From positions 248,001 through 312,000 of the forward strand of contig NZ_BMPH01000001.1 in the NCBI RefSeq assembly GCF_014647495.1: DNA of 64,000 nt, given 5' to 3'. The notes beneath the pieces are model-generated. The model did not search any database, was not told the origin of the DNA, and saw only the letters and a list, made by a program, of their open reading frames with translations. How positions within the stretch are numbered: position 1 is the stretch's first letter; every line of letters begins with the position of its first letter. The position numbers were made by a program, and so were the translations under genes. This stretch comes from Glutamicibacter protophormiae (GTDB lineage: Bacteria > Actinomycetota > Actinomycetes > Actinomycetales > Micrococcaceae). Below are positions 1-64,000 of the stretch, piece after piece.

Positions 1-1084
1 CTGCGTCCGCGACTCGCACGGTGCTGGTGATGACCGGGCCGTGGTTGCCGTAGAGCCGGCGCGGCACCGTGCGGCCTTCCACCTGTTCGCTGGCGTTGAA
101 CAGCAGTCCCAGCAGGTCTCCGTTGCTGCTGAATCGGGTGCCCAGCGCCGGGCTGATCCCCGGCAGGGTCATCCGGTTGCGCAGCAGCAGGTAGCTGGTG
201 CCAAAGGTGCCGGCGGCCAGCAGCAGCTTGGCGCAGCGGATCAGCCGTTCGGGCAGGTCTGCGGTGGCGGCGGGCTGCTGCGGGTCGTGGACGACGTAGC
301 GCACCAGCCAGCTGCCGTCGGTCTCTCGGGAGAAGCCGCGCACCTCGTGCAGCGTGCGGAGATCGGCGTTGCCGGTTGCCGCCGCCGCGGAAAGGTAGTT
401 GTGGTCCAGGGTGTTCTTGGCTCCCGAGTTGCAGCCCAGATCGCATTCGCCGCACAGCGTGCAGGTGGTGCGGGGCTTGCCGTGGATGTTGCCGTAATCC
501 GCCAGCGGCAGCATCCTGCCCGGCTGGGCGGGGGAGCTTGCATCGGTGGAGAAGCTCACCGCCAGCGGCGGACGGAACACCGTGTGGCCGCCGGCCCGGG
601 CGGCCTGCTCGAAGGCGTTGGTCTTGGCGGTGTCAGGGTAGGGGTAGCGGTTCACGCCGATCATGTCCTCGACGCGCTGGTAGTGCTGCTCCAGGTCCCG
701 GTACCCGATGGGCCAGGATTCATAGCCGCCGCCGGGCAGCGGGGATTCGTTGACGAACCACTTCTCGTCCTTGCGCAGCAGCACGTTCGCGTAGATCAGC
801 GAGCCGCCGCCCAGACCGCTGGAGACCAGCCCCTCCAGGCCGCGCAGTGTCCAGGCGTCGAACAGCCCGTAGAGTTTTTCGCTCGGATCCCAAAAGGCGG
901 TGGCCAATTCCGCCGGGGAGCGGGCGAAATCGCCGGGCCCGTAGGATCGGCCGCGTTCCATCAGGACCACTTGCTTGCCGGCCTCGGCCAGGCGGTAGGT
1001 CGCCACCGAACCGCCGAACCCCGAACCGACCACAACTGCATCTACATATTCCGTCGGCACCCGGCCGGCACGAATTTCCCCCAT
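1..1084 (-). CDS. GMC-family FAD-dependent oxidoreductase (cholesterol oxidase-like), C-terminus outside window
   Basis: About 361 codons are visible; the gene runs off the left edge. Residues about 12-40 form a dinucleotide-binding Rossmann fold with the GSGFGG glycine motif, followed by an ERG at the end of the second strand. SSGLGGGSLIYAN matches the GMC FAD-contact segment. A cysteine cluster (CTLCGECDLGC) around residue 205 is typical of the cholesterol oxidase/FAD-dependent sterol dehydrogenase branch rather than of choline dehydrogenases. AGGAGG lies 5 bases before the ATG at 1084 and fixes the start. The family oxidises alcohol or sterol hydroxyls using FAD; the substrate cannot be read from sequence. 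It is divergent from dxs. Confidence 0.85.
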   Translation of the reverse strand, partial: MGEIRAGRVPTEYVDAVVVGSGFGGSVATYRLAEAGKQVVLMERGRSYGPGDFARSPAELATAFWDPSEKLYGLFDAWTLRGLEGLVSSGLGGGSLIYANVLLRKDEKWFVNESPLPGGGYESWPIGYRDLEQHYQRVEDMIGVNRYPYPDTAKTNAFEQAARAGGHTVFRPPLAVSFSTDASSPAQPGRMLPLADYGNIHGKPRTTCTLCGECDLGCNSGAKNTLDHNYLSAAAATGNADLRTLHEVRGFSRETDGSWLVRYVVHDPQQPAATADLPERLIRCAKLLLAAGTFGTSYLLLRNRMTLPGISPALGTRFSSNGDLLGLLFNASEQVEGRTVPRRLYGNHGPVITSTVRVADA

Positions 1085-1141
1085 GTCCCCCTCCTGGGAA
1101 GACCTAGCAGATTCGCGAGGTGGATAGCCTCGTGTCCAGAA

Positions 1142-1178
1142 TTAGGCTCATCTTACCTACGCCGGACGAGTGTGGAAA
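1142..1178 (-). promoter_or_regulatory. Putative promoter and DtxR/IdeR-like box for the GMC oxidoreductase
   Basis: On the minus strand TTTCCA (1178-1173) and TAAGAT (1155-1150) are 17 bases apart, a plausible -35/-10 pair. The -10 lies inside TTAGGCTCATCTTACCTAC (1142-1160), which matches the 19-bp iron box TTAGGTTAGSCTAACCTAA at 13 positions, including both outer TTAGG/ACCTA arms. The centre is poor. A regulator here would occlude the -10, but the assignment is tentative. Confidence 0.35.
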
Positions 1179-1312
1179 GAGGGAAACTCGACAGCTTCTA
1201 GTTTCTTTTCCGTCGTCGTGACCGCGGTCGAACTGGGCGTAGCCAACATCATCATCGAAAAATTGGTTTCAGCCCAAAAGGTGGCGGATAATGGGAGCAG
1301 TCAAGTGCGCGA

Positions 1313-1318
1313 TAGACT
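1313..1318 (+). promoter_or_regulatory. Probable -10 element (TAGACT) for dxs
   Basis: TAGACT lies about 58 bases before the chosen dxs start. The same hexamer recurs upstream of rpsA, def, hisE and the reductase at 57.2 kb in this window. No convincing -35 is visible at 16-18 bases, so strength and exact start site are uncertain. Confidence 0.45.
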
Positions 1319-1375
1319 AGTTGTTTCGCACGGACTTGCGGTGCCCGCACGGGCAGAAATGTGAAGGGGATGACT

Positions 1376-3343
1376 GTGTCTTTACTCGAGACCATAAAGA
1401 AACCAAGCGACCTGCGGGCGCTTACCCTGGATCAGCTCACCCAGCTGGCGCAGGAGATCCGCGCCTTCCTCATCGACAACGTCGCCCGCACCGGCGGCCA
1501 CCTGGGCCCGAACCTCGGTGTGGTGGAACTGACCATCGCCATGCACCGCGTGTTCGATTCCCCGACCGACTCCATCGTGTTCGACACCGGCCACCAGTCC
1601 TACGTGCACAAGCTGCTGACCGGACGCCAGAATTTCCAAACGCTGCGCCAGCAGGGAGGCCTGTCCGGATACCCCGACCGCGGCGAATCCGAGCACGACA
1701 TCGTCGAGTCCTCCCACGCCTCGTCCTCGCTGTCCTGGATCGACGGCATCTCCCGGGCCAACAAGCTGACCGGCCGCACCGAAAGCTACGCGGTGGGCCT
1801 GGTGGGCGACGGCGCGCTGACCGGCGGCATGGTCTGGGAAGCGGTGAACAACATCGCCGCGGACAAGGAGCGCAAGGCCGTGATCGTGGTCAACGACAAC
1901 GGACGCTCCTACGCCCCGACCATCGGCGGTCTGGCCGACCAGCTCGCGGGCCTGCGCCAGCAGCTGGACAAGGTCCGTACCCACCCGGCGTACGAAACCG
2001 CCATGGACAAGCTCAAGGGCCGGCTGAAGGATTCCGGCCCGGTCGGCAACTTCACCTACAAGTCGCTGCACGCCACCAAGAAGGGCATCAAGGACTGGTG
2101 GGCCCCGCAGGGACTCTTCGAGGACCTGGGCCTGAAGTACATCGGCCCGATCGACGGCCACAACCTCGCCGCCGTGGAGGAAGCACTCCAGCAGGCCAAG
2201 CAGTACGGCGGCCCCGTGCTGGTGCATGCGCTCACCGAAAAGGGCCACGGCTATGCGCCGGCCTTGGCCGACGAGGCGGACCAGTTCCACGCCGTGGGCG
2301 TCATCGACCCGGCCACCGGCGCCCCGGTCGCCAAGCCCAGCGCGCAGAGCTGGACCAGCGTCTTCGGCGACGAGATCGCCAAGATCGCCGACGAGCGCGA
2401 GGACGTCGTGGCGATCACCGGAGCCATGCTGCTGCCGGTGGGGCTGAAGAAGATGTCCGACGCCCACCCGGACCGCGTGCTGGACGTCGGCATCGCCGAG
2501 CAGCATGCCATGACTACCGCCGCCGGCCTGGCCTTCGGCGGGCTGCACCCGGTGGTGTGCGTCTACGCCACCTTCCTGAACCGCGCCTTCGATCAGCTGC
2601 TGATGGACGTCGCGCTGCACAAGGCCGGGGTCACCATCGTGCTGGACCGCGCCGGCGTCACCGGCCCGGACGGAGCCAGCCACCACGGCATGTGGGACAT
2701 GGCGCTGACCCAGATCATCCCGAACCTGCATCTGGCCGCACCGCGCGACGCCACCCGCCTGCGCGAGGAGCTGCGCGAAGCCATGGACATCAACGACGCC
2801 CCGAGCGTGGTCCGCTTTTCCAAGGGCTCGGTGGGCGAGGAAGTCGAGGCCATCGACCGGCTGCCCGACGGCGTGGACGTGCTGGCCCGGCTGGGCGACC
2901 GCGCCGCGCCTGACGTGCTGATCATCTCCGTGGGCGCGATGAGCGAGCTGTCCCTGGACGTGGCCGCGCGGCTGAACAGCCAGGGCGTCTCGGTGACCGT
3001 GGTCGACCCGCGCTGGGTGCTGCCCATGCCGTCCTCCGTGATTTCGCTGGCCGCCCGCCACCGAATTGTGGTCTGCATCGAGGACGGGGTGCGCGCCGGC
3101 GGCGTCGGTTCGCGCCTGCGCACCGAAATGCGCGCCGCCGGGGTGGACACCGCGCTGAACGAGGTCGGCCTGCCCACCAAGTTCCTGGCCCACGGCACCC
3201 GCGCCGAAGTGCTGGAGCGCGTGGGGCTGACCGCCCAGCAGGTCGCCCGCGATACGCTGGCCCAGGTGCTGGGCACCAAGGTCCCGTTCGCCCGGCCGCT
3301 GCCCGGCCAGGACCTGCCCACCGGACAGATCCCCAAGCTGTGA
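1376..3343 (+). CDS. dxs: 1-deoxy-D-xylulose-5-phosphate synthase
   Basis: This is the thiamine diphosphate enzyme of the MEP isoprenoid pathway, condensing pyruvate with glyceraldehyde 3-phosphate; it is cytosolic. Visible motifs are the GHQSYVHK segment, the ThDP/Mg motif GDGALTGG ending in VNN, the IGPIDGH domain linker, and the transketolase-like central block with FLNRAFDQ and DRAGVTGPDGASHHG. The protein has 655 aa from the GTG at 1376, close to family length. This start is preferred because AAGGGG sits 6 bases upstream. An in-frame ATG at 1370 and GTG at 1361 leave no room for that ribosome-binding site. The downstream DUF402 gene overlaps its stop by 4 bases. Confidence 0.95.
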   Translation: MSLLETIKKPSDLRALTLDQLTQLAQEIRAFLIDNVARTGGHLGPNLGVVELTIAMHRVFDSPTDSIVFDTGHQSYVHKLLTGRQNFQTLRQQGGLSGYPDRGESEHDIVESSHASSSLSWIDGISRANKLTGRTESYAVGLVGDGALTGGMVWEAVNNIAADKERKAVIVVNDNGRSYAPTIGGLADQLAGLRQQLDKVRTHPAYETAMDKLKGRLKDSGPVGNFTYKSLHATKKGIKDWWAPQGLFEDLGLKYIGPIDGHNLAAVEEALQQAKQYGGPVLVHALTEKGHGYAPALADEADQFHAVGVIDPATGAPVAKPSAQSWTSVFGDEIAKIADEREDVVAITGAMLLPVGLKKMSDAHPDRVLDVGIAEQHAMTTAAGLAFGGLHPVVCVYATFLNRAFDQLLMDVALHKAGVTIVLDRAGVTGPDGASHHGMWDMALTQIIPNLHLAAPRDATRLREELREAMDINDAPSVVRFSKGSVGEEVEAIDRLPDGVDVLARLGDRAAPDVLIISVGAMSELSLDVAARLNSQGVSVTVVDPRWVLPMPSSVISLAARHRIVVCIEDGVRAGGVGSRLRTEMRAAGVDTALNEVGLPTKFLAHGTRAEVLERVGLTAQQVARDTLAQVLGTKVPFARPLPGQDLPTGQIPKL

Positions 3344-3933
3344 GCGCCAAGCCCGGTTGCCCCGAGCACCTGCCGCGCAACCCCCAGGCCGTCGCCGTCG
3401 GAGCACTGGTGGTGGCGCGCGCTTGGAAGTACGACGCCAGCCCGCATTGGGTGGTGCCCGGTTTCTACCTGGGGAGCGACGACCACGGCCACTGGGTCCA
3501 CCAGCCCGCCGGCTCGCTGGTCTCCCGACCGGGCACCGCGCACCTGGCCGCCTGCGACGCGCTGTGCCTTTTCCCGTCCGAGGGACAGTGGATCGCCACG
3601 CTGTACGACGACCCGGATGAGGATTTCGACGTCTACATCGACCTGGCCGGCGGCATCGGCTGGCAGCAGATGAAGCGCGGCGCCTGGGAAGTGAACTCCA
3701 TCGACCTGGACCTGGACGTGATCCGCTCGCACAGCCGCGGCACCTTCCTGGACGACGAGGACGAGTTCGAGCAGCACCGGCTGGAAATGGGCTATCCCGA
3801 GGCATTGCAACGCTCGATCCGCGCCGAAAGCCGCAGGCTGCTTGACGCCGTGCGCGCCGATGCGGCCCCGTTCACCGCGGAGCACCGGCGGCACTGGCTG
3901 GAGCGGGCCCGCACCCTGCAGCGCGTCGGCTGA
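3340..3933 (+). CDS. DUF402 domain-containing protein
   Basis: The 197-aa protein matches the DUF402 (FomD-like) family. The acidic DDPDEDFDVYIDLAGGIGW stretch, followed by the DLDLDV and LDDEDEF segments, carries the aspartates and glutamates that hold a divalent metal in this nucleoside di/triphosphate phosphatase-like fold. The GTG start overlaps the dxs stop (GTGA), so translation is coupled. The DUF402 domain covers roughly residues 30-165. In actinobacteria, proteins of this family probably act on nucleotide diphosphates, but the substrate of this one is unknown. Confidence 0.75.
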   Translation: MSAKPGCPEHLPRNPQAVAVGALVVARAWKYDASPHWVVPGFYLGSDDHGHWVHQPAGSLVSRPGTAHLAACDALCLFPSEGQWIATLYDDPDEDFDVYIDLAGGIGWQQMKRGAWEVNSIDLDLDVIRSHSRGTFLDDEDEFEQHRLEMGYPEALQRSIRAESRRLLDAVRADAAPFTAEHRRHWLERARTLQRVG

Positions 3934-3993
3934 GCCGGCCCGACGCACCGAAACCATGCAAGACACCGAGACACCAACCCCTGGGGGAGACCG

Positions 3994-4563
3994 ATGGCGA
4001 TCATTCGCACATACCGGATGAACGAGAAGAACGAACTGCAGTTCCGCGAAGCGTGGTTCCAGCAGTTCGAGGACGACGAGCTGGGCCAGTTCGTGATCAA
4101 CCACGGACCGGTAGGCCACATGTCGCAGACCAGCCAGGTGCAGGACGTCACCGCCGACCGCGCCGACGAGCTGTTCGCCGGCTTCGTCGCGGCCTGCGCC
4201 GCCGAGGACTACAAGGAGCTCGCCGACGAGGAGCAGTCCTGGGTCATCGTGCAGTACGCGCTGAAGACCGCCGAGGGCACCGCGCGTGACAAGTACCTGC
4301 AGAACAAGGCCACCGAAGCGCTGACCGGCCACTTGGCCTGGCGCGGACTGGGCACCGTGGAATCCAGCGATTTCGGCAACCGCAAGCTGAACATCCGCAT
4401 CCTCACCCCGGCCCCGAAGCTCGCGGTCAACGCCGTCAAGGTCTGCATCCGCGAAGCGAAGCTGGACTTCACCAAGATGGTCATCGCCACCGCGCCGTAC
4501 GACGGCCTGGACAAGGCGCGCATGGCCTACCCGATGCCGCCCAAGCCGTTCAGCCTCGACTAG
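3994..4563 (+). CDS. Conserved hypothetical protein
   Basis: I do not recognise a named family. The 189-aa protein is soluble, acidic in the first half and more basic near the C-terminus, with no signal peptide or membrane segment. Residues 1-60 look alpha/beta and rich in aromatic residues (AWFQQFEDDE). Residues 130-165 carry a basic beta-alpha segment (NRKLNIRIL, VKVCIREAKLD). GGGGGAGA stands just before the ATG and supports the start. It lies between the DUF402 gene and a GNAT gene on the same strand, 12 bases before the latter, so co-transcription is likely. Confidence 0.7.
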   Translation: MAIIRTYRMNEKNELQFREAWFQQFEDDELGQFVINHGPVGHMSQTSQVQDVTADRADELFAGFVAACAAEDYKELADEEQSWVIVQYALKTAEGTARDKYLQNKATEALTGHLAWRGLGTVESSDFGNRKLNIRILTPAPKLAVNAVKVCIREAKLDFTKMVIATAPYDGLDKARMAYPMPPKPFSLD

Positions 4564-4575
4564 GAGCTGCAAGCC

Positions 4576-5079
4576 ATGCCGACGCCGGCGTTCAGCATCC
4601 AGCCACTGGAACCGGGGGACTACCCGGCCGTGCGCGAACTGTCCCGGAGCCTGGGGCGGTGCAGTGCGCCGGAGCGCTTCGCTCCCGGCGGCTGCCTGCT
4701 GGCCGCCCCGTCGGAGAACGGGCGCCTGGTCGGCTGGGCCAAGGCGCAGTGGTGGGATCCGCAGGATCCGGTGGCCCCGGCGGGCTACTACCTGGGCGGG
4801 GTCGAGGTCGACCGCCGCTGGCGGCGCCGCGGCGTGGCCGCGGCGTTGGGCCTGGCCCGGCTGCGCTGGGTGGCACAGCGGGCGGACGCCGCCTGGTGCG
4901 TGGTGAACACGCGAAATAGCGCCTCGCTGGCCTTGCAGCGCTGCCTGGGGTTCACCGTCCGGGCGCGGGGCGCAAGCTTCGGCACGGTGGAGTTCACCGG
5001 GGGAGCGGGTCTGCTGCTGTGCCGGCCACTGGAAGATTTCGCGCCCCGCGACGGCGCGGACAACGACGAGCAGAAGTAA
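4576..5079 (+). CDS. GNAT-family N-acetyltransferase
   Basis: At 167 aa this is a single GNAT domain. Motif A is visible as GGVEVDRRWRRRGVAAAL, containing the acetyl-CoA pyrophosphate loop (R-x-x-G-V-A). The later NTRNSASLALQRCLGF block corresponds to the motif B helix seen in most GNAT enzymes. It transfers an acetyl group from acetyl-CoA to an amine; the acceptor cannot be inferred. It begins 12 bases after the preceding hypothetical gene and ends 6 bases before a membrane protein gene, consistent with one operon from 3994 to 5723. Confidence 0.8.
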   Translation: MPTPAFSIQPLEPGDYPAVRELSRSLGRCSAPERFAPGGCLLAAPSENGRLVGWAKAQWWDPQDPVAPAGYYLGGVEVDRRWRRRGVAAALGLARLRWVAQRADAAWCVVNTRNSASLALQRCLGFTVRARGASFGTVEFTGGAGLLLCRPLEDFAPRDGADNDEQK

Positions 5080-5085
5080 GGACAC

Positions 5086-5421
5086 ATGATTCCTCAAGAA
5101 GACCGGGACGAGAACCCCGGCGCCAAGCGCAAGCCGGTGCACATGGGTGCCACGCGGGTGCCGCTGCACCTGGTGTTCCAGGCCTGCGTGGGCGTCATCA
5201 TCGGCATCGGCATCACCTCGCTGTTCTCCGGCATCGGCCATGCCCAGCTGGCGCTGGCCGGCGTGATTGTGGTGATCGCCGCCTGGATCGTCGAACAGGG
5301 CTTCCATCTGCCCGAACCGAACACCAGGACCGGCGCCCGGATCCGGCTGATCCTGCGCATCGTCTCGCTGGTCGGCTTCACCATTGCGGTCAGCCCGCTG
5401 CTGCAGCTGATCGAGGCGTAG
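5086..5421 (+). CDS. Small membrane protein, upstream member of a tandem paralogous pair
   Basis: The 111-aa protein has a polar N-terminus of about 20 residues followed by three predicted transmembrane segments: FQACVGVIIGIGITSLF, LALAGVIVVIAAWIVEQ and IVSLVGFTIAVSPLLQLI. TAAGGACAC precedes the ATG. No family is recognised. The second and third segments resemble those of the next gene: ALAGVIVVIAAW versus ALIGTVITLVTW, then RIVSLVGFTIAV versus RFLSLVGFIMAL. The two therefore look like a local duplication. Function is unknown; a membrane partner or subunit pair is possible. Confidence 0.7.
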   Translation: MIPQEDRDENPGAKRKPVHMGATRVPLHLVFQACVGVIIGIGITSLFSGIGHAQLALAGVIVVIAAWIVEQGFHLPEPNTRTGARIRLILRIVSLVGFTIAVSPLLQLIEA

Positions 5422-5450
5422 CCGCGCCCGTCGAACAGGACAGGCGCACG

Positions 5451-5723
5451 CTGAAATCCCTGCTGTGGCCGGCCGCCCAGGTGCTGATCGGTTTCGCCGC
5501 GGGGCTCGTGCTGGCCAAGACGATGTCGCTGCCCGAGGAGCAGATCGCCCTGATCGGCACCGTGATCACCCTGGTGACCTGGCTGACGGACGAGGCGGTG
5601 AAGCTCCCGTCGAAGGAAACCCGGCTCGGAGCGGTGCTGCATGGATCCCTCAGGTTCCTGTCGCTGGTCGGCTTCATCATGGCGCTGCAGTCCCTGGCTA
5701 CGCTCAACGGGCTTGTCGCCTAG
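5451..5723 (+). CDS. Small membrane protein, downstream paralogue with probable CTG start
   Basis: The protein is 90 aa with three hydrophobic segments similar in order and spacing to the previous gene; both share an SLVGF core in the last segment. No ATG, GTG or TTG lies in frame ahead of the first membrane segment. The best start is CTG at 5451, giving MKSLLWPAAQ, with AGGACAGG 6 bases upstream. The next in-frame alternative, GTG at 5481, cuts into the first membrane segment and has no ribosome-binding site. A sequencing error could also explain the missing start. Function is unknown. Confidence 0.6.
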   Translation: MKSLLWPAAQVLIGFAAGLVLAKTMSLPEEQIALIGTVITLVTWLTDEAVKLPSKETRLGAVLHGSLRFLSLVGFIMALQSLATLNGLVA

Positions 5724-5751
5724 GCCGGCGCCCGCAGACCCAGGCGGCAAA

Positions 5752-5799
5752 AAGGCCCGGGCGGTTGCTTCCAGTCAAGGAAGCATCCGCCCGGGCCTT
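5752..5799. terminator. Bidirectional intrinsic terminator
   Basis: Inverted arms at 5752-5772 and 5779-5799 (AAGGCCCGGGCGG... type) with one mismatch and a 6-base loop lie between the convergent membrane-protein operon and argG. A-rich sequence on the left gives a U-tract for transcripts arriving on the minus strand. Confidence 0.85.
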
Positions 5800-5826
5800 C
5801 GTCGTCTAATGACTCAGCGCAGGAGC

Positions 5827-7263
<1,437 letters not shown>

Positions 7264-7267
7264 CTAA

Positions 7268-7290
7268 TGGATAAATATGCATTGTAGTGA
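7268..7290 (-). promoter_or_regulatory. ArgR-like operator (ARG box) and -10 region of argG
   Basis: TGGATAAATATGCA (7268-7281) matches the 14-bp core of the ARG box, TGAATWWWWATTCA, at all but one position in each half, with the AT-rich centre kept. On the minus strand TACAAT (7290-7285) is a good -10, immediately upstream of the box. Binding there would block transcription of argG when arginine is high. The argR gene itself is not in the window. Confidence 0.55.
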
Positions 7291-7389
7291 ATTGAGACTG
7301 AATGCCGGGGCGCGGAGACCTACCAGATAGCCTATGGGTATACGACGCTCCAGTGAAGCGGAGCACAACTATGAAGTGAAGAGGTGTCC

Positions 7390-8364
7390 ATGGAATTCCG
7401 CCAACTTGGCCGCAGCGGCCTGAGTGTTTCCGTCGTCGGTCTGGGCTGCAACAACCTGGGGCGGACCGGTACCGCCACCGAATCCCAGGAGGGGACCAAC
7501 GCGGTGGTCCACGCCGCGTTGGAGGCAGGAATCACGCTGTTCGACGTGGCCGACACCTACGGGCGTGAACCGGGTCTGTCCGAAATCCGCCTGGGCGCCG
7601 CGCTGGGCAGCGCCCGCGAGGATATCATCCTCGCCACCAAATTCGGCATGGACATGGGCGGGGTGAACGGACCGGACTTTTCGGCGCGCGGATCGCGCCG
7701 CTATGTCGTCAAGGCGGTCGAGGCCTCGCTGAAGCGTCTGGGCACCGACTACATCGACCTGTTCCAGTTCCACACCCCGGATCCGAACACCCCGATCGAG
7801 GAGACCCTTCGGGTGCTGGACGATCTGGTGGCCAGCGGCAAGGTCCGCTACATCGGGCATTCAAACCGGTCCGGCTGGCAGATCGCGCAGGCCGAGTACG
7901 TGGCCCGGGAGCTGGGCACCGAACGCTTCATCTCCGCGCAGAACCACTACAACATGATCGACCGCCGCGCGGAGCTGGAGGTGCTTCCGGCCGCGAGGGA
8001 ATTCGGGCTCGGCGTGCTTCCCTACTTCCCGCTGGCCAACGGGCTGCTCACCGGCAAGTACTCCAAGGGCCACGCGCCCGAAGGAAGCCGCCTGACGCAT
8101 TCGCGGCAGCACCTGGTGGAATCCAGCAACTTCGAGCAGCTGCAGCAGTTCTCCGACTTCGCCGCCGCGCGCGGGCTCACCGAGATCCAGCTGGCCTTCT
8201 CCTGGCTGGCCGCCCAGCAGCCGGTCGCCTCGGTGATCGCCGGAGCCACCCGCCCCGAGCAGATCACCGCCAACGCGCAGGCAGTCAGCTGGGTCCCGAC
8301 CCCGGCCGAGCGCGCGGAACTGGACGAGATCTTCCCGGCCCCGGAGAAGATCGCGCCATTCTAA
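7390..8364 (+). CDS. Aldo/keto reductase
   Basis: This NAD(P)H-dependent (beta/alpha)8-barrel oxidoreductase has 324 aa. The catalytic tetrad is visible: Asp and Tyr in FDVADTYG, Lys in ATKFG, His in FQFHTPDP. The C-terminal cofactor-binding block reads VIAGATRPEQITAN. Sequence style is that of the YajO/YghZ-like or Tas-like group that reduces aldehydes; the true substrate is unknown. GAGG stands 5 bases before the ATG at 7390, preferred over an in-frame GTG at 7384 that overlaps the ribosome-binding site. Confidence 0.9.
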   Translation: MEFRQLGRSGLSVSVVGLGCNNLGRTGTATESQEGTNAVVHAALEAGITLFDVADTYGREPGLSEIRLGAALGSAREDIILATKFGMDMGGVNGPDFSARGSRRYVVKAVEASLKRLGTDYIDLFQFHTPDPNTPIEETLRVLDDLVASGKVRYIGHSNRSGWQIAQAEYVARELGTERFISAQNHYNMIDRRAELEVLPAAREFGLGVLPYFPLANGLLTGKYSKGHAPEGSRLTHSRQHLVESSNFEQLQQFSDFAAARGLTEIQLAFSWLAAQQPVASVIAGATRPEQITANAQAVSWVPTPAERAELDEIFPAPEKIAPF

Positions 8365-8373
8365 ACGGAGCTT

Positions 8374-8426
8374 AAAGCACCATGCGGCGGAACCCCCGAA
8401 TCGGGAAGTCCGCCGCATGGCGCTTT
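8374..8426. terminator. Bidirectional intrinsic terminator
   Basis: An 18-bp stem (8374-8391 with 8409-8426, AAAGCACCATGCGGCGGA type, near perfect) has A/T at its base on both sides. It serves the convergent aldo/keto reductase and Rieske genes. Confidence 0.85.
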
Positions 8427-8450
8427 AACCAGCAGTAAGCCAGCCGGAAT

Positions 8451-8924
8451 CTAGGCGTCGGCGGTGACGTAGACGACGATGTTCTTGTCCTTGATTTCCG
8501 CGGCGTAGCGCGGCAGGGCCGCCTTGGCCGGGCCGGCCACCACGGTGCCGTCCTTCGGGGCGAACTTCGAGCCATGGCAGGCGCAGTAGAAATTCTCATC
8601 CTGCGACTTCGGCGTCAGCGCGCAGCCCTGATGGGTGCACTTGTTCGAGTAGGCCAACACGGTCTTCTCATCCGGACGGAACACCATGACCGCGGTCGCG
8701 CTGCCGTCCGGGTAGGTGGCCGGCGCCGAGGCGCGCGAGCCGACCGGCAGGTCCGAGACCGGCATCAGCACCTGGCCTTCGCCGCTCGGTTCGGGGATGG
8801 ATTTGGCCTCTGGGGTTTCTACCGCTGATTCTCCGTTGCCGCAGGCGGTCAGCAGGGCTGCCGATCCGATCGCGGCGGAAGCGCACATGAACGTGCGGCG
8901 GGCTGGTCGGGCGAAGTCAGTCAT
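8451..8924 (-). CDS. Tat-exported Rieske [2Fe-2S] lipoprotein
   Basis: The 157-aa protein starts with a twin-arginine segment (ARPARRTFM), a hydrophobic stretch and a lipobox LLTAC at Cys28. It is therefore probably folded in the cytoplasm, exported by Tat and lipid-anchored outside. The C-terminal 100 residues form a Rieske domain with both ligand pairs present: CTHQGC and CACHGSKF. An electron-transfer role is expected. No reductase or oxidase partner is adjacent, so the partner is unknown. GACAAT followed by 6 bases precedes the ATG, so a leaderless mRNA is possible. Confidence 0.9.
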   Translation of the reverse strand: MTDFARPARRTFMCASAAIGSAALLTACGNGESAVETPEAKSIPEPSGEGQVLMPVSDLPVGSRASAPATYPDGSATAVMVFRPDEKTVLAYSNKCTHQGCALTPKSQDENFYCACHGSKFAPKDGTVVAGPAKAALPRYAAEIKDKNIVVYVTADA

Positions 8925-9057
8925 GGGTTCATTGTCGCAGAATTATCTGTGACGGCGCCAAGAGGGCGCACCACACCCTGTTTCCGGATGTCGTATTTCT
9001 GTAGAGTGGGCGAATTCGCCAATGCCCGCGGCGAAGGACCCGATCCAAGGAGAACCC

Positions 9058-9636
9058 ATGCGCACCTTGACCTACTACGTGGCGGTAAGCCTGGACGGAT
9101 TCATCGCCGGACCGGCAGGGGAATTCGACGCGTTCCTCGCCGAGGGGGACCACATGCAGGCCATCGGCGAGCAGTTCCGGGGCACCGTGCCTACCGTCCT
9201 GGCTGACGCCGTGGGTATCCCGGTCCAAGACGGGCCCTTCGACACCGTGCTGATGGGATGGAACACCTACGCGGTCGGGATGCCCGACCAGCATCTGGCC
9301 AGCCCCTATGCCCACCTGCGCCAGGTCGTATTCACCCATGGCCGGCAGGGCCCGGAAGGCAGCCAGGACGTGCTGTTCACGGACCGGGATCCGGTGCAGC
9401 TGGTGCGCGAACTGAAAAAGGAAGACGGCAAGGACATCTGGCTGTGCGGCGGAGGCTCGCTGGCCGCCGCGTTGGCCGGGGAGATTGGCCGGCTGGCGCT
9501 GAAGATCAACCCGGTGACCTTCGGCAGCGGCATCCGTCTGTTCGGCGACCGCTCCTACCAGCCGCAGCCCTGGCGCAGCACGTCCGTGCAGGCCTTCGAA
9601 TCGGGGGTCACGCTGGTGCAGTACGAACGGGCCTAG
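9058..9636 (+). CDS. Dihydrofolate reductase-like (RibD C-terminal fold) protein
   Basis: The 192-aa protein begins LTYYVAVSLDGFIAG, the hallmark first strand of the RibD_C/DHFR-like reductase fold. The NADPH-binding CGGGSLAAAL motif is near residue 140 and VTFGSGIRLFG near 165. It probably reduces an unknown substrate with NADPH. AAGGAG five bases before the ATG at 9058 decides the start; an in-frame ATG at 9022 lies upstream of this site. A second member of the family occurs at 57224. Neither is close to the riboflavin genes. Confidence 0.85.
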   Translation: MRTLTYYVAVSLDGFIAGPAGEFDAFLAEGDHMQAIGEQFRGTVPTVLADAVGIPVQDGPFDTVLMGWNTYAVGMPDQHLASPYAHLRQVVFTHGRQGPEGSQDVLFTDRDPVQLVRELKKEDGKDIWLCGGGSLAAALAGEIGRLALKINPVTFGSGIRLFGDRSYQPQPWRSTSVQAFESGVTLVQYERA

Positions 9637-9675
9637 ACAGTACACCCAGCGCTTCCCTCCAGCCGCAGAACATGA

Positions 9676-9721
9676 CGGCGGGGTCCTCGGCCGGCGTATG
9701 CCGCCGCCGAGGACCCCGCCG
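9676..9721. terminator. Bidirectional terminator hairpin
   Basis: A perfect 16-bp GC stem (9676-9691 with 9706-9721) lies between the convergent reductase and hydroxyacyl-CoA dehydrogenase genes. No clear U-tract follows, so Rho could assist. Confidence 0.7.
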
Positions 9722-9733
9722 TGGTGCGCCGGA

Positions 9734-11860
9734 TCAGCTGTTGAACTTTGCTCCGTTGACGCGTTCGGAGGCGCCGACCTGGTCGAGGTACGGGGTGATG
9801 CCGCCCAGGTGCATCGGCCAGCCCGCACCGGTGATCATGCACAGGTCCACATCGGCGGCTTCGGCCACCACACCCTCGGAGAGCAGCAGGCCGATCTCCT
9901 GGGCCAGCGCGTCCTGGACCCGGGTCAGGATCTGCTGTTCGCTCGACGGGCTGCTGCCCTGCGTGATGACCTGCGCCGCGGCCGGATTCAGCACCTGGCC
10001 GCCCTGCTCGTCGTCGACCCACAGCGAGGTGACCTTCGCGTCGATCAGCTTCTGCAGGTTCTGGGACACCGCGAAACGGTCTCCGAAGGCCGCGTGCAGC
10101 GATTCGGTGACATGCTGGGCCACCGGCAGCCCGACCATCGACAGCAGGGTGAACGGGGTCATCGGCAGGCCCATGCCGGACAGGGCGTTGTCCGCGGTCT
10201 TGGCGTCGGTGCCTTCGTCGAAGGCCGCCTGGACCTCGCTGAGCAGGCGCAGCAGCACGCGGTTGACCACAAACGCCGCCGCATCCTGGGTGAGCACGGT
10301 GGTCTTCCTCAGTGCCTTGCCCAGCACGAACGCGGTGGACAGCGCGGTGTCATTGGTCCATTCGGTGGCGGCGATCTCCAGCAGCGGCATAACCGCCACC
10401 GGGTTGAAGAAGTGGAAACCCACCAGGCGTTCGGGGTGCAACAGGTCCCGGCCCATCTCGGTGACCGAGAGTGAGGAGGTGTTGGTGGCCAGCACGCACT
10501 CGGGGGAGACAACCGCCTCGACCTCGGCGAAGACCTGCTTTTTCACCCCCAGCTCCTCGAAGACCGCCTCGATGACGAAGTCCGCGTCGGCGAAGCCGTC
10601 CTTGGAGACCGAGCCGGAGACCAGCGCCTTGGCGCGGTTGACCGCGTCCTGGCTCATCCGGCCCTTGGCATGCAGCTTGTCGATCTCGCCGTGGATGTAG
10701 CCCAGGCCCTTGTCGATGCGCGACTGGTCGAGGTCGGTGATGACCACCGGCACGTTCAGCCGGCGCACGAACAGCAGCGCCAGCTGGCTGGCCATCAGCC
10801 CGGCCCCGACGACACCCACCTTGGTGACCGGGCGCGCCAGCTTGGCGTCGGGCGCTCCGGCCGGGCGCTTGCCGCGCTTCTGCACCAGGTCGAAGAAGGC
10901 GTAGACGGTGTTCTGGAACTGCTTGCTGCCCATCAGCTCGGTCAGCGCCTGGATTTCCAGCTGTGCCGATTCGGGCTGGGTCAGGGTCAGGCCCTGGCGG
11001 AAGACCTCCAGCACCTTGGACGGTGCGGGGGCGGCGCCGTGCAGCTTCGCGTCGACGAATGCCTGCGCGGCGTCCGCTGCCTCCAGCCAGCGGCGGGCCA
11101 CCTCGGGATCGCGCGGGTCCACTGCGTTGGGACGTCGCGCCTCGGTCTCGCCGCCGAGCACGCCGTCGACGAACGCGACCGAATGCTCGATGAAGTCCGC
11201 CGGCTCGAACAGGGCGTCGGCCACACCCATCTTGTAGGCGGCCGGGCCGGAGAGCGTCTTGTTGTTGTTCAGCGGGTTCTCGATCATCACCTTCAACGCG
11301 TTCTCCGGCCCCACCAGGCGCGGCAGGCGGTAGACGCCGGCCCAGCCCGGGATCAGCCCGAGGAACGCCTCGGGCAGGCCCAGCGCGCCGGCGGCGGTGC
11401 TGACGGTGCGGTAGGTGCAGGCCAGCGCGATCTCCATGCCGCCGCCCAGGGCCAGCCCGTTGACGAAGGCGAAGGTCGGCACGCCCAGATCGGCGAGCAG
11501 GTCGTAGGCGTAGTGCCCCAGGGCGGCCATGGCGCTGCCTTGTCCCGGCGAGGAAAGCCGGGTGACCGCGGACAAATCCGCGCCGGCGATCAGGAAGTGC
11601 GGCTTGCCGGTGATGGCCAGCGCGTGGATCTCCCCGGCCTTGGCGCGCTCGGCCTGGGTTTCCAGCGCTGCGCGCAGCTCGATCAGCCCGTTGGGGCCCA
11701 GCGTGGTCGGCTTGCGGTGGTCCAGCCCGTTGTCCAGGGTCAGCAGGGCCAGCACCTTGCCGCTGGGCAGGGCGACGTCGGAGACCAGCGAGTGGGTGAC
11801 GGTTTCATCGTGCATGAGCTCGGCGATGGCCGAGAAGTCCTGCGAAGTTGTGGCGGTCAT
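9734..11860 (-). CDS. fadB: Multifunctional enoyl-CoA hydratase / 3-hydroxyacyl-CoA dehydrogenase (FadB/FadJ type)
   Basis: The 708-aa protein carries steps two and three of fatty acid beta-oxidation. The N-terminal crotonase domain (about residues 20-290) shows oxyanion-hole segments AGADLS and NGLALGGGMEIALA and the catalytic-glutamate region LPEAFLGLIPGW. The NAD-binding domain follows (about 345-530) with VGAGLMASQ and the catalytic HFFNP. Two C-terminal dehydrogenase repeats complete it (NRVLLRLLSE onward). It lies 12 bases downstream of the thiolase stop, with AAGGAG before its ATG, so the two form an operon. FadB and FadJ types are not separable here. Confidence 0.93.
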   Translation of the reverse strand: MTATTSQDFSAIAELMHDETVTHSLVSDVALPSGKVLALLTLDNGLDHRKPTTLGPNGLIELRAALETQAERAKAGEIHALAITGKPHFLIAGADLSAVTRLSSPGQGSAMAALGHYAYDLLADLGVPTFAFVNGLALGGGMEIALACTYRTVSTAAGALGLPEAFLGLIPGWAGVYRLPRLVGPENALKVMIENPLNNNKTLSGPAAYKMGVADALFEPADFIEHSVAFVDGVLGGETEARRPNAVDPRDPEVARRWLEAADAAQAFVDAKLHGAAPAPSKVLEVFRQGLTLTQPESAQLEIQALTELMGSKQFQNTVYAFFDLVQKRGKRPAGAPDAKLARPVTKVGVVGAGLMASQLALLFVRRLNVPVVITDLDQSRIDKGLGYIHGEIDKLHAKGRMSQDAVNRAKALVSGSVSKDGFADADFVIEAVFEELGVKKQVFAEVEAVVSPECVLATNTSSLSVTEMGRDLLHPERLVGFHFFNPVAVMPLLEIAATEWTNDTALSTAFVLGKALRKTTVLTQDAAAFVVNRVLLRLLSEVQAAFDEGTDAKTADNALSGMGLPMTPFTLLSMVGLPVAQHVTESLHAAFGDRFAVSQNLQKLIDAKVTSLWVDDEQGGQVLNPAAAQVITQGSSPSSEQQILTRVQDALAQEIGLLLSEGVVAEAADVDLCMITGAGWPMHLGGITPYLDQVGASERVNGAKFNS

Positions 11861-11872
11861 GGTTCTGCTCCT

Positions 11873-13123
11873 TTAAGCCTTGCTGCCGAAGTCGGGGTGG
11901 TTCGGGTTTTCCCAGATCACTGTGCCGCCCATGCCCAGGCCGATGCACATGGTCGTGATCCCGTAGCGCACCGAGTGGTCCTCGGAGAACTGGCGAGCCA
12001 GCTGGGTCATCAGCCGCACGCCGGAGGAAGCCAGCGGGTGGCCGACGGCGATGGCGCCGCCGTAGCGGTTCACCCGCGGGTCGTCCTGGTCGATGCCGTA
12101 GTAGTCCAGGAAGGAGAGCACCTGCACGGCGAAGGCCTCGTTGATCTCGAACAATCCGATGTCCTGGATGTCCAGCCCGGCCTTGGCCAGCGCCTTCTCG
12201 GTGGCCGGGACCGGGCCGTAGCCCATCACGTCCGGCGCGACGCCGGCGAAGGCGAAGGAGACCAGGCGCATCTTCGGGGCCAGTTCCAGCTCGCGCACGG
12301 CCCGGCCGCTAGCCAGCAGCGCGGCGGTGGCCCCGTCGTTCAGGCCTGCCGCGTTGCCGGCGGTGACCCGGCCGTGGGCGCGGAAGGGGGTGCGCAGTTC
12401 GCCCAGCGATTCCATGGTGGTTCCCGGGCGCGGCGGCTCGTCCACGCTGTGCACCGCCCAGCCTTCGCCCGGGCGCTTGGCGGCCACGGAGACCAGGTCA
12501 GGTTGGATCTGATGGTTCTCGTAGGCGGCGGCGAGCTTGGCCTGCGAGGCCACGGCGTAGCGGTCGGCGCGTTCCTTGGTGATCGCGGGGAAGCGGTCGT
12601 GTAGGTTCTCCGCGGTGTTGCCCATGTTCAGCGCCTGCGGGTCGACGATGCGCTCGGATACGAACCGCGGGTTCGGGTCGGCCCCGGCGCCCATCGGGTG
12701 GTTGCCCATGTGCTCCACGCCGCCGGCGATGACCAGGTCGTAGGCGCCGAAGGCGATGCCGCCGGCGGTGGAGGTGACCGCGGTCATCGCTCCGGCGCAC
12801 ATGCGGTCGATCGCGTAGCCGGGCACCGACTGCGGGATGCCGGAGAGCAGCGCCACGGTGCGCCCGATGGTCAGGCCCTGGTCGCCGGTCTGCGTGGTGG
12901 CTGCCAGCGAGACCTCGTCGATCTTCTCGGCCGGCACCTGCGGGTTGCGCTCCAGCAGGCCGCGCACGGTCTTCACTGCCAGGTCGTCGGCGCGCGTGCC
13001 GTGGTAGATGCCCTTCTCGCCGGCGCGGCCGAACGGGGTGCGGACCCCGTCGACGAAGACGACATCGCGGTCATCGAGCATTCTGCTTGCGTTCTCGTGC
13101 TCGGTCGTGGTGTTGGCACTCAC
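11873..13123 (-). CDS. fadA: Acetyl-CoA C-acyltransferase (3-ketoacyl-CoA thiolase)
   Basis: This is the last step of beta-oxidation, cleaving 3-ketoacyl-CoA with CoA. The 416-aa protein has the acyl-accepting cysteine in DRMCAGAMTAV, the NEAFAVQ segment, the catalytic His in GGAIAVGHPLASSG and the second cysteine in MCIGLGMGG. The usual GGG of that last motif is altered to GLG. The GTG start has AAGGAG 7 bases upstream. It leads the operon with the hydratase/dehydrogenase, and a perfect palindrome lies 80 bases upstream. Confidence 0.93.
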   Translation of the reverse strand: MSANTTTEHENASRMLDDRDVVFVDGVRTPFGRAGEKGIYHGTRADDLAVKTVRGLLERNPQVPAEKIDEVSLAATTQTGDQGLTIGRTVALLSGIPQSVPGYAIDRMCAGAMTAVTSTAGGIAFGAYDLVIAGGVEHMGNHPMGAGADPNPRFVSERIVDPQALNMGNTAENLHDRFPAITKERADRYAVASQAKLAAAYENHQIQPDLVSVAAKRPGEGWAVHSVDEPPRPGTTMESLGELRTPFRAHGRVTAGNAAGLNDGATAALLASGRAVRELELAPKMRLVSFAFAGVAPDVMGYGPVPATEKALAKAGLDIQDIGLFEINEAFAVQVLSFLDYYGIDQDDPRVNRYGGAIAVGHPLASSGVRLMTQLARQFSEDHSVRYGITTMCIGLGMGGTVIWENPNHPDFGSKA

Positions 13124-13202
13124 CGGCGGGCTCCTTGCGGGGTAGGTTCTGCCTGCCGGAGGGGCCCGGCAGTGGCCACCGTCACAGTGACCTGCCTCAT
13201 AC

Positions 13203-13218
13203 GTTACTCATGAGTAAC
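13203..13218 (-). promoter_or_regulatory. Perfect 16-bp palindromic operator upstream of fadA-fadB
   Basis: GTTACTCATGAGTAAC is a perfect inverted repeat standing about 80 bases before the fadA start in an otherwise featureless intergenic stretch. Length and symmetry fit a TetR- or GntR-type dimer. Acyl-CoA-responsive repressors of beta-oxidation commonly use such sites, but the regulator is not in the window. Confidence 0.65.
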
Positions 13219-13278
13219 TTTTAGCGCAAGTGCAGACCCGGCCAGCTGGCCGGCATCGGGGCCGCGGGGGATGCAAAA

Positions 13279-13330
13279 GCCGCATGCGGCACCCGCGCCG
13301 AGGGCTCGGCGGCAGGGTGCTGCATGCGGC
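13279..13330 (-). terminator. Terminator hairpin for rnd
   Basis: Arms 13279-13294 and 13315-13330 form a 16-bp stem with one G-U pair around an inner hairpin (GCCGAGGGCTCGGC). A short U-tract follows on the minus strand. It lies just after the rnd stop. Confidence 0.7.
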
Positions 13331-13385
13331 AGCGGTATTCAATGGTGCGGCCCGCGGGCCGGACGCGGCCTGGCCCGAATTTCGG

Positions 13386-14633
13386 CTAGGCCTTCAGCGC
13401 GGCGGCCAGCTTGCCGGCCAGCAACTCGCGCTGCCACGGGCGGGCGCCCAGCGTGCTCAAAGCCTCGTCGATGGAGCCCTCGCTGAGCACCGCCGGGGGA
13501 GTCCAGCACAGTTCGCGCAGGAACTTGGGGGTCAGCAGGTTCTCGGCGGGAATGTTCCAGGCCTCGCTGACCTCGGCCACCACCAGCTTGGCGGCGGCCA
13601 GCCGGTCCGCGGCCTTGGGGTTCTTCTCGCTCCAGGCGCGCGGGTTGGGCAGCCCGGTCTTGTCAGTGCGCAGCTCGGGCAGGTCGCGGGTGCTGCGTCC
13701 GCGCTGCACCGCATCCAGCCAGCGCGGGGCGTCGCGCTTCACGCTGCGCCCGTGGAAACCGGGGATCTGCAGCAGCGCCGGCACCGAGTTGGCCCGGTGC
13801 TCGATCGCCGCCATGATGGCCCGGTCAGGCAGCAGCCTGCCCGGGGCGACGTCTCGGCTCTTGGCCAGCGATTCGCGCGAAAGCCACAGCTCGCGGGCCA
13901 CGGCCAGATTGCGTTTGCTCTTGATCTTGTGGATGCCCGAGAGCTTGCGCCACGGCTCGGCCACCTCGACGGCCTGCGGCGGGATCAGCTCGAAGGCGAA
14001 TTCCTGCCGGGCGAACTCCAGCTTGCCCTGCTCCTCGAGTACGCCGGTGATCTCCTGGCGCAGCTCTTCGAGCACCTCGACGTCCAGCGCCGCGTAGGTC
14101 AGCCAAGACTCGGGCAGCGGGCGGGTGGACCAGTCGGCGGCGGAGTGCTCCTTGGCCAGCGCCAGGCCCAGCAGCTCGGCGACCATGGTGCCCAGCGAAA
14201 CGCGCGGGAACCCGGCCAGGCGCCCGGCCAGCTCGGTGTCGAACAGCGAGGTCGGGGCCAGGCCGAGCTCGTTCAGGCAGGGCAGGTCCTGGGTGGCGGC
14301 GTGCAGGATCCATGGCTGCTCGTTGGCGAACTCGACCAGCGGGGACAGGTCATCCAGGGTTTCCGGGTCGATCAGCCAGGTGCCGGCGCCTTCGCGGCGG
14401 ATCTGGATCAGGAAGGCGCGCTGGCCGTAGCGGAAGCCGCTGGCGCGTTCGGTGTCCACCGCCAGGTCGCCGGTTCCTGCGCGCAGGGCGCGCACCGCGC
14501 GGCGCAGCGCCGGCGGGGTGTCGATGACTTCGGGCACGCCGTCGCGCGGCGCGGTGATTGGGATCAGCGGCGGCGCGGAAGGCTGCGAGTCGTCGGAGGC
14601 GGATGACGGTGCGGTCGGCTGGGAATTGCTCAT
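13386..14633 (-). CDS. rnd: Ribonuclease D
   Basis: This 3'-5' exoribonuclease of stable RNA maturation has 415 aa. DEDD-family residues are visible: AVDTERA (DxE), HAATQDLPCL (Asp) and YAALDVEVL (Tyr...Asp). The C-terminal half contains HRDC-type helical repeats, starting near the LWLSRESLAK region. It lies directly downstream of the DUF3000 gene, an arrangement common in actinobacteria. TTAGAAT close to the ATG may be its own -10 box. Confidence 0.9.
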   Translation of the reverse strand: MSNSQPTAPSSASDDSQPSAPPLIPITAPRDGVPEVIDTPPALRRAVRALRAGTGDLAVDTERASGFRYGQRAFLIQIRREGAGTWLIDPETLDDLSPLVEFANEQPWILHAATQDLPCLNELGLAPTSLFDTELAGRLAGFPRVSLGTMVAELLGLALAKEHSAADWSTRPLPESWLTYAALDVEVLEELRQEITGVLEEQGKLEFARQEFAFELIPPQAVEVAEPWRKLSGIHKIKSKRNLAVARELWLSRESLAKSRDVAPGRLLPDRAIMAAIEHRANSVPALLQIPGFHGRSVKRDAPRWLDAVQRGRSTRDLPELRTDKTGLPNPRAWSEKNPKAADRLAAAKLVVAEVSEAWNIPAENLLTPKFLRELCWTPPAVLSEGSIDEALSTLGARPWQRELLAGKLAAALKA

Positions 14634-14671
14634 GGTGATTCCATTCTAAGACCGCGCGGGGAACTTCGGCG

Positions 14672-15310
14672 CTAGCTCAGGCGGCGGCGCGGCAGCTGCT
14701 GCACGCCCTCGGGCAGCGGAGGCAGCCCGGCGAAGGTGCAGACCATGTCCGCCCAGGCGCTCAGGTGCACCCCCAGATCCTCGGATTCCGGGGACCAGGA
14801 GGCGCGCAGCTCGATGTCGATGTGGTCCTGTTCCCCGGCCATGTTGCCGAAGGATTCGGAGATCACGCGCGTGGCGGTGCCGCCGGCCGAATGGTAGGCC
14901 GCGCCGCGTTCGCACAACGCGTCCTCCAGCCAGCTCCAGGCGACCGAGGCGAGCATGGAGTCCTGCCCCATGTCGTTTTCAAGCCGGGCGCGGATGTAGG
15001 TGACGATGCGGAACTTGCCGTTCCACAGCTGCTGCCCGGCCGGGTCGTAGAGCAGGATGAAGCGGCCGGTGGCCAGCTGCTCGGCCGGCTGCAGGAAGGG
15101 GGTGCGGCCCATTTCCTTGCCGAGGCGACCGTGGCTGGGACCTGCGTGTTCAAGCACGTCGCCGCTCAGGGCGAGGGCGAAGGGGGCGAGGCGTCCGGGG
15201 GCCGGGATTTCGGTGAACTGAAGCTCTTTGCGCACCGTGGCGCGGGACAACTCGTCCAGGGCCTTGGCGAAGGCCGGCGGGGTGGCGGCTGCAGGGCGTT
15301 CATTGGTCAC
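14672..15310 (-). CDS. DUF3000 family protein
   Basis: The 212-aa protein is soluble and contains the conserved DUF3000 opening (FAKALDELSRATVRKELQFTEIPAP split over residues 14-38). Its role is unknown. The gene is regularly found next to RNase D in actinobacteria, which hints at a link to RNA metabolism, but this is only context. The GTG start has no ribosome-binding site. TAGACT lies exactly 6 bases upstream, so translation from a leaderless mRNA is likely. Confidence 0.8.
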   Translation of the reverse strand: MTNERPAAATPPAFAKALDELSRATVRKELQFTEIPAPGRLAPFALALSGDVLEHAGPSHGRLGKEMGRTPFLQPAEQLATGRFILLYDPAGQQLWNGKFRIVTYIRARLENDMGQDSMLASVAWSWLEDALCERGAAYHSAGGTATRVISESFGNMAGEQDHIDIELRASWSPESEDLGVHLSAWADMVCTFAGLPPLPEGVQQLPRRRLS

Positions 15311-15322
15311 AGTCAGAGTCTA
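15311..15322 (-). promoter_or_regulatory. Leaderless promoter -10 (TAGACT) of the DUF3000 gene
   Basis: On the minus strand TAGACT (15322-15317) is followed by 6 bases and the GTG start, placing the expected transcription start at the start codon. Confidence 0.6.
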
Positions 15323-15325
15323 AAA

Positions 15326-15355
15326 CGCGCCGCACCGCTGGTGCGGTACGGCGCG
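15326..15355 (-). terminator. Intrinsic terminator of the threonine aldolase operon
   Basis: A 13-bp GC-rich stem (15326-15338 with 15343-15355, one G-U pair, TGGT loop) is followed by TTTTA on the minus strand, 34 bases after the aldolase stop. Confidence 0.85.
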
Positions 15356-15388
15356 CCGGTCGGCCGGGGGCCAACTGGGGGTTCGAAG

Positions 15389-16450
15389 CTAGGCGGTCGC
15401 GAACTGGCCCATCAGTTCTTCGAGTTTCGCGGTGAAGGCGTCCACGTCGGCCTCGGTGGTGTCGAAAGAGCACATCCAGCGCACCTGGCCGGCGGCGCGG
15501 TCCCAGTCGTAGAAGCGGAAGTGCTGGCGCAGCTCGTCGCTGACCGACGTGGGCAGCTGGGCGAACACGCCATTGGCCTGGGTCGGGTAGACCAGCTCCA
15601 CGCCGTCGATGCGCTGCACCGCGGCGGCCAGCTTCGCGGCCATGGCGTTCGAATGCCCTGCCAGCTCGCGCCACAGCCCGGTGCCGTAGAGCTCGATCAG
15701 CTGCGCGGAGATGAAGCGCATCTTGCTGCCCAGCTGCATGTTCATCTTGCGCAGGTACTTCATGTCGGCGGCCAGCTCGCTGCGCAGGGTCAGGATGCCC
15801 TCGCCCAGCAGCATGCCGTTTTTGGTGCCGCCCAGCGAGACGATGTCCACCCCTGCGTCGGTGGTCAGCTCGCGCAGCTCGACCCCCAGCGAGGCGGCGG
15901 CGTTGGACAGCCGCGAGCCGTCCAGGTGCACCTTCATGCCCAGCTGGTGCGCGTGCGCGGTGATCGCCTTGATCTCCTCGGGGGTGTACAGCGTGCCCAG
16001 CTCGGTGGCCTGGGTGATCGACACGGCCAGTGGCTGCGCCCGGTGCTCGTCGCCCCAGCCCCAGGCCTGCTGGTCGATCAATTCAGGGGTCAGCTTGCCG
16101 TCAGGGGTGTCCACCTGCAGCAGCTTGAAGCCGCCCACACGCTCCGGGGCGCCGTTCTCGTCCACGTTGATGTGGGCGCTGGAGGCGCAGATCACCGCAC
16201 CCCAGCGCGGCAGCAGCGACTGCAGGGCGGTGACGTTGGCGCCGGTGCCGTTGAACACCGGGAAGATCGCAGCCTGCTCGCCGAACAGCTCGCGCGCCAG
16301 CGCATCGAGCTGCTCGGTGTACTGGTCCTCCCCGTAGGAGATCTGGTGGCCGCCGTTGGCGCGCTCGATGGCCGCCAGGATCCGCGGGTGCACGCCCGAG
16401 TAGTTGTCCGAGGCGAATCCGCGCAATGCCGTGTCGTGGCTGAAGGTCAT
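15389..16450 (-). CDS. ltaE: Low-specificity L-threonine aldolase
   Basis: This PLP enzyme cleaves threonine or allo-threonine to glycine and acetaldehyde. The 353-aa protein from the ATG at 16450 contains the fold-type I aldolase blocks: FASDNYSGVHP at the N-terminus, GTGANVTAL for phosphate binding, HLDGSRLSNAAA with the PLP-pairing Asp, and the Schiff-base lysine in SLGGTKNGML. AAAGGA lies about 13 bases before the start, a weak site. It is the last gene of a set with an SDR and a DUF6421 protein, separated from the SDR by 149 bases containing a hairpin. Confidence 0.9.
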   Translation of the reverse strand: MTFSHDTALRGFASDNYSGVHPRILAAIERANGGHQISYGEDQYTEQLDALARELFGEQAAIFPVFNGTGANVTALQSLLPRWGAVICASSAHINVDENGAPERVGGFKLLQVDTPDGKLTPELIDQQAWGWGDEHRAQPLAVSITQATELGTLYTPEEIKAITAHAHQLGMKVHLDGSRLSNAAASLGVELRELTTDAGVDIVSLGGTKNGMLLGEGILTLRSELAADMKYLRKMNMQLGSKMRFISAQLIELYGTGLWRELAGHSNAMAAKLAAAVQRIDGVELVYPTQANGVFAQLPTSVSDELRQHFRFYDWDRAAGQVRWMCSFDTTEADVDAFTAKLEELMGQFATA

Positions 16451-16556
16451 GATGGGGGAGATCCTTTGCAGGTCGGGGCCGGCCGGTGGGCCGGGGAAAA
16501 TGGTGGGCGCGGCACATCGGCCGGTGGGCCGTGTTCCGCGCCGGTGGCGGCAGGAC

Positions 16557-16590
16557 GCCTGCCCGCCGCCGGAAGCGGCTGCGGGCAGGC
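16557..16590 (-). terminator. Intercistronic hairpin between SDR and threonine aldolase genes
   Basis: A 10-bp stem (16557-16566 with 16581-16590, GCCTGCCCGC type) stands just after the SDR stop. No U-tract follows on the minus strand, so it may attenuate or stabilise the mRNA rather than terminate fully. Confidence 0.4.
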
Positions 16591-16599
16591 ATGCGCAGG

Positions 16600-17346
16600 C
16601 TAGGACTTGGGCGCCGCGGGCTTGGCCTTCGCGCCGGCCTTGGGCAGCGCGACGCGGGTGCCGTTGAGCTTCGCGGCGTCGGGCCGCAGCGCGTCCACCG
16701 CGGCCTTGGCCAGGAACTCGACCGGGGTGTGCCCCTCGGGCGCCTGGTCCGCCGGCTTGTCGCTGAGCGCCTTGACCACCCAGCTGAAGGCCGAGGCCTG
16801 CGGCGCCTGCTTGCTGAACAGCCGTGCCACGGCGTTGACCCAGTGCTCCGCGGCGGCCTTGACGGCGCCGTAGTTCGCGTTGGACGGGGTCGGGTTGACC
16901 ACCGATTCGGAGCTGACGATCGCCAGCCGCCCGGCCTCGGAGGCCACCAGGTCCTCGACGAACACGCGGCTGGTATTGCGCAGCGTGGTCATGACGGACT
17001 CGTGCAGGAAGTCCCAGTCCTCGTCGCTCTGCCCGGCGATCGACTTGCCGCCGCGCCAGCCGCCGACCAGGTGCAGCAGCACGTCGATCGGGCCGTGCTG
17101 GCCGTGGATGGTGTCGCGCAGGTGCTCGACCGCCGGGTGGTAGGCAAGATCGCACTGGTAGCGCAGCACGCCGCGCGGCATGCGCTCCACTAGCCGATCC
17201 GCATCGCTGCCGATGGCCAGCACCTTGGCTCCCGCCTCCATCAGCGCTTTCGCGCAGGCGATGCCGGATGCCGAGGTGGCCCCGGCGATGAGAACCACCG
17301 GGGCCTTGCGGCCTTGCTGCTTCTGGTCCAATGTTTGTTCGCTCAC
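16600..17346 (-). CDS. Short-chain dehydrogenase/reductase
   Basis: The 248-aa protein starts with a Rossmann motif IAGATSASGIA, a variant of TGxxxGxG. It continues with the cofactor-contact LVGGWRGG region in place of NNAG, the catalytic Ser in IVSSESV and the YxxxK pair in NYGAVKAAAEHW. It is therefore probably active with NAD(P), substrate unknown. The C-terminus is a lysine/alanine-rich tail. It begins 38 bases after the DUF6421 stop. The GTG start lacks a ribosome-binding site and is preceded by TAGGCT with 6 bases between, so it may have a separate leaderless transcript. Confidence 0.85.
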   Translation of the reverse strand: MSEQTLDQKQQGRKAPVVLIAGATSASGIACAKALMEAGAKVLAIGSDADRLVERMPRGVLRYQCDLAYHPAVEHLRDTIHGQHGPIDVLLHLVGGWRGGKSIAGQSDEDWDFLHESVMTTLRNTSRVFVEDLVASEAGRLAIVSSESVVNPTPSNANYGAVKAAAEHWVNAVARLFSKQAPQASAFSWVVKALSDKPADQAPEGHTPVEFLAKAAVDALRPDAAKLNGTRVALPKAGAKAKPAAPKS

Positions 17347-17358
17347 GTACCTAGCCTA
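17347..17358 (-). promoter_or_regulatory. Possible leaderless promoter -10 (TAGGCT) of the SDR gene
   Basis: On the minus strand TAGGCT (17358-17353) is followed by exactly 6 bases and the GTG start. It would give an internal promoter in the operon. Confidence 0.5.
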
Positions 17359-17384
17359 AATCAAGCGGGCCTGAAAAGGGCCGA

Positions 17385-18770
17385 CTAGATGCGGTCAGCG
17401 CCGGTCATGCCGCGAGTGGACTCGATGACCGCGGTCATCTTCTTGGACAGCGCCTCGTAGAACATGGACAGCGGGAACTCGTCGTCCATCACCTGGTCGG
17501 TGATCTCGCGCAGCGGCGAGGTCAGCGGCAGCGCCTGAGGGCCCTTGGCCCAGACCGAAGCCGGGTGCGGAGTGACGGTGGCGGAAACCAGCTCGTAGGC
17601 GGCCAGCCAGTGCGCCAGCTTCGGGCGGTCGATGGACTTCCAGTACAGCTCGTCGATCTTCTCGCCCAGCGCGGCGACCACCGCGGGCACCTCGGCCCAG
17701 TCGATGCGCAGCTTGGTGTCGGTCCAGTGCAGCACGTGGTGCTGGTGCATCCAGGCGAACAGCAGCTGGCCGCCCAGGCCGTCATAGTTGCGCACGCGCG
17801 AGCCGGTGATCGCGAAGCGGAAGATCCGGTCGAAGATCACCGCGTACTGCACGAGTGCGGCCATTTTCGCGGTCTTTTCGTCCGCTGAGGGATCCGCGGC
17901 GATCTTCATGCATTCGCGGAATGCGGTCAAGTCGCAGCGCAGCTCCTCCAGCGAGTACAGGAAGAACGGCATACGCTGCTTGATCATGAACGGGTCGAAG
18001 GGAAGGTCCCCGCGCATGTGGGTGCGGTCATGGATCAAATCCCACATGATGAACGCCTCTTCAGCCAGCGGCTGGTCCTCGAGCAGGCGCGCCGCCTCGG
18101 CGGGCAGTTCCAGGTTCGTGATCTGCGCGGCGGCCTTGAGCACCTTGCGGAATCGTGCTGCCTCGCGGTCCTGGAAGATCGCGCCCCAAGTGAACGACGG
18201 GGTCTCGCGGATCGCGACCGACTCGGGGAAGAGCACCGCAGAGTTGGTGTCGTAGCCGGCGGTGAAGTCGATGAAGCGCAGCGGCACGAACAGCTTGTTC
18301 GAGTACTCGCCGGCCTCGAGCTGCGAAATGAACTCGGGCCAGATCACCTGGACCAGCACCGCTTCGAGGTGGCGGTTGGTGGATCCGTTCTGGGTGTACA
18401 TCGGGAAGAGCACCAGGTGCATCAGCCCGTCCACGCGCTGGGTCTGCGGCTGGAATTCCATAAGCGAATCGAGGAAGTCCGGCACGCCGAAGCCCTGCTC
18501 GGCCCAGCGCCTCAGGTCTGCGACGAGCTTGTCCAGGTAGTCGGCCTCGTGCGCGAAGAAGCCGCGCAGGGTCTGGATGGAGTCGACGATCGTGTCGACC
18601 AGCTCGCCGGCGCGGACGCGCTGCTCGGGCTCGGCCACGGAGCCGTCCTTGAGCTGCAGACCCTGGAATTCAGTGGCGGCGGCCTTGAGTCCAAGCCATG
18701 CGTCGGACTCGGCGATGCGGCGGGCGTCGGAGGGGCTGGTTGGCCGTGGTTCTGCGGAAATCTGGGTCAT
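17385..18770 (-). CDS. DUF6421 family protein
   Basis: The 461-aa protein is cytosolic and mostly helical. It has conserved-looking acidic/aromatic blocks (VLFPMYTQNGS; WDLIHDRTHMRGDLPFDPF; QLLFAWMHQHHVLHW). The last two are histidine-rich (HDRTH, HQHH) and suggest metal binding, which is an inference. I assign it to DUF6421, an actinobacterial family that travels with an SDR and a threonine aldolase. No biochemical role is known to me. GAAGG stands before the ATG. It heads the operon, with a perfect palindrome about 95 bases upstream. Confidence 0.7.
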   Translation of the reverse strand: MTQISAEPRPTSPSDARRIAESDAWLGLKAAATEFQGLQLKDGSVAEPEQRVRAGELVDTIVDSIQTLRGFFAHEADYLDKLVADLRRWAEQGFGVPDFLDSLMEFQPQTQRVDGLMHLVLFPMYTQNGSTNRHLEAVLVQVIWPEFISQLEAGEYSNKLFVPLRFIDFTAGYDTNSAVLFPESVAIRETPSFTWGAIFQDREAARFRKVLKAAAQITNLELPAEAARLLEDQPLAEEAFIMWDLIHDRTHMRGDLPFDPFMIKQRMPFFLYSLEELRCDLTAFRECMKIAADPSADEKTAKMAALVQYAVIFDRIFRFAITGSRVRNYDGLGGQLLFAWMHQHHVLHWTDTKLRIDWAEVPAVVAALGEKIDELYWKSIDRPKLAHWLAAYELVSATVTPHPASVWAKGPQALPLTSPLREITDQVMDDEFPLSMFYEALSKKMTAVIESTRGMTGADRI

Positions 18771-18863
18771 TGAGATACACCTTCTTCTTCGGTAGGGCAG
18801 CGTTCAGTTGCTTAACTAGAACGCTACGCCCATCGAAAGGAAAAGTAATCCTGACTCCTCGGT

Positions 18864-18882
18864 GAATAAGCAATGCTTATTC
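18864..18882 (-). promoter_or_regulatory. Perfect 19-bp palindrome with LysR-type T-N11-A geometry
   Basis: GAATAAGCAATGCTTATTC is a perfect inverted repeat around one central base, with T18867 and A18879 giving the T-N11-A pattern of LysR-type boxes. It lies in the intergenic region that must hold the promoter of the DUF6421-SDR-aldolase operon. No regulator gene is adjacent. Confidence 0.6.
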
Positions 18883-18918
18883 TTGGGGTGACTTGCGTCG
18901 CTTCACGCTGAGCACTGT

Positions 18919-19341
18919 TTAGCCCTGCGTTTCGCGCAGCTTCAAGCTCAGCGAATTCATGCAGTACCGCAGGTCGGTCGGGGTTCCGAAGCCCTCGCCC
19001 TCGAACACGTGGCCCATGTGCGAATCACAGTTGGCGCAGCGCACCTCCACGCGCTTCATCCCCATCGACTCGTCGGTGATGTAGCGGACGCGGTCTTCGG
19101 CCAGCGGTGCGAAGAACGAGGGCCAGCCGCAGCCGGCGTCGAACTTGGTGGTGCTGGCGAACAGTTCGGAGCCGCAGGCACGGCAGGAATACACGCCCTC
19201 GGTCGTCGTGTCCCAGTATTCGCCGGTGAACGGGCGTTCGGTGCCGGCCTGTCGCAGGACGTGGAATTCTTCGGGGGAGAGAACCTGGCGCCAATCGATC
19301 TCGGCGGGGTTCCGGTCTTCGGTGTTCTGGTTTTCGTTCAT
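18919..19341 (-). CDS. msrB: Peptide-methionine (R)-S-oxide reductase
   Basis: This enzyme repairs methionine R-sulfoxide in proteins. The 140-aa protein has both zinc CxxC pairs (CRACGS and RCANCDSHMGHVF), the CGWPSF substrate loop and the catalytic cysteine in RYCMNS. It is a single MsrB domain without MsrA fusion and without a signal peptide, so cytosolic. The start is the ATG at 19341, with GGAGG about 12 bases before it. It is divergent from the alpha/beta hydrolase gene, 61 bases away. Confidence 0.95.
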   Translation of the reverse strand: MNENQNTEDRNPAEIDWRQVLSPEEFHVLRQAGTERPFTGEYWDTTTEGVYSCRACGSELFASTTKFDAGCGWPSFFAPLAEDRVRYITDESMGMKRVEVRCANCDSHMGHVFEGEGFGTPTDLRYCMNSLSLKLRETQG

Positions 19342-19402
19342 ACTTAGGAAACTACCTCCGGGGCGTGATGATTCCCAACACGCCATCTGCAAAGATGAAA
19401 AC

Positions 19403-20626
19403 ATGGCTCGGAAAATCGTCGACAAGCTCGAACCACGCAAGACAGTTCCCGCGACCCTGATCGGCGCCGGTCTGGGAGTCGCGGCAGGTTCGCTGGTGGC
19501 CGCCAGCGTTTCCGCGCTGGCCGGGTACTTCGCCCGGCGCGTGGTCACCCCGGAGGAGCGGCGCGCCTCGAACGCGGTCATCCGCGAGATCACCACCGAC
19601 GCTCAGGGCAAATTGTGGATGCATCTGGCCCGCGACGCGGAGACCGCCGAACCCGGCGGGTGCACCTTCCTGGCCGAATTCGATGCCTGCGCGGTGCGTT
19701 TGTCGGCTCCGCAGGATGTCGCGGGCAAACCGAAGATCGTGGCCCGGCAGATCGAGCAGGTCTACCGCGGCAGCCTGGACGGGGTCAAACGCGGCTACCT
19801 CTCCGGGGCGATGTACGAGCACCCCTCGGATCTGGGCTTCGAGGCCGAAGACGTGGCAGTCAGCCTCGACGTGGGCGACGGGCCAGCCTGGCTGGTGCCC
19901 GGGACCAGCAACAAGGACGTCTGGGTGATCGGGGTGCACGGCCGCGGCGCGCGCCGCACCGAATCCATCCGCGCGCTGCCGGCCCTAGCCAAAGCCGGGG
20001 TGAGCACCCTCTTGATGAGCTACCGCAACGACGGGCTGGCGCCGACCGCCCCCGACGGGCGCTACGGGCTGGGCGACACCGAATGGCTGGATGTCGAAGC
20101 CGCGGTCCACTTCGCGACCTCGCGCGGCGCCCGGCAGGTTATCCTGCTGGGCTGGTCCATGGGCGGGGCGATCAGCCTGCAGATGGCCGACCGCTCGGAC
20201 CTGGCCGACCGGGTGGATTCGCTGATGCTGGTGGGGCCGGTGATCAACTGGGTCGACGTGCTCTCCCACCAGGCGCGGGCGAACAAGATCCCGCAGTCGG
20301 TCGGGCGGTTCGGCCAGTGGCTGCTGTCCAACGAGGCCGGGCGCTGGATCACCGGGCAGGCCGCACCGGTGAACCTGAAGCGGCTGAACTGGGTGGACCG
20401 CGCCGACGAGCTGTCCCACCCGATCCTGCTCATGCACAGCAGGGACGACCAGTTCGTGCCCAACGGGCCGAGCCTGAAGCTGGCGGCGCTGCGCCCGGAC
20501 CTGGTCAGCCTGAAGACCTTCACCCTTGCCGGCCATACCAGGGAGCCGAACGTGGATCCACAGGGGTTCGCGCAAACGGTCAGCGACTTCCTCGCCGCGC
20601 GCATTGACGCGAATACGAACAGGTAG
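19403..20626 (+). CDS. Alpha/beta hydrolase, membrane-anchored
   Basis: The 407-aa protein has a hydrophobic segment at about residues 17-42 (ATLIGAGLGVAAGSLVAASV region), which probably anchors it, then an alpha/beta hydrolase domain. The oxyanion strand VIGVHGRG, nucleophile elbow GWSMGG, catalytic Asp in HSRDDQFVP and the His in AGHTREPN are in order. A serine esterase or peptidase activity is expected; the substrate is unknown. The ATG at 19403 has only a weak purine-rich site (AAAGATG). Confidence 0.85.
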   Translation: MARKIVDKLEPRKTVPATLIGAGLGVAAGSLVAASVSALAGYFARRVVTPEERRASNAVIREITTDAQGKLWMHLARDAETAEPGGCTFLAEFDACAVRLSAPQDVAGKPKIVARQIEQVYRGSLDGVKRGYLSGAMYEHPSDLGFEAEDVAVSLDVGDGPAWLVPGTSNKDVWVIGVHGRGARRTESIRALPALAKAGVSTLLMSYRNDGLAPTAPDGRYGLGDTEWLDVEAAVHFATSRGARQVILLGWSMGGAISLQMADRSDLADRVDSLMLVGPVINWVDVLSHQARANKIPQSVGRFGQWLLSNEAGRWITGQAAPVNLKRLNWVDRADELSHPILLMHSRDDQFVPNGPSLKLAALRPDLVSLKTFTLAGHTREPNVDPQGFAQTVSDFLAARIDANTNR

Positions 20627-20647
20627 CCGACCGCCGCGGTTGATCGC

Positions 20648-21151
20648 CTAGCTGGCGGCGATCGGCGCCCAGATGGCTCCGGTGGCTCGCGCGGCATCGA
20701 GCGGAGCGATCTCCAGGCTGAAGCCGCGGCGCCCGCCGGAGATGAACACCGTGTCGAATTCCAGGGCGCTCTGATCGATCACGGTGCTCGAGTGCTGGCG
20801 CTGCCCGAAGGGCGAGATTCCGCCCAGCACGTAGCCGCTGCGCCGCTGGGCGGCGGCCTTGTCGGCCATCTGCACCTTCTTGGTGCCCAGCGCCGCGCCG
20901 ACCGCCTTCAAATCCAGCATGCTGTCCACCGGCACCACCGCGACGGCCAGGTCCTGGGCCGCGGTGGCGCCGGCGGCGACCATGAGCGTCTTGAACACCC
21001 GGGCGCCGGGCACCCCCAGCTGCTCGGCCGCCTCGCCGCCGTAGCTCTCCGCCGCGTCGCTGTGCGTGTAGCTGTGCGCCACATAGCTGATCCCGGCGGC
21101 ATCCAGGGCCGCGGTGGCCGGGGTGGAGGCCGCATGTTTCTTCTTGCCCAC
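20648..21151 (-). CDS. ybaK: Cys-tRNA(Pro)/Cys-tRNA(Cys) deacylase, YbaK type
   Basis: This trans-editing enzyme hydrolyses cysteine mischarged on tRNA-Pro. The 167-aa protein shows the YbaK/EbsC fold with FKTLMV containing the invariant lysine, AVVPVDSMLD, and the signature GGISPFGQ near residue 115. The GTG start at 21151 is preceded by GGAAGG at 10-11 bases. It lies 41 bases after sufE on the same strand, so it is probably the last gene of the sulfur operon. Confidence 0.9.
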   Translation of the reverse strand: MGKKKHAASTPATAALDAAGISYVAHSYTHSDAAESYGGEAAEQLGVPGARVFKTLMVAAGATAAQDLAVAVVPVDSMLDLKAVGAALGTKKVQMADKAAAQRRSGYVLGGISPFGQRQHSSTVIDQSALEFDTVFISGGRRGFSLEIAPLDAARATGAIWAPIAAS

Positions 21152-21192
21152 GGGCGTTTGAACCTTCCTTCGCGGTGTGGCGCGCGCCGCGC

Positions 21193-21633
21193 CTAGGCGG
21201 CGAGCTGTTCTGCGATCTGGCGCTTGATGCGGCCCAGCATGGCGGTCATGCCGCGCATGCGCAGCGGCGAGAGCGCGCGGGTCAGGCCCAGCTGCTGCGG
21301 CATGTCGTCGGGCACCGCCAGGATCGCGGCGGCGTCCTTTCCGTCCAGCCCGGCGGCCAGCACCGAGGCGAACCCGCGGGTGGTCGGCGCTTCCGGCGGA
21401 GCGGAGAAGAACAGGCTCACCGGATGCGCGTCCGCGTCGGACACCTCCACCACCAGGAACAGCGGCGACTGGCATTCGACGACCTGCTCGAACAGCTCCG
21501 GGTGCTCGGCCAGGCGCGCGGGCAGCTCGGGCAGCTCGCGGGAGTATTCCAGCAGCAGCTCCAGGCGGTCGGCCTCGGGCACCTCGGTGAACTCCTCGAT
21601 GATTTCGGTCAGTTCTGCGGGAATCGTGCTCAT
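21193..21633 (-). CDS. sufE: SufE-family cysteine desulfuration protein
   Basis: The 146-aa protein accepts sulfane sulfur, in the family from a SufS-type desulfurase, for Fe-S cluster assembly. The acceptor cysteine is seen in [12 protein letters not shown], followed by the [14 protein letters not shown] helix. The start overlaps the sulfurtransferase stop (ATGA), so translation is coupled. No SufS or IscS is adjacent. The rhodanese may be its sulfur-transfer partner here, which is inferred from context. Confidence 0.9.
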
Positions 21634-22544
21634 GCGCGCACCCCGCGCTTCGCTGGAACCTCGCCCTGCTCGGCGCCGCGGACGATCGGCACGCCCACGG
21701 CGTTGCCCCACTCGGTCCACGAGCCGTCGTAGTTGCGCACGGACTCGAAGCCCAAAAGGTGCTTGAGCACGAACCAGGTGTGGCTGGAGCGTTCGCCGAT
21801 GCGGCAGTAGGCCACCACGTCGTCGCCCGGCTTCAGCCCGGCCTCGTCCAGGTAGATCGCTTCGAGCTCTTCGCGGGAGCGGAAGGTGCCGTCCTCGGCG
21901 GCGGCGCGGGCCCACGGCACCGAGGCGGCGCTCGGGATGTGGCCGCCGCGCAGCGCGCCCTCTTCCGGGTAGTTCGGCATGTGGGTGCGCTCACCGGTGT
22001 ACTCCTCGGCGGAGCGCACGTCGATCAGCGGGTTGCCCAGGTGCTCCAGCACCTGCGGCAGGAAGGCGCGGATGGCCTCGTCCGAACGCTCGATCACCGG
22101 GTACTGCGACGGCGCCACCGTCGGCTTCTGCGTGCTCAGCTCGCGGCCCTCGGCGATCCACTTGTCGCGTCCGCCATCCATCAGGCGCACGTCCTCGTGC
22201 CCGAACAGGGTGAAGACCCACAGCGCGTACGCCGCCCACCAGTTCGACTTGTCGCCGTAGATCACCACGGTGCTCTCGCGGCTGATGCCCTTGGCCTGCA
22301 TCAGCGCGGCGAAACCCTCGCCGTCGACGTAGTCGCGGGTGACCTCGTCGTTCAGCTCGGTATGCCAGTCGATTTTCAGCGCGCCCGGCACATGCCCGGT
22401 GGAGTACAGCAGGATGTCCTCGTCGGACTCCAGCACCACCAGGTTCTCGGCGCCCAGGTTGTCCGCGACCCACTGCGTGGAGACCAGCCGTTCCGGATGG
22501 GCATACGCTGCATACTTCTCGTTGGACTCAACGGGCAAAGGCAT
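21630..22544 (-). CDS. sseA: Thiosulfate/3-mercaptopyruvate sulfurtransferase (two rhodanese domains)
   Basis: The 304-aa protein has an N-terminal rhodanese domain without a catalytic cysteine and a C-terminal active domain. The persulfide-carrying cysteine lies in [26 protein letters not shown] and [11 protein letters not shown] are standard rhodanese blocks. The CRIGERS loop is the thiosulfate sulfurtransferase (CysA-like) type seen in actinobacteria rather than the CGSGVTA mercaptopyruvate loop. It is the first gene of the operon with sufE. Confidence 0.92.
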
Positions 22545-22753
22545 TTTCTATCACGTTCCTTGACGGTATCGGGGCGGCGGGAGGCCCCCGCCGATCGCTT
22601 GCTCTGCTCCTAGCCTAGTGCTCCGAGCGCAATGGCACCGTGCGGGGTGCGGCATTTCACCGTTTATCCGGGTCATTCAAGGTAAACTGGCCGATGGGCT
22701 GCGCACGGAGCGCCCGCACATCACCGCATTCAACCGAAGGATCCACGAAGCCC
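22545..22753. promoter_or_regulatory. Divergent promoter region between sseA and zapE
   Basis: This 209-base stretch must hold promoters in both directions. On the plus strand GGTAAACTGG (22680-22689) contains a possible -10 (TAAACT). No clear operator, hairpin or small gene is visible. Confidence 0.4.
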
Positions 22754-23794
22754 ATGGCGACGATCACCCACCTGAGCGAAACCATCCCGCAGCTGTCGAT
22801 CGACGAGCTGCTCGCCGGATTCCATCCGTCATACCGCTTCGGTGAGGTGTCCTTCAATACCTACCGCCCGGACCCCAACCAGCCTTCGCAGACCGAGGCC
22901 GTCCACAAGCTCACCTCCTTCGCCGAGTCGGTAGGCAAGTCCTCCTCGGGGTCCTTCTTCGGCAAGCTGTTCGGCAAGAAGAAGGAGAGCAAGAACGGCA
23001 TCTACCTCGATGGCGGCTTCGGCGTGGGCAAGACCCACCTGCTCGCCTCCTTGTGGCACGCGGCCCCGGGGCGCAAGGCCTTCGGCACTTTCGTCGAATA
23101 CACCAACCTGGTCGGCGCGCTGTCCTTCCGCCAGACCGTCGACGTGCTCAGCCAGTACTCGCTGGTCTGCATCGACGAATTCGAGCTGGACGATCCGGGG
23201 GACACCGTGCTGATGTCCCGACTGATGCGCGAGCTGTCCGATGCCGGCGTGAAGCTGGCCGCGACCTCCAACACCCTGCCCGGCGCGCTGGGCGAGGGCC
23301 GCTTCGCCGCCGTGGACTTCCAGCGCGAAATCAAGACCCTTTCCGAGCAGTTCGACGTGCACCGCGTCGAGGGCGAGGACTTCCGCCACCGCGGCCTGCC
23401 CGAGGCGCCGCAGCCGCTGGACGATGCCGACATCGAAGCCTTCGCCGCACAGCGCTACCCGGACAAGACGCTGGCCGTGGACAACTTCGCCGACCTCGTC
23501 GCCCACCTGTCAAAGGTCCACCCCTCGCGCTACCGCCAGCTGCTCTCGGAAACCGACGCGCTGGTGCTGCACAACGTCGACACCATCACCGACCAGGCCA
23601 TCGCCCTGCGCTTCGTGGTGCTCGCCGACCGCCTCTACGACAAGGATGTGCCGATCGTTGCCTCGGGCAAGCCGTTCAGCGAGCTGTTCACCCCGGAAAT
23701 GATGGCCGGCGGATACCAGAAGAAGTACTTCCGCGCCGTCTCCCGCCTGACCGCGCTGGCCCGCGAAGGCCAGATCGGCGAGTCGGCGCTCTAA
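22754..23794 (+). CDS. zapE: Cell division protein ZapE (AFG1-like ATPase)
   Basis: The 346-aa protein is an AAA-type P-loop ATPase. Walker A is GGFGVGKTHL near residue 90 and Walker B is LVCIDEFELDD near 135. Sensor region AATSNTLP follows. These match the AFG1/ZapE family, which acts on the Z-ring in E. coli and in mitochondrial protein quality control. A lysine/serine-rich insertion (SSGSFFGKLFGKKKES) sits just before Walker A. GAAGGA is 13 bases before the ATG, a long spacing. Confidence 0.9.
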   Translation: MATITHLSETIPQLSIDELLAGFHPSYRFGEVSFNTYRPDPNQPSQTEAVHKLTSFAESVGKSSSGSFFGKLFGKKKESKNGIYLDGGFGVGKTHLLASLWHAAPGRKAFGTFVEYTNLVGALSFRQTVDVLSQYSLVCIDEFELDDPGDTVLMSRLMRELSDAGVKLAATSNTLPGALGEGRFAAVDFQREIKTLSEQFDVHRVEGEDFRHRGLPEAPQPLDDADIEAFAAQRYPDKTLAVDNFADLVAHLSKVHPSRYRQLLSETDALVLHNVDTITDQAIALRFVVLADRLYDKDVPIVASGKPFSELFTPEMMAGGYQKKYFRAVSRLTALAREGQIGESAL

Positions 23795-23814
23795 GCCGCG
23801 CCATCCACTTCCAG

Positions 23815-23848
23815 ATCATCGCCGAGCAGCGACCTGCTCGGCGATGAT
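23815..23848. terminator. Bidirectional terminator overlapping the end of benE
   Basis: A perfect 15-bp stem (23815-23829 with 23834-23848, ATCATCGCCGAGCAG type) with a 4-base loop lies between convergent zapE and benE. The left arm covers the benE stop codon, so the hairpin is partly coding. Confidence 0.7.
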
Positions 23849-25006
23849 GTGCGTTAACAGCCCGATTACCAGCGCCCAGAAGGCCCCGCCGATACCGAAC
23901 AGCGTCACATTCGCCGCGGCGACGAGCATCGTGGCCAAGGCGCTGAGCTGCCAGCGCGGTTCCTTCATGGCCCCGAGCATTGCGTTCGCCAGGGTCGCCA
24001 GCAGGGCCAGTCCCGCGGCGGCCTCGAACAGCCCGGCGGGGGAGAGCGTTGCCAGGGAGGCGACCAGCGCCGACCCCAGCGCGAACAGCAGGTAGAACAC
24101 CCCGGAGGAGGCCGAGGCCTTCCATCGCTGCCCGGGATCCTTGCCGCCGGCCTCGCCCGCCGACAGGGCTGCGGAAATCGCTGCCAGGTTGATCGCATGG
24201 CCGCCGAAGAATGCGCCCGCCGCGCTGCCGAAGCCGGTGGACAGCATGCTCGAACGCCATGGGGTGGCAAACCCGAAGGATGACATCACGGCAACACCCG
24301 GGATGTTTTGCGAAGCCATGGTCACGATGAACAGCGGCAGGCTGATGCTCGCCACCGCCTGCCACGAAAATTCCGGAGCCACGAATTCAAGCGTCGGCAA
24401 CGCCTGGATTTGCGACCAGGCCTGCGAACGGCCGATCGAGAAGAGGCCGTAGCCCACGGCGCTGAGCATGCTCAAGGCCACCGCGTAGCGCGGCAGGAAA
24501 CGCAGCCCCGCCAGGAACACCGCCAGGATCAGCACCGCCGCCACCGGGATGCTGCCCAACGCAGTGAACGGCTTCAGACACAGCGGAATCAGCACCCCAG
24601 CCAGCATTCCCTGCGCGATAGGCACCGGGATCGAGGTCAGCAGCCGGTGCAGCACCGGGACGAGCCCGGTGAGCATGATCAGCACTCCGCTGACGATGAA
24701 TGCGCCGACGGATTCGGCGAAAGTGAAACTGCCCGGAGCCAGGCTTGCCAGCAGGGCCGCCCCCGGTGTGGACCACGCAATCGTCAATGGCAGGCGGTGC
24801 TTCAGGGACAATACCAGGGAAGCGGCGCCTACCAGGAAGGTCAGCGCGAGCAGGCCGGAGGAAGCCTGCGCGGGACTCGCGCCCGCCTGCAGCAACCCCG
24901 TGATGACGACGGCAAAGGACGAAGTGAAACCGACCATGGTGGTGATGAATCCCGCGAGAACTGCCTCGCGTGGCAAACTCGGACGGCTGATGATGTTGCT
25001 TCCCAT
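23816..25006 (-). CDS. benE: BenE-family benzoate/H+ symporter-like transporter
   Basis: The 396-aa integral membrane protein has about 11-12 hydrophobic segments and no signal peptide. It contains the BenE family block MASQNIPGVAVMSSFGF and the following FGGHAINLAAISAALSAG loop. The family imports benzoate with protons. No benzoate-degradation gene is nearby, so another aromatic or organic acid substrate is possible. The C-terminus overlaps a terminator hairpin shared with zapE. Confidence 0.85.
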   Translation of the reverse strand: MGSNIISRPSLPREAVLAGFITTMVGFTSSFAVVITGLLQAGASPAQASSGLLALTFLVGAASLVLSLKHRLPLTIAWSTPGAALLASLAPGSFTFAESVGAFIVSGVLIMLTGLVPVLHRLLTSIPVPIAQGMLAGVLIPLCLKPFTALGSIPVAAVLILAVFLAGLRFLPRYAVALSMLSAVGYGLFSIGRSQAWSQIQALPTLEFVAPEFSWQAVASISLPLFIVTMASQNIPGVAVMSSFGFATPWRSSMLSTGFGSAAGAFFGGHAINLAAISAALSAGEAGGKDPGQRWKASASSGVFYLLFALGSALVASLATLSPAGLFEAAAGLALLATLANAMLGAMKEPRWQLSALATMLVAAANVTLFGIGGAFWALVIGLLTHIIAEQVAARR

Positions 25007-25109
25007 GCTTAGTTTCTATCCGCTCGAGAGCCTGGTGGGAAATTCCGGCGATGCGGTGACCAAGATGTGGGATCGATATGATCGGTGGGCATTTCTCCGG
25101 AAAACTAGA

Positions 25110-25138
25110 AAAGCGCCACCCGCTTGGGGTGGCGCTTT
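25110..25138 (-). terminator. Intrinsic terminator of the MT0933-like gene
   Basis: A 12-bp perfect stem (25110-25121 with 25127-25138, AAAGCGCCACCC) lies 43 bases beyond the stop. On the minus strand TTTC follows the stem. Confidence 0.8.
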
Positions 25139-25180
25139 CCTACGTGCCTAGGGGAAGGCCAAAGATCTATCGACTGGACG

Positions 25181-25399
25181 TTAAGCCTGATCCTTGTTTC
25201 CGAGGTTGCCCAGGAAGTTCTTAGCTCCATCCTGGACGCCATCGACCTTGTCGGCATACTTGCCGCCGGTTTTGCTGTCGATGAAGTCCCCGGCCTTGTC
25301 GATGCCGTCTGAAATCTTGTCAGAGTTCTGGCTCGCGAATTCTCCGGCTTTGTGTGCCAGTCCTTCGACCTTGCCCTTTAGCTCGTTAAAACCTGCCAA
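25181..25399 (-). CDS. MT0933-like antitoxin family protein (Rv0909 type), no toxin nearby
   Basis: The 72-aa acidic/lysine-rich helical protein contains the family core SDKISDGIDKAGDFIDSKTG then GKYADKVDGVQDGAKNFLG. It is assigned to the MT0933/Rv0909 family, whose founder was proposed as an antitoxin. No toxin-like reading frame lies beside it, so the antitoxin role is doubtful here. The start is TTG at 25399, with GGAGG at 6-7 bases. Small abundant amphipathic proteins of this type may instead be stress proteins; this is speculation. Confidence 0.75.
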   Translation of the reverse strand: MAGFNELKGKVEGLAHKAGEFASQNSDKISDGIDKAGDFIDSKTGGKYADKVDGVQDGAKNFLGNLGNKDQA

Positions 25400-25576
25400 T
25401 GGACACCTCCCTTCAACACGGAGGGCCTCTTGCCCTCAACTCTTGGGTCCATCATAGGATGCAACATCCATGTTGGGTAGCGCGCACAATGAACATGTAT
25501 GTTTCCGAGTTGCAGAGGATCGGCGAAAGTCACGGCTGAGTAGTAAATTAATAGCAGTTTTCGCTGATAAAGAAAC

Positions 25577-25606
25577 TTGGGACCCACACCGAAGTGTGGG
25601 TCCCAA
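25577..25606 (-). terminator. Intrinsic terminator of the tRNA array
   Basis: A perfect 13-bp stem (25577-25589 with 25594-25606, TTGGGACCCACAC) with a CGAA tetraloop is followed on the minus strand by a T-rich tract (TTTCTTTATC). It lies 6 bases beyond the last tRNA-Gly. Confidence 0.9.
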
Positions 25607-25612
25607 ATTATT

Positions 25613-25688
25613 TGGAGCGGTCAACGAGGTTCGAACTCGCGACCTCAACCTTGGCAAGGTTGCGCTCTACCAGCTGAGCTATGACCGC
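25613..25688 (-). tRNA. tRNA-Gly (GCC), copy 1, CCA encoded
   Basis: The cloverleaf folds with acceptor GCGGTCA/TGACCGC, anticodon loop TTGCCAA giving GCC, and T-loop TTCGAAC. The 3' CCA is encoded in the DNA. It is the last gene of the array before the terminator. Confidence 0.95.
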
Positions 25689-25706
25689 AGGATTTGTATG
25701 AAGTTA

Positions 25707-25782
25707 TGGAGCGGTCAACGAGGTTCGAACTCGCGACCTCAACCTTGGCAAGGTTGCGCTCTACCAGCTGAGCTATGACCGC
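25707..25782 (-). tRNA. tRNA-Gly (GCC), copy 2, CCA encoded
   Basis: Identical in the mature part to the copy at 25613, with CCA encoded, 18 bases from it. The pair is a recent tandem duplication. Confidence 0.95.
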
Positions 25783-25804
25783 ATGGACACATACATGTAT
25801 CCAG

Positions 25805-25876
25805 TGCGCGATACTGGGATCGAACCAGTGACCTCTTCCGTGTCAGGGAAGCGCGCTACCGCTGCGCCAATCGCGC
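25805..25876 (-). tRNA. tRNA-Val (GAC), copy 1
   Basis: Acceptor GCGCGAT/ATCGCGC, anticodon loop CTGACAC giving GAC, T-loop TTCGATC, discriminator A. No CCA is encoded. Confidence 0.95.
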
Positions 25877-25928
25877 CGAAGATTCGGTTAAGAATCCCGA
25901 CAGAATCATCATTTTACCGATGAATTCT

Positions 25929-26004
25929 TGGAGCGGTCAACGAGGTTCGAACTCGCGACCTCAACCTTGGCAAGGTTGCGCTCTACCAGCTGAGCTATGA
26001 CCGC
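25929..26004 (-). tRNA. tRNA-Gly (GCC), copy 3, CCA encoded
   Basis: The mature part is identical to copies 1 and 2, with anticodon GCC and encoded CCA. Confidence 0.95.
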
Positions 26005-26050
26005 ATATATTTAGTTATGAAATTCGTAGCCTGGTGGACTACGAGTTCCG

Positions 26051-26122
26051 TGCGCGATACTGGGATCGAACCAGTGACCTCTTCCGTGTCAGGGAAGCGC
26101 GCTACCGCTGCGCCAATCGCGC
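26051..26122 (-). tRNA. tRNA-Val (GAC), copy 2
   Basis: Identical in the mature part to the Val copy at 25805. It precedes a Gly gene in transcription order, as copy 1 does, indicating duplication of a Val-Gly unit. No CCA is encoded. Confidence 0.95.
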
Positions 26123-26148
26123 AAAAAAGATGTGCAATCTTCATTGCG

Positions 26149-26219
26149 AGGTGGGGACGGGATTCGAACCCGCGTATACGGCTTTGCAGGCCGCTGCCTC
26201 GCCTCTCGGCCACCCCACC
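26149..26219 (-). tRNA. tRNA-Cys (GCA)
   Basis: Acceptor GGTGGGG/CCCCACC, anticodon loop CTGCAAA giving GCA, T-loop TTCGAAT. It is 71 nt long without encoded CCA. Confidence 0.95.
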
Positions 26220-26273
26220 AAATCCGGCCGAAGCCAGGTGACTATTTTTACGTAGTCGGTGCATCTTTTTGCG

Positions 26274-26346
26274 AGCGGACAACGAGGTTCGAACTCGCGA
26301 CCTCAACCTTGGCAAGGTTGCGCTCTACCAGCTGAGCTATGTCCGC
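26274..26346 (-). tRNA. tRNA-Gly (GCC), copy 4, variant acceptor stem
   Basis: Same anticodon and arms as the other Gly copies, but the acceptor is GCGGACA/TGTCCGC. One base pair is exchanged on both strands, so pairing is kept. No CCA is encoded. It is first in the transcript. Confidence 0.95.
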
Positions 26347-26538
26347 AAAAGGGTTGTTTTCGGAACGTTTTCGTTCTTTCCAACGAGTAAAAACTCTATA
26401 CGAGTTTTCCCAAGCTTCCAAATCGAAGTGCTGAGATCTGGTTCACAAAGCTCAAAACCCCCGGAAATACGCGGAATAATTCCTAAACGTGCAGCGACTA
26501 GGGGTGAAGTGTCCACCTGCGGTGCAATCATCGTGTAT
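26347..26538. promoter_or_regulatory. Divergent intergenic region between tRNA array and nuclease-like gene
   Basis: The stretch is AT-rich compared with its surroundings. On the minus strand a TATAGA hexamer at about 26400-26395 could be the -10 of the tRNA transcript. Two short inverted repeats are visible: GAACG/CGTTC (26363-26376) and AAAACTC/GAGTTTT (26390-26408). No small gene is seen. Confidence 0.4.
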
Positions 26539-27384
26539 ATGACGTCACCGAAATTAGCGATTCAGACCGATCTCGGCCGCATGTACAGCCGACGAGTCGG
26601 CGGCGAGGCAACGGTTCCATCGATTACGACAATCATTGGTATGGACCATGTCGACCTCACCGGTTGGGCGGGCTATATGGCCGCCAAGTCTTTGTCCGAG
26701 GATGCACGGCTTGCCTCGTCGATCTCCGAACCTGGCCGGATGAGATCGCTCGTGCGCGATTCCGCCTCCGCGGCAGAGATATACCGCGATGCGGCAGCCG
26801 CCCGGGGAGACCGCGTGCACAATTACGCAGAGCAGTGGGCGCTGGCGGAGCTTGGCCAGCCCCATGAAGTGGACTCAGCGCGCCAGCTGCTGCAGTCGCA
26901 CGGTGAACAGGACTACGCCGAGCACTTCGAATACTGGTGGCGGGACTACCGGGTAGAGCCTGTGGCGGCGGAGGTGACCGTATGGAACCAAAGCATCGGT
27001 TACGCCGGCACCATCGACCTGGTCGCGAGGATCGGAGGAAGGGAGTGCCTGGTTGACTACAAGACCAAGACCAGCGACCGCGATGGCTTCGTGAAACGGC
27101 CCGATGACAAGGTGATCATGCAGCTCGCCGCAGCCTGCAAGGCGGAGGAGCAGGTTGCCGACGCGGAGTCCGGTCAATGGGAGCCCTGGCCCTACGGTTC
27201 GGACACCATGCTGCTCGCGGTGGCGCTCGGCCCCACCGGGAGTCGGACCTTTATGGCTCCTCCCGAGGCCATGCCCGACTATTGGGCCAAGTTCTATGCA
27301 CTGCGGCGCAACTGGGAAGCCGCCTTCAAGATTGCACGGTCCCGGGCCACGCTGGTGGAAATCACTCCACCACCTCAGCAGTAG
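26539..27384 (+). CDS. PD-(D/E)XK nuclease-like protein of unknown role
   Basis: The 281-aa protein is soluble. Residues about 150-180 read AGTIDLVARIGGRECLVDYKTKT across a beta-hairpin. This gives Asp in GTIDL and then D-x-K in VDYKTK, the metal-binding core of RecB/Cas4-type PD-(D/E)XK nucleases. An upstream histidine-containing helix (DRVHNYAEQWAL) corresponds to the RecB-family motif I region. The N-terminal portion (SITTIIGMDHVDLTGWAGYMAAKSL) resembles the start of such domains. No helicase or partner is adjacent. The ATG at 26539 has no clear ribosome-binding site. A DNA repair or degradation role is an inference. Confidence 0.65.
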   Translation: MTSPKLAIQTDLGRMYSRRVGGEATVPSITTIIGMDHVDLTGWAGYMAAKSLSEDARLASSISEPGRMRSLVRDSASAAEIYRDAAAARGDRVHNYAEQWALAELGQPHEVDSARQLLQSHGEQDYAEHFEYWWRDYRVEPVAAEVTVWNQSIGYAGTIDLVARIGGRECLVDYKTKTSDRDGFVKRPDDKVIMQLAAACKAEEQVADAESGQWEPWPYGSDTMLLAVALGPTGSRTFMAPPEAMPDYWAKFYALRRNWEAAFKIARSRATLVEITPPPQQ

Positions 27385-27399
27385 CCGGTGCCGACCGCG

Positions 27400-27405
27400 T
27401 AGACT
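27400..27405 (+). promoter_or_regulatory. Probable -10 element (TAGACT) for def
   Basis: TAGACT lies 81 bases before the def start, matching the -10 hexamer used by several genes in the window. No good -35 is seen. Confidence 0.4.
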
Positions 27406-27486
27406 GGATGGGCTTGGGTTCCCGCGGTAGAACTGCGGCCGGACCGGGCGATCCGCTGAAATCAACAGAAGGTAGTCGGAAGCACT

Positions 27487-28050
27487 ATGGCAATTTTGGG
27501 AATTCGGATCATCGGTGATCCAGTCCTTCGCACCCCAGCGCAGGAGGTGACCGAGTTCGGCCCGGAAATCCAAAAGCTGGTCGAGGACATGGATCAGACC
27601 ATGGAAAACGTCGACGGTGCCGGCCTGGCCGCGCCGCAGGTGGGCGTTTCGCTGCGCGTGTTCACCTACCAGATCGGCGAAGAGCGTGGGCACATCATCA
27701 ACCCCGTGCTCGAGCTGAGCGAGGACTACCAGGATGACCAGGTTGAGGGCTGCCTGTCCATCCCCGGCATCGCCGCCCCCGTTCCGCGCCGCCGCCATGT
27801 ACGTGCCACCGGCTTCGACAAGCACGGCAACCCGCTGGTGCTCGAGGGCGAAGGCATGCTCTCGCGCTGCGTGCAGCACGAAACGGACCACTTGGACGGG
27901 ATCCTCTTCCTGGACCGGCTGCCGGCGGAGGAGAAAAAGGCGGCGTGGCGCAAGCTTCGCGCCACCGATTACTCGCAGACCGCCGGCCGGACCGTCGCCA
28001 AGCGCTCCGGGTCGCTGGGCTCCAGCTTCGGCGCGGGATTGGGGAAGTAG
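27487..28050 (+). CDS. def: Peptide deformylase
   Basis: This metalloenzyme removes the N-formyl group from new proteins. The 187-aa protein has the three defining motifs: GAGLAAPQVG, EGCLSIPG with the metal-ligand cysteine, and QHETDHLDGILF with the HExxH ligands and catalytic Glu. It is cytosolic. It leads a tight operon with fmt (3 bases away), which adds the formyl group it removes, and rsmB. Confidence 0.97.
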   Translation: MAILGIRIIGDPVLRTPAQEVTEFGPEIQKLVEDMDQTMENVDGAGLAAPQVGVSLRVFTYQIGEERGHIINPVLELSEDYQDDQVEGCLSIPGIAAPVPRRRHVRATGFDKHGNPLVLEGEGMLSRCVQHETDHLDGILFLDRLPAEEKKAAWRKLRATDYSQTAGRTVAKRSGSLGSSFGAGLGK

Positions 28051-28053
28051 TCC

Positions 28054-28986
28054 ATGCGCATACTTTTCGCCGGAACCCCGCAGGTCGCGGTCGCCTCGCT
28101 GAATCATCTGCATGCGGCCGGATTCGATATCGCCGCCGTGCTCACCCGTCCCGATGCGCCGCTGGGCCGCAAACGCGTGCTCACCCCTTCGCCGGTCGCC
28201 GCCCGCGCCGAGGAACTGGGCCTGCCGCTCATCAAGTCCTCCAAGATCACCGATGACGTTACCGAGCAGTTGCAGGCGCTGAACCTGGACGCCGCAGCGA
28301 TCGTTGCCTTCGGCGGGCTGGTTCCGCAAGCGGCACTGTCCGTCCCGCGCCACGGGTGGATCAACCTGCACTTTTCACTGTTGCCGAACTGGCGCGGCGC
28401 CGCGCCGGTGCAGCACTCGATTATCCACGGCGACGACATCACCGGCGCGGTGACCTTCCAGCTGGAAACCGGGCTGGACACCGGCCCGGTCTTCGGCCAG
28501 GTGACCGAGGTGGTCAACGAACTGGATACCGCAGGCGTCATGCTCGAACGGCTCAGCGAGTCGGGCTCGATGCTGCTGGTGCAGACCTTGCAGGCGCTGG
28601 ATGCAGGCCGGGCCGTCGCGGTTCCCCAGACCGGATCGCACACCTACGCACCGAAGATCACCGACGTGGATGCACAGCTGGACTTCAGCCGTCCGGCCAC
28701 CGAAATCCGCCGCCGAGCCCACGGCACCACCCCGTTCCCCGGCGCCTGGAGCGCCGTGGGGGAGCAGCGCTACAAGTTCGGTCCGTTGCGCGAACGCCGC
28801 GACGTCACCGACTTGGCCTCCGGCGAACTGCGCATCGTACCGGGCAAACAGCCCACCGTGCTCATCGGCACCGCCACGTGGGCCCTTGAACCAACTCAAA
28901 TCCAGCCCCCGGGCAAGAAGATGATGAACGCCTCAGACTGGGCCCGCGGCATGCTGGCCCAGGGAACGGAAGTGAGCTTCGCATGA
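28054..28986 (+). CDS. fmt: Methionyl-tRNA formyltransferase
   Basis: It formylates initiator Met-tRNA using 10-formyltetrahydrofolate. The 310-aa protein has the hydrolase-like N-domain with the SLLPNWRGAAPVQ folate motif, HSIIHGDDITGAVTFQ and the C-terminal tRNA-binding domain. Its ATG lies 3 bases after def, and its stop overlaps the rsmB start (ATGA), so all three genes are coupled. Confidence 0.97.
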   Translation: MRILFAGTPQVAVASLNHLHAAGFDIAAVLTRPDAPLGRKRVLTPSPVAARAEELGLPLIKSSKITDDVTEQLQALNLDAAAIVAFGGLVPQAALSVPRHGWINLHFSLLPNWRGAAPVQHSIIHGDDITGAVTFQLETGLDTGPVFGQVTEVVNELDTAGVMLERLSESGSMLLVQTLQALDAGRAVAVPQTGSHTYAPKITDVDAQLDFSRPATEIRRRAHGTTPFPGAWSAVGEQRYKFGPLRERRDVTDLASGELRIVPGKQPTVLIGTATWALEPTQIQPPGKKMMNASDWARGMLAQGTEVSFA

Positions 28987-30545
28987 GCGCCAATGAACAG
29001 CGCGGGGATTCCCGCGGGGATCGCCGGAGCATGGACCAGGGCGACGGCCAGCGCCGCAGCGAGTCCGGCCGCACCCGCAACCGCGGCCAGGGCGGACGCC
29101 CGCGCCAGTACTCGCAGGCCGCCCCCGGCCAGCGCAAGCGCAGCGCGGACCCGGCCCGCTTGGTCGCTTTCAAGACCCTGCGCGAGGTTTCAGGCGCCGA
29201 CGCCTACGCCAACCTGGTGCTGCCCAAGCTGATCCGCGAATACCAGCTGGACCGCCGCGATGCCGGCTTCGCCACCGAACTGGCCTACGGCGCGTTGCGC
29301 GGACAGGGGTTGTACGACGCGATCCTGACCACGCTGGTCGACCGGCCGCTGTCCGAGCTGGACCCGGCGGTTCTTGATGCGCTGCGCTTGGGCGCCCACC
29401 AGCTGATGGCCATGCGCGTGCCCAAGCACGCTGCGCTGGACGAGACCGTCTCACTGGCCCGCGCGCAGATCGGCGCCGGCCCCTCGGGGCTGATCAACGC
29501 GGTGCTGCGCCGCGTGAGCGAACAGGAGCCCGCGGCGTGGGTCGCCCAGCTGACGGCCGGCGCGGAGAACGACTCCGCGAAGCTGGCCATCGAGCACTCG
29601 CACCCGGACTGGATAGTTCGGGCGCTGCGTGGCGCGCTGATCGCCCACGGCCGCGACGCCGGGGAACTGTCCGCGTTGCTGCAGGCCGACAACGCCGCCC
29701 CGGTGGTTAACCTGGTGGCCCTGCCGGGCCTCGGGGACCTGGACGGCGCGATGGAGAACGGCGCGGAGCCGGGAACCCTGGTGGAGGGCTCCGCCACCTA
29801 CAAGCACGGCGACGTGGCCCGGGTCCCCGGGGTGCGTGAAGGCACCGTGCGCGTACAGGACGCCGGAAGCCAGGTCATGGCCCGCGCCCTGGCCAACGTC
29901 GAGCTGCCGGCCGATGGCGATGACCGCTATTGGCTGGATCTGTGCGCGGGGCCCGGCGGCAAGGCGGCGCTGCTCGGCGCGCTGGCCGTGCAGCGTGACG
30001 CCCGGCTGACCGCCAACGAGCCCACCGCGCACCGCGCCCGGCTGGTGGAGAACTCCATGGACGCGGTGCCCCGCGACTACTGGATGGTCACCGAGCTGGA
30101 CGGCCGCGCCTACGGCGGGGAAGACTACGCCGGCGACTACGACCGCATCATGGTCGATGCCCCCTGCTCCGGCCTGGGCGCGCTGCGCCGCCGACCGGAA
30201 TCGCGGTGGCGCAAGGCCCCCCGCGATATCCCGGAGCTCACCGCCCTGCAGGGCGAACTGCTGGACGCCGCCTTCAGCGCCGTGCGCGTGGGCGGGGTCG
30301 TCGGCTTCGTCACCTGCTCGCCGCACCAGGCTGAAACCCGCCTGGTGGTGGAGGATTTCCTCAAGCGCACCGGACAGGCCAAGCTGCTGGACACCGGCGC
30401 CGAGGTCGCGAAGGTGATGTACGAGGACGCGCCGGCCGCCGGACACCCGCTGGGCGAGGGCTCCACCGCCCAGCTCTGGCCGCACCTGCACGGCACCGAC
30501 GCGATGTTCATGGCGCTGCTGACCAAGGTCGCCCCGACCGAATAG
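28983..30545 (+). CDS. rsmB: 16S rRNA (cytosine-C5) methyltransferase RsmB (NusB-Fmu fusion)
   Basis: It methylates C967-type positions of 16S rRNA. After a basic, disordered N-terminal extension of about 55 residues rich in Arg/Gly/Ser, an RsmB-type NusB-like domain follows (about 60-200). The SAM-dependent domain shows DLCAGPGGKAALL for SAM, VDAPCSGLGALRRRPE with one conserved cysteine and VTCSPHQAET with the second. The 520-aa length is longer than E. coli RsmB because of the extension, which is usual in actinobacteria. Confidence 0.93.
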   Translation: MSANEQRGDSRGDRRSMDQGDGQRRSESGRTRNRGQGGRPRQYSQAAPGQRKRSADPARLVAFKTLREVSGADAYANLVLPKLIREYQLDRRDAGFATELAYGALRGQGLYDAILTTLVDRPLSELDPAVLDALRLGAHQLMAMRVPKHAALDETVSLARAQIGAGPSGLINAVLRRVSEQEPAAWVAQLTAGAENDSAKLAIEHSHPDWIVRALRGALIAHGRDAGELSALLQADNAAPVVNLVALPGLGDLDGAMENGAEPGTLVEGSATYKHGDVARVPGVREGTVRVQDAGSQVMARALANVELPADGDDRYWLDLCAGPGGKAALLGALAVQRDARLTANEPTAHRARLVENSMDAVPRDYWMVTELDGRAYGGEDYAGDYDRIMVDAPCSGLGALRRRPESRWRKAPRDIPELTALQGELLDAAFSAVRVGGVVGFVTCSPHQAETRLVVEDFLKRTGQAKLLDTGAEVAKVMYEDAPAAGHPLGEGSTAQLWPHLHGTDAMFMALLTKVAPTE

Positions 30546-30563
30546 CACCGCGCCGCGTCACCA

Positions 30564-30593
30564 ACTGCCAGCGTCCGCCCGGACGCTGGCAGT
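30564..30593 (+). terminator. Terminator of the def-fmt-rsmB operon
   Basis: A perfect 13-bp stem (30564-30576 with 30581-30593, ACTGCCAGCGTCC) with GCCC loop is followed by ATTGC, a weak U-tract. Confidence 0.75.
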
Positions 30594-30641
30594 ATTGCAT
30601 CAAGAACCTTTCCGCCCCTGCCAGAACCCAAGGAGCCCCCG

Positions 30642-31304
30642 TTGAGCACCGCGCGCATCCACCCCTCGATCCTCTCCGCCGACTTCGCCAACCTGCAGCG
30701 CGAACTGACGCGCATCCACACCGCAGACGGCGTGCACGTGGACGTCATGGACAACCACTTCGTGCCCAACCTGACCCTGGGAATGCCCGTGGTCGAGGCG
30801 CTGCACAAGGTCAGCGAGCTGCCCATCGACGTGCACCTGATGATCGAGGACGCCGACCGCTGGGCTCCGGAATACGCGCAGCTGGGCGTGGACTCGGTGA
30901 CCTTCCACGCGGAAGCCTCCGCCGCGCCGATCCGGTTGGCCCGCGAGCTGCGCGCCGCCGGATCCAAGGCCGCCATGGCGCTGCGCCCGGCCACCGGCAT
31001 CGAGCCCTACCTGGACATGCTCGGCGAGCTGGACATGCTGCTGCTGATGACGGTCGAACCGGGCTTTGGCGGCCAGAAGTTCCTGGACCTGGTGCTGCCC
31101 AAGATCCGCCGCGCCCGCGCCGCCATCGACGGCTCGGGCCGGCCCATCGCCCTGCAGGTCGACGGAGGGGTCTCCCGCGACACCATCCTGCGCGCCGCGG
31201 AAGCGGGGGCCGACGTGTTCGTCGCCGGCTCCGCGGTGTACGCCTCGCCCGAGCCGTCGGTGGAAATCGACGTATTACGCAATCTTGCCCTCGGCGCGCA
31301 CTGA
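30642..31304 (+). CDS. rpe: Ribulose-phosphate 3-epimerase
   Basis: It interconverts ribulose 5-phosphate and xylulose 5-phosphate in the pentose phosphate pathway. The 220-aa TIM barrel has the metal-ligand blocks [28 protein letters not shown] and the phosphate loop [12 protein letters not shown], then QVDGGV. The start is TTG at 30642, with AAGGAG 7 bases upstream. Ribulose 5-phosphate is a substrate of RibBA, encoded just downstream beyond the riboswitch, a plausible metabolic link. Confidence 0.95.
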
Positions 31305-31346
31305 AGCGCCACAAAGTATGCAACAATAACGAATGTAAACGTAAAT

Positions 31347-31483
31347 ACGTGCTCCGGGGTCGGTGAAAGTCCGAACCGGCGGTGATAGTCCGCGACCCGC
31401 ATCCAAAGCCACAAGCCGAGGAAGCGGTTGAGCCGGTGGAATTCCGGTACCGACAGTTAAAGTCTGGATGGGAGAAGCACGAA
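31347..31483 (+). promoter_or_regulatory. FMN riboswitch (RFN element)
   Basis: The conserved RFN blocks appear in order: GGGGTCGGTGAAAGTCC near the 5' end, GGCGGTGATAGTCCGCGACCC, then GAGCCGGTGGAATTCCGGTACCGAC split over 31430-31453, and AGTCTGGATGGGAGAAG before the closing strand. The basal stem pairs GTGCTCC with GGAGAAGCAC. FMN binding is expected to repress the downstream pnuX-rib operon. Confidence 0.96.
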
Positions 31484-31509
31484 TTTGATTTGCCTTGCGG
31501 TATTGCCGG

Positions 31510-31535
31510 CGGCTCCCTGAGCGGAGCCGTATTCT
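31510..31535 (+). terminator. Riboswitch expression platform (attenuator hairpin)
   Basis: CGGCTCC (31510-31516) pairs with GGAGCCG (31523-31529), followed by TATTCTT. It lies 27 bases after the RFN element and 66 before pnuX, the expected place for an FMN-dependent terminator. Confidence 0.65.
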
Positions 31536-31601
31536 TCGGCCTACGCCGCAGGTCCATCAAATGCACACCCCCGGAGCCGCCGCTTCGAGAAGGGTGGAAA
31601 G

Positions 31602-32303
31602 ATGGATTTCCTGCGGTGGCTCATTGAAGCTTTTAATTCACAAATTGCGGTTGGTTCCTCGGCGCTGCTGGTGCGCGAGGTCGTCGGCAACATCTTCGGG
31701 CTGGCCAGCGCCGTGGGCGGCATGCGCCGCAAGGTCTGGGCCTGGCCGGTCGGCATCGTCGGCAACCTGCTGCTGCTGACCGTGTTCCTGGGCAGCCTGT
31801 TCGACACCGACTACGCCGCGAACCTCTGGGGCCAGGCAGGACGCCAGATCATGTTCATCGCGGTCTCCGTCTTCGGCTGGTACCGCTGGAAGCAGGCCCG
31901 CGACGGCAGCGGCAGCGCAGTCACCCCCGCATGGGCCTCGAACAAGGTCCGCCTGGGATTGGCCGTCACGCTGGTGCTGGGCACCATCGCGCTGACCCCG
32001 CTGTTCCGCATCCTGGGCTCCTACGAGCCGGTGTGGGCCGATGCCTGGACCTTCGTCGGCTCCCTGCTGGCGACCTTCGGCATGGCCAAGGGCTGGGTTG
32101 AGTTCTGGCTGATCTGGGTCGCGGTCGACGCGGTCGGCGTGCCGCTGCTGTTCTCCGCCGGCTACTACGCCAGCGCATTCATGTACCTGTTCTACGGCGC
32201 GTTCACGCTGATCGGCTTCTTCGTCTGGGCCCGGGCCAAGAAGGGCGACAAGCCAGCGGTGGAAACCGAGCTGCCCGACCCGACCCTCCAGGGCAAGCGG
32301 TAA
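31602..32303 (+). CDS. pnuX: PnuC-family membrane transporter, probable riboflavin importer PnuX
   Basis: The 233-aa protein has about seven hydrophobic segments in the PnuC pattern, with VGNIFGLASAVGGMRRKVWAWPVGIVGN split over residues 27-54 and conserved tryptophans in FGWYRWKQ. PnuC imports nicotinamide riboside, but members placed behind an FMN riboswitch in actinobacteria (PnuX) import riboflavin. The riboswitch and the rib genes that follow support that substrate. ribD starts 5 bases downstream. Confidence 0.85.
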   Translation: MDFLRWLIEAFNSQIAVGSSALLVREVVGNIFGLASAVGGMRRKVWAWPVGIVGNLLLLTVFLGSLFDTDYAANLWGQAGRQIMFIAVSVFGWYRWKQARDGSGSAVTPAWASNKVRLGLAVTLVLGTIALTPLFRILGSYEPVWADAWTFVGSLLATFGMAKGWVEFWLIWVAVDAVGVPLLFSAGYYASAFMYLFYGAFTLIGFFVWARAKKGDKPAVETELPDPTLQGKR

Positions 32304-32308
32304 CCGCG

Positions 32309-33349
32309 ATGGCCACCGAACAGCAGCTGGATGCGACGCTGGAAACCGCGCTGGAAACCGCCCGCCGGGGCCACCGCGGCGCCAACCCGCTGGTCGGCGC
32401 GTGCATCCTCGACGAGCACGGTTCGCTGATCGCCACCGGCTACCACCAGGGCGCCGGCACCCCGCACGCTGAAATCGACGCGCTGCGCCGGCTGGGCAGG
32501 ATCTCCCGCGAGCGCGCCGCGCGGCTGACCATGGTCGTCACCCTTGAACCGTGCAACCACACCGGGCGCACCGGCCCCTGCGCGGCGGCCATCGCCGAGG
32601 CCGGCATCGGCGCGGTGCACTACGCGCTGGGCGACGACACCGACGCCAGCGGGGGAGCTCGCTACCTGGCCGCCGCCGGCGTCGCGGTCAGCCGGGCGCG
32701 CGAAATCTCCGCGATCCGCGAGCTGAACCACCGCTGGATCCGCGCCAAGGAGCAGGGCCGCCCGTTCATCACCGTGAAGACCGCGCAGTCGCTGGACGGG
32801 CGCATCAACGCCCCGGACGGCACCAGCCAGTGGATCACCTCCGCACAGTCCCGGGCGCACGCGCACTCGCTGCGCGCCCGGGTGGACGCGATCGTGGTCG
32901 GCACCAACACCGTGGTGCACGACGATCCCCGGCTGAACGCCCGCGCCGCCGACGGCACCGCGCTGCCGCGCCAGCCGCACCGGCTGGTCATGGGCACCCG
33001 CGAGCTGCCCGGCACCCTGGCCCTGGCCTTCGACGAGCACTGGGAACAGGTGCGCACGCGCGACGTGCGCGAACTGATCGCCCGCGCCGGCGAACTGGGC
33101 TACGGGCACCTGCTGGTCGAGGGCGGGGCCACCATCGCCTCGGCCTTCATCGCCGCCGACCTGGCGGACGAGATCTACTGCTACCAAGCGCCGATCATCA
33201 TCGGCGCCGGGGACTGCTCGGTGAACCTCTCCGGCACCCGCACCCTGGGTGACGCGCGCGCCTACCGGATCGACGCCTACAGCGGCGAAACGCTCGCCCG
33301 GCTCGGCCCCGACATCATGCTGCACCTGGAACCGCTGCCGCAGCACTAA
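32309..33349 (+). CDS. ribD: Bifunctional riboflavin-specific deaminase/reductase
   Basis: It performs deamination and then side-chain reduction of the pyrimidine intermediate in riboflavin synthesis. In the 346-aa protein, the N-terminal cytidine-deaminase-like domain (1-150) has PHAEIDAL and the zinc motif [13 protein letters not shown]. The C-terminal RibD_C reductase domain begins near [19 protein letters not shown] and has [11 protein letters not shown] for NADPH. Confidence 0.95.
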
Positions 33350-33442
33350 ACACCCCCGCCTCACCTTCCGCGCACCGGCGGCGGCCTCGCCGTACCCGAA
33401 AACCCGCGGATCCGCCAACTTCTGAGAAGGAAACCACCCATC

Positions 33443-34069
33443 ATGTTCACCGGAATCGTCACCGGAACCGGCACCGTCACCGGCATCACCACCGACCCAG
33501 GCAAGGGCCTCGCGGTCCTCACCCTGAAGGCCCCGGGCCATACGCAGGACCTGGGCCTGGGCGGCTCGCTGGCCGTGAACGGCGTCTGCCTGACCGCCAC
33601 CGCGCTGGACGGGGACACGCTCAGCGTCGACGTCATGGGCGAAACGCTGGAGCGCACCACCACCGGCCAGCTGGCCGAAGGCTCCACCGTCAACCTGGAA
33701 CGCTGCACCCCGGCCGGGGCCCGGCTGGACGGGCACGTCGTGCAGGGCCACGTCGATGCCGTCGGCTCCGTGCTGGCCCGCGAGGACCACGGCCAGTGGA
33801 CCACCTTCCGCATCTCGGTGCCCGACGCGTACGCCCCGCTGACCGCGGAAAAGGGCTCGATCGCGCTGGATGGCATCTCGCTGACGCTCACCGCCGTCTC
33901 CCCGGCCGACGCCCCGGCCGGCGGGCACTGGGTGGAGGTGGGCATCATTCCCATCACCCTGGCCGAAACCACCATGGGATCCCGCCGGGTCGGGGACCGC
34001 ATCAACATCGAGGTCGACGTCCTGGCCAAGTACGTCGCCCGCCTGAACGCCTTTGGAGGTCGAAACTAA
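33443..34069 (+). CDS. ribE: Riboflavin synthase, alpha subunit
   Basis: It dismutates two 6,7-dimethyl-8-ribityllumazine molecules to riboflavin. The 208-aa protein shows the two lumazine-binding beta-barrel repeats. The first starts [12 protein letters not shown] and has [12 protein letters not shown], and the second has [12 protein letters not shown] and [15 protein letters not shown] precedes the ATG. Its stop overlaps the ribBA start (TAATG). Some databases call this gene ribC. Confidence 0.95.
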
Positions 34070-35322
34070 TGGCTGCCGCATCCTTTGATTCAATTCCCGC
34101 CGCCCTGGCCGCGCTGGCCGCCGGCCGCGCCGTGGTGGTCGTCGACGACGAAGACCGCGAGAACGAGGGCGACATCATCTTCGCCGCCGAGCACGCCACC
34201 GCGCAGCTCATGGCCTTCACCGTCCGGTACACCTCCGGGGTGATCTGCGTGCCGCTGGACGCCGCCCGCGCCGACGCGCTGCGCCTGGCCCCGATGGTCG
34301 GCATCAACCAGGACTCCAAGGGCACTGCCTTCACCGTCAGCTGCGACGCGGCCAGCGGCATCAGCACCGGCATCTCGGCGGCGGACCGCGCGCTGACCAG
34401 CCGGCTGCTGGCCGACCCGGAGACCACCGCGGAGCAGCTGGTCCGCCCCGGGCACATTTTCCCGCTGCGCGCCGCCGCGGGGGGAGTGCTCGAACGCCGC
34501 GGCCACACCGAAGCCGCGGTGGACCTGTGCCGCGCCGCCGGTCTGTCCCCGGTCGGAGTGATCGGGGAAATCACCCACGACAACGGCGAGATGATGCGGC
34601 TTGACGCGCTGCGCGTCTTCGCCGCGGAACACAGCCTGCCGCTGATCACCATCGACGACCTGGCCCGCTGGCGCCGCATCAACGACCGGATCGAGCTGAC
34701 CGACCCGGTCGCGCTGCCCACGGCCTTCGGCGACTTCACCGCCCGCGCCGCGCTCGTCGAGGGGCACGAGCACCTGGTGCTCAGCCATCGGGGCCCCGAG
34801 GGGTCCGACCCCGGCAACCTGGTGCGGATCCACTCCGAATGCCTCACCGGCGACGTGCTGGGTTCCTACCGCTGCGACTGCGGCGAGCAGCTGCACGCCG
34901 CCATGGCCCGCATCGCCGCCGAGGGCGGGCACGTGGTCTACATCCGCGGCCACGAGGGCCGCGGCATCGGCCTGGTCAACAAGCTGCGTGCCTACGCGCT
35001 GCAGGAGCACGGGCTGGACACGCTGGATGCGAACCTGCACCTGGGCTTCCCGGCCGACGCGCGCGAGTACTTCGCGGTCGCCGCGATCCTGGCCAAGCTG
35101 GGCCTGCATTCCATCCGGCTGCTGAGCAACAACCCGGACAAGCGGGACAAGCTCATCGAGGCCGGCATCCAGGTCACCGAGCTGGTGCCCAGCCTGGTGC
35201 CGCCGCGCCGCGAGAACGAGGCCTACCTGCGGACCAAACAGGCCCGCTTCGGCCACCAGCTGGGCCTGCCGCAGGACTCTGCGCAGGACGAAGCCCAGGC
35301 CCAGGCCTACCACGGCGCCTGA
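34069..35322 (+). CDS. ribBA: Bifunctional 3,4-dihydroxy-2-butanone-4-phosphate synthase / GTP cyclohydrolase II
   Basis: It feeds both branches of riboflavin synthesis. In the 417-aa protein, the RibB domain (1-200) has [11 protein letters not shown] with the metal-site acids and [11 protein letters not shown]. The RibA domain has [20 protein letters not shown] with three zinc cysteines, [11 protein letters not shown] and [10 protein letters not shown]. The ATG start overlaps the ribE stop, with GGAGGT upstream. Confidence 0.96.
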
Positions 35323-35357
35323 GCGCCGCCACCGACACAAGCAAAGGACACATCACC

Positions 35358-35849
35358 ATGAGCAAACACGGAGCGCCGACCAACGTCGCCGAGGAACTGA
35401 AGACGCTGGCCGCCGGCGACGCCTTCTCCCAGCTGAAGGTCGCCATTGTCGCGGCCAGCTGGCACGAGGTCATCATGAAAGGGCTGATCGACGGCGCCCA
35501 GCGCGCCGCCAAGGACGCCGGGCTGGCAGAGGCCACCACGCTGATCCGCGTCCCGGGCACCTTCGAGCTGCCGGTCGCCGCCGCCACACTGGCCCGGGAC
35601 TACGACGCGGTGATCGCGCTGGGCGTGGTCATCCGCGGCGGCACCCCGCACTTCGACTACGTCTGCCTTGCCGCGACCAACGGCTTAACCAATGTGAGCG
35701 TGGACACCAAGACGCCGATCGGGTTCGGCGTGTTGACCTGCGACACCGAGCAGCAGGGGCTGGACCGCGCGGGACTGGAGAACTCCAGCGAAGACAAGGG
35801 CTACGAGGCCTACAGCGCGGCGGTCATGACCGTCGCCGCGCTGGCCTGA
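35358..35849 (+). CDS. ribH: 6,7-dimethyl-8-ribityllumazine synthase
   Basis: It condenses the two riboflavin precursors. The 163-aa subunit has [11 protein letters not shown], the [15 protein letters not shown] active-site segment with the catalytic His, and [11 protein letters not shown]. It forms a 60-mer capsid or a pentamer in the family. AAGGAC lies before the ATG. It is the last gene of the riboswitch-controlled operon. Confidence 0.95.
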
Positions 35850-35945
35850 GCAGGCCTCCAGCGCACCGCCGCGCTGCCGGCACCGGACCCGGTCCCATGC
35901 CGTCACAAAGCATGCCCCGAGTTCGGCCCGGCAGGCGGGAAACGC

Positions 35946-35958
35946 TAGACTGGTGGAT
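35946..35958 (+). promoter_or_regulatory. Leaderless promoter -10 (TAGACT) of hisE
   Basis: TAGACT (35946-35951) stands 7 bases before GTG 35959, placing the transcript start at or next to the start codon. No ribosome-binding site is present. Confidence 0.55.
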
Positions 35959-36222
35959 GTGAAAACTTTTGACGAGCTCTTCAGCGAACTGTCGCTCAAG
36001 GCCCAAACCCGCCCGGAAGGCTCTCGTACCGTCACCGAACTCGACTCCGGTGTCCACGGCATCGGCAAGAAAATCGTCGAGGAGGCCGCCGAAGTCTGGA
36101 TGGCCGCAGAGTACGAATCGGACCAGGAAACCGCCGAGGAAATTTCGCAGCTGCTCTACCATGTGCAGGTTCTCATGATCGCCAAGGGACTGTCCCTGGC
36201 CGACGTTTACAAGCATCTCTAG
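35959..36222 (+). CDS. hisE: Phosphoribosyl-ATP pyrophosphatase
   Basis: This is the second step of histidine biosynthesis. The 87-aa all-helical protein (MazG-like) has the substrate/metal segment [17 protein letters not shown] and the [14 protein letters not shown] helix. GTG at 35959 gives [11 protein letters not shown], the usual family start. An in-frame GTG at 35953 leaves only one base after the -10 box and is less likely. hisG follows after 147 bases. Confidence 0.92.
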
Positions 36223-36369
36223 CCGTCGCGCGGCCGCGGCGCGGATCCTTTTTCAGCGATCCGCGCCGCGCCAACGCACGGCGGCAGTAACAACGGCCAA
36301 CGAAACCACTCCTTGGCGCTTGTTTTTGGCACCACGCCGCAGCGCCACACTCCCGAAAAGAGTCACTCC

Positions 36370-37218
36370 ATGCTCCGCGTAGCCCTGCCCAACAAGGGTG
36401 CCCTGTCCGACATCGCCTCCACCATGTTCAAGGAGGCCGGCTACCTCCAGCGCCGCGATTCCCGCGAACTGGTCATGGTCGACGAGGACAACAACGTTGA
36501 ATTCTTCTACCTGCGTCCCCGCGACATCGCCGTCTACGTCGGCCGCGGCATCCTGGACGTGGGCATCACCGGCCGCGACCTGTACCTGGACGCGGATGTC
36601 GACGACGACGTCGAAGAGCTGATCCCGCTGGGCATCGGCAAATCGGCCTTCCGCTTCGCCGCCCCGGTCGGCGCCTATACCGAGGCCAGCCAGCTGAACG
36701 GCAAGCGCATCGCCACCAGCTACGACGTGCTGCTGCGCCACTATCTGGAAAAGTCGGGCATCCAGGCCTCCGTCGTCCGCCTGGACGGCGCCGTGGAATC
36801 CTCGGTCCGCCTGGGCGTGGCCGACGCGATCGCCGATGTCGTGGAAACCGGCAACACCATCAAGGCCGCCGGCATGGAGATCTTCGGCGAGACCCTGCTG
36901 GCCTCCGAGGCCGTGCTGATCGGCCGCATCGGCCACCAGCCCGCCGGGCTGGACGTGCTCACCCGCCGCCTGAGCGGCGTGCTCGTCGCCCGCCAGTACG
37001 TGATGCTGGACTACGACGTGCGTCGCGACCTGGTGGAACAGGCCTGCGCGCTGACCCCCGGCCTGGAATCGCCGACCGTTTCCGACCTGGCGAACTCCGA
37101 CTGGTGCGCGGTGCGCGCTATGGTCAAGAAGTCGCAGACCAACAACATCATGGACGAGCTGTACGACGTGGGCGCCCGCGCCATCCTGGTCAGCCAGATC
37201 CACGCCTGCCGCATCTAG
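36370..37218 (+). CDS. hisG: ATP phosphoribosyltransferase (long, regulatory-domain form)
   Basis: It is the first and feedback-controlled step of histidine biosynthesis. The 282-aa protein has VALPNKGAL at the N-terminus, the DVGITGRD block, the PRPP loop LDGAVESSVRLGVADAIAD, and the C-terminal ACT-like HisG_C domain (about 210-282) that binds histidine. It is the long hexameric type that works without HisZ. hisF follows after 27 bases. Confidence 0.95.
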   Translation: MLRVALPNKGALSDIASTMFKEAGYLQRRDSRELVMVDEDNNVEFFYLRPRDIAVYVGRGILDVGITGRDLYLDADVDDDVEELIPLGIGKSAFRFAAPVGAYTEASQLNGKRIATSYDVLLRHYLEKSGIQASVVRLDGAVESSVRLGVADAIADVVETGNTIKAAGMEIFGETLLASEAVLIGRIGHQPAGLDVLTRRLSGVLVARQYVMLDYDVRRDLVEQACALTPGLESPTVSDLANSDWCAVRAMVKKSQTNNIMDELYDVGARAILVSQIHACRI

Positions 37219-37245
37219 CCGGCCCCACCCAAGGAGCACAACGCG

Positions 37246-38016
37246 ATGAGTGTTGCAATTCGAGTGATTCCCTGCCTCGACGTCGATGCCGGGCGCGTGG
37301 TCAAGGGCGTGAACTTCGAAGGCCTGCGCGACGCCGGGGACCCGGTGGAGCTCGCCCGCCGCTACAACCTGGCCGGCGCCGACGAACTGACCTTCCTGGA
37401 CGTCACCGCCTCCAGCTCGGACCGCGAGACCACCTACGAGGTGGTCCGCCAGACCGCCGAGGAGGTCTTCATCCCGCTGACCGTCGGCGGCGGAGTGCGC
37501 GCCGTGGAAGACGTCGACCGGCTGCTGCGCAACGGCGCGGACAAGGCGTCGATCAACACCGCCGCGGTTTCCCGGCCCGAGGTCATCAACGAGATCACCG
37601 AGCGCTTCGGCTCGCAGGTGCTGGTGCTGTCGCTGGATGCGCGCCGCACCACCGACCCGGCGATCGCCTCCGGGTTCGAGGTGACCACCCACGGCGGCCG
37701 CCAGGGCACCGGGATGTGCGCGGTGGCCTGGGCCAAGGAAGCCGCCGAGCGCGGCGTGGGGGAGATCCTGCTGAACTCCATCGACGCCGACGGCACCAAG
37801 GACGGGTTCGACCTGGAGATGATCCGCGCCGTGCGCAAGGAGGTCAGCGTCCCGCTGATCGCCTCCGGCGGCGCCGGGCGCCCGGAGGACTTCCCGCCGG
37901 CCATCGAGGCCGGGGCCGACGCGGTGCTCGCGGCCTCGATCTTCCACTTCGGCCCGACCGACATGATCGCCCGCGTCAAACAGCAGATCCGCGAGGCCGG
38001 CTACCCGGTCCGCTAG
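37246..38016 (+). CDS. hisF: Imidazole glycerol phosphate synthase, cyclase subunit
   Basis: With HisH it converts PRFAR to imidazole glycerol phosphate and AICAR. The 256-aa TIM barrel has the catalytic Asp in [28 protein letters not shown], and the second Asp in [19 protein letters not shown] is upstream. HisH and HisA are not in this window. Confidence 0.96.
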
Positions 38017-38024
38017 CGGCGCCC

Positions 38025-38070
38025 ACGCAAAAGGTGCCGGCCCCCTCGAAGGGGCCGGCACCTTTTGCGT
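38025..38070. terminator. Strong bidirectional terminator after hisF
   Basis: A perfect 20-bp stem (38025-38044 with 38051-38070, ACGCAAAAGGTGCCGGCCCC) with a 6-base loop and T-rich arm ends lies between convergent hisF and the TIGR03085 gene. Confidence 0.9.
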
Positions 38071-38107
38071 TGGCCTCAGGTCTGCGGGATCGCGTCGGCC
38101 CCGGAAG

Positions 38108-38749
38108 CTAGAGCGATGGCCTGTAGCTCTTGATGATGTCCAGCGCGGTGTCCCCGCCCTCGAAGGTCACCAGGCAGTGGTCGGTGCGCCCGAAGGCGTA
38201 GAGCATGAGCTCGGCGACCGGGCCGCTGATCGACACCGCGTTGCGGGCCTTCTTGGCCACGTGGCGCTGGCCGTCCGGGCGGGTGAGGATGATGCCGACC
38301 GGGGCCTTGCGGAACAGCAGCCGGGACATCCGGGTCAGCGACTGCCAGAGCAGCTCGGTGTACTCCTTGTCCAGCACGCGCGGCGCCCACTGCCCGCGGG
38401 CGCGGCGCACGTCCTCGGTATGGACGAAGTATTCGCTCAGGTTCGCGGCCTGGTCCACCTTGTCGATGGAGAACGGCGAGTACTTCGCCGGTCCCGAGCG
38501 GAAGCGGCGCACCAGCGCGGCGTAGCGTTCGGGGGACTGCGCCTCGTCGGCGGTCTGCCGCAGCTTCTCCTCCAGTTTCCCGGACAGCGGCTTGAAGAGC
38601 GTGCCGGCGGAGAGCAGCGAATTCTCGCGCAGGACGAGGTGCGCGGCCAGGTGGCGGGTCTGCCAGCCGGCGCACAGGGTTTCGGCGGTGGGACCTGCTG
38701 CCAGCAGCGTCTCGGCCAATGCCAATCGGGAAGCGTGAACTAAGTGCAT
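38108..38749 (-). CDS. TIGR03085 family protein (DinB/maleylpyruvate isomerase-like fold)
   Basis: The 213-aa helical protein has histidines in the DinB-like metal positions: WQTRHLAAHLVLRE near residue 38 and EYFVHTEDVRRARG near 110. This is the pattern of the TIGR03085/mycothiol-dependent isomerase N-domain superfamily. The metal and any thiol cofactor are inferred. The ATG at 38749 sits directly after AGAGGTG, leaving no spacing, so a start at the adjacent GTG (38752) or a leaderless start is possible. Confidence 0.8.
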   Translation of the reverse strand: MHLVHASRLALAETLLAAGPTAETLCAGWQTRHLAAHLVLRENSLLSAGTLFKPLSGKLEEKLRQTADEAQSPERYAALVRRFRSGPAKYSPFSIDKVDQAANLSEYFVHTEDVRRARGQWAPRVLDKEYTELLWQSLTRMSRLLFRKAPVGIILTRPDGQRHVAKKARNAVSISGPVAELMLYAFGRTDHCLVTFEGGDTALDIIKSYRPSL

Positions 38750-38869
38750 CACCTCTGAAACTAGCACGCTTCGCCGCGCCGTGCGCGCAACACGACTCGG
38801 GTGTCGGGACCTGGGGCCAGGAGGCCGTCGGCCGCAGGTCACGGGGCGCGCAATCGGGCGTGCACCCAG

Positions 38870-38882
38870 TATGCTGTAGGGG
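38870..38882 (+). promoter_or_regulatory. Leaderless promoter -10 (TATGCT) of hisI
   Basis: TATGCT (38870-38875) stands 7 bases before the ATG at 38883. The intervening GTAGGGG is too close to serve well as a ribosome-binding site. Confidence 0.5.
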
Positions 38883-39284
38883 ATGGCTACTTCTCATGGG
38901 GGTCCGCGGCCGGACCCCGAATTCCCGGAACTCGACCCTGCGATTGCGCGGCGTCTCAAGCGCGATGACAACGGCCTGTTCGCCGCGATCGTGCAGCAGC
39001 ACGACACCGGCAGGGTGCTCATGCTCGGCTGGATGGACGACGAGGCCCTGCGCCGCACGCTGTCCACCGGCCGGGTGACCTTCTTCTCCCGCTCCCGCCA
39101 GGAGTACTGGCGCAAGGGCGATACCTCCGGACACTTCCAGTTCCTGAAGTCCGCGGCGCTGGACTGCGACGGCGATGCGCTGCTGCTGCAGGTCGACCAG
39201 GTGGGCGCGGCCTGCCACACCGGCACCGAATCCTGCTTCACGGGACGCGAGCTGCCGGCAGTCGTCGGCCACCGCCCGGCCTAG
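38883..39284 (+). CDS. hisI: Phosphoribosyl-AMP cyclohydrolase
   Basis: This is the third step of histidine biosynthesis. The 133-aa protein has [35 protein letters not shown], the zinc/magnesium-binding [11 protein letters not shown] and the C-terminal zinc cysteines in [10 protein letters not shown]. It is not fused to HisE, which is encoded separately at 35959. Confidence 0.96.
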
Positions 39285-39386
39285 GCCGCCCCGGAACCGT
39301 CCGCACTGACCAGGCATCGCCCGCACCAAGGCCCGCGCACGGGCCGGACGACCAGAGCATCGACCAGCGCCTAGAAGAAGAAACAG

Positions 39387-40955
39387 ATGAAAACCCTCGG
39401 CACCATTTCACCCACCCGCGAGGCATTCCTCGCCATGGCGGCCACCCGCCGCGTCATCCCGGTCACCCTGTCGGTGCTGGCCGACTCGCTGACCCCGATC
39501 GGCCTGTACCGCACCCTGGCCGGCGGCCGCCCGGGCACGTTCCTGATGGAGTCGGCCGCCGCCGGCGGCGTCTGGAGCCGCTACTCCTTCATCGGCGTGA
39601 ACTCGCCGGCCACCCTGAGCACCCGCAGCGGCGAGGCCTACTGGCAGGGCACCGCCCCGGCCGGCCTGCCCTCCGGCGGCGTCGGCGTCGAGGTGCTGCG
39701 CGACACCGTGCGCGCCCTGCACACCGCGCCGATCCCCGGCATGCCTCCGCTGACCGGCGGCATGGTCGGCTTCATCGGCTGGGACTGCGTGCGCCACTGG
39801 GAGAAGCTGCCCAACCCGCCGGCGGACGACCTGGACCTGCCCGAGCTGAGCATGAACCTGGTCGGGGACATGGCGGTGCACGACGCCACCGAGGGCACCG
39901 TGACGCTGATCGCCAACGCCATCAACTTCGATGACAGCGATGAGCGCGCCGAGGCGGCCTACGACGCCGCCGTCGCGCGCCTGCAGGCCATGCTCGACCA
40001 GCTGGCCGTCCCGGTGCAGGGCGCGGCCGCCGTGCTGACCGGCACCGACGTGCCCCGCGAGCAGCTGATGGATTCGGTCACGCATTCCTGGGCTGAAAAC
40101 GAGTACCTGCAGGCGCTGGCCAAGTCCAAGACGGCCATCGTGGACGGGGAGGTCTTCCAGATCGTGGTCTCCCGCCGCTTCGAGCTGGAGACCCGGGTCG
40201 ACGCGCTGGATGTCTACCGGGTGCTGCGCGCCACCAACCCCAGCCCCTACATGTACCTGTTCAACTTCGTCAACGAGCACGGCGAGCCGTTCCAGATCGT
40301 CGGCTCCTCCCCGGAAGCGCTGGTCACCGTCAACGACGGCCACGTCGTCACCCACCCGATCGCCGGCTCCCGGCCGCGCGGGGCGAACTACGAGGAAGAC
40401 CAGCTGCATGAGAAGTCGCTGGTCAACGACCAGAAGGAACGCGCCGAGCACCTGATGCTGGTGGACCTCTCGCGCAACGACCTTTCGCGGGTCTGCCAGG
40501 CCGGCAGCGTGGAGGTCACCCAGTTCATGGAGGTCGAGCGCTTCAGCCACATCATGCACCTGGTCTCCAACGTCGTGGGCAAGGCGCGCGAGGACGTGGA
40601 CGCGTACGACGTGCTCGCCGCGACCTTCCCCGCCGGCACCCTTTCCGGGGCGCCGAAGCCGCGCGCCCTGCAGCTGCTCGACCAGTACGAGCCCTACCGC
40701 CGCGGCATCTACGGCGGCGTGGTGGGCTACCTGGACTTCGCCGGGGACATGGACATGGCCATCGCCATCCGCTCCGCGCTGCTCAAGAACGGCCGCGCCT
40801 ACGTGCAGGCCGGCGGCGGCATCGTGAACGACTCCAAGTTCGCCGACGAGGCCCTGGAAACCGTGAACAAGGCGGCCGCGCCACTGCGAGCCGTGTGGGC
40901 CGCGCAGTCCATGCGCGCCGCGCACACCACCACCGAATCGGATGAGAGCAAGTGA
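39387..40955 (+). CDS. trpE: Anthranilate synthase component I
   Basis: It converts chorismate plus ammonia from TrpG to anthranilate. The 522-aa protein has the tryptophan feedback site LMESAAAGGVWSRYSFIG. Chorismate-binding blocks include FQIVVSRRFE, THPIAGSRPRG, LSRNDLSRV, FPAGTLSGAPKPRA and VQAGGGIVNDSKF. It leads the trp cluster. TrpG, TrpD and TrpF are not encoded in the window. No leader peptide or attenuator is evident in the 102 bases upstream. Confidence 0.96.
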   Translation: MKTLGTISPTREAFLAMAATRRVIPVTLSVLADSLTPIGLYRTLAGGRPGTFLMESAAAGGVWSRYSFIGVNSPATLSTRSGEAYWQGTAPAGLPSGGVGVEVLRDTVRALHTAPIPGMPPLTGGMVGFIGWDCVRHWEKLPNPPADDLDLPELSMNLVGDMAVHDATEGTVTLIANAINFDDSDERAEAAYDAAVARLQAMLDQLAVPVQGAAAVLTGTDVPREQLMDSVTHSWAENEYLQALAKSKTAIVDGEVFQIVVSRRFELETRVDALDVYRVLRATNPSPYMYLFNFVNEHGEPFQIVGSSPEALVTVNDGHVVTHPIAGSRPRGANYEEDQLHEKSLVNDQKERAEHLMLVDLSRNDLSRVCQAGSVEVTQFMEVERFSHIMHLVSNVVGKAREDVDAYDVLAATFPAGTLSGAPKPRALQLLDQYEPYRRGIYGGVVGYLDFAGDMDMAIAIRSALLKNGRAYVQAGGGIVNDSKFADEALETVNKAAAPLRAVWAAQSMRAAHTTTESDESK

Positions 40956-41542
40956 AGCAGAAACTGACCGCCCGCAACCTGGCCTTCCTCGGCGCGCTGG
41001 GCGCCGTGATCGTGCTGTGGTCCGCCACCCGCACCTGGATCACCGTCGACGTGGCCTCCGGGACCGTGCAGATCCCGCAGATCGTGGTCGACGGCGCCTC
41101 CGCGGCGGCCGCCACCACCGCGCTGTCCATCGCGGTGCTGGCCGGATCGCTGGCGCTGCTGATCGCCGGCAAGATCTCCCGCTACATCATCGCGGCCATC
41201 TGCCTGCTGGCCGGCATCGCGATCATCGCCGCCGGCGCGGCCACGCTGGCCGACCCGCAGGCCGCGGCCTCCACCGCGGTGTCCACCGCGACCGGGCTGG
41301 CGCAGAACGCCGCGCAGTATTCGGTGAGCGCCTGGCCGGCAGTGGCCGTCGCCGGCGGCGCGCTGATCGCCGTGCAGTCGGTGCTCGTGCTGGTCTTCGC
41401 CCGCAGCTGGGCGGTCAAGGCGGACAAGTACTCCCGTTCGGCCGGGAAAACCGCGCTCGAACCCAAGGACGCTTCCTCGTGGAACATCTCCAGCTGGGAA
41501 CAGCTTTCGGACGGCGAGGACCCCACCGCGGATCGCCGCTGA
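40952..41542 (+). CDS. Trp biosynthesis-associated membrane protein (TIGR02234 family)
   Basis: The 196-aa protein has four transmembrane segments: about 10-27, 51-74, 79-104 and 129-152. It has a soluble polar tail ending in DGEDPTADRR. The WSATRTWITV segment is typical of the family, which is found between trpE and trpC in actinobacteria. Its role is unknown. The GTG start overlaps the trpE stop (GTGA). Confidence 0.85.
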   Translation: MKQKLTARNLAFLGALGAVIVLWSATRTWITVDVASGTVQIPQIVVDGASAAAATTALSIAVLAGSLALLIAGKISRYIIAAICLLAGIAIIAAGAATLADPQAAASTAVSTATGLAQNAAQYSVSAWPAVAVAGGALIAVQSVLVLVFARSWAVKADKYSRSAGKTALEPKDASSWNISSWEQLSDGEDPTADRR

Positions 41543-41689
41543 GCGTGATTCCGGCCACCCGCCCGACACGTTCGCCGCAGGAATAGGCCTGAAGCGAATT
41601 CAGATGGCAGAATGGAACCAGCAGATCACCGTGCGGGTCCCGGAACCGGGCGCGCACACGCACCACAACTACCAAGGAGACATCGAGCA

Positions 41690-41938
41690 ATGTCGCAGAA
41701 AACCGACATCGATCCGGTATACACCGAGCAGATCGGCCACGGCAACTCCGTCGCTGCCTGGGCTTGCGTCCTGACCATGATGGTCGGCGCCATTGCCGGC
41801 GGCATCGCCTTCGCGAACCTGAACTGGACCTTCTTCTGGGTTTCCATGGGCGTCGTCGTCCTGGGCCTGGTCCTCGGCGGCGTGCTGAAGGCCGCCGGCT
41901 TCGGAGTGGGCGGTTCGCGCAGCGGAGCAGCTCACTAA
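41690..41938 (+). CDS. HGxxPAAW-like small membrane protein
   Basis: The 82-aa protein starts with a polar region leading to HGNSVAAWACV, a variant of the HGxxPAAW signature, then two hydrophobic segments separated by about 10 residues. AAGGAG lies upstream of the ATG. It sits just before trpC, a common position in actinobacterial trp clusters. A membrane role linked to tryptophan synthesis is only context. Confidence 0.8.
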   Translation: MSQKTDIDPVYTEQIGHGNSVAAWACVLTMMVGAIAGGIAFANLNWTFFWVSMGVVVLGLVLGGVLKAAGFGVGGSRSGAAH

Positions 41939-41939
41939 A

Positions 41940-42764
41940 TTGACTGTTCTTGATGACATCATCGCGGGCGTCCAGGAAGACCTGGGCGCCCGTCGCGCGC
42001 TTCAGAGCCTTGAGGCTGTCAAGCGCCGCGCGGCGCAGGCGCCTGCCGCGCTCGACGCCTACGCCGCGCTGGGCGGCCATGCCGACCCCGCGCAGCGCGA
42101 CACCACGCTGCGGGTGATCGCCGAGGTCAAGCGCAAGTCCCCGTCCAAGGGCGCGCTGGCCGAGATCCCGGAGCCGGCAGTGCTGGCCGCCGAGTACGAG
42201 GCCGGCGGCGCCTCGGTGATCTCCGTGCTGACCGAAGCCCGGCGCTTCGGCGGCTCGTTGGAGGACCTGGACGCCGTGCGCTCCGCGGTGCGCATCCCGG
42301 TGCTGCGCAAGGACTTCACGGTCGACGAGTACCAGATCTACGAGGCCCGCGCCCACGGCGCCGACCTCGTGTTGCTCATTGTTGCGGCGCTGGATGACCA
42401 GACGCTGCGAACTTTTCTAGAATTGACCCATGACTTGGGAATGAACGCTCTGGTGGAGACCCACACCGAGGAGGAGATCGCACGTGCGGTCGCCGTCGGC
42501 GCGAAGATCATCGGCGTGAACGTGCGCAACCTGAAGACGCTGGATGTGGATCCGGCGAACTTCGGCAAGCTCGCCCACCTGCTGCCGGCCGGCGCGGTCA
42601 TCGTCGCCGAATCCGGCGTGGAGTCCACCGTGCAGGTGCGCCAATACGCCGCGGACGGCGCCGACGCGATCCTGGTCGGCGAGGCGCTGGTCAAGCACGC
42701 CGACCCGCGCACCTCGGTGCGGGAGTTCATCCAGGCAGGAACCGCGGCCAAGCCGCAGCGCTGA
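41940..42764 (+). CDS. trpC: Indole-3-glycerol phosphate synthase
   Basis: It closes the indole ring in tryptophan synthesis. The 274-aa TIM barrel has AEVKRKSPSKGALAEI with the catalytic lysine, VLRKDFTVDEYQIYEARAHG in two pieces with the second lysine, IIGVNVRNLKT and IVAESGV. The start appears to be TTG at 41940, one base after the previous stop, without a good ribosome-binding site, so coupling is likely. Confidence 0.95.
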   Translation: MTVLDDIIAGVQEDLGARRALQSLEAVKRRAAQAPAALDAYAALGGHADPAQRDTTLRVIAEVKRKSPSKGALAEIPEPAVLAAEYEAGGASVISVLTEARRFGGSLEDLDAVRSAVRIPVLRKDFTVDEYQIYEARAHGADLVLLIVAALDDQTLRTFLELTHDLGMNALVETHTEEEIARAVAVGAKIIGVNVRNLKTLDVDPANFGKLAHLLPAGAVIVAESGVESTVQVRQYAADGADAILVGEALVKHADPRTSVREFIQAGTAAKPQR

Positions 42765-42802
42765 GGCGGTTGACCCGCCCAGGTGCAGCCCACCAAACTG
42801 AT

Positions 42803-42834
42803 CGTGCCCCGCAGGAAGCTTCCGGCGGGGCACG
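42803..42834 (+). terminator. Intercistronic hairpin between trpC and trpB
   Basis: CGTGCCCCGC (42803-42812) pairs with GCGGGGCACG (42825-42834); the loop region holds the palindrome GGAAGCTTCC. No U-tract follows. It may partially terminate, or stabilise one mRNA half. Confidence 0.45.
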
Positions 42835-42878
42835 AAATCTACCACGATTGACGTTTCGTTGAAGGAAAGAGGGAATCG

Positions 42879-44213
42879 ATGAGCACACCGGAGCACTCCG
42901 AGCACGCCGACTCGATCGACCAGCAGTCGCTAAAGCATGCCAGCGGCCCGTACTTCGGTGCCTACGGCGGACGATGGATGCCAGAATCCCTCATGGCCGC
43001 GATGGACGAGCTGAACGAGACCTTCGAAGCGGCCAAGAACGACCCCGAGTTCGTCGCCCAGGTGCGCGACCTGAACACCAACTACTCCGGACGCCCCTCG
43101 CTGCTGACCGAGGCCAAGCGCTTCTCGGAGCAGTTCTGCGGCGGGGTGCGCATCTTCCTCAAGCGCGAGGACTTGAACCACACCGGAAGCCACAAGATCA
43201 ACAACGTGCTGGGCCAGGCGCTGCTGGCCAAGCGCATGGGCAAGACCCGCATCATCGCGGAGACCGGGGCTGGCCAGCACGGCGTCGCCTCGGCGACCGC
43301 CGCCGCCCTGATGGGCCTGGAATGCGTGGTCTACATGGGCGCCGAGGACTGCCGCCGGCAGGCGCTGAACGTCGCCCGGATGCGCCTGCTGGGCGCCACC
43401 GTCATCCCGGTGACCGTCGGCTCCCAGACGCTGAAGGACGCGATCAACGAAGCGCTGCGCGACTGGGTCGCCAACGTGGAAACCACGCACTACCTGCTGG
43501 GCACCGCCGCCGGCGGGGCGCCGTTCCCGGCGATGGTCCGCTATTTCCACGAGGTCATCGGCGAGGAGGCCCGCGAGCAGATCCTCGCGCAGGCCGGACG
43601 CCTGCCCGACGCGGTCACCGCGTGCATCGGCGGCGGCTCGAACGCCATCGGCATCTTCCACGGTTTCCTGGATGACAAGGACGTGGCGTTGTACGGCTTC
43701 GAGGCCGGGGGCGACGGCGTGGACACCGACCGCCACGCCGCGACCATCACCCTGGGCCGCCCCGGCGTGCTGCACGGCGCGAAGAGCTACCTGATGCAGG
43801 ACGACGACGGGCAGACCATCGAGTCGCACTCGATCTCCGCCGGCCTGGACTACCCGGGCGTCGGCCCCGAGCACGCGTTCCTGGCCGACATCGGCCGCGT
43901 GAACTACGAACCGGTCACCGACACCGAGGCGATGGACGCGTTCAAGGCGCTGTGCCGCACCGAGGGCATCCTGCCGGCGATCGAGTCCTCCCACGCGCTG
44001 GCCGGCACCATCCGGCTGGCGCAGAGGATGATCGCCGACGGCGCCGCCCCGGAAGAGACCATCATCATCGTGAACCTCTCCGGCCGCGGGGACAAGGACG
44101 TGGGCACCGCCGCCGCCTGGTTCAACATGATCGACGAAAAAGACGCAGACGCGGAGATCAGCGGCGCCGCGGCGGCCGCCGAGCGCTCCGCAGCGGACAG
44201 CGAGGAGAAGTAG
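42879..44213 (+). CDS. trpB: Tryptophan synthase, beta subunit
   Basis: It condenses indole with serine using PLP. The 444-aa protein has the PLP lysine in [33 protein letters not shown] and LSGRGDKD. It ends in an acidic/alanine-rich tail ([19 protein letters not shown]). The 115-base gap from trpC suggests a separate promoter or regulated processing. GAAAGAGGG lies before the ATG. trpA begins immediately at the stop. Confidence 0.97.
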
Positions 44214-45011
44214 ATGACCCGGGCAACCAGCGCCCAGAAGATCGCCGCGGCCCGCGCCGAGGGCCGCCCGGCACTGATCGGCTACCTGCCTGCAGGCTTC
44301 CCGGACGTGCCCACCAGCATCGAGGCGGCCGTCGCGCTGGCCGAGAACGGCGTGGACATCATCGAGATCGGCATTCCGTACTCCGACCCCGTGATGGACG
44401 GCGAGGTCATCCAGGCCGCCACCGTGCAGGCCCTGGCGAACGGCTTCCGTGTGGCCGACGTGTTCGAGATCGTGCGTGGCATCACCTCGCGCACCGACGC
44501 CGCCGTGATGGTCATGACCTACTGGAACCCGGTGCTGCGCATGGGCGTGGACGAGTTCGCCCGCCGCTTCGCGCAGGCCGGCGGCTCCGGGCTGATCACC
44601 CCCGACCTGGTGCCGGAGGAAGCCGGCGAGTGGATCGAGGCCAGCGAGAAGCACGACCTGGAACGCGTGTTCCTGATCGCCCCGTCCTCCACCGAACAGC
44701 GTGTGCAGCGCACCGTCGACGCCTCCTCGGGCTTCATCTACTGCGTTTCGCTGATGGGCGTGACCGGGGCCCGCTCGGAGGTGTCCTCCGCCGCGCAGGC
44801 GGTGGTGGACGCCGCCCATGAAGCCGGAGCGGAAAACGCCTGCGTGGGACTGGGTGTCTCCAAGCGCGAGCACGTGCAGGAGATCGGCGCCTACGCGGAC
44901 GGGGTCATCGTGGGCACCGCCCTGGTCGCCGCGCTGCGCGACGGGGGAGTGGCCGCGGTGGGAGCCCTGGCCGCCGAGCTGAGCGGCGCCGCCGCCAAGG
45001 AGCACGCCTAG
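44214..45011 (+). CDS. trpA: Tryptophan synthase, alpha subunit
   Basis: It releases indole from indole-3-glycerol phosphate and channels it to TrpB. The 265-aa TIM barrel has the catalytic Glu and Asp in EIGIPYSDPVMDG, the TYWNPVLRMG loop, PDLVPEEAGEW and VGLGVSKREHV. The ATG directly follows the trpB stop, ensuring equal synthesis. Confidence 0.96.
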   Translation: MTRATSAQKIAAARAEGRPALIGYLPAGFPDVPTSIEAAVALAENGVDIIEIGIPYSDPVMDGEVIQAATVQALANGFRVADVFEIVRGITSRTDAAVMVMTYWNPVLRMGVDEFARRFAQAGGSGLITPDLVPEEAGEWIEASEKHDLERVFLIAPSSTEQRVQRTVDASSGFIYCVSLMGVTGARSEVSSAAQAVVDAAHEAGAENACVGLGVSKREHVQEIGAYADGVIVGTALVAALRDGGVAAVGALAAELSGAAAKEHA

Positions 45012-45012
45012 G

Positions 45013-46056
45013 ATGAACCTGCCCGCACAGCTTGCCCTGGCCCTGCCGGCCTCCATCCCGTCGCCGCCGGCGGAGTTCTCCAAGTTCTCCATCGGCCCGC
45101 TGACCATCCACGCCTACGCGCTGTGCATCCTGGCGGGCATCCTGCTGGCCCTGTGGGTGACCAACCGCCGGCTGACCGCGCGCGGCGGCAACTCGGACAT
45201 GCTCTGGGACATCGTCATCTGGGCGATCCCCTTCGGCATCGTCGGCGGGCGGCTCTACCACGTGTTGATCACCGACCCGGGGTACTACTTCGGCCTAGGC
45301 GGGCAGCAAGCCCACTGGGCTGAAATACCCCAGCTGTGGCTGGGCGGGCTGGGCATCATGGGAGCGATCTCGCTCGGCGCGGTCGGCGCGCTGATCGGCT
45401 GCCGGCGGGCCGGGGTCAGGCTCTCTGCCTTCGCCGACGCCGCCGCCCCGGGCGTGCTGCTCGCGCAGATGGCCGGACGCTGGGGCAACTGGTTCAACCA
45501 GGAGCTCTTCGGCGCCCCGACCACCCTTCCCTGGGGCCTGGAGATCGACCCGGGCAACCACAACTTCCCGGCCGGGCTGCCGGCGGACACGCTGTTCCAC
45601 CCGACGTTCCTGTATGAATCGGTCTGGAACCTGCTGGGCTTCTTCGTGCTGATCGGGCTGGACCGCAAGTTCCAGCTGCGCCGCGGCGCACTGTTCTGGT
45701 GCTACGTGATCTGGTACGGCATCGGCCGCACCTTCACCGAGTCGCTGCGCCTGGATCCGGCTGAAATCATCACCATCGGCCCGCTGTCCCTGCGCATCCA
45801 CCAGTGGCTGGCCATCGGCTTGATTGTGCTGGGCACCGTCGCGCTGGTCTACGTGCTGGCCAAACTGCGCCCGCAGCACCAGGACTCGATCTTCCTTCCG
45901 GGCCGCGAACCCGAGCTTGCTCCAACGGGGCGCGAGGCGAAGGCCGACGGGGCCGAGGGCCCCGCGAAGCCTTCCGGCACCGAAGCTTCCGGCACGGAAG
46001 CTTCCGGCACGGAGCCATCGGGCACGGCCAGCTCCGAGGGCGGGTCGGAGGACTAG
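45013..46056 (+). CDS. lgt: Prolipoprotein diacylglyceryl transferase
   Basis: It transfers diacylglycerol to the lipobox cysteine of prelipoproteins in the membrane; the Rieske and deacetylase lipoproteins of this window would be clients. The 347-aa protein has seven hydrophobic segments, VGGRLYHVL, and the signature GRWGNWFNQELFG. The C-terminal 55 residues form a charged, low-complexity tail with SGTEA repeats. It starts one base after trpA; the trpA-lgt pairing is common in actinobacteria. Confidence 0.95.
   Translation: MNLPAQLALALPASIPSPPAEFSKFSIGPLTIHAYALCILAGILLALWVTNRRLTARGGNSDMLWDIVIWAIPFGIVGGRLYHVLITDPGYYFGLGGQQAHWAEIPQLWLGGLGIMGAISLGAVGALIGCRRAGVRLSAFADAAAPGVLLAQMAGRWGNWFNQELFGAPTTLPWGLEIDPGNHNFPAGLPADTLFHPTFLYESVWNLLGFFVLIGLDRKFQLRRGALFWCYVIWYGIGRTFTESLRLDPAEIITIGPLSLRIHQWLAIGLIVLGTVALVYVLAKLRPQHQDSIFLPGREPELAPTGREAKADGAEGPAKPSGTEASGTEASGTEPSGTASSEGGSED
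45971..46030 (+). repeat. Four 15-bp tandem repeats in the lgt C-terminal tail
   Basis: Units of CTTCCGGCACGGAAG type at 45971, 45986, 46001 and 46016 (the last degenerate) encode SGTEA/SGTEP pentapeptides. Copy number may vary between strains. Confidence 0.8.
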
Positions 46057-46070
46057 CCGCACGACGCCGC

Positions 46071-46102
46071 ACAGGGGACCATCCACCAGGATGGTCCCCT
46101 GT
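46071..46102 (+). terminator. Terminator of the trp-lgt cluster
   Basis: A perfect 14-bp stem (46071-46084 with 46089-46102, ACAGGGGACCATCC) with loop ACCA lies 15 bases after lgt. Confidence 0.8.
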
Positions 46103-46304
46103 TCCGTCCCCGCCCGGCCGTGCCGCAGGGGCACGTCAAAAAACCGATTCCGAGCGACACATTTGCCGCGCCGGAGATCACTGCCGGGTCTCGCCCGCAA
46201 CATGCCTGAAACATTCCGGCCCCCTGGAACCGGCGCAATCAGCGGTGCGGGCTGCGCGCCCGCCTGCCGGTGCCCTCCGGCATTGCGGAAAGTCCTAGGC
46301 GCTT

Positions 46305-46320
46305 TTAACATTTCGGAAAC
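46305..46320 (+). promoter_or_regulatory. GlnR-like binding site upstream of gltBD
   Basis: TTAAC-N6-GAAAC matches the actinobacterial GlnR half-box pair gTnAC-N6-GaAAC at nine of ten positions counted with the free base. A weaker second pair (GTGCG-N6-AGAAA) follows with the expected 6-base spacing, ending at 46342. A candidate -10, TAGTCT, is at 46354-46359. Nitrogen control of glutamate synthase fits known GlnR regulons. Confidence 0.5.
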
Positions 46321-46353
46321 ACAACCGTGCGCTCGAAAGAAACAAACGGTGCG

Positions 46354-46619
46354 TAGTCTGAATTCCACGCGCCGCACCGGAAGCCTCCCCACCCCGCGGA
46401 GACCCGGCGGTGCGTGAACCACAACGAGGTGGGAACCGTTCGTCCCTCGAAACCTCGACCGTAGAGCCCACCGGCGCTACCAGTTCGATGTGTTTGGGCA
46501 CGATGACGAAACACAGGTGGCCGGCAGCCGATGGAGCACAGCACCGAGCATTGATGCCGCGCAGCGAATTGTCGCCAGCCGGACCGCCTTTCCTGCTTGA
46601 ACCATAGAAAGGCACGCTC
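46354..46619 (+). other. Long putative 5' leader of gltB with stem potential
   Basis: From the candidate -10 to gltB about 260 bases remain without a convincing gene. Pairings visible are CGCACCG with CGGTGCG (46373-46379 with 46408-46414) and GGTGGG with CCCACC (46429-46434 with 46467-46472). The 46103-46304 stretch upstream holds nothing I can identify. Confidence 0.35.
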
Positions 46620-51222
<4,603 letters not shown>

Positions 51223-51230
<8 letters not shown>

Positions 51231-52692
51231 TCCACGCGGATTCTTGACGGTGACCGAACGCGTCACCCAGCCCAAGCGGCCGGTGCCGATCCGGCTCATG
51301 GACTACCGGGAGGTGACCGAACGCCAGGCGGCCGGCACCCTGAAGTCCCAGGCCGGGCGCTGCATGGACTGCGGCGTGCCGTTCTGCCACAACGGCTGCC
51401 CGCTGGGCAACCTGATCCCGGAGTTCAACGACCTGGTCTTCAAGGACCGGATGGACGACGCCGCCGCCCGGCTGCTGAGCACCAACAACTTCCCGGAGCT
51501 CACCGGGAAGCTGTGCCCGGCCCCCTGCGAGGCTTCCTGCGTGCTGGGCATCAACCAGCCGGCGGTGACCATCAAGCAGGTCGAGGCCGAGCTGGCCGAG
51601 CACCTGATGGACGCGGGGGAGTTCACCCCGGCCCCGCCGGCGCGCCACACCGAGTTCCGCGTGGCGATCGTCGGCTCCGGCCCGGCCGGCCTGGCCGCCG
51701 CCCAGCAGCTGACCCGCGCCGGGCACACCGTGGCGGTCTACGAGCGCGACGAGGCGATCGGCGGGCTGCTGCGCTTCGGCATCCCGGACTTCAAGCTGGA
51801 GAAGCACGTCGTCGACCGCCGCCTGGAGCAGATGCGCGCGGAAGGCACGATCTTCCGCACCGGCATCGAGATTGGCAGGGACATCACCTGGCAGCAGCTG
51901 CGCCGCGACTACGACGCCGTCATCGTCGCCACCGGTGCCACCGTTCCGCGCGAACTGCCCGTGCCCGGCCGCGAGCTGGACGGGGTGCACCACGCGATGG
52001 AATTCCTCGTCGAGAACAACCGCGTGGTGGCAGGCCTGAAGCCCGAGCGCAGCATCGATGCCAAGGGCAAGCACGTGGTCGTGCTGGGCGGCGGAGACAC
52101 CGGGTCGGACTGCATCGGCACCGCGCTGCGCCAGGGGGCGGCCAGCGTCACCACGCTGGCGATCGGTAAGCAGCCGGGCACCGAACGCAGCGAGAACCAC
52201 CCGTGGCCCATGATGCCGGTGCTCTTCGAGGTGCAGTCCTCGCATGAGGAAGGCGGGACGCGCAGCTACCTGGCCTCGACCGTGGACTTCGTGGCCGGCG
52301 AGGGCAGCAAGCAGAACGCCGTGATCGGTGTTACAGTGGCAGAGACAGAATTTGTTGCTGGCAAGCGCCTCCCGAAGCCCGGAACCGAACGCGTCATCAA
52401 GGCGGATCTGGTTTTGCTTGCCCTCGGGTTCACCGGTCCGGAAGATTCCGGATTGGTCGAACAGGTCAGTACCGAATTCGACAACCGGGGCAACGTCGCC
52501 CGAGATGGCTACTACATGACGAACACCGATGGGGTGTTCGCCGCCGGGGACTCCGGACGGGGACAGTCGCTGATCGTGTGGGCAATCGCCGAGGGGCGCG
52601 CCTGCGCAGCCTCGGTGGACAAGTACCTCATGGGCTCGACCACGCTTCCCGCGCCCGTAGCTCCAACCGATAGGGCCATCAGCATCATTTGA
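51223..52692 (+). CDS. gltD: Glutamate synthase, small subunit
   Basis: It supplies electrons from NAD(P)H to GltB. The 489-aa protein has the two N-terminal 4Fe-4S cysteine groups (CMDCGVPFCHNGCPLGN and CPAPCEASCVLGIN), FAD-binding AIVGSGPAGLAAA, NAD(P)-binding VLGGGDTGSDCIG and the C-terminal FAD block GVFAAGDSGRGQSL. The GTG start overlaps gltB by 8 bases, with GGAGGTG upstream inside gltB. Confidence 0.97.
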
Positions 52693-52706
52693 GAGTCACA
52701 GGCTTG

Positions 52707-52742
52707 AATGCGGCACACCCCACCCGGGGTGGGCCGCATTTT
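52707..52742 (+). terminator. Terminator of gltBD
   Basis: AATGCGGC (52707-52714) pairs with GCCGCATT (52733-52740) around an inner CCACCC/GGGTGG stem, followed by TTTTG. It lies only 25 bases before pyk, so pyk must have its promoter in or near this region or depend on readthrough. Confidence 0.75.
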
Positions 52743-52766
52743 GCCTACGGTTTACATGAAAGGCAT

Positions 52767-54290
52767 ATGGCTGACGGAATGAGACGCGCAAAGATTGTTG
52801 CTACCTGGGGCCCTTCCCTGGCGAGCTATGAAAACACCGTAGCGGTACTGAAGGCGGGCGTCGACGTGGCCCGCTTGAACATGAGCCACGGGGACCACTC
52901 CATGCACGCGCAGTCCCTGGCGAACGTGCGCAATGCGGCCGCCGAGGTCGGCCGAGCGGTCGGCGTCTTCGCCGACCTGCAGGGCCCTAAGATCCGGCTG
53001 GGCCGCTTCAAGGACAACGCGAAGTACATCCTGGAAACGGGTGAGGAATTCACCATCACCATCGAGGAGGTCGAAGGCACCCGCAACCTGTGCGGAACCA
53101 CCTTCAAGGGCCTGCCCACCGATGTCCAGGTGGGCGATTTCCTGCTGGTCAACGACGGCAAGGTCAAGCTCAAGGCCATCGAGGTCACCGACACCGAGGT
53201 GCGCTCCGAGGTGGTTGTCGGCGGCGAGGTGTCCAACAACAAGGGCATCAACCTGCCAGGCGTGGCGGTCAACGTGCCTGCGCTGAGCGAGAAGGACGAG
53301 GAGGACCTGCGTTGGGCGCTGCGCGCCGGCATCGACATGGTCGCGTTGTCCTTCGTGCGCAACGCCAGCGACATCGAGCGCGTGCACGAGATCATGGACG
53401 AAGAAGGCCGCCGCGTGCCGGTCATCGCCAAGATCGAGAAGCCGCAGGCCGTTGCCGCGCTGGAGGAGATCGTCAATTCCTTCGACGCCATCATGGTCGC
53501 CCGCGGCGATCTGGGCGTGGAACTGCCGCTGGAGGACGTGCCGGTGGTGCAGAAGCGCGCCGTGGAGCTGGCCCGCCGCTGGGCGAAGCCGGTCATCGTC
53601 GCCACCCAGGTGCTCGAATCCATGATCGAGTCGCCTACCCCGACGCGCGCCGAGGCCTCGGACTGCGCCAACGCGGTGCTCGACGGCGCCGACGCGGTCA
53701 TGCTCTCGGGGGAGACCTCGGTGGGCGCCTACCCGGTGGAGACCGTGGAGACCATGTCCCGCATCATCGCCTCCACCGAGGAGCACGGCCTGGACCGCAT
53801 CCCGCGCCTGGGCTCCAAGCCCAAGACCCGTGGAGGGGCGATCACCCGCGCTGCGGTGGAGATCGCCGACCAGCTCGATGCGAAGTACATCGTGGCGTTC
53901 ACCCAGTCCGGCGACTCGGCCCGGCGCCTGTCGCGCCTGCGCCCGAAGAAGCCGGTGCTGGCGTTCACCCCGCTGCAGCAGACCTACAACATCATGACCC
54001 TGATGTGGGGTATCCAGGCGCGACTGGTCGCCTACGCGGACCACACCGACAAGATGACCGCGCAGGTCGACGAGGCACTGCTCTCCGAGGGACTGGCCGA
54101 GCCGAACGACATCGTCTGCATCGCCGCCGGTTCCCCTCCGGGACAGGCCGGATCGACCAACTCGCTGCGCGTGCACAAGGTCGGTGACCTGGCCGACGCA
54201 GGCCAGCTGGTCAACGGCAAGCCGATGCCCGCCCGCGAAACGGTCGGCCCGTGGGATCCGGAAAACGTTTCCGTGCCCAAGTCGCTGTAA
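52767..54290 (+). CDS. pyk: Pyruvate kinase
   Basis: It converts phosphoenolpyruvate and ADP to pyruvate and ATP. The 507-aa protein has ARLNMSHGDH, ADLQGPKIRLG, the catalytic block IAKIEKPQAVAALEEI, MVARGDLGVELP, the ATQVLESMI helix, DGADAVMLSGETSVG and the C-terminal domain. The first segment reads VATWGPSLASYEN where many homologues have CTIGPAS. Starts at 52767 and 52779 are both possible; the first has AAAGG very close, the second GACGGA. Confidence 0.96.
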   Translation: MADGMRRAKIVATWGPSLASYENTVAVLKAGVDVARLNMSHGDHSMHAQSLANVRNAAAEVGRAVGVFADLQGPKIRLGRFKDNAKYILETGEEFTITIEEVEGTRNLCGTTFKGLPTDVQVGDFLLVNDGKVKLKAIEVTDTEVRSEVVVGGEVSNNKGINLPGVAVNVPALSEKDEEDLRWALRAGIDMVALSFVRNASDIERVHEIMDEEGRRVPVIAKIEKPQAVAALEEIVNSFDAIMVARGDLGVELPLEDVPVVQKRAVELARRWAKPVIVATQVLESMIESPTPTRAEASDCANAVLDGADAVMLSGETSVGAYPVETVETMSRIIASTEEHGLDRIPRLGSKPKTRGGAITRAAVEIADQLDAKYIVAFTQSGDSARRLSRLRPKKPVLAFTPLQQTYNIMTLMWGIQARLVAYADHTDKMTAQVDEALLSEGLAEPNDIVCIAAGSPPGQAGSTNSLRVHKVGDLADAGQLVNGKPMPARETVGPWDPENVSVPKSL

Positions 54291-54310
54291 CCAGGCGGAC
54301 GCCGGCCGGC

Positions 54311-54352
54311 AGGACCCGTTTGCGCCACGTTTATCGTGGTGCGGGCGGGTCC
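54311..54352 (+). terminator. Terminator of pyk
   Basis: AGGACCCG (54311-54318) pairs with CGGGTCCT (54345-54352), enclosing CGCCACG/CGTGGTG pairing, and TTTG follows. It lies 20 bases after the pyk stop. Confidence 0.75.
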
Positions 54353-54412
54353 TTTGCCGTGCTCGGCCGGGTGCCGCCTGGGAGGTCGTGCGGGGCGGCG
54401 CGAAACGTGAAA

Positions 54413-54452
54413 AAACCGCTGGCCGCAGTTGGATAACTGCGGCCAGCGGTTT
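54413..54452 (-). terminator. Terminator of tRNA-Leu, probably bidirectional
   Basis: A perfect 18-bp stem (54413-54430 with 54435-54452, AAACCGCTGGCCGCAGTT) with GGAT loop is followed on the minus strand by TTTTTTCACG-type sequence. It lies 4 bases beyond the tRNA. Confidence 0.9.
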
Positions 54453-54456
54453 GTAT

Positions 54457-54541
54457 TGGTGCCCAAGGTGGGACTCGAACCCACACATCTTTCGATACCG
54501 CATTTTGAGTGCGGCGCGTCTACCGATTCCGCCACTTGGGC
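54457..54541 (-). tRNA. tRNA-Leu (CAA), CCA encoded
   Basis: Class II tRNA with a long variable arm. Acceptor GCCCAAG/CTTGGGC, anticodon loop CTCAAAA giving CAA, T-loop TTCGAGT, discriminator A and encoded CCA. It reads the rare TTG codon. Confidence 0.95.
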
Positions 54542-54731
54542 GAGCACAAAGAATATCCTACTTGAGGGTTCAGTGATTTCCTAATTGAGTTCATGGGCGA
54601 TTTCCGCCGTGATTTCAGTGCAAGCCAGTAGGCTTGGAAGTGACACTGAGGCAACGGGGCTTCAAGTACTGGAACCACCGAAATCTGCCGATCATGATGG
54701 CAGGAATTCTTAAGACGAAGGACGGCGCCGA

Positions 54732-55349
54732 ATGAGCGAGCTACCAGAAATTACCCGAATCCCCTCCGAGCCGAGCAGCTCGCCGCGCCGCGTGATCGTG
54801 GCCGAAGACGAGACGCTGATTCGCCTGGATATCGTCGAAATTCTGCGTTCCGAAGGCTACGACGTCGTCGCCGAGGTCGACAACGGCCAAAGCGCACTGG
54901 AGCAGGCCCGCGAGCTGAAGCCGGATCTGGTGTTGATGGATGTGAAGATGCCGGTCATGGACGGCATTACCGCTGCCGAAGCCATTGTGAAGGAACGTAT
55001 CGCCCCGGTGGTCCTGCTGACCGCATTCAGCCAGAAAGAGCTCGTGGAGCGTGCCCGCGAAGCCGGCGCCATGGCGTACGTGGTCAAGCCGTTCACCCCG
55101 GCCGACCTGACCCCGGCGATTGAAATCGCGATCTCCCGCAACGACGAACTGCGTGCGCTGGAGGACGAAGTCTCCAGCTTGGCCGAGCAGTTCGAGACCC
55201 GCAAGCTGGTGGACCGGGCCAAGAGCTTGCTGATCACCAAGATGGGCTTGAGCGAGCCCGAGGCCTTCCGCTGGATCCAGAAGACCTCGATGGACCGTCG
55301 TTTGAGCATGCGACAGGTCGCCGAAACCGTCATCGATCAGGTGAAGTAA
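54732..55349 (+). CDS. pdtaR: ANTAR-domain response regulator (PdtaR-like transcription antiterminator)
   Basis: The 205-aa protein has a receiver domain (about 18-135) with the acidic pair AEDE, phospho-acceptor Asp in LVLMDVKMPVMDG, Thr in LLTAFS and Lys in VVKPFTP. After a coiled-coil linker (LEDEVSSLAEQFETRKLVDRA in two pieces), an ANTAR RNA-binding domain follows with LLITKMGLSEPEAFRWIQKTSMDRRLSM in two pieces. It binds two-hexaloop RNA hairpins in target leaders. Its partner kinase PdtaS is not adjacent. GAAGGAC precedes the ATG. Confidence 0.93.
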   Translation: MSELPEITRIPSEPSSSPRRVIVAEDETLIRLDIVEILRSEGYDVVAEVDNGQSALEQARELKPDLVLMDVKMPVMDGITAAEAIVKERIAPVVLLTAFSQKELVERAREAGAMAYVVKPFTPADLTPAIEIAISRNDELRALEDEVSSLAEQFETRKLVDRAKSLLITKMGLSEPEAFRWIQKTSMDRRLSMRQVAETVIDQVK

Positions 55350-55374
55350 CCGGCGTAGTGCCGCTATTGCGCTG

Positions 55375-55412
55375 AAATGTGCGTCAGACCACCTGTGGTT
55401 TGACGCACATTT
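55375..55412 (+). terminator. Intrinsic terminator of pdtaR
   Basis: A stem of about 17 bp (55375-55392 with 55395-55412, AAATGTGCGTCAGACC type, one G-U pair) is followed by a run of T (TTTTTT). Confidence 0.92.
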
Positions 55413-55474
55413 TTTATTTCAGTCGCGGTGCGCGGAATCTGCGTTGCCGGTGTTTGCGCAGGAAGTTGCAGGTT

Positions 55475-55507
55475 GTTCACCTTCCGTTAACCTTGTGTTG
55501 CCATGGT
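55475..55507 (+). promoter_or_regulatory. PHO box (PhoP direct repeats) upstream of pitA
   Basis: Three 11-bp direct repeats begin GTTCACC (55475), GTTAACC (55486) and GTTGCCA (55497), exactly in register; a weaker GTTGCAG at 55465 precedes them. This is the actinobacterial PhoP pattern (GTTCACC-N4 units). The boxes end 8 bases before the -35. Confidence 0.8.
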
Positions 55508-55514
55508 GGACATG

Positions 55515-55542
55515 TTGACGAACCATTTCATGGGCATAAGAT
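55515..55542 (+). promoter_or_regulatory. Promoter of pitA
   Basis: TTGACG (55515-55520) and TAAGAT (55537-55542) are 16 bases apart, directly downstream of the PHO box, as for PhoP-activated promoters. The leader would be about 100 bases. Confidence 0.65.
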
Positions 55543-55650
55543 TGAAATTACGCGCTGACCCTTGGTTTGGCGCGCCCTCCAACTCGCAACACGGATCGTC
55601 CGCGGTCCACGTAATTTTCCTTGCCGTTCGACCCCTCAGGCTGGTATTCA

Positions 55651-56910
55651 ATGGATTTGACGCTTATCGTCGTCCTGGTCATTGCCTTGGCGTTGTTTTT
55701 CGACTTCACCAATGGTTTCCATGACACGGCCAATGCGATGGCCACCCCAATCGCAACCGGGGCAATCTCGCCCAAAAAAGCAGTTGCCCTCGCCGCAGTT
55801 TTGAACCTCGTCGGCGCGTTCCTTTCCACGGAAGTCGCCAAGACGATCTCCGGCGGCATCATCAACGAGGACCCCACCACGGGCGTCGCCATCGGCCCGG
55901 CCATGATTTTCGCCGGCCTGATGGGTGCGGTGATCTGGAACCTGCTGACGTGGCTGCTGGGACTGCCATCCAGCTCCTCCCACGCGTTGTTCGGCGGCCT
56001 GGTGGGCGCGGCGATCGTCGGTGCCGGATTCGGCGCCGTGAACTACGGCGTGCTGCTCTCCAAGGTGCTGCTGCCGGCCATCGTGGCCCCGCTGATCGCC
56101 GGTATCTCCGCATACCTGTGCACCAAGCTGGCCTACGCGATCACCAAGCGCCAGTCGGGGACCTCGCCCAAGCGCGGAGGTTTCCGCTACGGACAGCTCT
56201 TCTCCTCCTCGCTGGTGGCACTGTCGCACGGTACCAACGATGCGCAGAAGACCATGGGTGTTATCACCCTGACCCTGGTCGCCTCGGGCCTGCAGGACGC
56301 CGGCTCGCCGGTGCATTTCTGGGTTGTCGCGGCCTGTGCGTTTGCGATCGCGCTGGGTACCTACACCGGCGGCTGGCGCATCATCCAGACCATGGGTTCC
56401 GGCCTGACCGACGTGAAGCCTGCACAGGGCTTCGCCGCCGAGATGTCCACCGCATCGGCGATCCTGACCTCCTCGCACCTGGGCTTCGCGCTGTCGACCA
56501 CCCAGGTCGCCTCCGGATCGGTGATCGGTTCGGGTCTGGGCCGCAAGGGTGCGGAAGTCCGCTGGGGCACCGCCGGGCGCATCGCCCTGGGCTGGCTGTT
56601 CACCCTGCCGGCCGCCGCCATCGTCGGCGGTCTGGCGGCGTGGATCACGCATGCGGGGACCATCGGCGTGGTTATCGTCGCAGCAGCCGGGCTGGCCGCA
56701 ATGCTGGCCATCTGGGTGCTGTCCCGCAAGAACCCGCACACCCATGAAACCGCGCTGTCGGATATCGACAACTCCGGTGCAGCGGTGAACATCCTGAGCA
56801 AGAAGGAACGCCGCGCGAAGGCCAAGGCGGAAGCCAAAGCCAAGCAGCAGGCCCTGCGCGCCAAGGCCGAACGCGAGGAAGCCGAAGAAGAAAAGGTTGA
56901 CAACGCATGA
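55651..56910 (+). CDS. pitA: PiT-family inorganic phosphate transporter
   Basis: The 419-aa protein has about ten hydrophobic segments in two inverted halves. Each half carries the family signature: NGFHDTANAMATPIATGA near the N-terminus and LSHGTNDAQKTMG near residue 200. It imports phosphate as a metal-phosphate complex with protons. The last 55 residues are a lysine/alanine/glutamate-rich cytoplasmic coiled tail. The PHO box shows phosphate-starvation control. The next gene overlaps it by 4 bases. Confidence 0.95.
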   Translation: MDLTLIVVLVIALALFFDFTNGFHDTANAMATPIATGAISPKKAVALAAVLNLVGAFLSTEVAKTISGGIINEDPTTGVAIGPAMIFAGLMGAVIWNLLTWLLGLPSSSSHALFGGLVGAAIVGAGFGAVNYGVLLSKVLLPAIVAPLIAGISAYLCTKLAYAITKRQSGTSPKRGGFRYGQLFSSSLVALSHGTNDAQKTMGVITLTLVASGLQDAGSPVHFWVVAACAFAIALGTYTGGWRIIQTMGSGLTDVKPAQGFAAEMSTASAILTSSHLGFALSTTQVASGSVIGSGLGRKGAEVRWGTAGRIALGWLFTLPAAAIVGGLAAWITHAGTIGVVIVAAAGLAAMLAIWVLSRKNPHTHETALSDIDNSGAAVNILSKKERRAKAKAEAKAKQQALRAKAEREEAEEEKVDNA

Positions 56911-57146
56911 TCGACTGGACAGCATTTCTGATCGTTGCCGTCGTTACGTGGGCTGCGGCCCTGCTGATCGTGGGCGCGTATTCCCTGGGCGTGCGCCTGC
57001 TGGCCGTGGCCAAGGACGAGGGCGCCAAGTCGGGCCTGCATAAGTCCGGTGCCTACGCCTGCTTCACGCTGTGCGGGCTGATCGTCGCTTTCGGCGTTGT
57101 GCTGATCGTGCCGCAGCTGAGCGAGGCAATCCTGGGGGTCTCCTAG
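56907..57146 (+). CDS. Small two-segment membrane protein coupled to pitA
   Basis: The 79-aa protein has transmembrane segments at about residues 5-30 and 50-72, linked by a basic polar loop (AVAKDEGAKSGLHKSG). Its ATG overlaps the pitA stop (ATGA), so it is made together with the transporter. I recognise no named family. A role as accessory or regulatory subunit of the phosphate transporter is suggested only by coupling. Confidence 0.75.
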   Translation: MIDWTAFLIVAVVTWAAALLIVGAYSLGVRLLAVAKDEGAKSGLHKSGAYACFTLCGLIVAFGVVLIVPQLSEAILGVS

Positions 57147-57189
57147 GCCCACCGGCCTGACCTGCCGGGAACCGGCGGACAACTGAATA

Positions 57190-57217
57190 TTGCCTTCGAT
57201 GGAGGCACCCATAGACT
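57190..57217 (+). promoter_or_regulatory. Leaderless promoter TTGCCT-N16-TAGACT
   Basis: TTGCCT (57190-57195) and TAGACT (57212-57217) are 16 bases apart, followed by 6 bases and the ATG. The same pair, with 17 bases spacing, drives rpsA. Confidence 0.7.
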
Positions 57218-57223
57218 AGAGCC

Positions 57224-57769
57224 ATGACAAGCTTCAAGTACTACGTGGGTGCCTCCATCGACGGTTTCATCGCAGATCGCGCCGGGGATGCGCATTGGCT
57301 CCAACCGTTCACCAAGCTGGCCGGGGTCCGGGAGCACTTCGACGAATTCTTCGCGGGCGTCGGCGCGGTGGTGATCGGCGGCAAAACCTACGAGAACATC
57401 GCCCGCGACGTGGCCGAGGGCAAGCTGGAATGGATCTACGGGGACAAGCCGGTGTGGGTCTTCACGCACCACGAGCTGCCGACCGTGCCCGGGGCCGATT
57501 TAACCTTCATCCGCGGCGAGCTCGGCTTCTGGAGCCGCGATATTGCGCGCAGCGCCTCGGTGGGCGACGTCTGGGTGGTCGGAGGCGCGGATCTGGCCGG
57601 CGGCTTCGTGGAGGCCGGCATGCTCGACGAGCTGCTGCTGATCACCGTGCCGGTGCTGCTGGGGGACGGAGCGAACATCTTCGGCCGCGGCGTGAGCATG
57701 GAACTGGATGGGCTGGAGCTCAAGGAGCTGGGCGGCAACGTCTTCGCCTCGCGCTACGCGATCGGCTGA
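57224..57769 (+). CDS. Dihydrofolate reductase-like (RibD C-terminal fold) protein
   Basis: The 181-aa protein begins FKYYVGASIDGFIADRAG, the RibD_C/DHFR-like first strand. It contains VVIGGKTYENI and the NADPH-binding VVGGADLAGGF. It resembles the paralogue at 9058 in the first 15 residues but diverges elsewhere, so they are unlikely to be recent duplicates. Substrate is unknown. No ribosome-binding site is present; the -10 lies 6 bases before the ATG, implying leaderless translation. Confidence 0.85.
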   Translation: MTSFKYYVGASIDGFIADRAGDAHWLQPFTKLAGVREHFDEFFAGVGAVVIGGKTYENIARDVAEGKLEWIYGDKPVWVFTHHELPTVPGADLTFIRGELGFWSRDIARSASVGDVWVVGGADLAGGFVEAGMLDELLLITVPVLLGDGANIFGRGVSMELDGLELKELGGNVFASRYAIG

Positions 57770-57803
57770 TTGACCGCCCGCCAGCCGACGGCTCACTGCA
57801 AGA

Positions 57804-57839
57804 AAGCGCCCGTCCCGGCTCCAGCCGGGACGGGCGCTT
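57804..57839. terminator. Bidirectional terminator
   Basis: A perfect 17-bp stem (57804-57820 with 57823-57839, AAGCGCCCGTCCCGGCT) lies between the convergent reductase and thioesterase genes. Confidence 0.8.
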
Positions 57840-57861
57840 CGACTTCATGCAGGGGCGGGAG

Positions 57862-58347
57862 CTAGGGCTCGACTGGCAGCAGCATGTTGGTGATGCGGGC
57901 GGTAGCCACGCGCTTGCCGTCTTCGTCGCTGATCACGATTTCGTGGGTGGTGCTGCGCCGGCCCAGGTGCAGCGGCGTGCAGACGGCGCTGACCAGTCCG
58001 GCGCGCCCGGCGCGGTGGTGCGTGATGTTCAAGTCCACGCCCACCGGGTTGGCCTTGCCGGCCCCGTGCAGCGCGGCGGCGAAGGAACCCAGGGTTTCGG
58101 CCAGCGCGGCCGAGGCGCCGCCGTGCAGGATGCCCCTCACCTGGGTATTGCCCTGCACCGGCATGGTGGCGCAGAGCCGGTCGACCGCGAAGTCGGTGAA
58201 GACGATGCCCAGCTTCTGGACCAAGGTGCCCACCCCGTGGTCCGACAGGAAGGGCCACATGCCCTCGGGGACGCCGTGGGAGGAAAGCTGCTCCGCAAAT
58301 GGGTGTGCTGAAGATTGCGCGGGTTGGGAAGTGAAATTGTCGCTCAT
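57862..58347 (-). CDS. PaaI-family hotdog-fold thioesterase
   Basis: The 161-aa protein has the PaaI signature GILHGGASAALAETLGS with HGG and the catalytic-acid helix, then NPVGVDLNITHHR. It hydrolyses acyl-CoA or aryl-CoA thioesters; the substrate is unknown. The start at 58347 lies 19 bases from the polA start on the other strand, so the promoters overlap. An upstream in-frame ATG at 58434 would run into polA and is rejected. Confidence 0.88.
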   Translation of the reverse strand: MSDNFTSQPAQSSAHPFAEQLSSHGVPEGMWPFLSDHGVGTLVQKLGIVFTDFAVDRLCATMPVQGNTQVRGILHGGASAALAETLGSFAAALHGAGKANPVGVDLNITHHRAGRAGLVSAVCTPLHLGRRSTTHEIVISDEDGKRVATARITNMLLPVEP

Positions 58348-58353
58348 GCCAAC

Positions 58354-58366
58354 TAGGCTTTCAGGT
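58354..58366 (+). promoter_or_regulatory. Leaderless promoter -10 (TAGGCT) of polA
   Basis: TAGGCT (58354-58359) stands 7 bases before the GTG of polA; no ribosome-binding site is seen. Confidence 0.5.
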
Positions 58367-61045
58367 GTGAGCGAAACTACCAAACCGACGCCCACGTCGG
58401 ACAACAGACTGCTGATCATCGACGGACACTCCATGGCATTCCGCGCGTTCTATGCGCTGCCGGCGGAGAACTTCGCCACGAGCACCGGTCAGCACACCAA
58501 CGCCGTGCACGGCTTCGTCTCGATGCTGCTGACAATGATCCGCCAGCAGAAGCCGACCCACGTCGCGGTGGCCTTCGACCTGGACACCCCGACCTTCCGC
58601 ATGCAGGAATACAGCGAGTACAAGGGCGGACGCAACAAGACGCCGGAAGAGTTCTACGGGCAGATCGAGCTGATCCAGCAGGTCATGCAGGCGATGAACA
58701 TTCCGAGCATCAGCCTGGACCCGTTCGAGGCCGACGACATCCTGGCCACCCTGTCCACCCGCGGCGAGGAGGCCGGCTTCAGGGTGCTGGTGGTTTCCGG
58801 CGACCGCGACGCCTTCCAGCTGATCACCGACAAGACCTTGGTCTTGTACCCGAAAAAGGGCATCAGCGATATTCCGCCGATGGATGCCGATGCTGTCGAG
58901 GCCAAGTACTTCGTGCGCCCCGAACGCTACTCCGATCTGGCGGCACTGGTCGGCGAATCGGCCGACAACCTTCCCGGGGTGCCCGGCGTGGGCCCGAAGA
59001 CCGCTGCCAAGTGGATCAACCAGTACGGCGACCTGGCAGGCATTCTCGAACACGCCGAAGAGATCAAGGGCAAGGTCGGCGAGTCGCTGCGCGCCCACGT
59101 GGACAACGTGACCCGCAACCGCCGCCTGAACCAGCTGCGCCACGACCTGGACCTGCCGGTGACCCTGGACGAGATGGAGCTGGTGGCGCCGAACCGCGAA
59201 GAGATCGAGAACCTGTTCGACGCGCTGGAATTCAACACCCTGCGCAAGCGCCTGTTCGACCTGTTCGCGGCGCAGGAGGAGGAGACCGCCCCGGAGGTCG
59301 CCGAATTCGCCCGCGTCATCACCGACGACGAGCAGTCCCTGGCGGCCTTCCTGGCCGCCGGCGACGGCGCCCCGATCGCCATCCAGCCCGGCGTCGCGAA
59401 CGGCGAGGCCGTCGGCCTGGGGCTGTTCCGCGGCAACGAGGCCGCCTGGGTGGAGCTTTCGGCGCTGGACCAGGCGACCGAAGCAGTGCTGGCGGACTTC
59501 TTGGCGGACGCCGATGCTCCGAAGATTTTCCACGATGCCAAGGCCGCCATGCATCTGCTGGCCGATCGCGGGCTGGAAGTCGCGGGGATCGCCGACGACA
59601 CCCTGATCAGCGCGTACCTGATCCAGCCGGACCGGCGCAGCCACGAACTGGTCGACCTGGTGCAGTACCACATGAAATACCAGGTGCCGGTTTACCAGGC
59701 GAAGAAGGGCGAACTCGATCTGGGGCTGGCCGGGGAGCTGGCCGAACCGACCCTGGCCCAGGCGCAGGCAATCTTCGATTTGTCCGCCTTCCTGGACGCC
59801 AAGCTGGTGGAGAAGCACGCGGACAAGCTGGCCCGTGACATGGAGCTGCCGCTGATTCCGGTGCTCTTCGCCATGGAGCGCGCCGGCGTCGCAGTGAACC
59901 GCGAACGCCTCGATGAGCTGCGCGCGCATTTCACCGCCCAGGTGGACCAGTCGACCAACGAGGCGTTCGCCGCTATCGGCCACGAGGTCAACCTCTCCAG
60001 CCCCAAGCAGCTGCAGGTGGTGCTGTTCGAGGAGTTGGACCTGCCGCGCACCAAGAAGATCAAGACCGGCTACACCACCGACGCCGAGTCGCTGTCGGAC
60101 CTGCTGGTCAAGACCGGGCATCCGTTCCTCATCGCGCTGATGGCCTACCGCGACGCGATCAAGCTGCGCCAGACCGTGGACGGGCTGCTCAAGGCGGTGC
60201 ACCCTGACGGGCGCATCCACACCACCTACGCGCAGACCGTTGCGGCCACCGGCCGCCTGTCCAGCCTGAACCCGAACCTGCAGAACATCCCGGTGCGTTC
60301 GGAGGAGGGCCGGCGGATCCGCGACGTGTTCGTGGTCGGAAAGGGCTACGAAACCCTGCTGACCGTGGACTACTCGCAGATCGAAATGCGTATCATGGCG
60401 CACCTGTCGGGCGACGAGGGCCTGATCGAGGCCTATCGCAACGGCGAGGACCTGCACCGCTATGTCGGCTCGCGCGTGTTCAACGTGGAGCCGGCCGAGG
60501 TCACCTCCGAGATGCGCTCCAAGGTGAAGGCGATGAGCTACGGCCTGGCCTACGGGCTGAGCAGCTTCGGGCTGTCCAAGCAGCTGAAGATCGGCGTGGA
60601 CGAGGCGCGCAAGCTCATGAAGGACTACTTCGACCGCTTCGGCGCCGTGCGCACCTACCTGCGCTCGGTCGTCGAGCAGGCCCGAAAGGACGGCTACACC
60701 GAGACGATCTTCGGCCGCCGCCGCTACCTGCCGGAGCTGAACAGCTCCGACCGGCGCCTGCGCGACATCGCCGAGCGCGCCGCGCTGAACGCCCCGATCC
60801 AGGGCTCGGCCGCGGACCTGGTCAAGGTCGCGATGCTCAAGATCGCCGACGGGCTGGCCGCCGGCGGATACGCTTCGCGGATGCTGCTGCAGGTGCACGA
60901 TGAACTCGTGCTGGAGATCGCCCCCGGCGAGCTGGACGCGGTGCGCGAGCTGGTGACCCTGGAAATGGGCCGCGCCGCGGACCTGCTCGTTCCGCTGGAC
61001 GTCCAGCCGGGCGTCGGCGCCACCTGGCACGAGGCGGCGCACTAG
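58367..61045 (+). CDS. polA: DNA polymerase I
   Basis: Family A polymerase, 892 aa. The 5'-3' exonuclease domain (1-300) has LLIIDGHSMAFRAF, FEADDILATL, VSGDRDAFQL and VPGVGPKTAAKW. The middle domain (about 320-500) lacks the DxE motif of an active 3'-5' exonuclease (IAIQPGV stands in place of DTE), so proofreading is probably absent. The polymerase domain is complete, with motif A DYSQIEMRIMAHLSGD, motif B RSKVKAMSYGLAYG and motif C QVHDELVLE. It acts in repair and Okazaki-fragment maturation. GTG 58367 matches the -10 box. Confidence 0.97.
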   Translation: MSETTKPTPTSDNRLLIIDGHSMAFRAFYALPAENFATSTGQHTNAVHGFVSMLLTMIRQQKPTHVAVAFDLDTPTFRMQEYSEYKGGRNKTPEEFYGQIELIQQVMQAMNIPSISLDPFEADDILATLSTRGEEAGFRVLVVSGDRDAFQLITDKTLVLYPKKGISDIPPMDADAVEAKYFVRPERYSDLAALVGESADNLPGVPGVGPKTAAKWINQYGDLAGILEHAEEIKGKVGESLRAHVDNVTRNRRLNQLRHDLDLPVTLDEMELVAPNREEIENLFDALEFNTLRKRLFDLFAAQEEETAPEVAEFARVITDDEQSLAAFLAAGDGAPIAIQPGVANGEAVGLGLFRGNEAAWVELSALDQATEAVLADFLADADAPKIFHDAKAAMHLLADRGLEVAGIADDTLISAYLIQPDRRSHELVDLVQYHMKYQVPVYQAKKGELDLGLAGELAEPTLAQAQAIFDLSAFLDAKLVEKHADKLARDMELPLIPVLFAMERAGVAVNRERLDELRAHFTAQVDQSTNEAFAAIGHEVNLSSPKQLQVVLFEELDLPRTKKIKTGYTTDAESLSDLLVKTGHPFLIALMAYRDAIKLRQTVDGLLKAVHPDGRIHTTYAQTVAATGRLSSLNPNLQNIPVRSEEGRRIRDVFVVGKGYETLLTVDYSQIEMRIMAHLSGDEGLIEAYRNGEDLHRYVGSRVFNVEPAEVTSEMRSKVKAMSYGLAYGLSSFGLSKQLKIGVDEARKLMKDYFDRFGAVRTYLRSVVEQARKDGYTETIFGRRRYLPELNSSDRRLRDIAERAALNAPIQGSAADLVKVAMLKIADGLAAGGYASRMLLQVHDELVLEIAPGELDAVRELVTLEMGRAADLLVPLDVQPGVGATWHEAAH

Positions 61046-61129
61046 CCGCCCCGCCGGGCCGTACCCTCGCCGGTGCGGCCCGGCGGCGCAGCACTTCCTC
61101 CCACCGCCCATCGATGAAAGGCCCGACCC

Positions 61130-62428
61130 ATGAACTCGCCCACCCCGCAGGGGATCAGACTTGAATTCATCGCGCCGGGACTCGTTGACGGGCAGCCCAC
61201 GGAATCCTGGCTGAGGCTGGAACGCGCCATCGCCCGCGGCTTCCACGAGGCCAGCGCGGATGCCGAGGGGCGCAAGATCCTGGCGGAGCTCGATGTACAG
61301 GACGGGCTGCACTCGATCGTCGCGTTCGACGCAACCTCCACGGCGCCGAGCCTGCACGCAACGGACCCCGTGGGCACCTACTCGTATTTCGCCGGCACGC
61401 TGAACGTCGGCGGCCCGGAACCTGTGGACGTGCACGAGATCACCTCGGTCACCGTCAGCCCGACCCACCGCCGCCGCGGCATCCTGCGTTCCATGATCAC
61501 CACGCATCTGGACCGCGCCGCGGCCGAAGGCATCCCGGTGGCGGTGCTGACCGCCTCCGAGGCCACCATCTACGGCCGCTTCGGCTTCGGGGTGGCCGCC
61601 GAACGCTGCCGCTTCGAGCTGGCCGCCGGGCAGGGCGCGCAGTTCCGCGCCCCCGCGGCCGGCACCGTGCAGGCAGTGGACCCGGCCGCCATCGCCGAAC
61701 AGGTGGAACAGCTCTACCGCGCGCACCACCTCGCCACCCTCGGCTCGGTGAGCCACAGCGCCTTCGACCTGGGCCGGGCCACCGGCCGCTGGGAAAGCTA
61801 CAACAACCTCAAGCCCCCGGAGAACCTGCGCGGCGCACTGCACTACGACGCCGACGGCACACTGGACGGATTCCTCACCTACACCTTCGAGGGATGGAAG
61901 CAGGCCCCGGCCACGATGTCCATCGGAACACTGTGCACCGCAAACGATGCCGCGCGCCGCGAGCTGCTCGCGTACTTATGCGACCACGACCTGATTGAAC
62001 GCGTCACCGGGCGCGCCCCGGTGGACGACGTGCTGCCCACCGCCCTGAACAATGCGCGGGACTACAAGCTCACCGACCGCGGCGACCACCTGTGGGTCCG
62101 CATCCTCGACGTGCGCGCCGCGTTGCGAGCGCGGCGCTACCTGCACGATACGCGTGTTGTCCTGCGGGTGGGCGACGAGCTGGGCTACGCCGCAGGCACC
62201 TGGGCGCTGGAAACCGCCGACGGGGGGATGACGGTGCGCCGCGCGGATTCGGCCGAGGCCGAGGCTTCCCTCGACGCCCGGGATCTTGCCACCCTCTATC
62301 TGGGCACCCGCAGCGCCACGCACTTGGCGGGTGCAGGGCTGCTCGCCGAGCACCGGACCGGAGCACTTGGCGAACTGGACCGGCTGTTCACCGGCCCGCG
62401 GACCCCCTACTGCCAAGCGGATTTCTAG
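61130..62428 (+). CDS. Eis-like GNAT N-acetyltransferase
   Basis: The 432-aa protein has the three-part layout of Eis. The N-terminal GNAT domain has the acetyl-CoA motif VSPTHRRRGILRSM and the ASEATIYGRFGFG block. A second degenerate GNAT region is followed by a C-terminal SCP2-like domain. The chain ends in Phe, whose free carboxylate is the catalytic base in Eis. Family members acetylate lysines or aminoglycosides; the substrate here is unknown. GAAAGG precedes the ATG. Confidence 0.85.
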   Translation: MNSPTPQGIRLEFIAPGLVDGQPTESWLRLERAIARGFHEASADAEGRKILAELDVQDGLHSIVAFDATSTAPSLHATDPVGTYSYFAGTLNVGGPEPVDVHEITSVTVSPTHRRRGILRSMITTHLDRAAAEGIPVAVLTASEATIYGRFGFGVAAERCRFELAAGQGAQFRAPAAGTVQAVDPAAIAEQVEQLYRAHHLATLGSVSHSAFDLGRATGRWESYNNLKPPENLRGALHYDADGTLDGFLTYTFEGWKQAPATMSIGTLCTANDAARRELLAYLCDHDLIERVTGRAPVDDVLPTALNNARDYKLTDRGDHLWVRILDVRAALRARRYLHDTRVVLRVGDELGYAAGTWALETADGGMTVRRADSAEAEASLDARDLATLYLGTRSATHLAGAGLLAEHRTGALGELDRLFTGPRTPYCQADF

Positions 62429-62433
62429 ACCCG

Positions 62434-63360
62434 ATGCCGCCATCCACACGACCTGCCGCGCAAGCCGAGCCGACCCGGCGCGGGCTGCTTCGCGGCGCGC
62501 TGGGACTGGGAGCACTTGGCTTCGCCGCGCTCACCGGGTGCGCGACGCCTCCCGAAGCCCCGCCCGGTCCCCAGGCGAGCCCGATGCCTGCCGCCCCGCC
62601 GCCGCCGAATCCCGCGGCCAGCCCGTCCGCCACGCCGCCGCCGGCTGCCGCGGCGGTCATGACGCGCGCCGAGGCGGTCGCGAAGTACCGAGGCCGGAAG
62701 CCGGGCCAGTTCGGCCTGGACGTCCCGGGGATCCAGCTCGGGCTGCCCCGCGGGTGCAGGGCCGCGGCGCTGTCCTTCGACGCGTGCGGGGGACCGGGAG
62801 GAACATCGTTCGACCGGGCTCTGATCAAGGCCCTGCGCGACGCCGACGCCCCGGCCACGCTCTTCGTCAACCAGCGCTGGGCTCGGTCCAACCGGAGCCT
62901 GCTCGCGGACCTCTCCGCTGATCCGTTGTTCGAGATCGCCAACCACGGAACCAGCCATGCCCCGTTGGGCGTGGCCGGCCAGGAGGCCTACGGGATCCCC
63001 GGGACCGCATCGGTGGGCCAGGCCTATGACGAGGTCATGGGCAACCAGCGCTATCTGGCGGGGGAATTCGGCCTCGACGCGCGCTTCTTCCGCTCCGGCA
63101 CCGCCCACATGGACCAGATCGGCGCCGAGTTGTGCCACGACCTGGGGCTGGTGCCGATGAACTTCACTGTCAACGTGGACGCCGGGGCCACCTTCGCCTC
63201 CTCTGTCGTCGCCGCACAGGTCGGCGGCCTGCGCGCCGGGGACGTGGGAATCGGCCATTTCAACCGCCCGGATTCCGGCACCGCCGCCGGAGTTCGCAAG
63301 GGGCTGGAGACGCTGCAGGACGCTGGAGTCGAGCTTGTGCGGCTGTCCCAAGCTTGGTGA
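62434..63360 (+). CDS. Polysaccharide deacetylase-like Tat lipoprotein
   Basis: The 308-aa protein starts with a twin-arginine signal (TRRGLLRGALG) and lipobox ALTGC at about Cys36. A proline/alanine-rich linker (about 40-75) leads to a NodB-like domain. Its motif 1 is LSFDACGG, with only the first Asp kept, and motif 2 is NHGTSH, giving the H-x3-H metal pair; RSGTAH is motif 3. It is expected outside the cell, lipid-anchored, acting on peptidoglycan or another N-acetylated glycan. It begins 5 bases after the acetyltransferase, so it may be coupled. Confidence 0.85.
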   Translation: MPPSTRPAAQAEPTRRGLLRGALGLGALGFAALTGCATPPEAPPGPQASPMPAAPPPPNPAASPSATPPPAAAAVMTRAEAVAKYRGRKPGQFGLDVPGIQLGLPRGCRAAALSFDACGGPGGTSFDRALIKALRDADAPATLFVNQRWARSNRSLLADLSADPLFEIANHGTSHAPLGVAGQEAYGIPGTASVGQAYDEVMGNQRYLAGEFGLDARFFRSGTAHMDQIGAELCHDLGLVPMNFTVNVDAGATFASSVVAAQVGGLRAGDVGIGHFNRPDSGTAAGVRKGLETLQDAGVELVRLSQAW

Positions 63361-63441
63361 TCGGCCTCCGACCGCGTGGTTCAGGACCGTAAATGTAGCG
63401 AACCTCACAAAGCGGCGCCGTCGATGTTGGGGCGATCTGCT

Positions 63442-63470
63442 TTGCCTCGGCTCAGCGCAGAGCGTAGACT
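63442..63470 (+). promoter_or_regulatory. Promoter of rpsA (TTGCCT-N17-TAGACT)
   Basis: TTGCCT (63442-63447) and TAGACT (63465-63470) are 17 bases apart. The leader to rpsA is about 105 bases. Confidence 0.75.
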
Positions 63471-63582
63471 TGAACAGCGCACCGTGGCCATGCCATGTCC
63501 GCAAATTGTTTTACCCGTTCGAAATTCCGGGACTTCCGGGGTTTCGACTGATCAAATCTATCCACATCGGAGTCCCTACTAC

Positions 63583-64000
63583 ATGACCATCACCTCGAAC
63601 GAGAACAACAGCGCACCAGTTGTCGCCATCAACGACATTGGATCTGCTGAGGACTTCTTGGCCGCAGTCGACGCCACCATCAAGTACTTCAACGATGGTG
63701 ACCTCGTCGAAGGCACCGTCGTCAAGGTTGACCACGACGAAGTTCTGCTCGACATCGGTTACAAGACCGAAGGTGTCATTCCTTCCCGCGAGCTTTCCAT
63801 TAAGCACGACGTTGACCCGGGTGACGTTGTCACCGTTGGCGATAACGTCGAGGCCTTGGTTCTGACCAAGGAAGACAAGGAAGGCCGCCTGATCCTGTCC
63901 AAGAAGCGTGCGCAGTACGAGCGCGCTTGGGGCGACATCGAAAAGATCAAGGAAGAGGACGGCGTCGTTACCGGTACCGTCATCGAGGTTGTCAAGGGTG
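63583..64000 (+). CDS. rpsA: 30S ribosomal protein S1, N-terminal part
   Basis: About 139 codons are visible before the right edge. After a 20-residue start, the first S1/OB-fold repeat is visible (DLVEGTVVKVDHDEVLLDIG then KTEGVIPSREL), with the KKRAQYERAW linker and the start of a second repeat (GVVTGTVIEVVKG). It helps the ribosome bind mRNA. GGAG lies about 11 bases before the ATG. Confidence 0.95.
   Translation, partial: MTITSNENNSAPVVAINDIGSAEDFLAAVDATIKYFNDGDLVEGTVVKVDHDEVLLDIGYKTEGVIPSRELSIKHDVDPGDVVTVGDNVEALVLTKEDKEGRLILSKKRAQYERAWGDIEKIKEEDGVVTGTVIEVVKG

Follow-up and report, generated by a model that had tools for sequence, protein, structure and literature searches.

A conserved DUF6421–SDR–aldolase operon of Glutamicibacter protophormiae and a possible pterin-dependent route of amino-acid oxidation

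PolE and the DUF6421 protein of the window

The closest described system is PolE, the DUF6421 protein of polyoxin synthesis encoded in the Streptomyces cacaoi cluster (Du et al. 2025, PMC12614342). PolE is reported there to be an Fe(II)/O2/tetrahydropterin-dependent L-isoleucine 3,4-desaturase that requires Fe, O2 and BH4. Those mutants of the metal motif that could be kept soluble showed no activity, and addition of QDPR raised activity 2–3 times. According to the same paper, the HE/DxxH...E set is required for oxidation by DUF6421 proteins, the HExxGH motif and catalytic His of dipeptidyl peptidase III (DPP III) are not conserved in them, and many DUF6421 genes adjoin genes for amino-acid-modifying enzymes, a biosynthetic role being suggested for such clusters in general. 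Until PolE was reported in 2025, the Fe/pterin enzymes described as oxidising amino acids were mostly aromatic hydroxylases.

The window analysed here is a 64,000-nucleotide stretch of the G. protophormiae genome (contig NZ_BMPH01000001.1, positions 248,001 to 312,000). It carries genes for a DUF6421 protein, a short-chain dehydrogenase/reductase (SDR) and a PLP-dependent aldolase on one strand (Table 1). All three are real genes with Pfam matches, in agreement with an earlier note on this DNA, which also gave the correct length of the uncharacterised protein (461 aa). The segment that the note assigned to the operon, 16450–18918, covers the DUF6421 and SDR genes, while most of the aldolase gene falls outside it. 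The msrB gene, conserved in the family, is co-oriented and upstream of DUF6421 in 68 of 120 loci examined, and is probably a neighbour rather than an operon member. The RNA of the SDR–aldolase spacer is predicted to fold with a minimum free energy of -80 kcal/mol (z -4.56), a stability equalled in one of 200 shuffles. Its hairpins have no U tract and the minus strand has no terminator-like site; a possible function is attenuation or processing.

Table 1. Features of the operon and its surroundings (positions are those of the window).
Feature	Position	Strand	Basis
PLP-dependent L-threonine aldolase homologue	15389..16450	minus	Beta_elim_lyase PF01212, 167.8 bits
SDR–aldolase spacer, predicted RNA hairpins	16451..16599	minus	folding energy
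SDR oxidoreductase gene	16600..17346	minus	Pfam adh_short, 74.5 bits
DUF6421 protein gene	17385..18770	minus	PF19985, 785.7 bits; 461 aa
Perfect 19-bp palindrome, probable operator	18864..18882	.	ATAAG-N5-CTTAT core, T-N11-A
msrB (SelR)	18919..19341	minus	PF01641, 171 bits

The PF19985 score of the DUF6421 protein compares with a cut-off of 25 bits, and a phmmer search matched SnPolE with an E-value of 7e-13. When aligned to PolE, the protein displays the metal motif H247-D248-x-x-H251-x23-E275, a pattern (H-D-x-x-H-x23-E) that is invariant in 21 of 21 diverse DUF6421 homologues. Metal ligands had been proposed in two places, HDRTH and HQHH. The histidines of HDRTH, whose conservation the earlier note had made a test of its reading, are kept in all 21 homologues, as are D248 and R249; within HQHH (342–345), H342 is the sole invariant residue. 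The proposal of metal ligands in HDRTH is supported. The enzyme is no longer an unknown one, as PolE places it in a published family of Fe/pterin oxidases.

A structure model of the protein (pLDDT 81) returned PolE chains at Foldseek ranks 1–6 (TMq 0.57–0.61), with E-values of 7e-12 to 2e-11 for SnPolE (9j2e) and SmPolE (9j3g); DPP III structures came next, with E-values of 3e-7 or weaker. The window protein and PolE thus have in common the Pfam family, the HE/DxxH-x(21-23)-E metal motif and the fold. They differ in sequence (about 18–19% identity in structural alignments), in length (461 aa compared with 373–391 aa for PolE), in the second motif residue (HD rather than HE) and in their partners, which are the SDR and aldolase here and PolF in the case of PolE. 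On motif and model, the window protein is predicted to be a PolE-type Fe(II)/pterin-dependent amino-acid oxidase with H247, H251 and E275 as ligands. T194 occupies the position of SnPolE Y157 (mutated as Y157A) in an alignment read by eye, and the substrate may therefore differ from that of PolE.

Some DUF6421 frames are much longer (640–762 aa) and were considered as possible DUF6421–SDR fusions. This was rejected: L052, L054 and L055 each encode the SDR as a gene of its own, and L053 runs to a contig edge. The extra N-terminal stretch is alike in all four, and scored as DUF4350-like in L054, the one scanned. The long frame at L036 is taken to be a gene-calling artefact.

Co-occurrence of the trio and the nature of the SDR and aldolase

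The trio operon is widespread in soil actinobacteria. Among 80 named DUF6421 loci, the SDR is present in 78, the aldolase in 69 and both in 67, so that DUF6421 homologues are strongly linked to SDR and aldolase genes rather than unlinked from them, the outcome by which the earlier note would have been refuted. This very strong linkage supports its suggestion of a conserved pathway unit, plausibly acting on a beta-hydroxy amino acid. In the 11 loci lacking the aldolase, the SDR adjoins DUF6421 in every case, and all 14 genomes tested without an aldolase at the DUF6421 locus carry one elsewhere (58–68% identity). DUF6421 and aldolase occur without the SDR in four loci (L074, L075, L154 and L169).

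The main DUF6421 clade is present in 54 of 80 genomes of the bacterial family, where its neighbours are housekeeping genes with no evident biosynthetic clusters. The SDR was found in 49 of the 54 DUF6421-positive genomes and in none of the 26 negative ones, and all 50 family copies follow DUF6421 in the same orientation at a distance of 15–203 bp. Across the phylum, DUF6421 is missing from four of the 25 genomes that have a strong SDR match; the dependence of the SDR on DUF6421 is strict within the family and does not extend phylum-wide. Pterin-4a-carbinolamine dehydratase (PCD) is also more frequent in DUF6421-positive genomes (39/54 versus 8/26, p 6e-4, uncorrected for relatedness). Its absence from the other 15 positive genomes rejects a strict requirement. 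None of the 80 family genomes carries a classical pterin hydroxylase.

The SDR is modelled with high confidence (pLDDT 94) in the SDR fold, and has a HLVGGWRG loop, Y159-x3-K163 and the Ser-Tyr-Lys pattern of classical SDRs. Dihydropteridine reductase (DHPR) is not known to have the Ser of the usual SDR catalytic position. In sequence and fold searches, the full-length protein is nearest to FabG, ribitol and ketose dehydrogenases. No DHPR appeared among the best 60 of 562 matches of the full-length profile search, headed by glucose/ribitol dehydrogenase and FabG-type enzymes, or among the best 50 matches listed in fold searches, which placed FabG-like enzymes nearest and did not discriminate between DHPR and the rest of the SDRs. 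The C-terminal (substrate) half gave a different picture: DHPRs were ranked 1 and 2 against the PDB (E ~1e-5), six of the 26 matches were DHPR sequences, and 35 of 129 aligned residues were identical. With a profile of the SDR half (A3), or halves of two distant orthologues, DHPRs were found but not top-ranked. The SDR fold and Y-x3-K are shared with DHPR (QDPR; PDB 1hdr, 1dhr, 1ooe, 8b5t), and a GGWxGG-type loop and a TPxEFL-like C-terminal stretch may be further common features, while the retained Ser and the full-length similarity to FabG-like SDRs set the window protein apart. The SDR weakly resembles DHPR, and we infer that it may work like one, with no claim to class membership.

The aldolase matched the L-threonine aldolase 5vye over residues 10–344 (E 7e-88, 298 bits), with its GGTKNG lysine motif aligned. 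Along its whole length it falls into the PLP family of the L-threonine aldolases 5vye, 7yvr and 1v72, from which it differs in its genomic partners. Cleavage is the normal direction of L-threonine aldolases, and the window enzyme is proposed to cleave a beta-hydroxy amino acid.

The upstream palindrome and regulation

The perfect 19-bp T-N11-A palindrome noted earlier ahead of the first gene is present, reads GAATAAGCA-A-TGCTTATTC and lies upstream of the DUF6421 start at a distance of about 94 bp. Allowing up to three mismatches, it is the only match in the window (0 in 100 shuffles) and in the whole 3.83-Mb genome. Of 38 non-redundant upstream regions from the family, 25 carry at least eight of the ten bases of ATAAG-N5-CTTAT at similar positions. 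Over 100 rounds of shuffling this number averaged 1.09 and never exceeded three; beyond the family, the site occurs in 2 of 18 upstream regions. Relatives carry a weaker second copy that tends to lie 32 bp nearer the gene. The palindrome is probably a conserved operator of the operon in the family.

Its assignment to a LysR-type regulator fared less well: the T-N11-A pattern is conserved upstream, but no LysR gene is adjacent. A scan of all 14 LysR genes of the genome for the palindrome gave no convincing partner, the best upstream sites having eight of ten core bases, which is not distinctive, and the only one on the window's contig is about 200 kb away. Two of the 14 were considered as candidates, neither of them convincing. 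L089 has sites of 8/10 and 7/10, 32 bp apart, but faces a gene named by eye as an MFS transporter; L082 looks like part of a LysG–LysE pair. In seven of 120 loci the divergently oriented neighbour encodes an Lrp/AsnC regulator instead.

The apparent counterpart in Streptomyces coelicolor is SCO1089-SCO1088-SCO1087-SCO1086, which is SigB-dependent under osmotic stress (PMC8346170). Its order (hypothetical protein, oxidoreductase, L-threonine aldolase, transglutaminase-like protein) is that of the Streptomyces-like loci, and SCO1089p resembles the region upstream of the L047 DUF6421 gene (36 of 44 bases). It differs from the window operon in its SigB-type promoter and fourth gene, and no palindrome of the window type was found in Streptomyces-like loci.

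Proposed pathway and alternatives

The reading we favour, at a little short of even confidence, is a pterin-dependent amino-acid oxidation module. The DUF6421 protein would bind Fe(II) through H247, H251 and E275 and use O2 and tetrahydropterin to oxidise an amino acid at the beta-carbon. Hydroxylation, and not the 3,4-desaturation of PolE, is suggested because the constant partner of DUF6421 is a threonine aldolase. The SDR would use NAD(P)H to return quinonoid dihydropterin to the reduced pterin, as does dihydropteridine reductase, and cleavage of the beta-hydroxy product by the aldolase would yield glycine and an aldehyde. Expression would be controlled in the family by a regulator acting at the 19-bp palindrome, and in Streptomyces by sigma factors of the SigB type. 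In favour of this module are the motif and fold shared with PolE, the effect of QDPR on PolE, the co-occurrence of SDR and DUF6421 in the family, the DHPR matches of the SDR substrate half and the frequency of PCD. A point against it is that the reaction of PolE is a desaturation and not a hydroxylation, and the product of a desaturation is no substrate for an aldolase. The full-length similarity of the SDR to FabG-like enzymes, its retained Ser, the four exceptions across the phylum, the 15 DUF6421 genomes without PCD, the four loci without the SDR and T194 at the SnPolE Y157 position also weigh against it.

It is rather unlikely, though a serious competitor, that the SDR instead acts on the carbon skeleton, reducing the aldehyde that the aldolase sets free or interconverting beta-hydroxy and beta-keto amino acids, with DUF6421 still an Fe/pterin oxidase that depends on a general reductase to regenerate its pterin. 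The full-length similarities of the SDR and its retained Ser-Tyr-Lys agree with such a role, and the main text of PMC12614342 names no dedicated short-chain enzyme for PolE. The earlier note had likewise assigned the SDR to the substrate or product of the aldolase. This is not favoured, since the SDR tracks DUF6421 and not the aldolase: it stays beside DUF6421 in all 11 loci without the aldolase, its presence in the family hinges on DUF6421, and its substrate half is closest to DHPRs.

A biosynthetic operon, in which DUF6421 desaturates or hydroxylates and the aldolase condenses, or takes an unrelated hydroxy amino acid as its substrate, so that an unusual amino acid is made, is improbable. 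It would fit the product of PolE, a biosynthetic building block, and the colocalisation of many DUF6421 genes with amino-acid-modifying enzymes described by Du et al. (PMC12614342). The housekeeping surroundings of the main clade in 54 of 80 family genomes argue against it. So does the usual cleavage direction of threonine aldolases. Least probable by far is that the window protein is a hydrolase or peptidase related to DPP III and no oxidase: DPP III structures do follow PolE in the Foldseek ranking, but their E-values (3e-7 or weaker) fall far short of those for the PolE structures (~1e-11), and the lack of conservation of HExxGH and the catalytic His, together with the oxidative requirement for HE/DxxH...E (PMC12614342), speaks for oxidase chemistry.

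The pathway of the DUF6421–SDR–aldolase operon seems to have been undescribed so far. More broadly, and as a tentative possibility, the proteins of the main DUF6421 clade may be beta-hydroxylases, widespread in bacteria, that use a pterin to act on ordinary amino acids and that come with a dedicated DHPR and a threonine aldolase, forming a self-contained, stress-induced route from an amino acid to glycine and an aldehyde. If so, DUF6421 would be at least in part the client of 'orphan' PCDs in actinobacteria without aromatic amino acid hydroxylases. Should the operon work as proposed, the commonest DUF6421 proteins would belong to a primary-metabolic pathway with built-in cofactor recycling that a great many soil actinobacteria possess. 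Both what this large uncharacterised family acts on and how actinobacteria use pterins outside folate would then become directly testable.

Conservation of the DUF6421-SDR-aldolase trio

The SDR gene adjoins the DUF6421 (PF19985) gene in all 30 of the best Micrococcaceae loci, and the gene for the L-threonine-aldolase homologue was seen in 28; of the other two loci, one ends early and one is without aldolase. In 40 wider regions, some of which share a genome and which include a weak PolE-like match only (L050) and a locus stopping at a contig edge (L053), the SDR follows DUF6421 in 36 and an intact aldolase is present in 34. The linkage presumed by the earlier note is borne out among 80 named loci (the best 80 of 590), where the SDR occurs in 78, the aldolase in 69 and both in 67. 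All 14 genomes searched that have DUF6421 loci lacking aldolase carry one elsewhere (58–68% identity). At the second DUF6421 copy of genome G009 (L041), the SDR is kept and the downstream aldolase is present as fragments only (49% over 79 aa and 52% over 44 aa). The closest named relative among the matches listed is Glutamicibacter sp. JC586 (DUF6421 80% identical).

Genome-wide searches found DUF6421 in 54 of 80 family genomes. The operon-type SDR (cut-off >200 bits; next matches ≤106 bits) is present in 49, all DUF6421-positive, and in none of 26 DUF6421-negative genomes; all 50 copies lie on the same strand, 15–203 bp behind DUF6421. At the phylum scale, DUF6421 occurs in 22 of 396 genomes, and 4 of the 25 genomes with an SDR match >170 bits are without it. 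Neither DUF6421 nor aldolase was found around the SDR in these four, a hint that the SDR is a remnant there or serves a different client.

Coordinates of features in the window, in compared loci (L) and in the G. protophormiae genome
Feature	Location	Coordinates	Strand	Remarks
DUF6421 protein	window	17385-18770	minus	461 aa
SDR	window	16600-17346	minus	248 aa
Threonine-aldolase homologue	window	15389-16450	minus	353 aa
Perfect palindrome	window	18864-18882		19 bp
msrB (SelR)	window	18919-19341		upstream neighbour of DUF6421, co-oriented
SDR-aldolase spacer	window	16451-16599		RNA with strong predicted hairpins
PCD gene	G. protophormiae genome, C2	58776-59036	plus	
PCD gene	G. protophormiae genome, C2	120441-120701	minus	
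Extended DUF6421	L052	9090-11192	minus	
Extended DUF6421	L053	70-2241	minus	
Extended DUF6421	L054	7891-10053	plus	
Extended DUF6421	L055	9125-11413	minus	
Operon-type SDR, no DUF6421 or aldolase nearby	L170-L173 (genomes G394, G199, G133, G253)			

A distant actinobacterial group carries DUF6421 with an additional N-terminal domain of ~270 aa, which in L054, the member scanned, is DUF4350/GATase-like (Pfam E 2e-11). SDR and aldolase are still downstream in the three complete loci (L052, L054 and L055).

DUF6421 as an iron/pterin enzyme

PolE, a DUF6421 protein of polyoxin synthesis, is an L-isoleucine desaturase that strictly requires Fe(II), O2 and BH4, and its activity rises 2–3 times when quinonoid dihydropteridine reductase is added (Du et al. 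2025, Nature Chemistry, PMC12614342). The same authors described HE/DxxH-x(21-23)-E as common to DUF6421, proposed it as a new Fe/pterin enzyme family, and noted that amino-acid-modifying enzymes colocalise with many members; the main text of that paper contains none of the terms aldolase, short-chain, operon or threonine. The motif recurs in the window protein as H247-D248-R-T-H251-x23-E275, with ligands invariant in an alignment of 21/21 diverse homologues. The top structural matches of its model (pLDDT 81) are solved PolE chains (E 7e-12 to 2.4e-11, TMq 0.57–0.61), followed by DPP III. Membership of the Fe/pterin oxidase family is close to certain. Two histidine clusters had earlier been named as possible metal ligands: HDRTH is accounted for by this PolE-type metal site, while in HQHH only H342 is conserved.

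Pterin-4a-carbinolamine dehydratase (PCD) is found in 39 of 54 DUF6421-positive versus 8 of 26 DUF6421-negative family genomes (n = 80; kinship ignored), an association that is not strict. The PCD family has been tied to molybdenum cofactor metabolism by comparative genomics (2011, PMC3223725), so other PCD clients are possible. The classical pterin hydroxylase domain PF00351 was found in none of the 80 genomes; G. protophormiae itself has two PCD genes and is without such hydroxylases.

Regulatory sequences and a probable Streptomyces coelicolor counterpart

No second site resembling the palindrome (≤3 mismatches) was found in the 3.83-Mb genome. Upstream of DUF6421, ATAAG-N5-CTTAT matching at least 8/10 bases occurs in 25 of 38 non-redundant family sequences versus 1.09 expected, and in 42 of the 80 named loci (best 80 of 590). 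A weaker copy tends to sit 32 bp downstream of the main site (mean score 4.2 vs 2.26). Two sites three helical turns apart are compatible with a LysR tetramer, and also with other regulators. In L089 (1444-1503), a LysR gene that faces an MFS transporter gene has two similar sites (8/10 and 7/10) exactly 32 bp apart, the spacing seen at DUF6421. Seven of 120 loci, spread over several groups, have a divergent Lrp/AsnC gene next to DUF6421, and msrB is upstream and co-oriented in 68 of 120. The SDR-aldolase spacer RNA has a folding z of -4.56 (1/200 shuffles equally stable), and its predicted hairpins may be an attenuation or processing site.

In S. coelicolor, SCO1089-SCO1088-SCO1087-SCO1086 (hypothetical, oxidoreductase, L-threonine aldolase, hypothetical) form one operon with a SigB-dependent promoter, all four genes being SigB-dependent under osmotic stress (PMC8346170); ArgR binds and represses the transglutaminase-like SCO1086 (PMC3293853, PMC5839063). 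From these published descriptions we take SCO1089 to be a probable DUF6421 gene, because the gene order agrees, a transglutaminase-like fourth gene is present at 7 loci, and the SCO1089p promoter matches upstream of DUF6421 in L047 at 36/44 bases (24–27 in the other nine loci compared). The S. coelicolor operon has a SigB-type promoter and the fourth gene, whereas that of the window has the palindrome; in the presumed Streptomyces loci (6–10-Mb genomes), the ATAAG-N5-CTTAT site is absent or poor.

Likely role of the SDR and the proposed pathway

The LVGGWRG loop and Y159-x3-K163 are present in 30/30 aligned family SDRs; GGWRG is kept in the wider set, as GGWRGS in Streptomyces-like members. 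When only the C-terminal half of the window SDR (the substrate-binding part) was compared with the PDB, dihydropteridine reductases (DHPR) ranked first (E 1.3e-5) and made up 6 of 26 matches, a rough enrichment of p ~4e-8 (1e-5 with near-duplicates collapsed) that assumes 7 DHPR in 562 SDR sequences from the full-length search. The alignment pairs GGWRGG with GGWAGG and TPVEFL with TPLEFL. With the half-profile and two distant orthologue halves, DHPRs were listed at best ranks of 23, 3 and 18, never first. Full-length searches favour FabG-like enzymes, as would suit an SDR that reduces an aldehyde or keto acid, a less likely alternative. In the genomes the SDR goes with DUF6421 rather than with the aldolase; this association, and the need of PolE for reduced pterin, agree with a DHPR-like role. 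Since the similarity is not uniform across searches, we suggest with moderate confidence that the window SDR works like a DHPR, and do not class it as one.

Tentatively, the most likely reading of the trio is a pathway in which DUF6421 would hydroxylate the beta-carbon of an amino acid using Fe(II), O2 and tetrahydropterin, the SDR would regenerate the pterin, and the aldolase would split the product into glycine and an aldehyde. Nowhere in the literature searched is the trio described as a pterin-dependent pathway. The enzyme family of DUF6421 is already published and its Fe/pterin chemistry is known from PolE.
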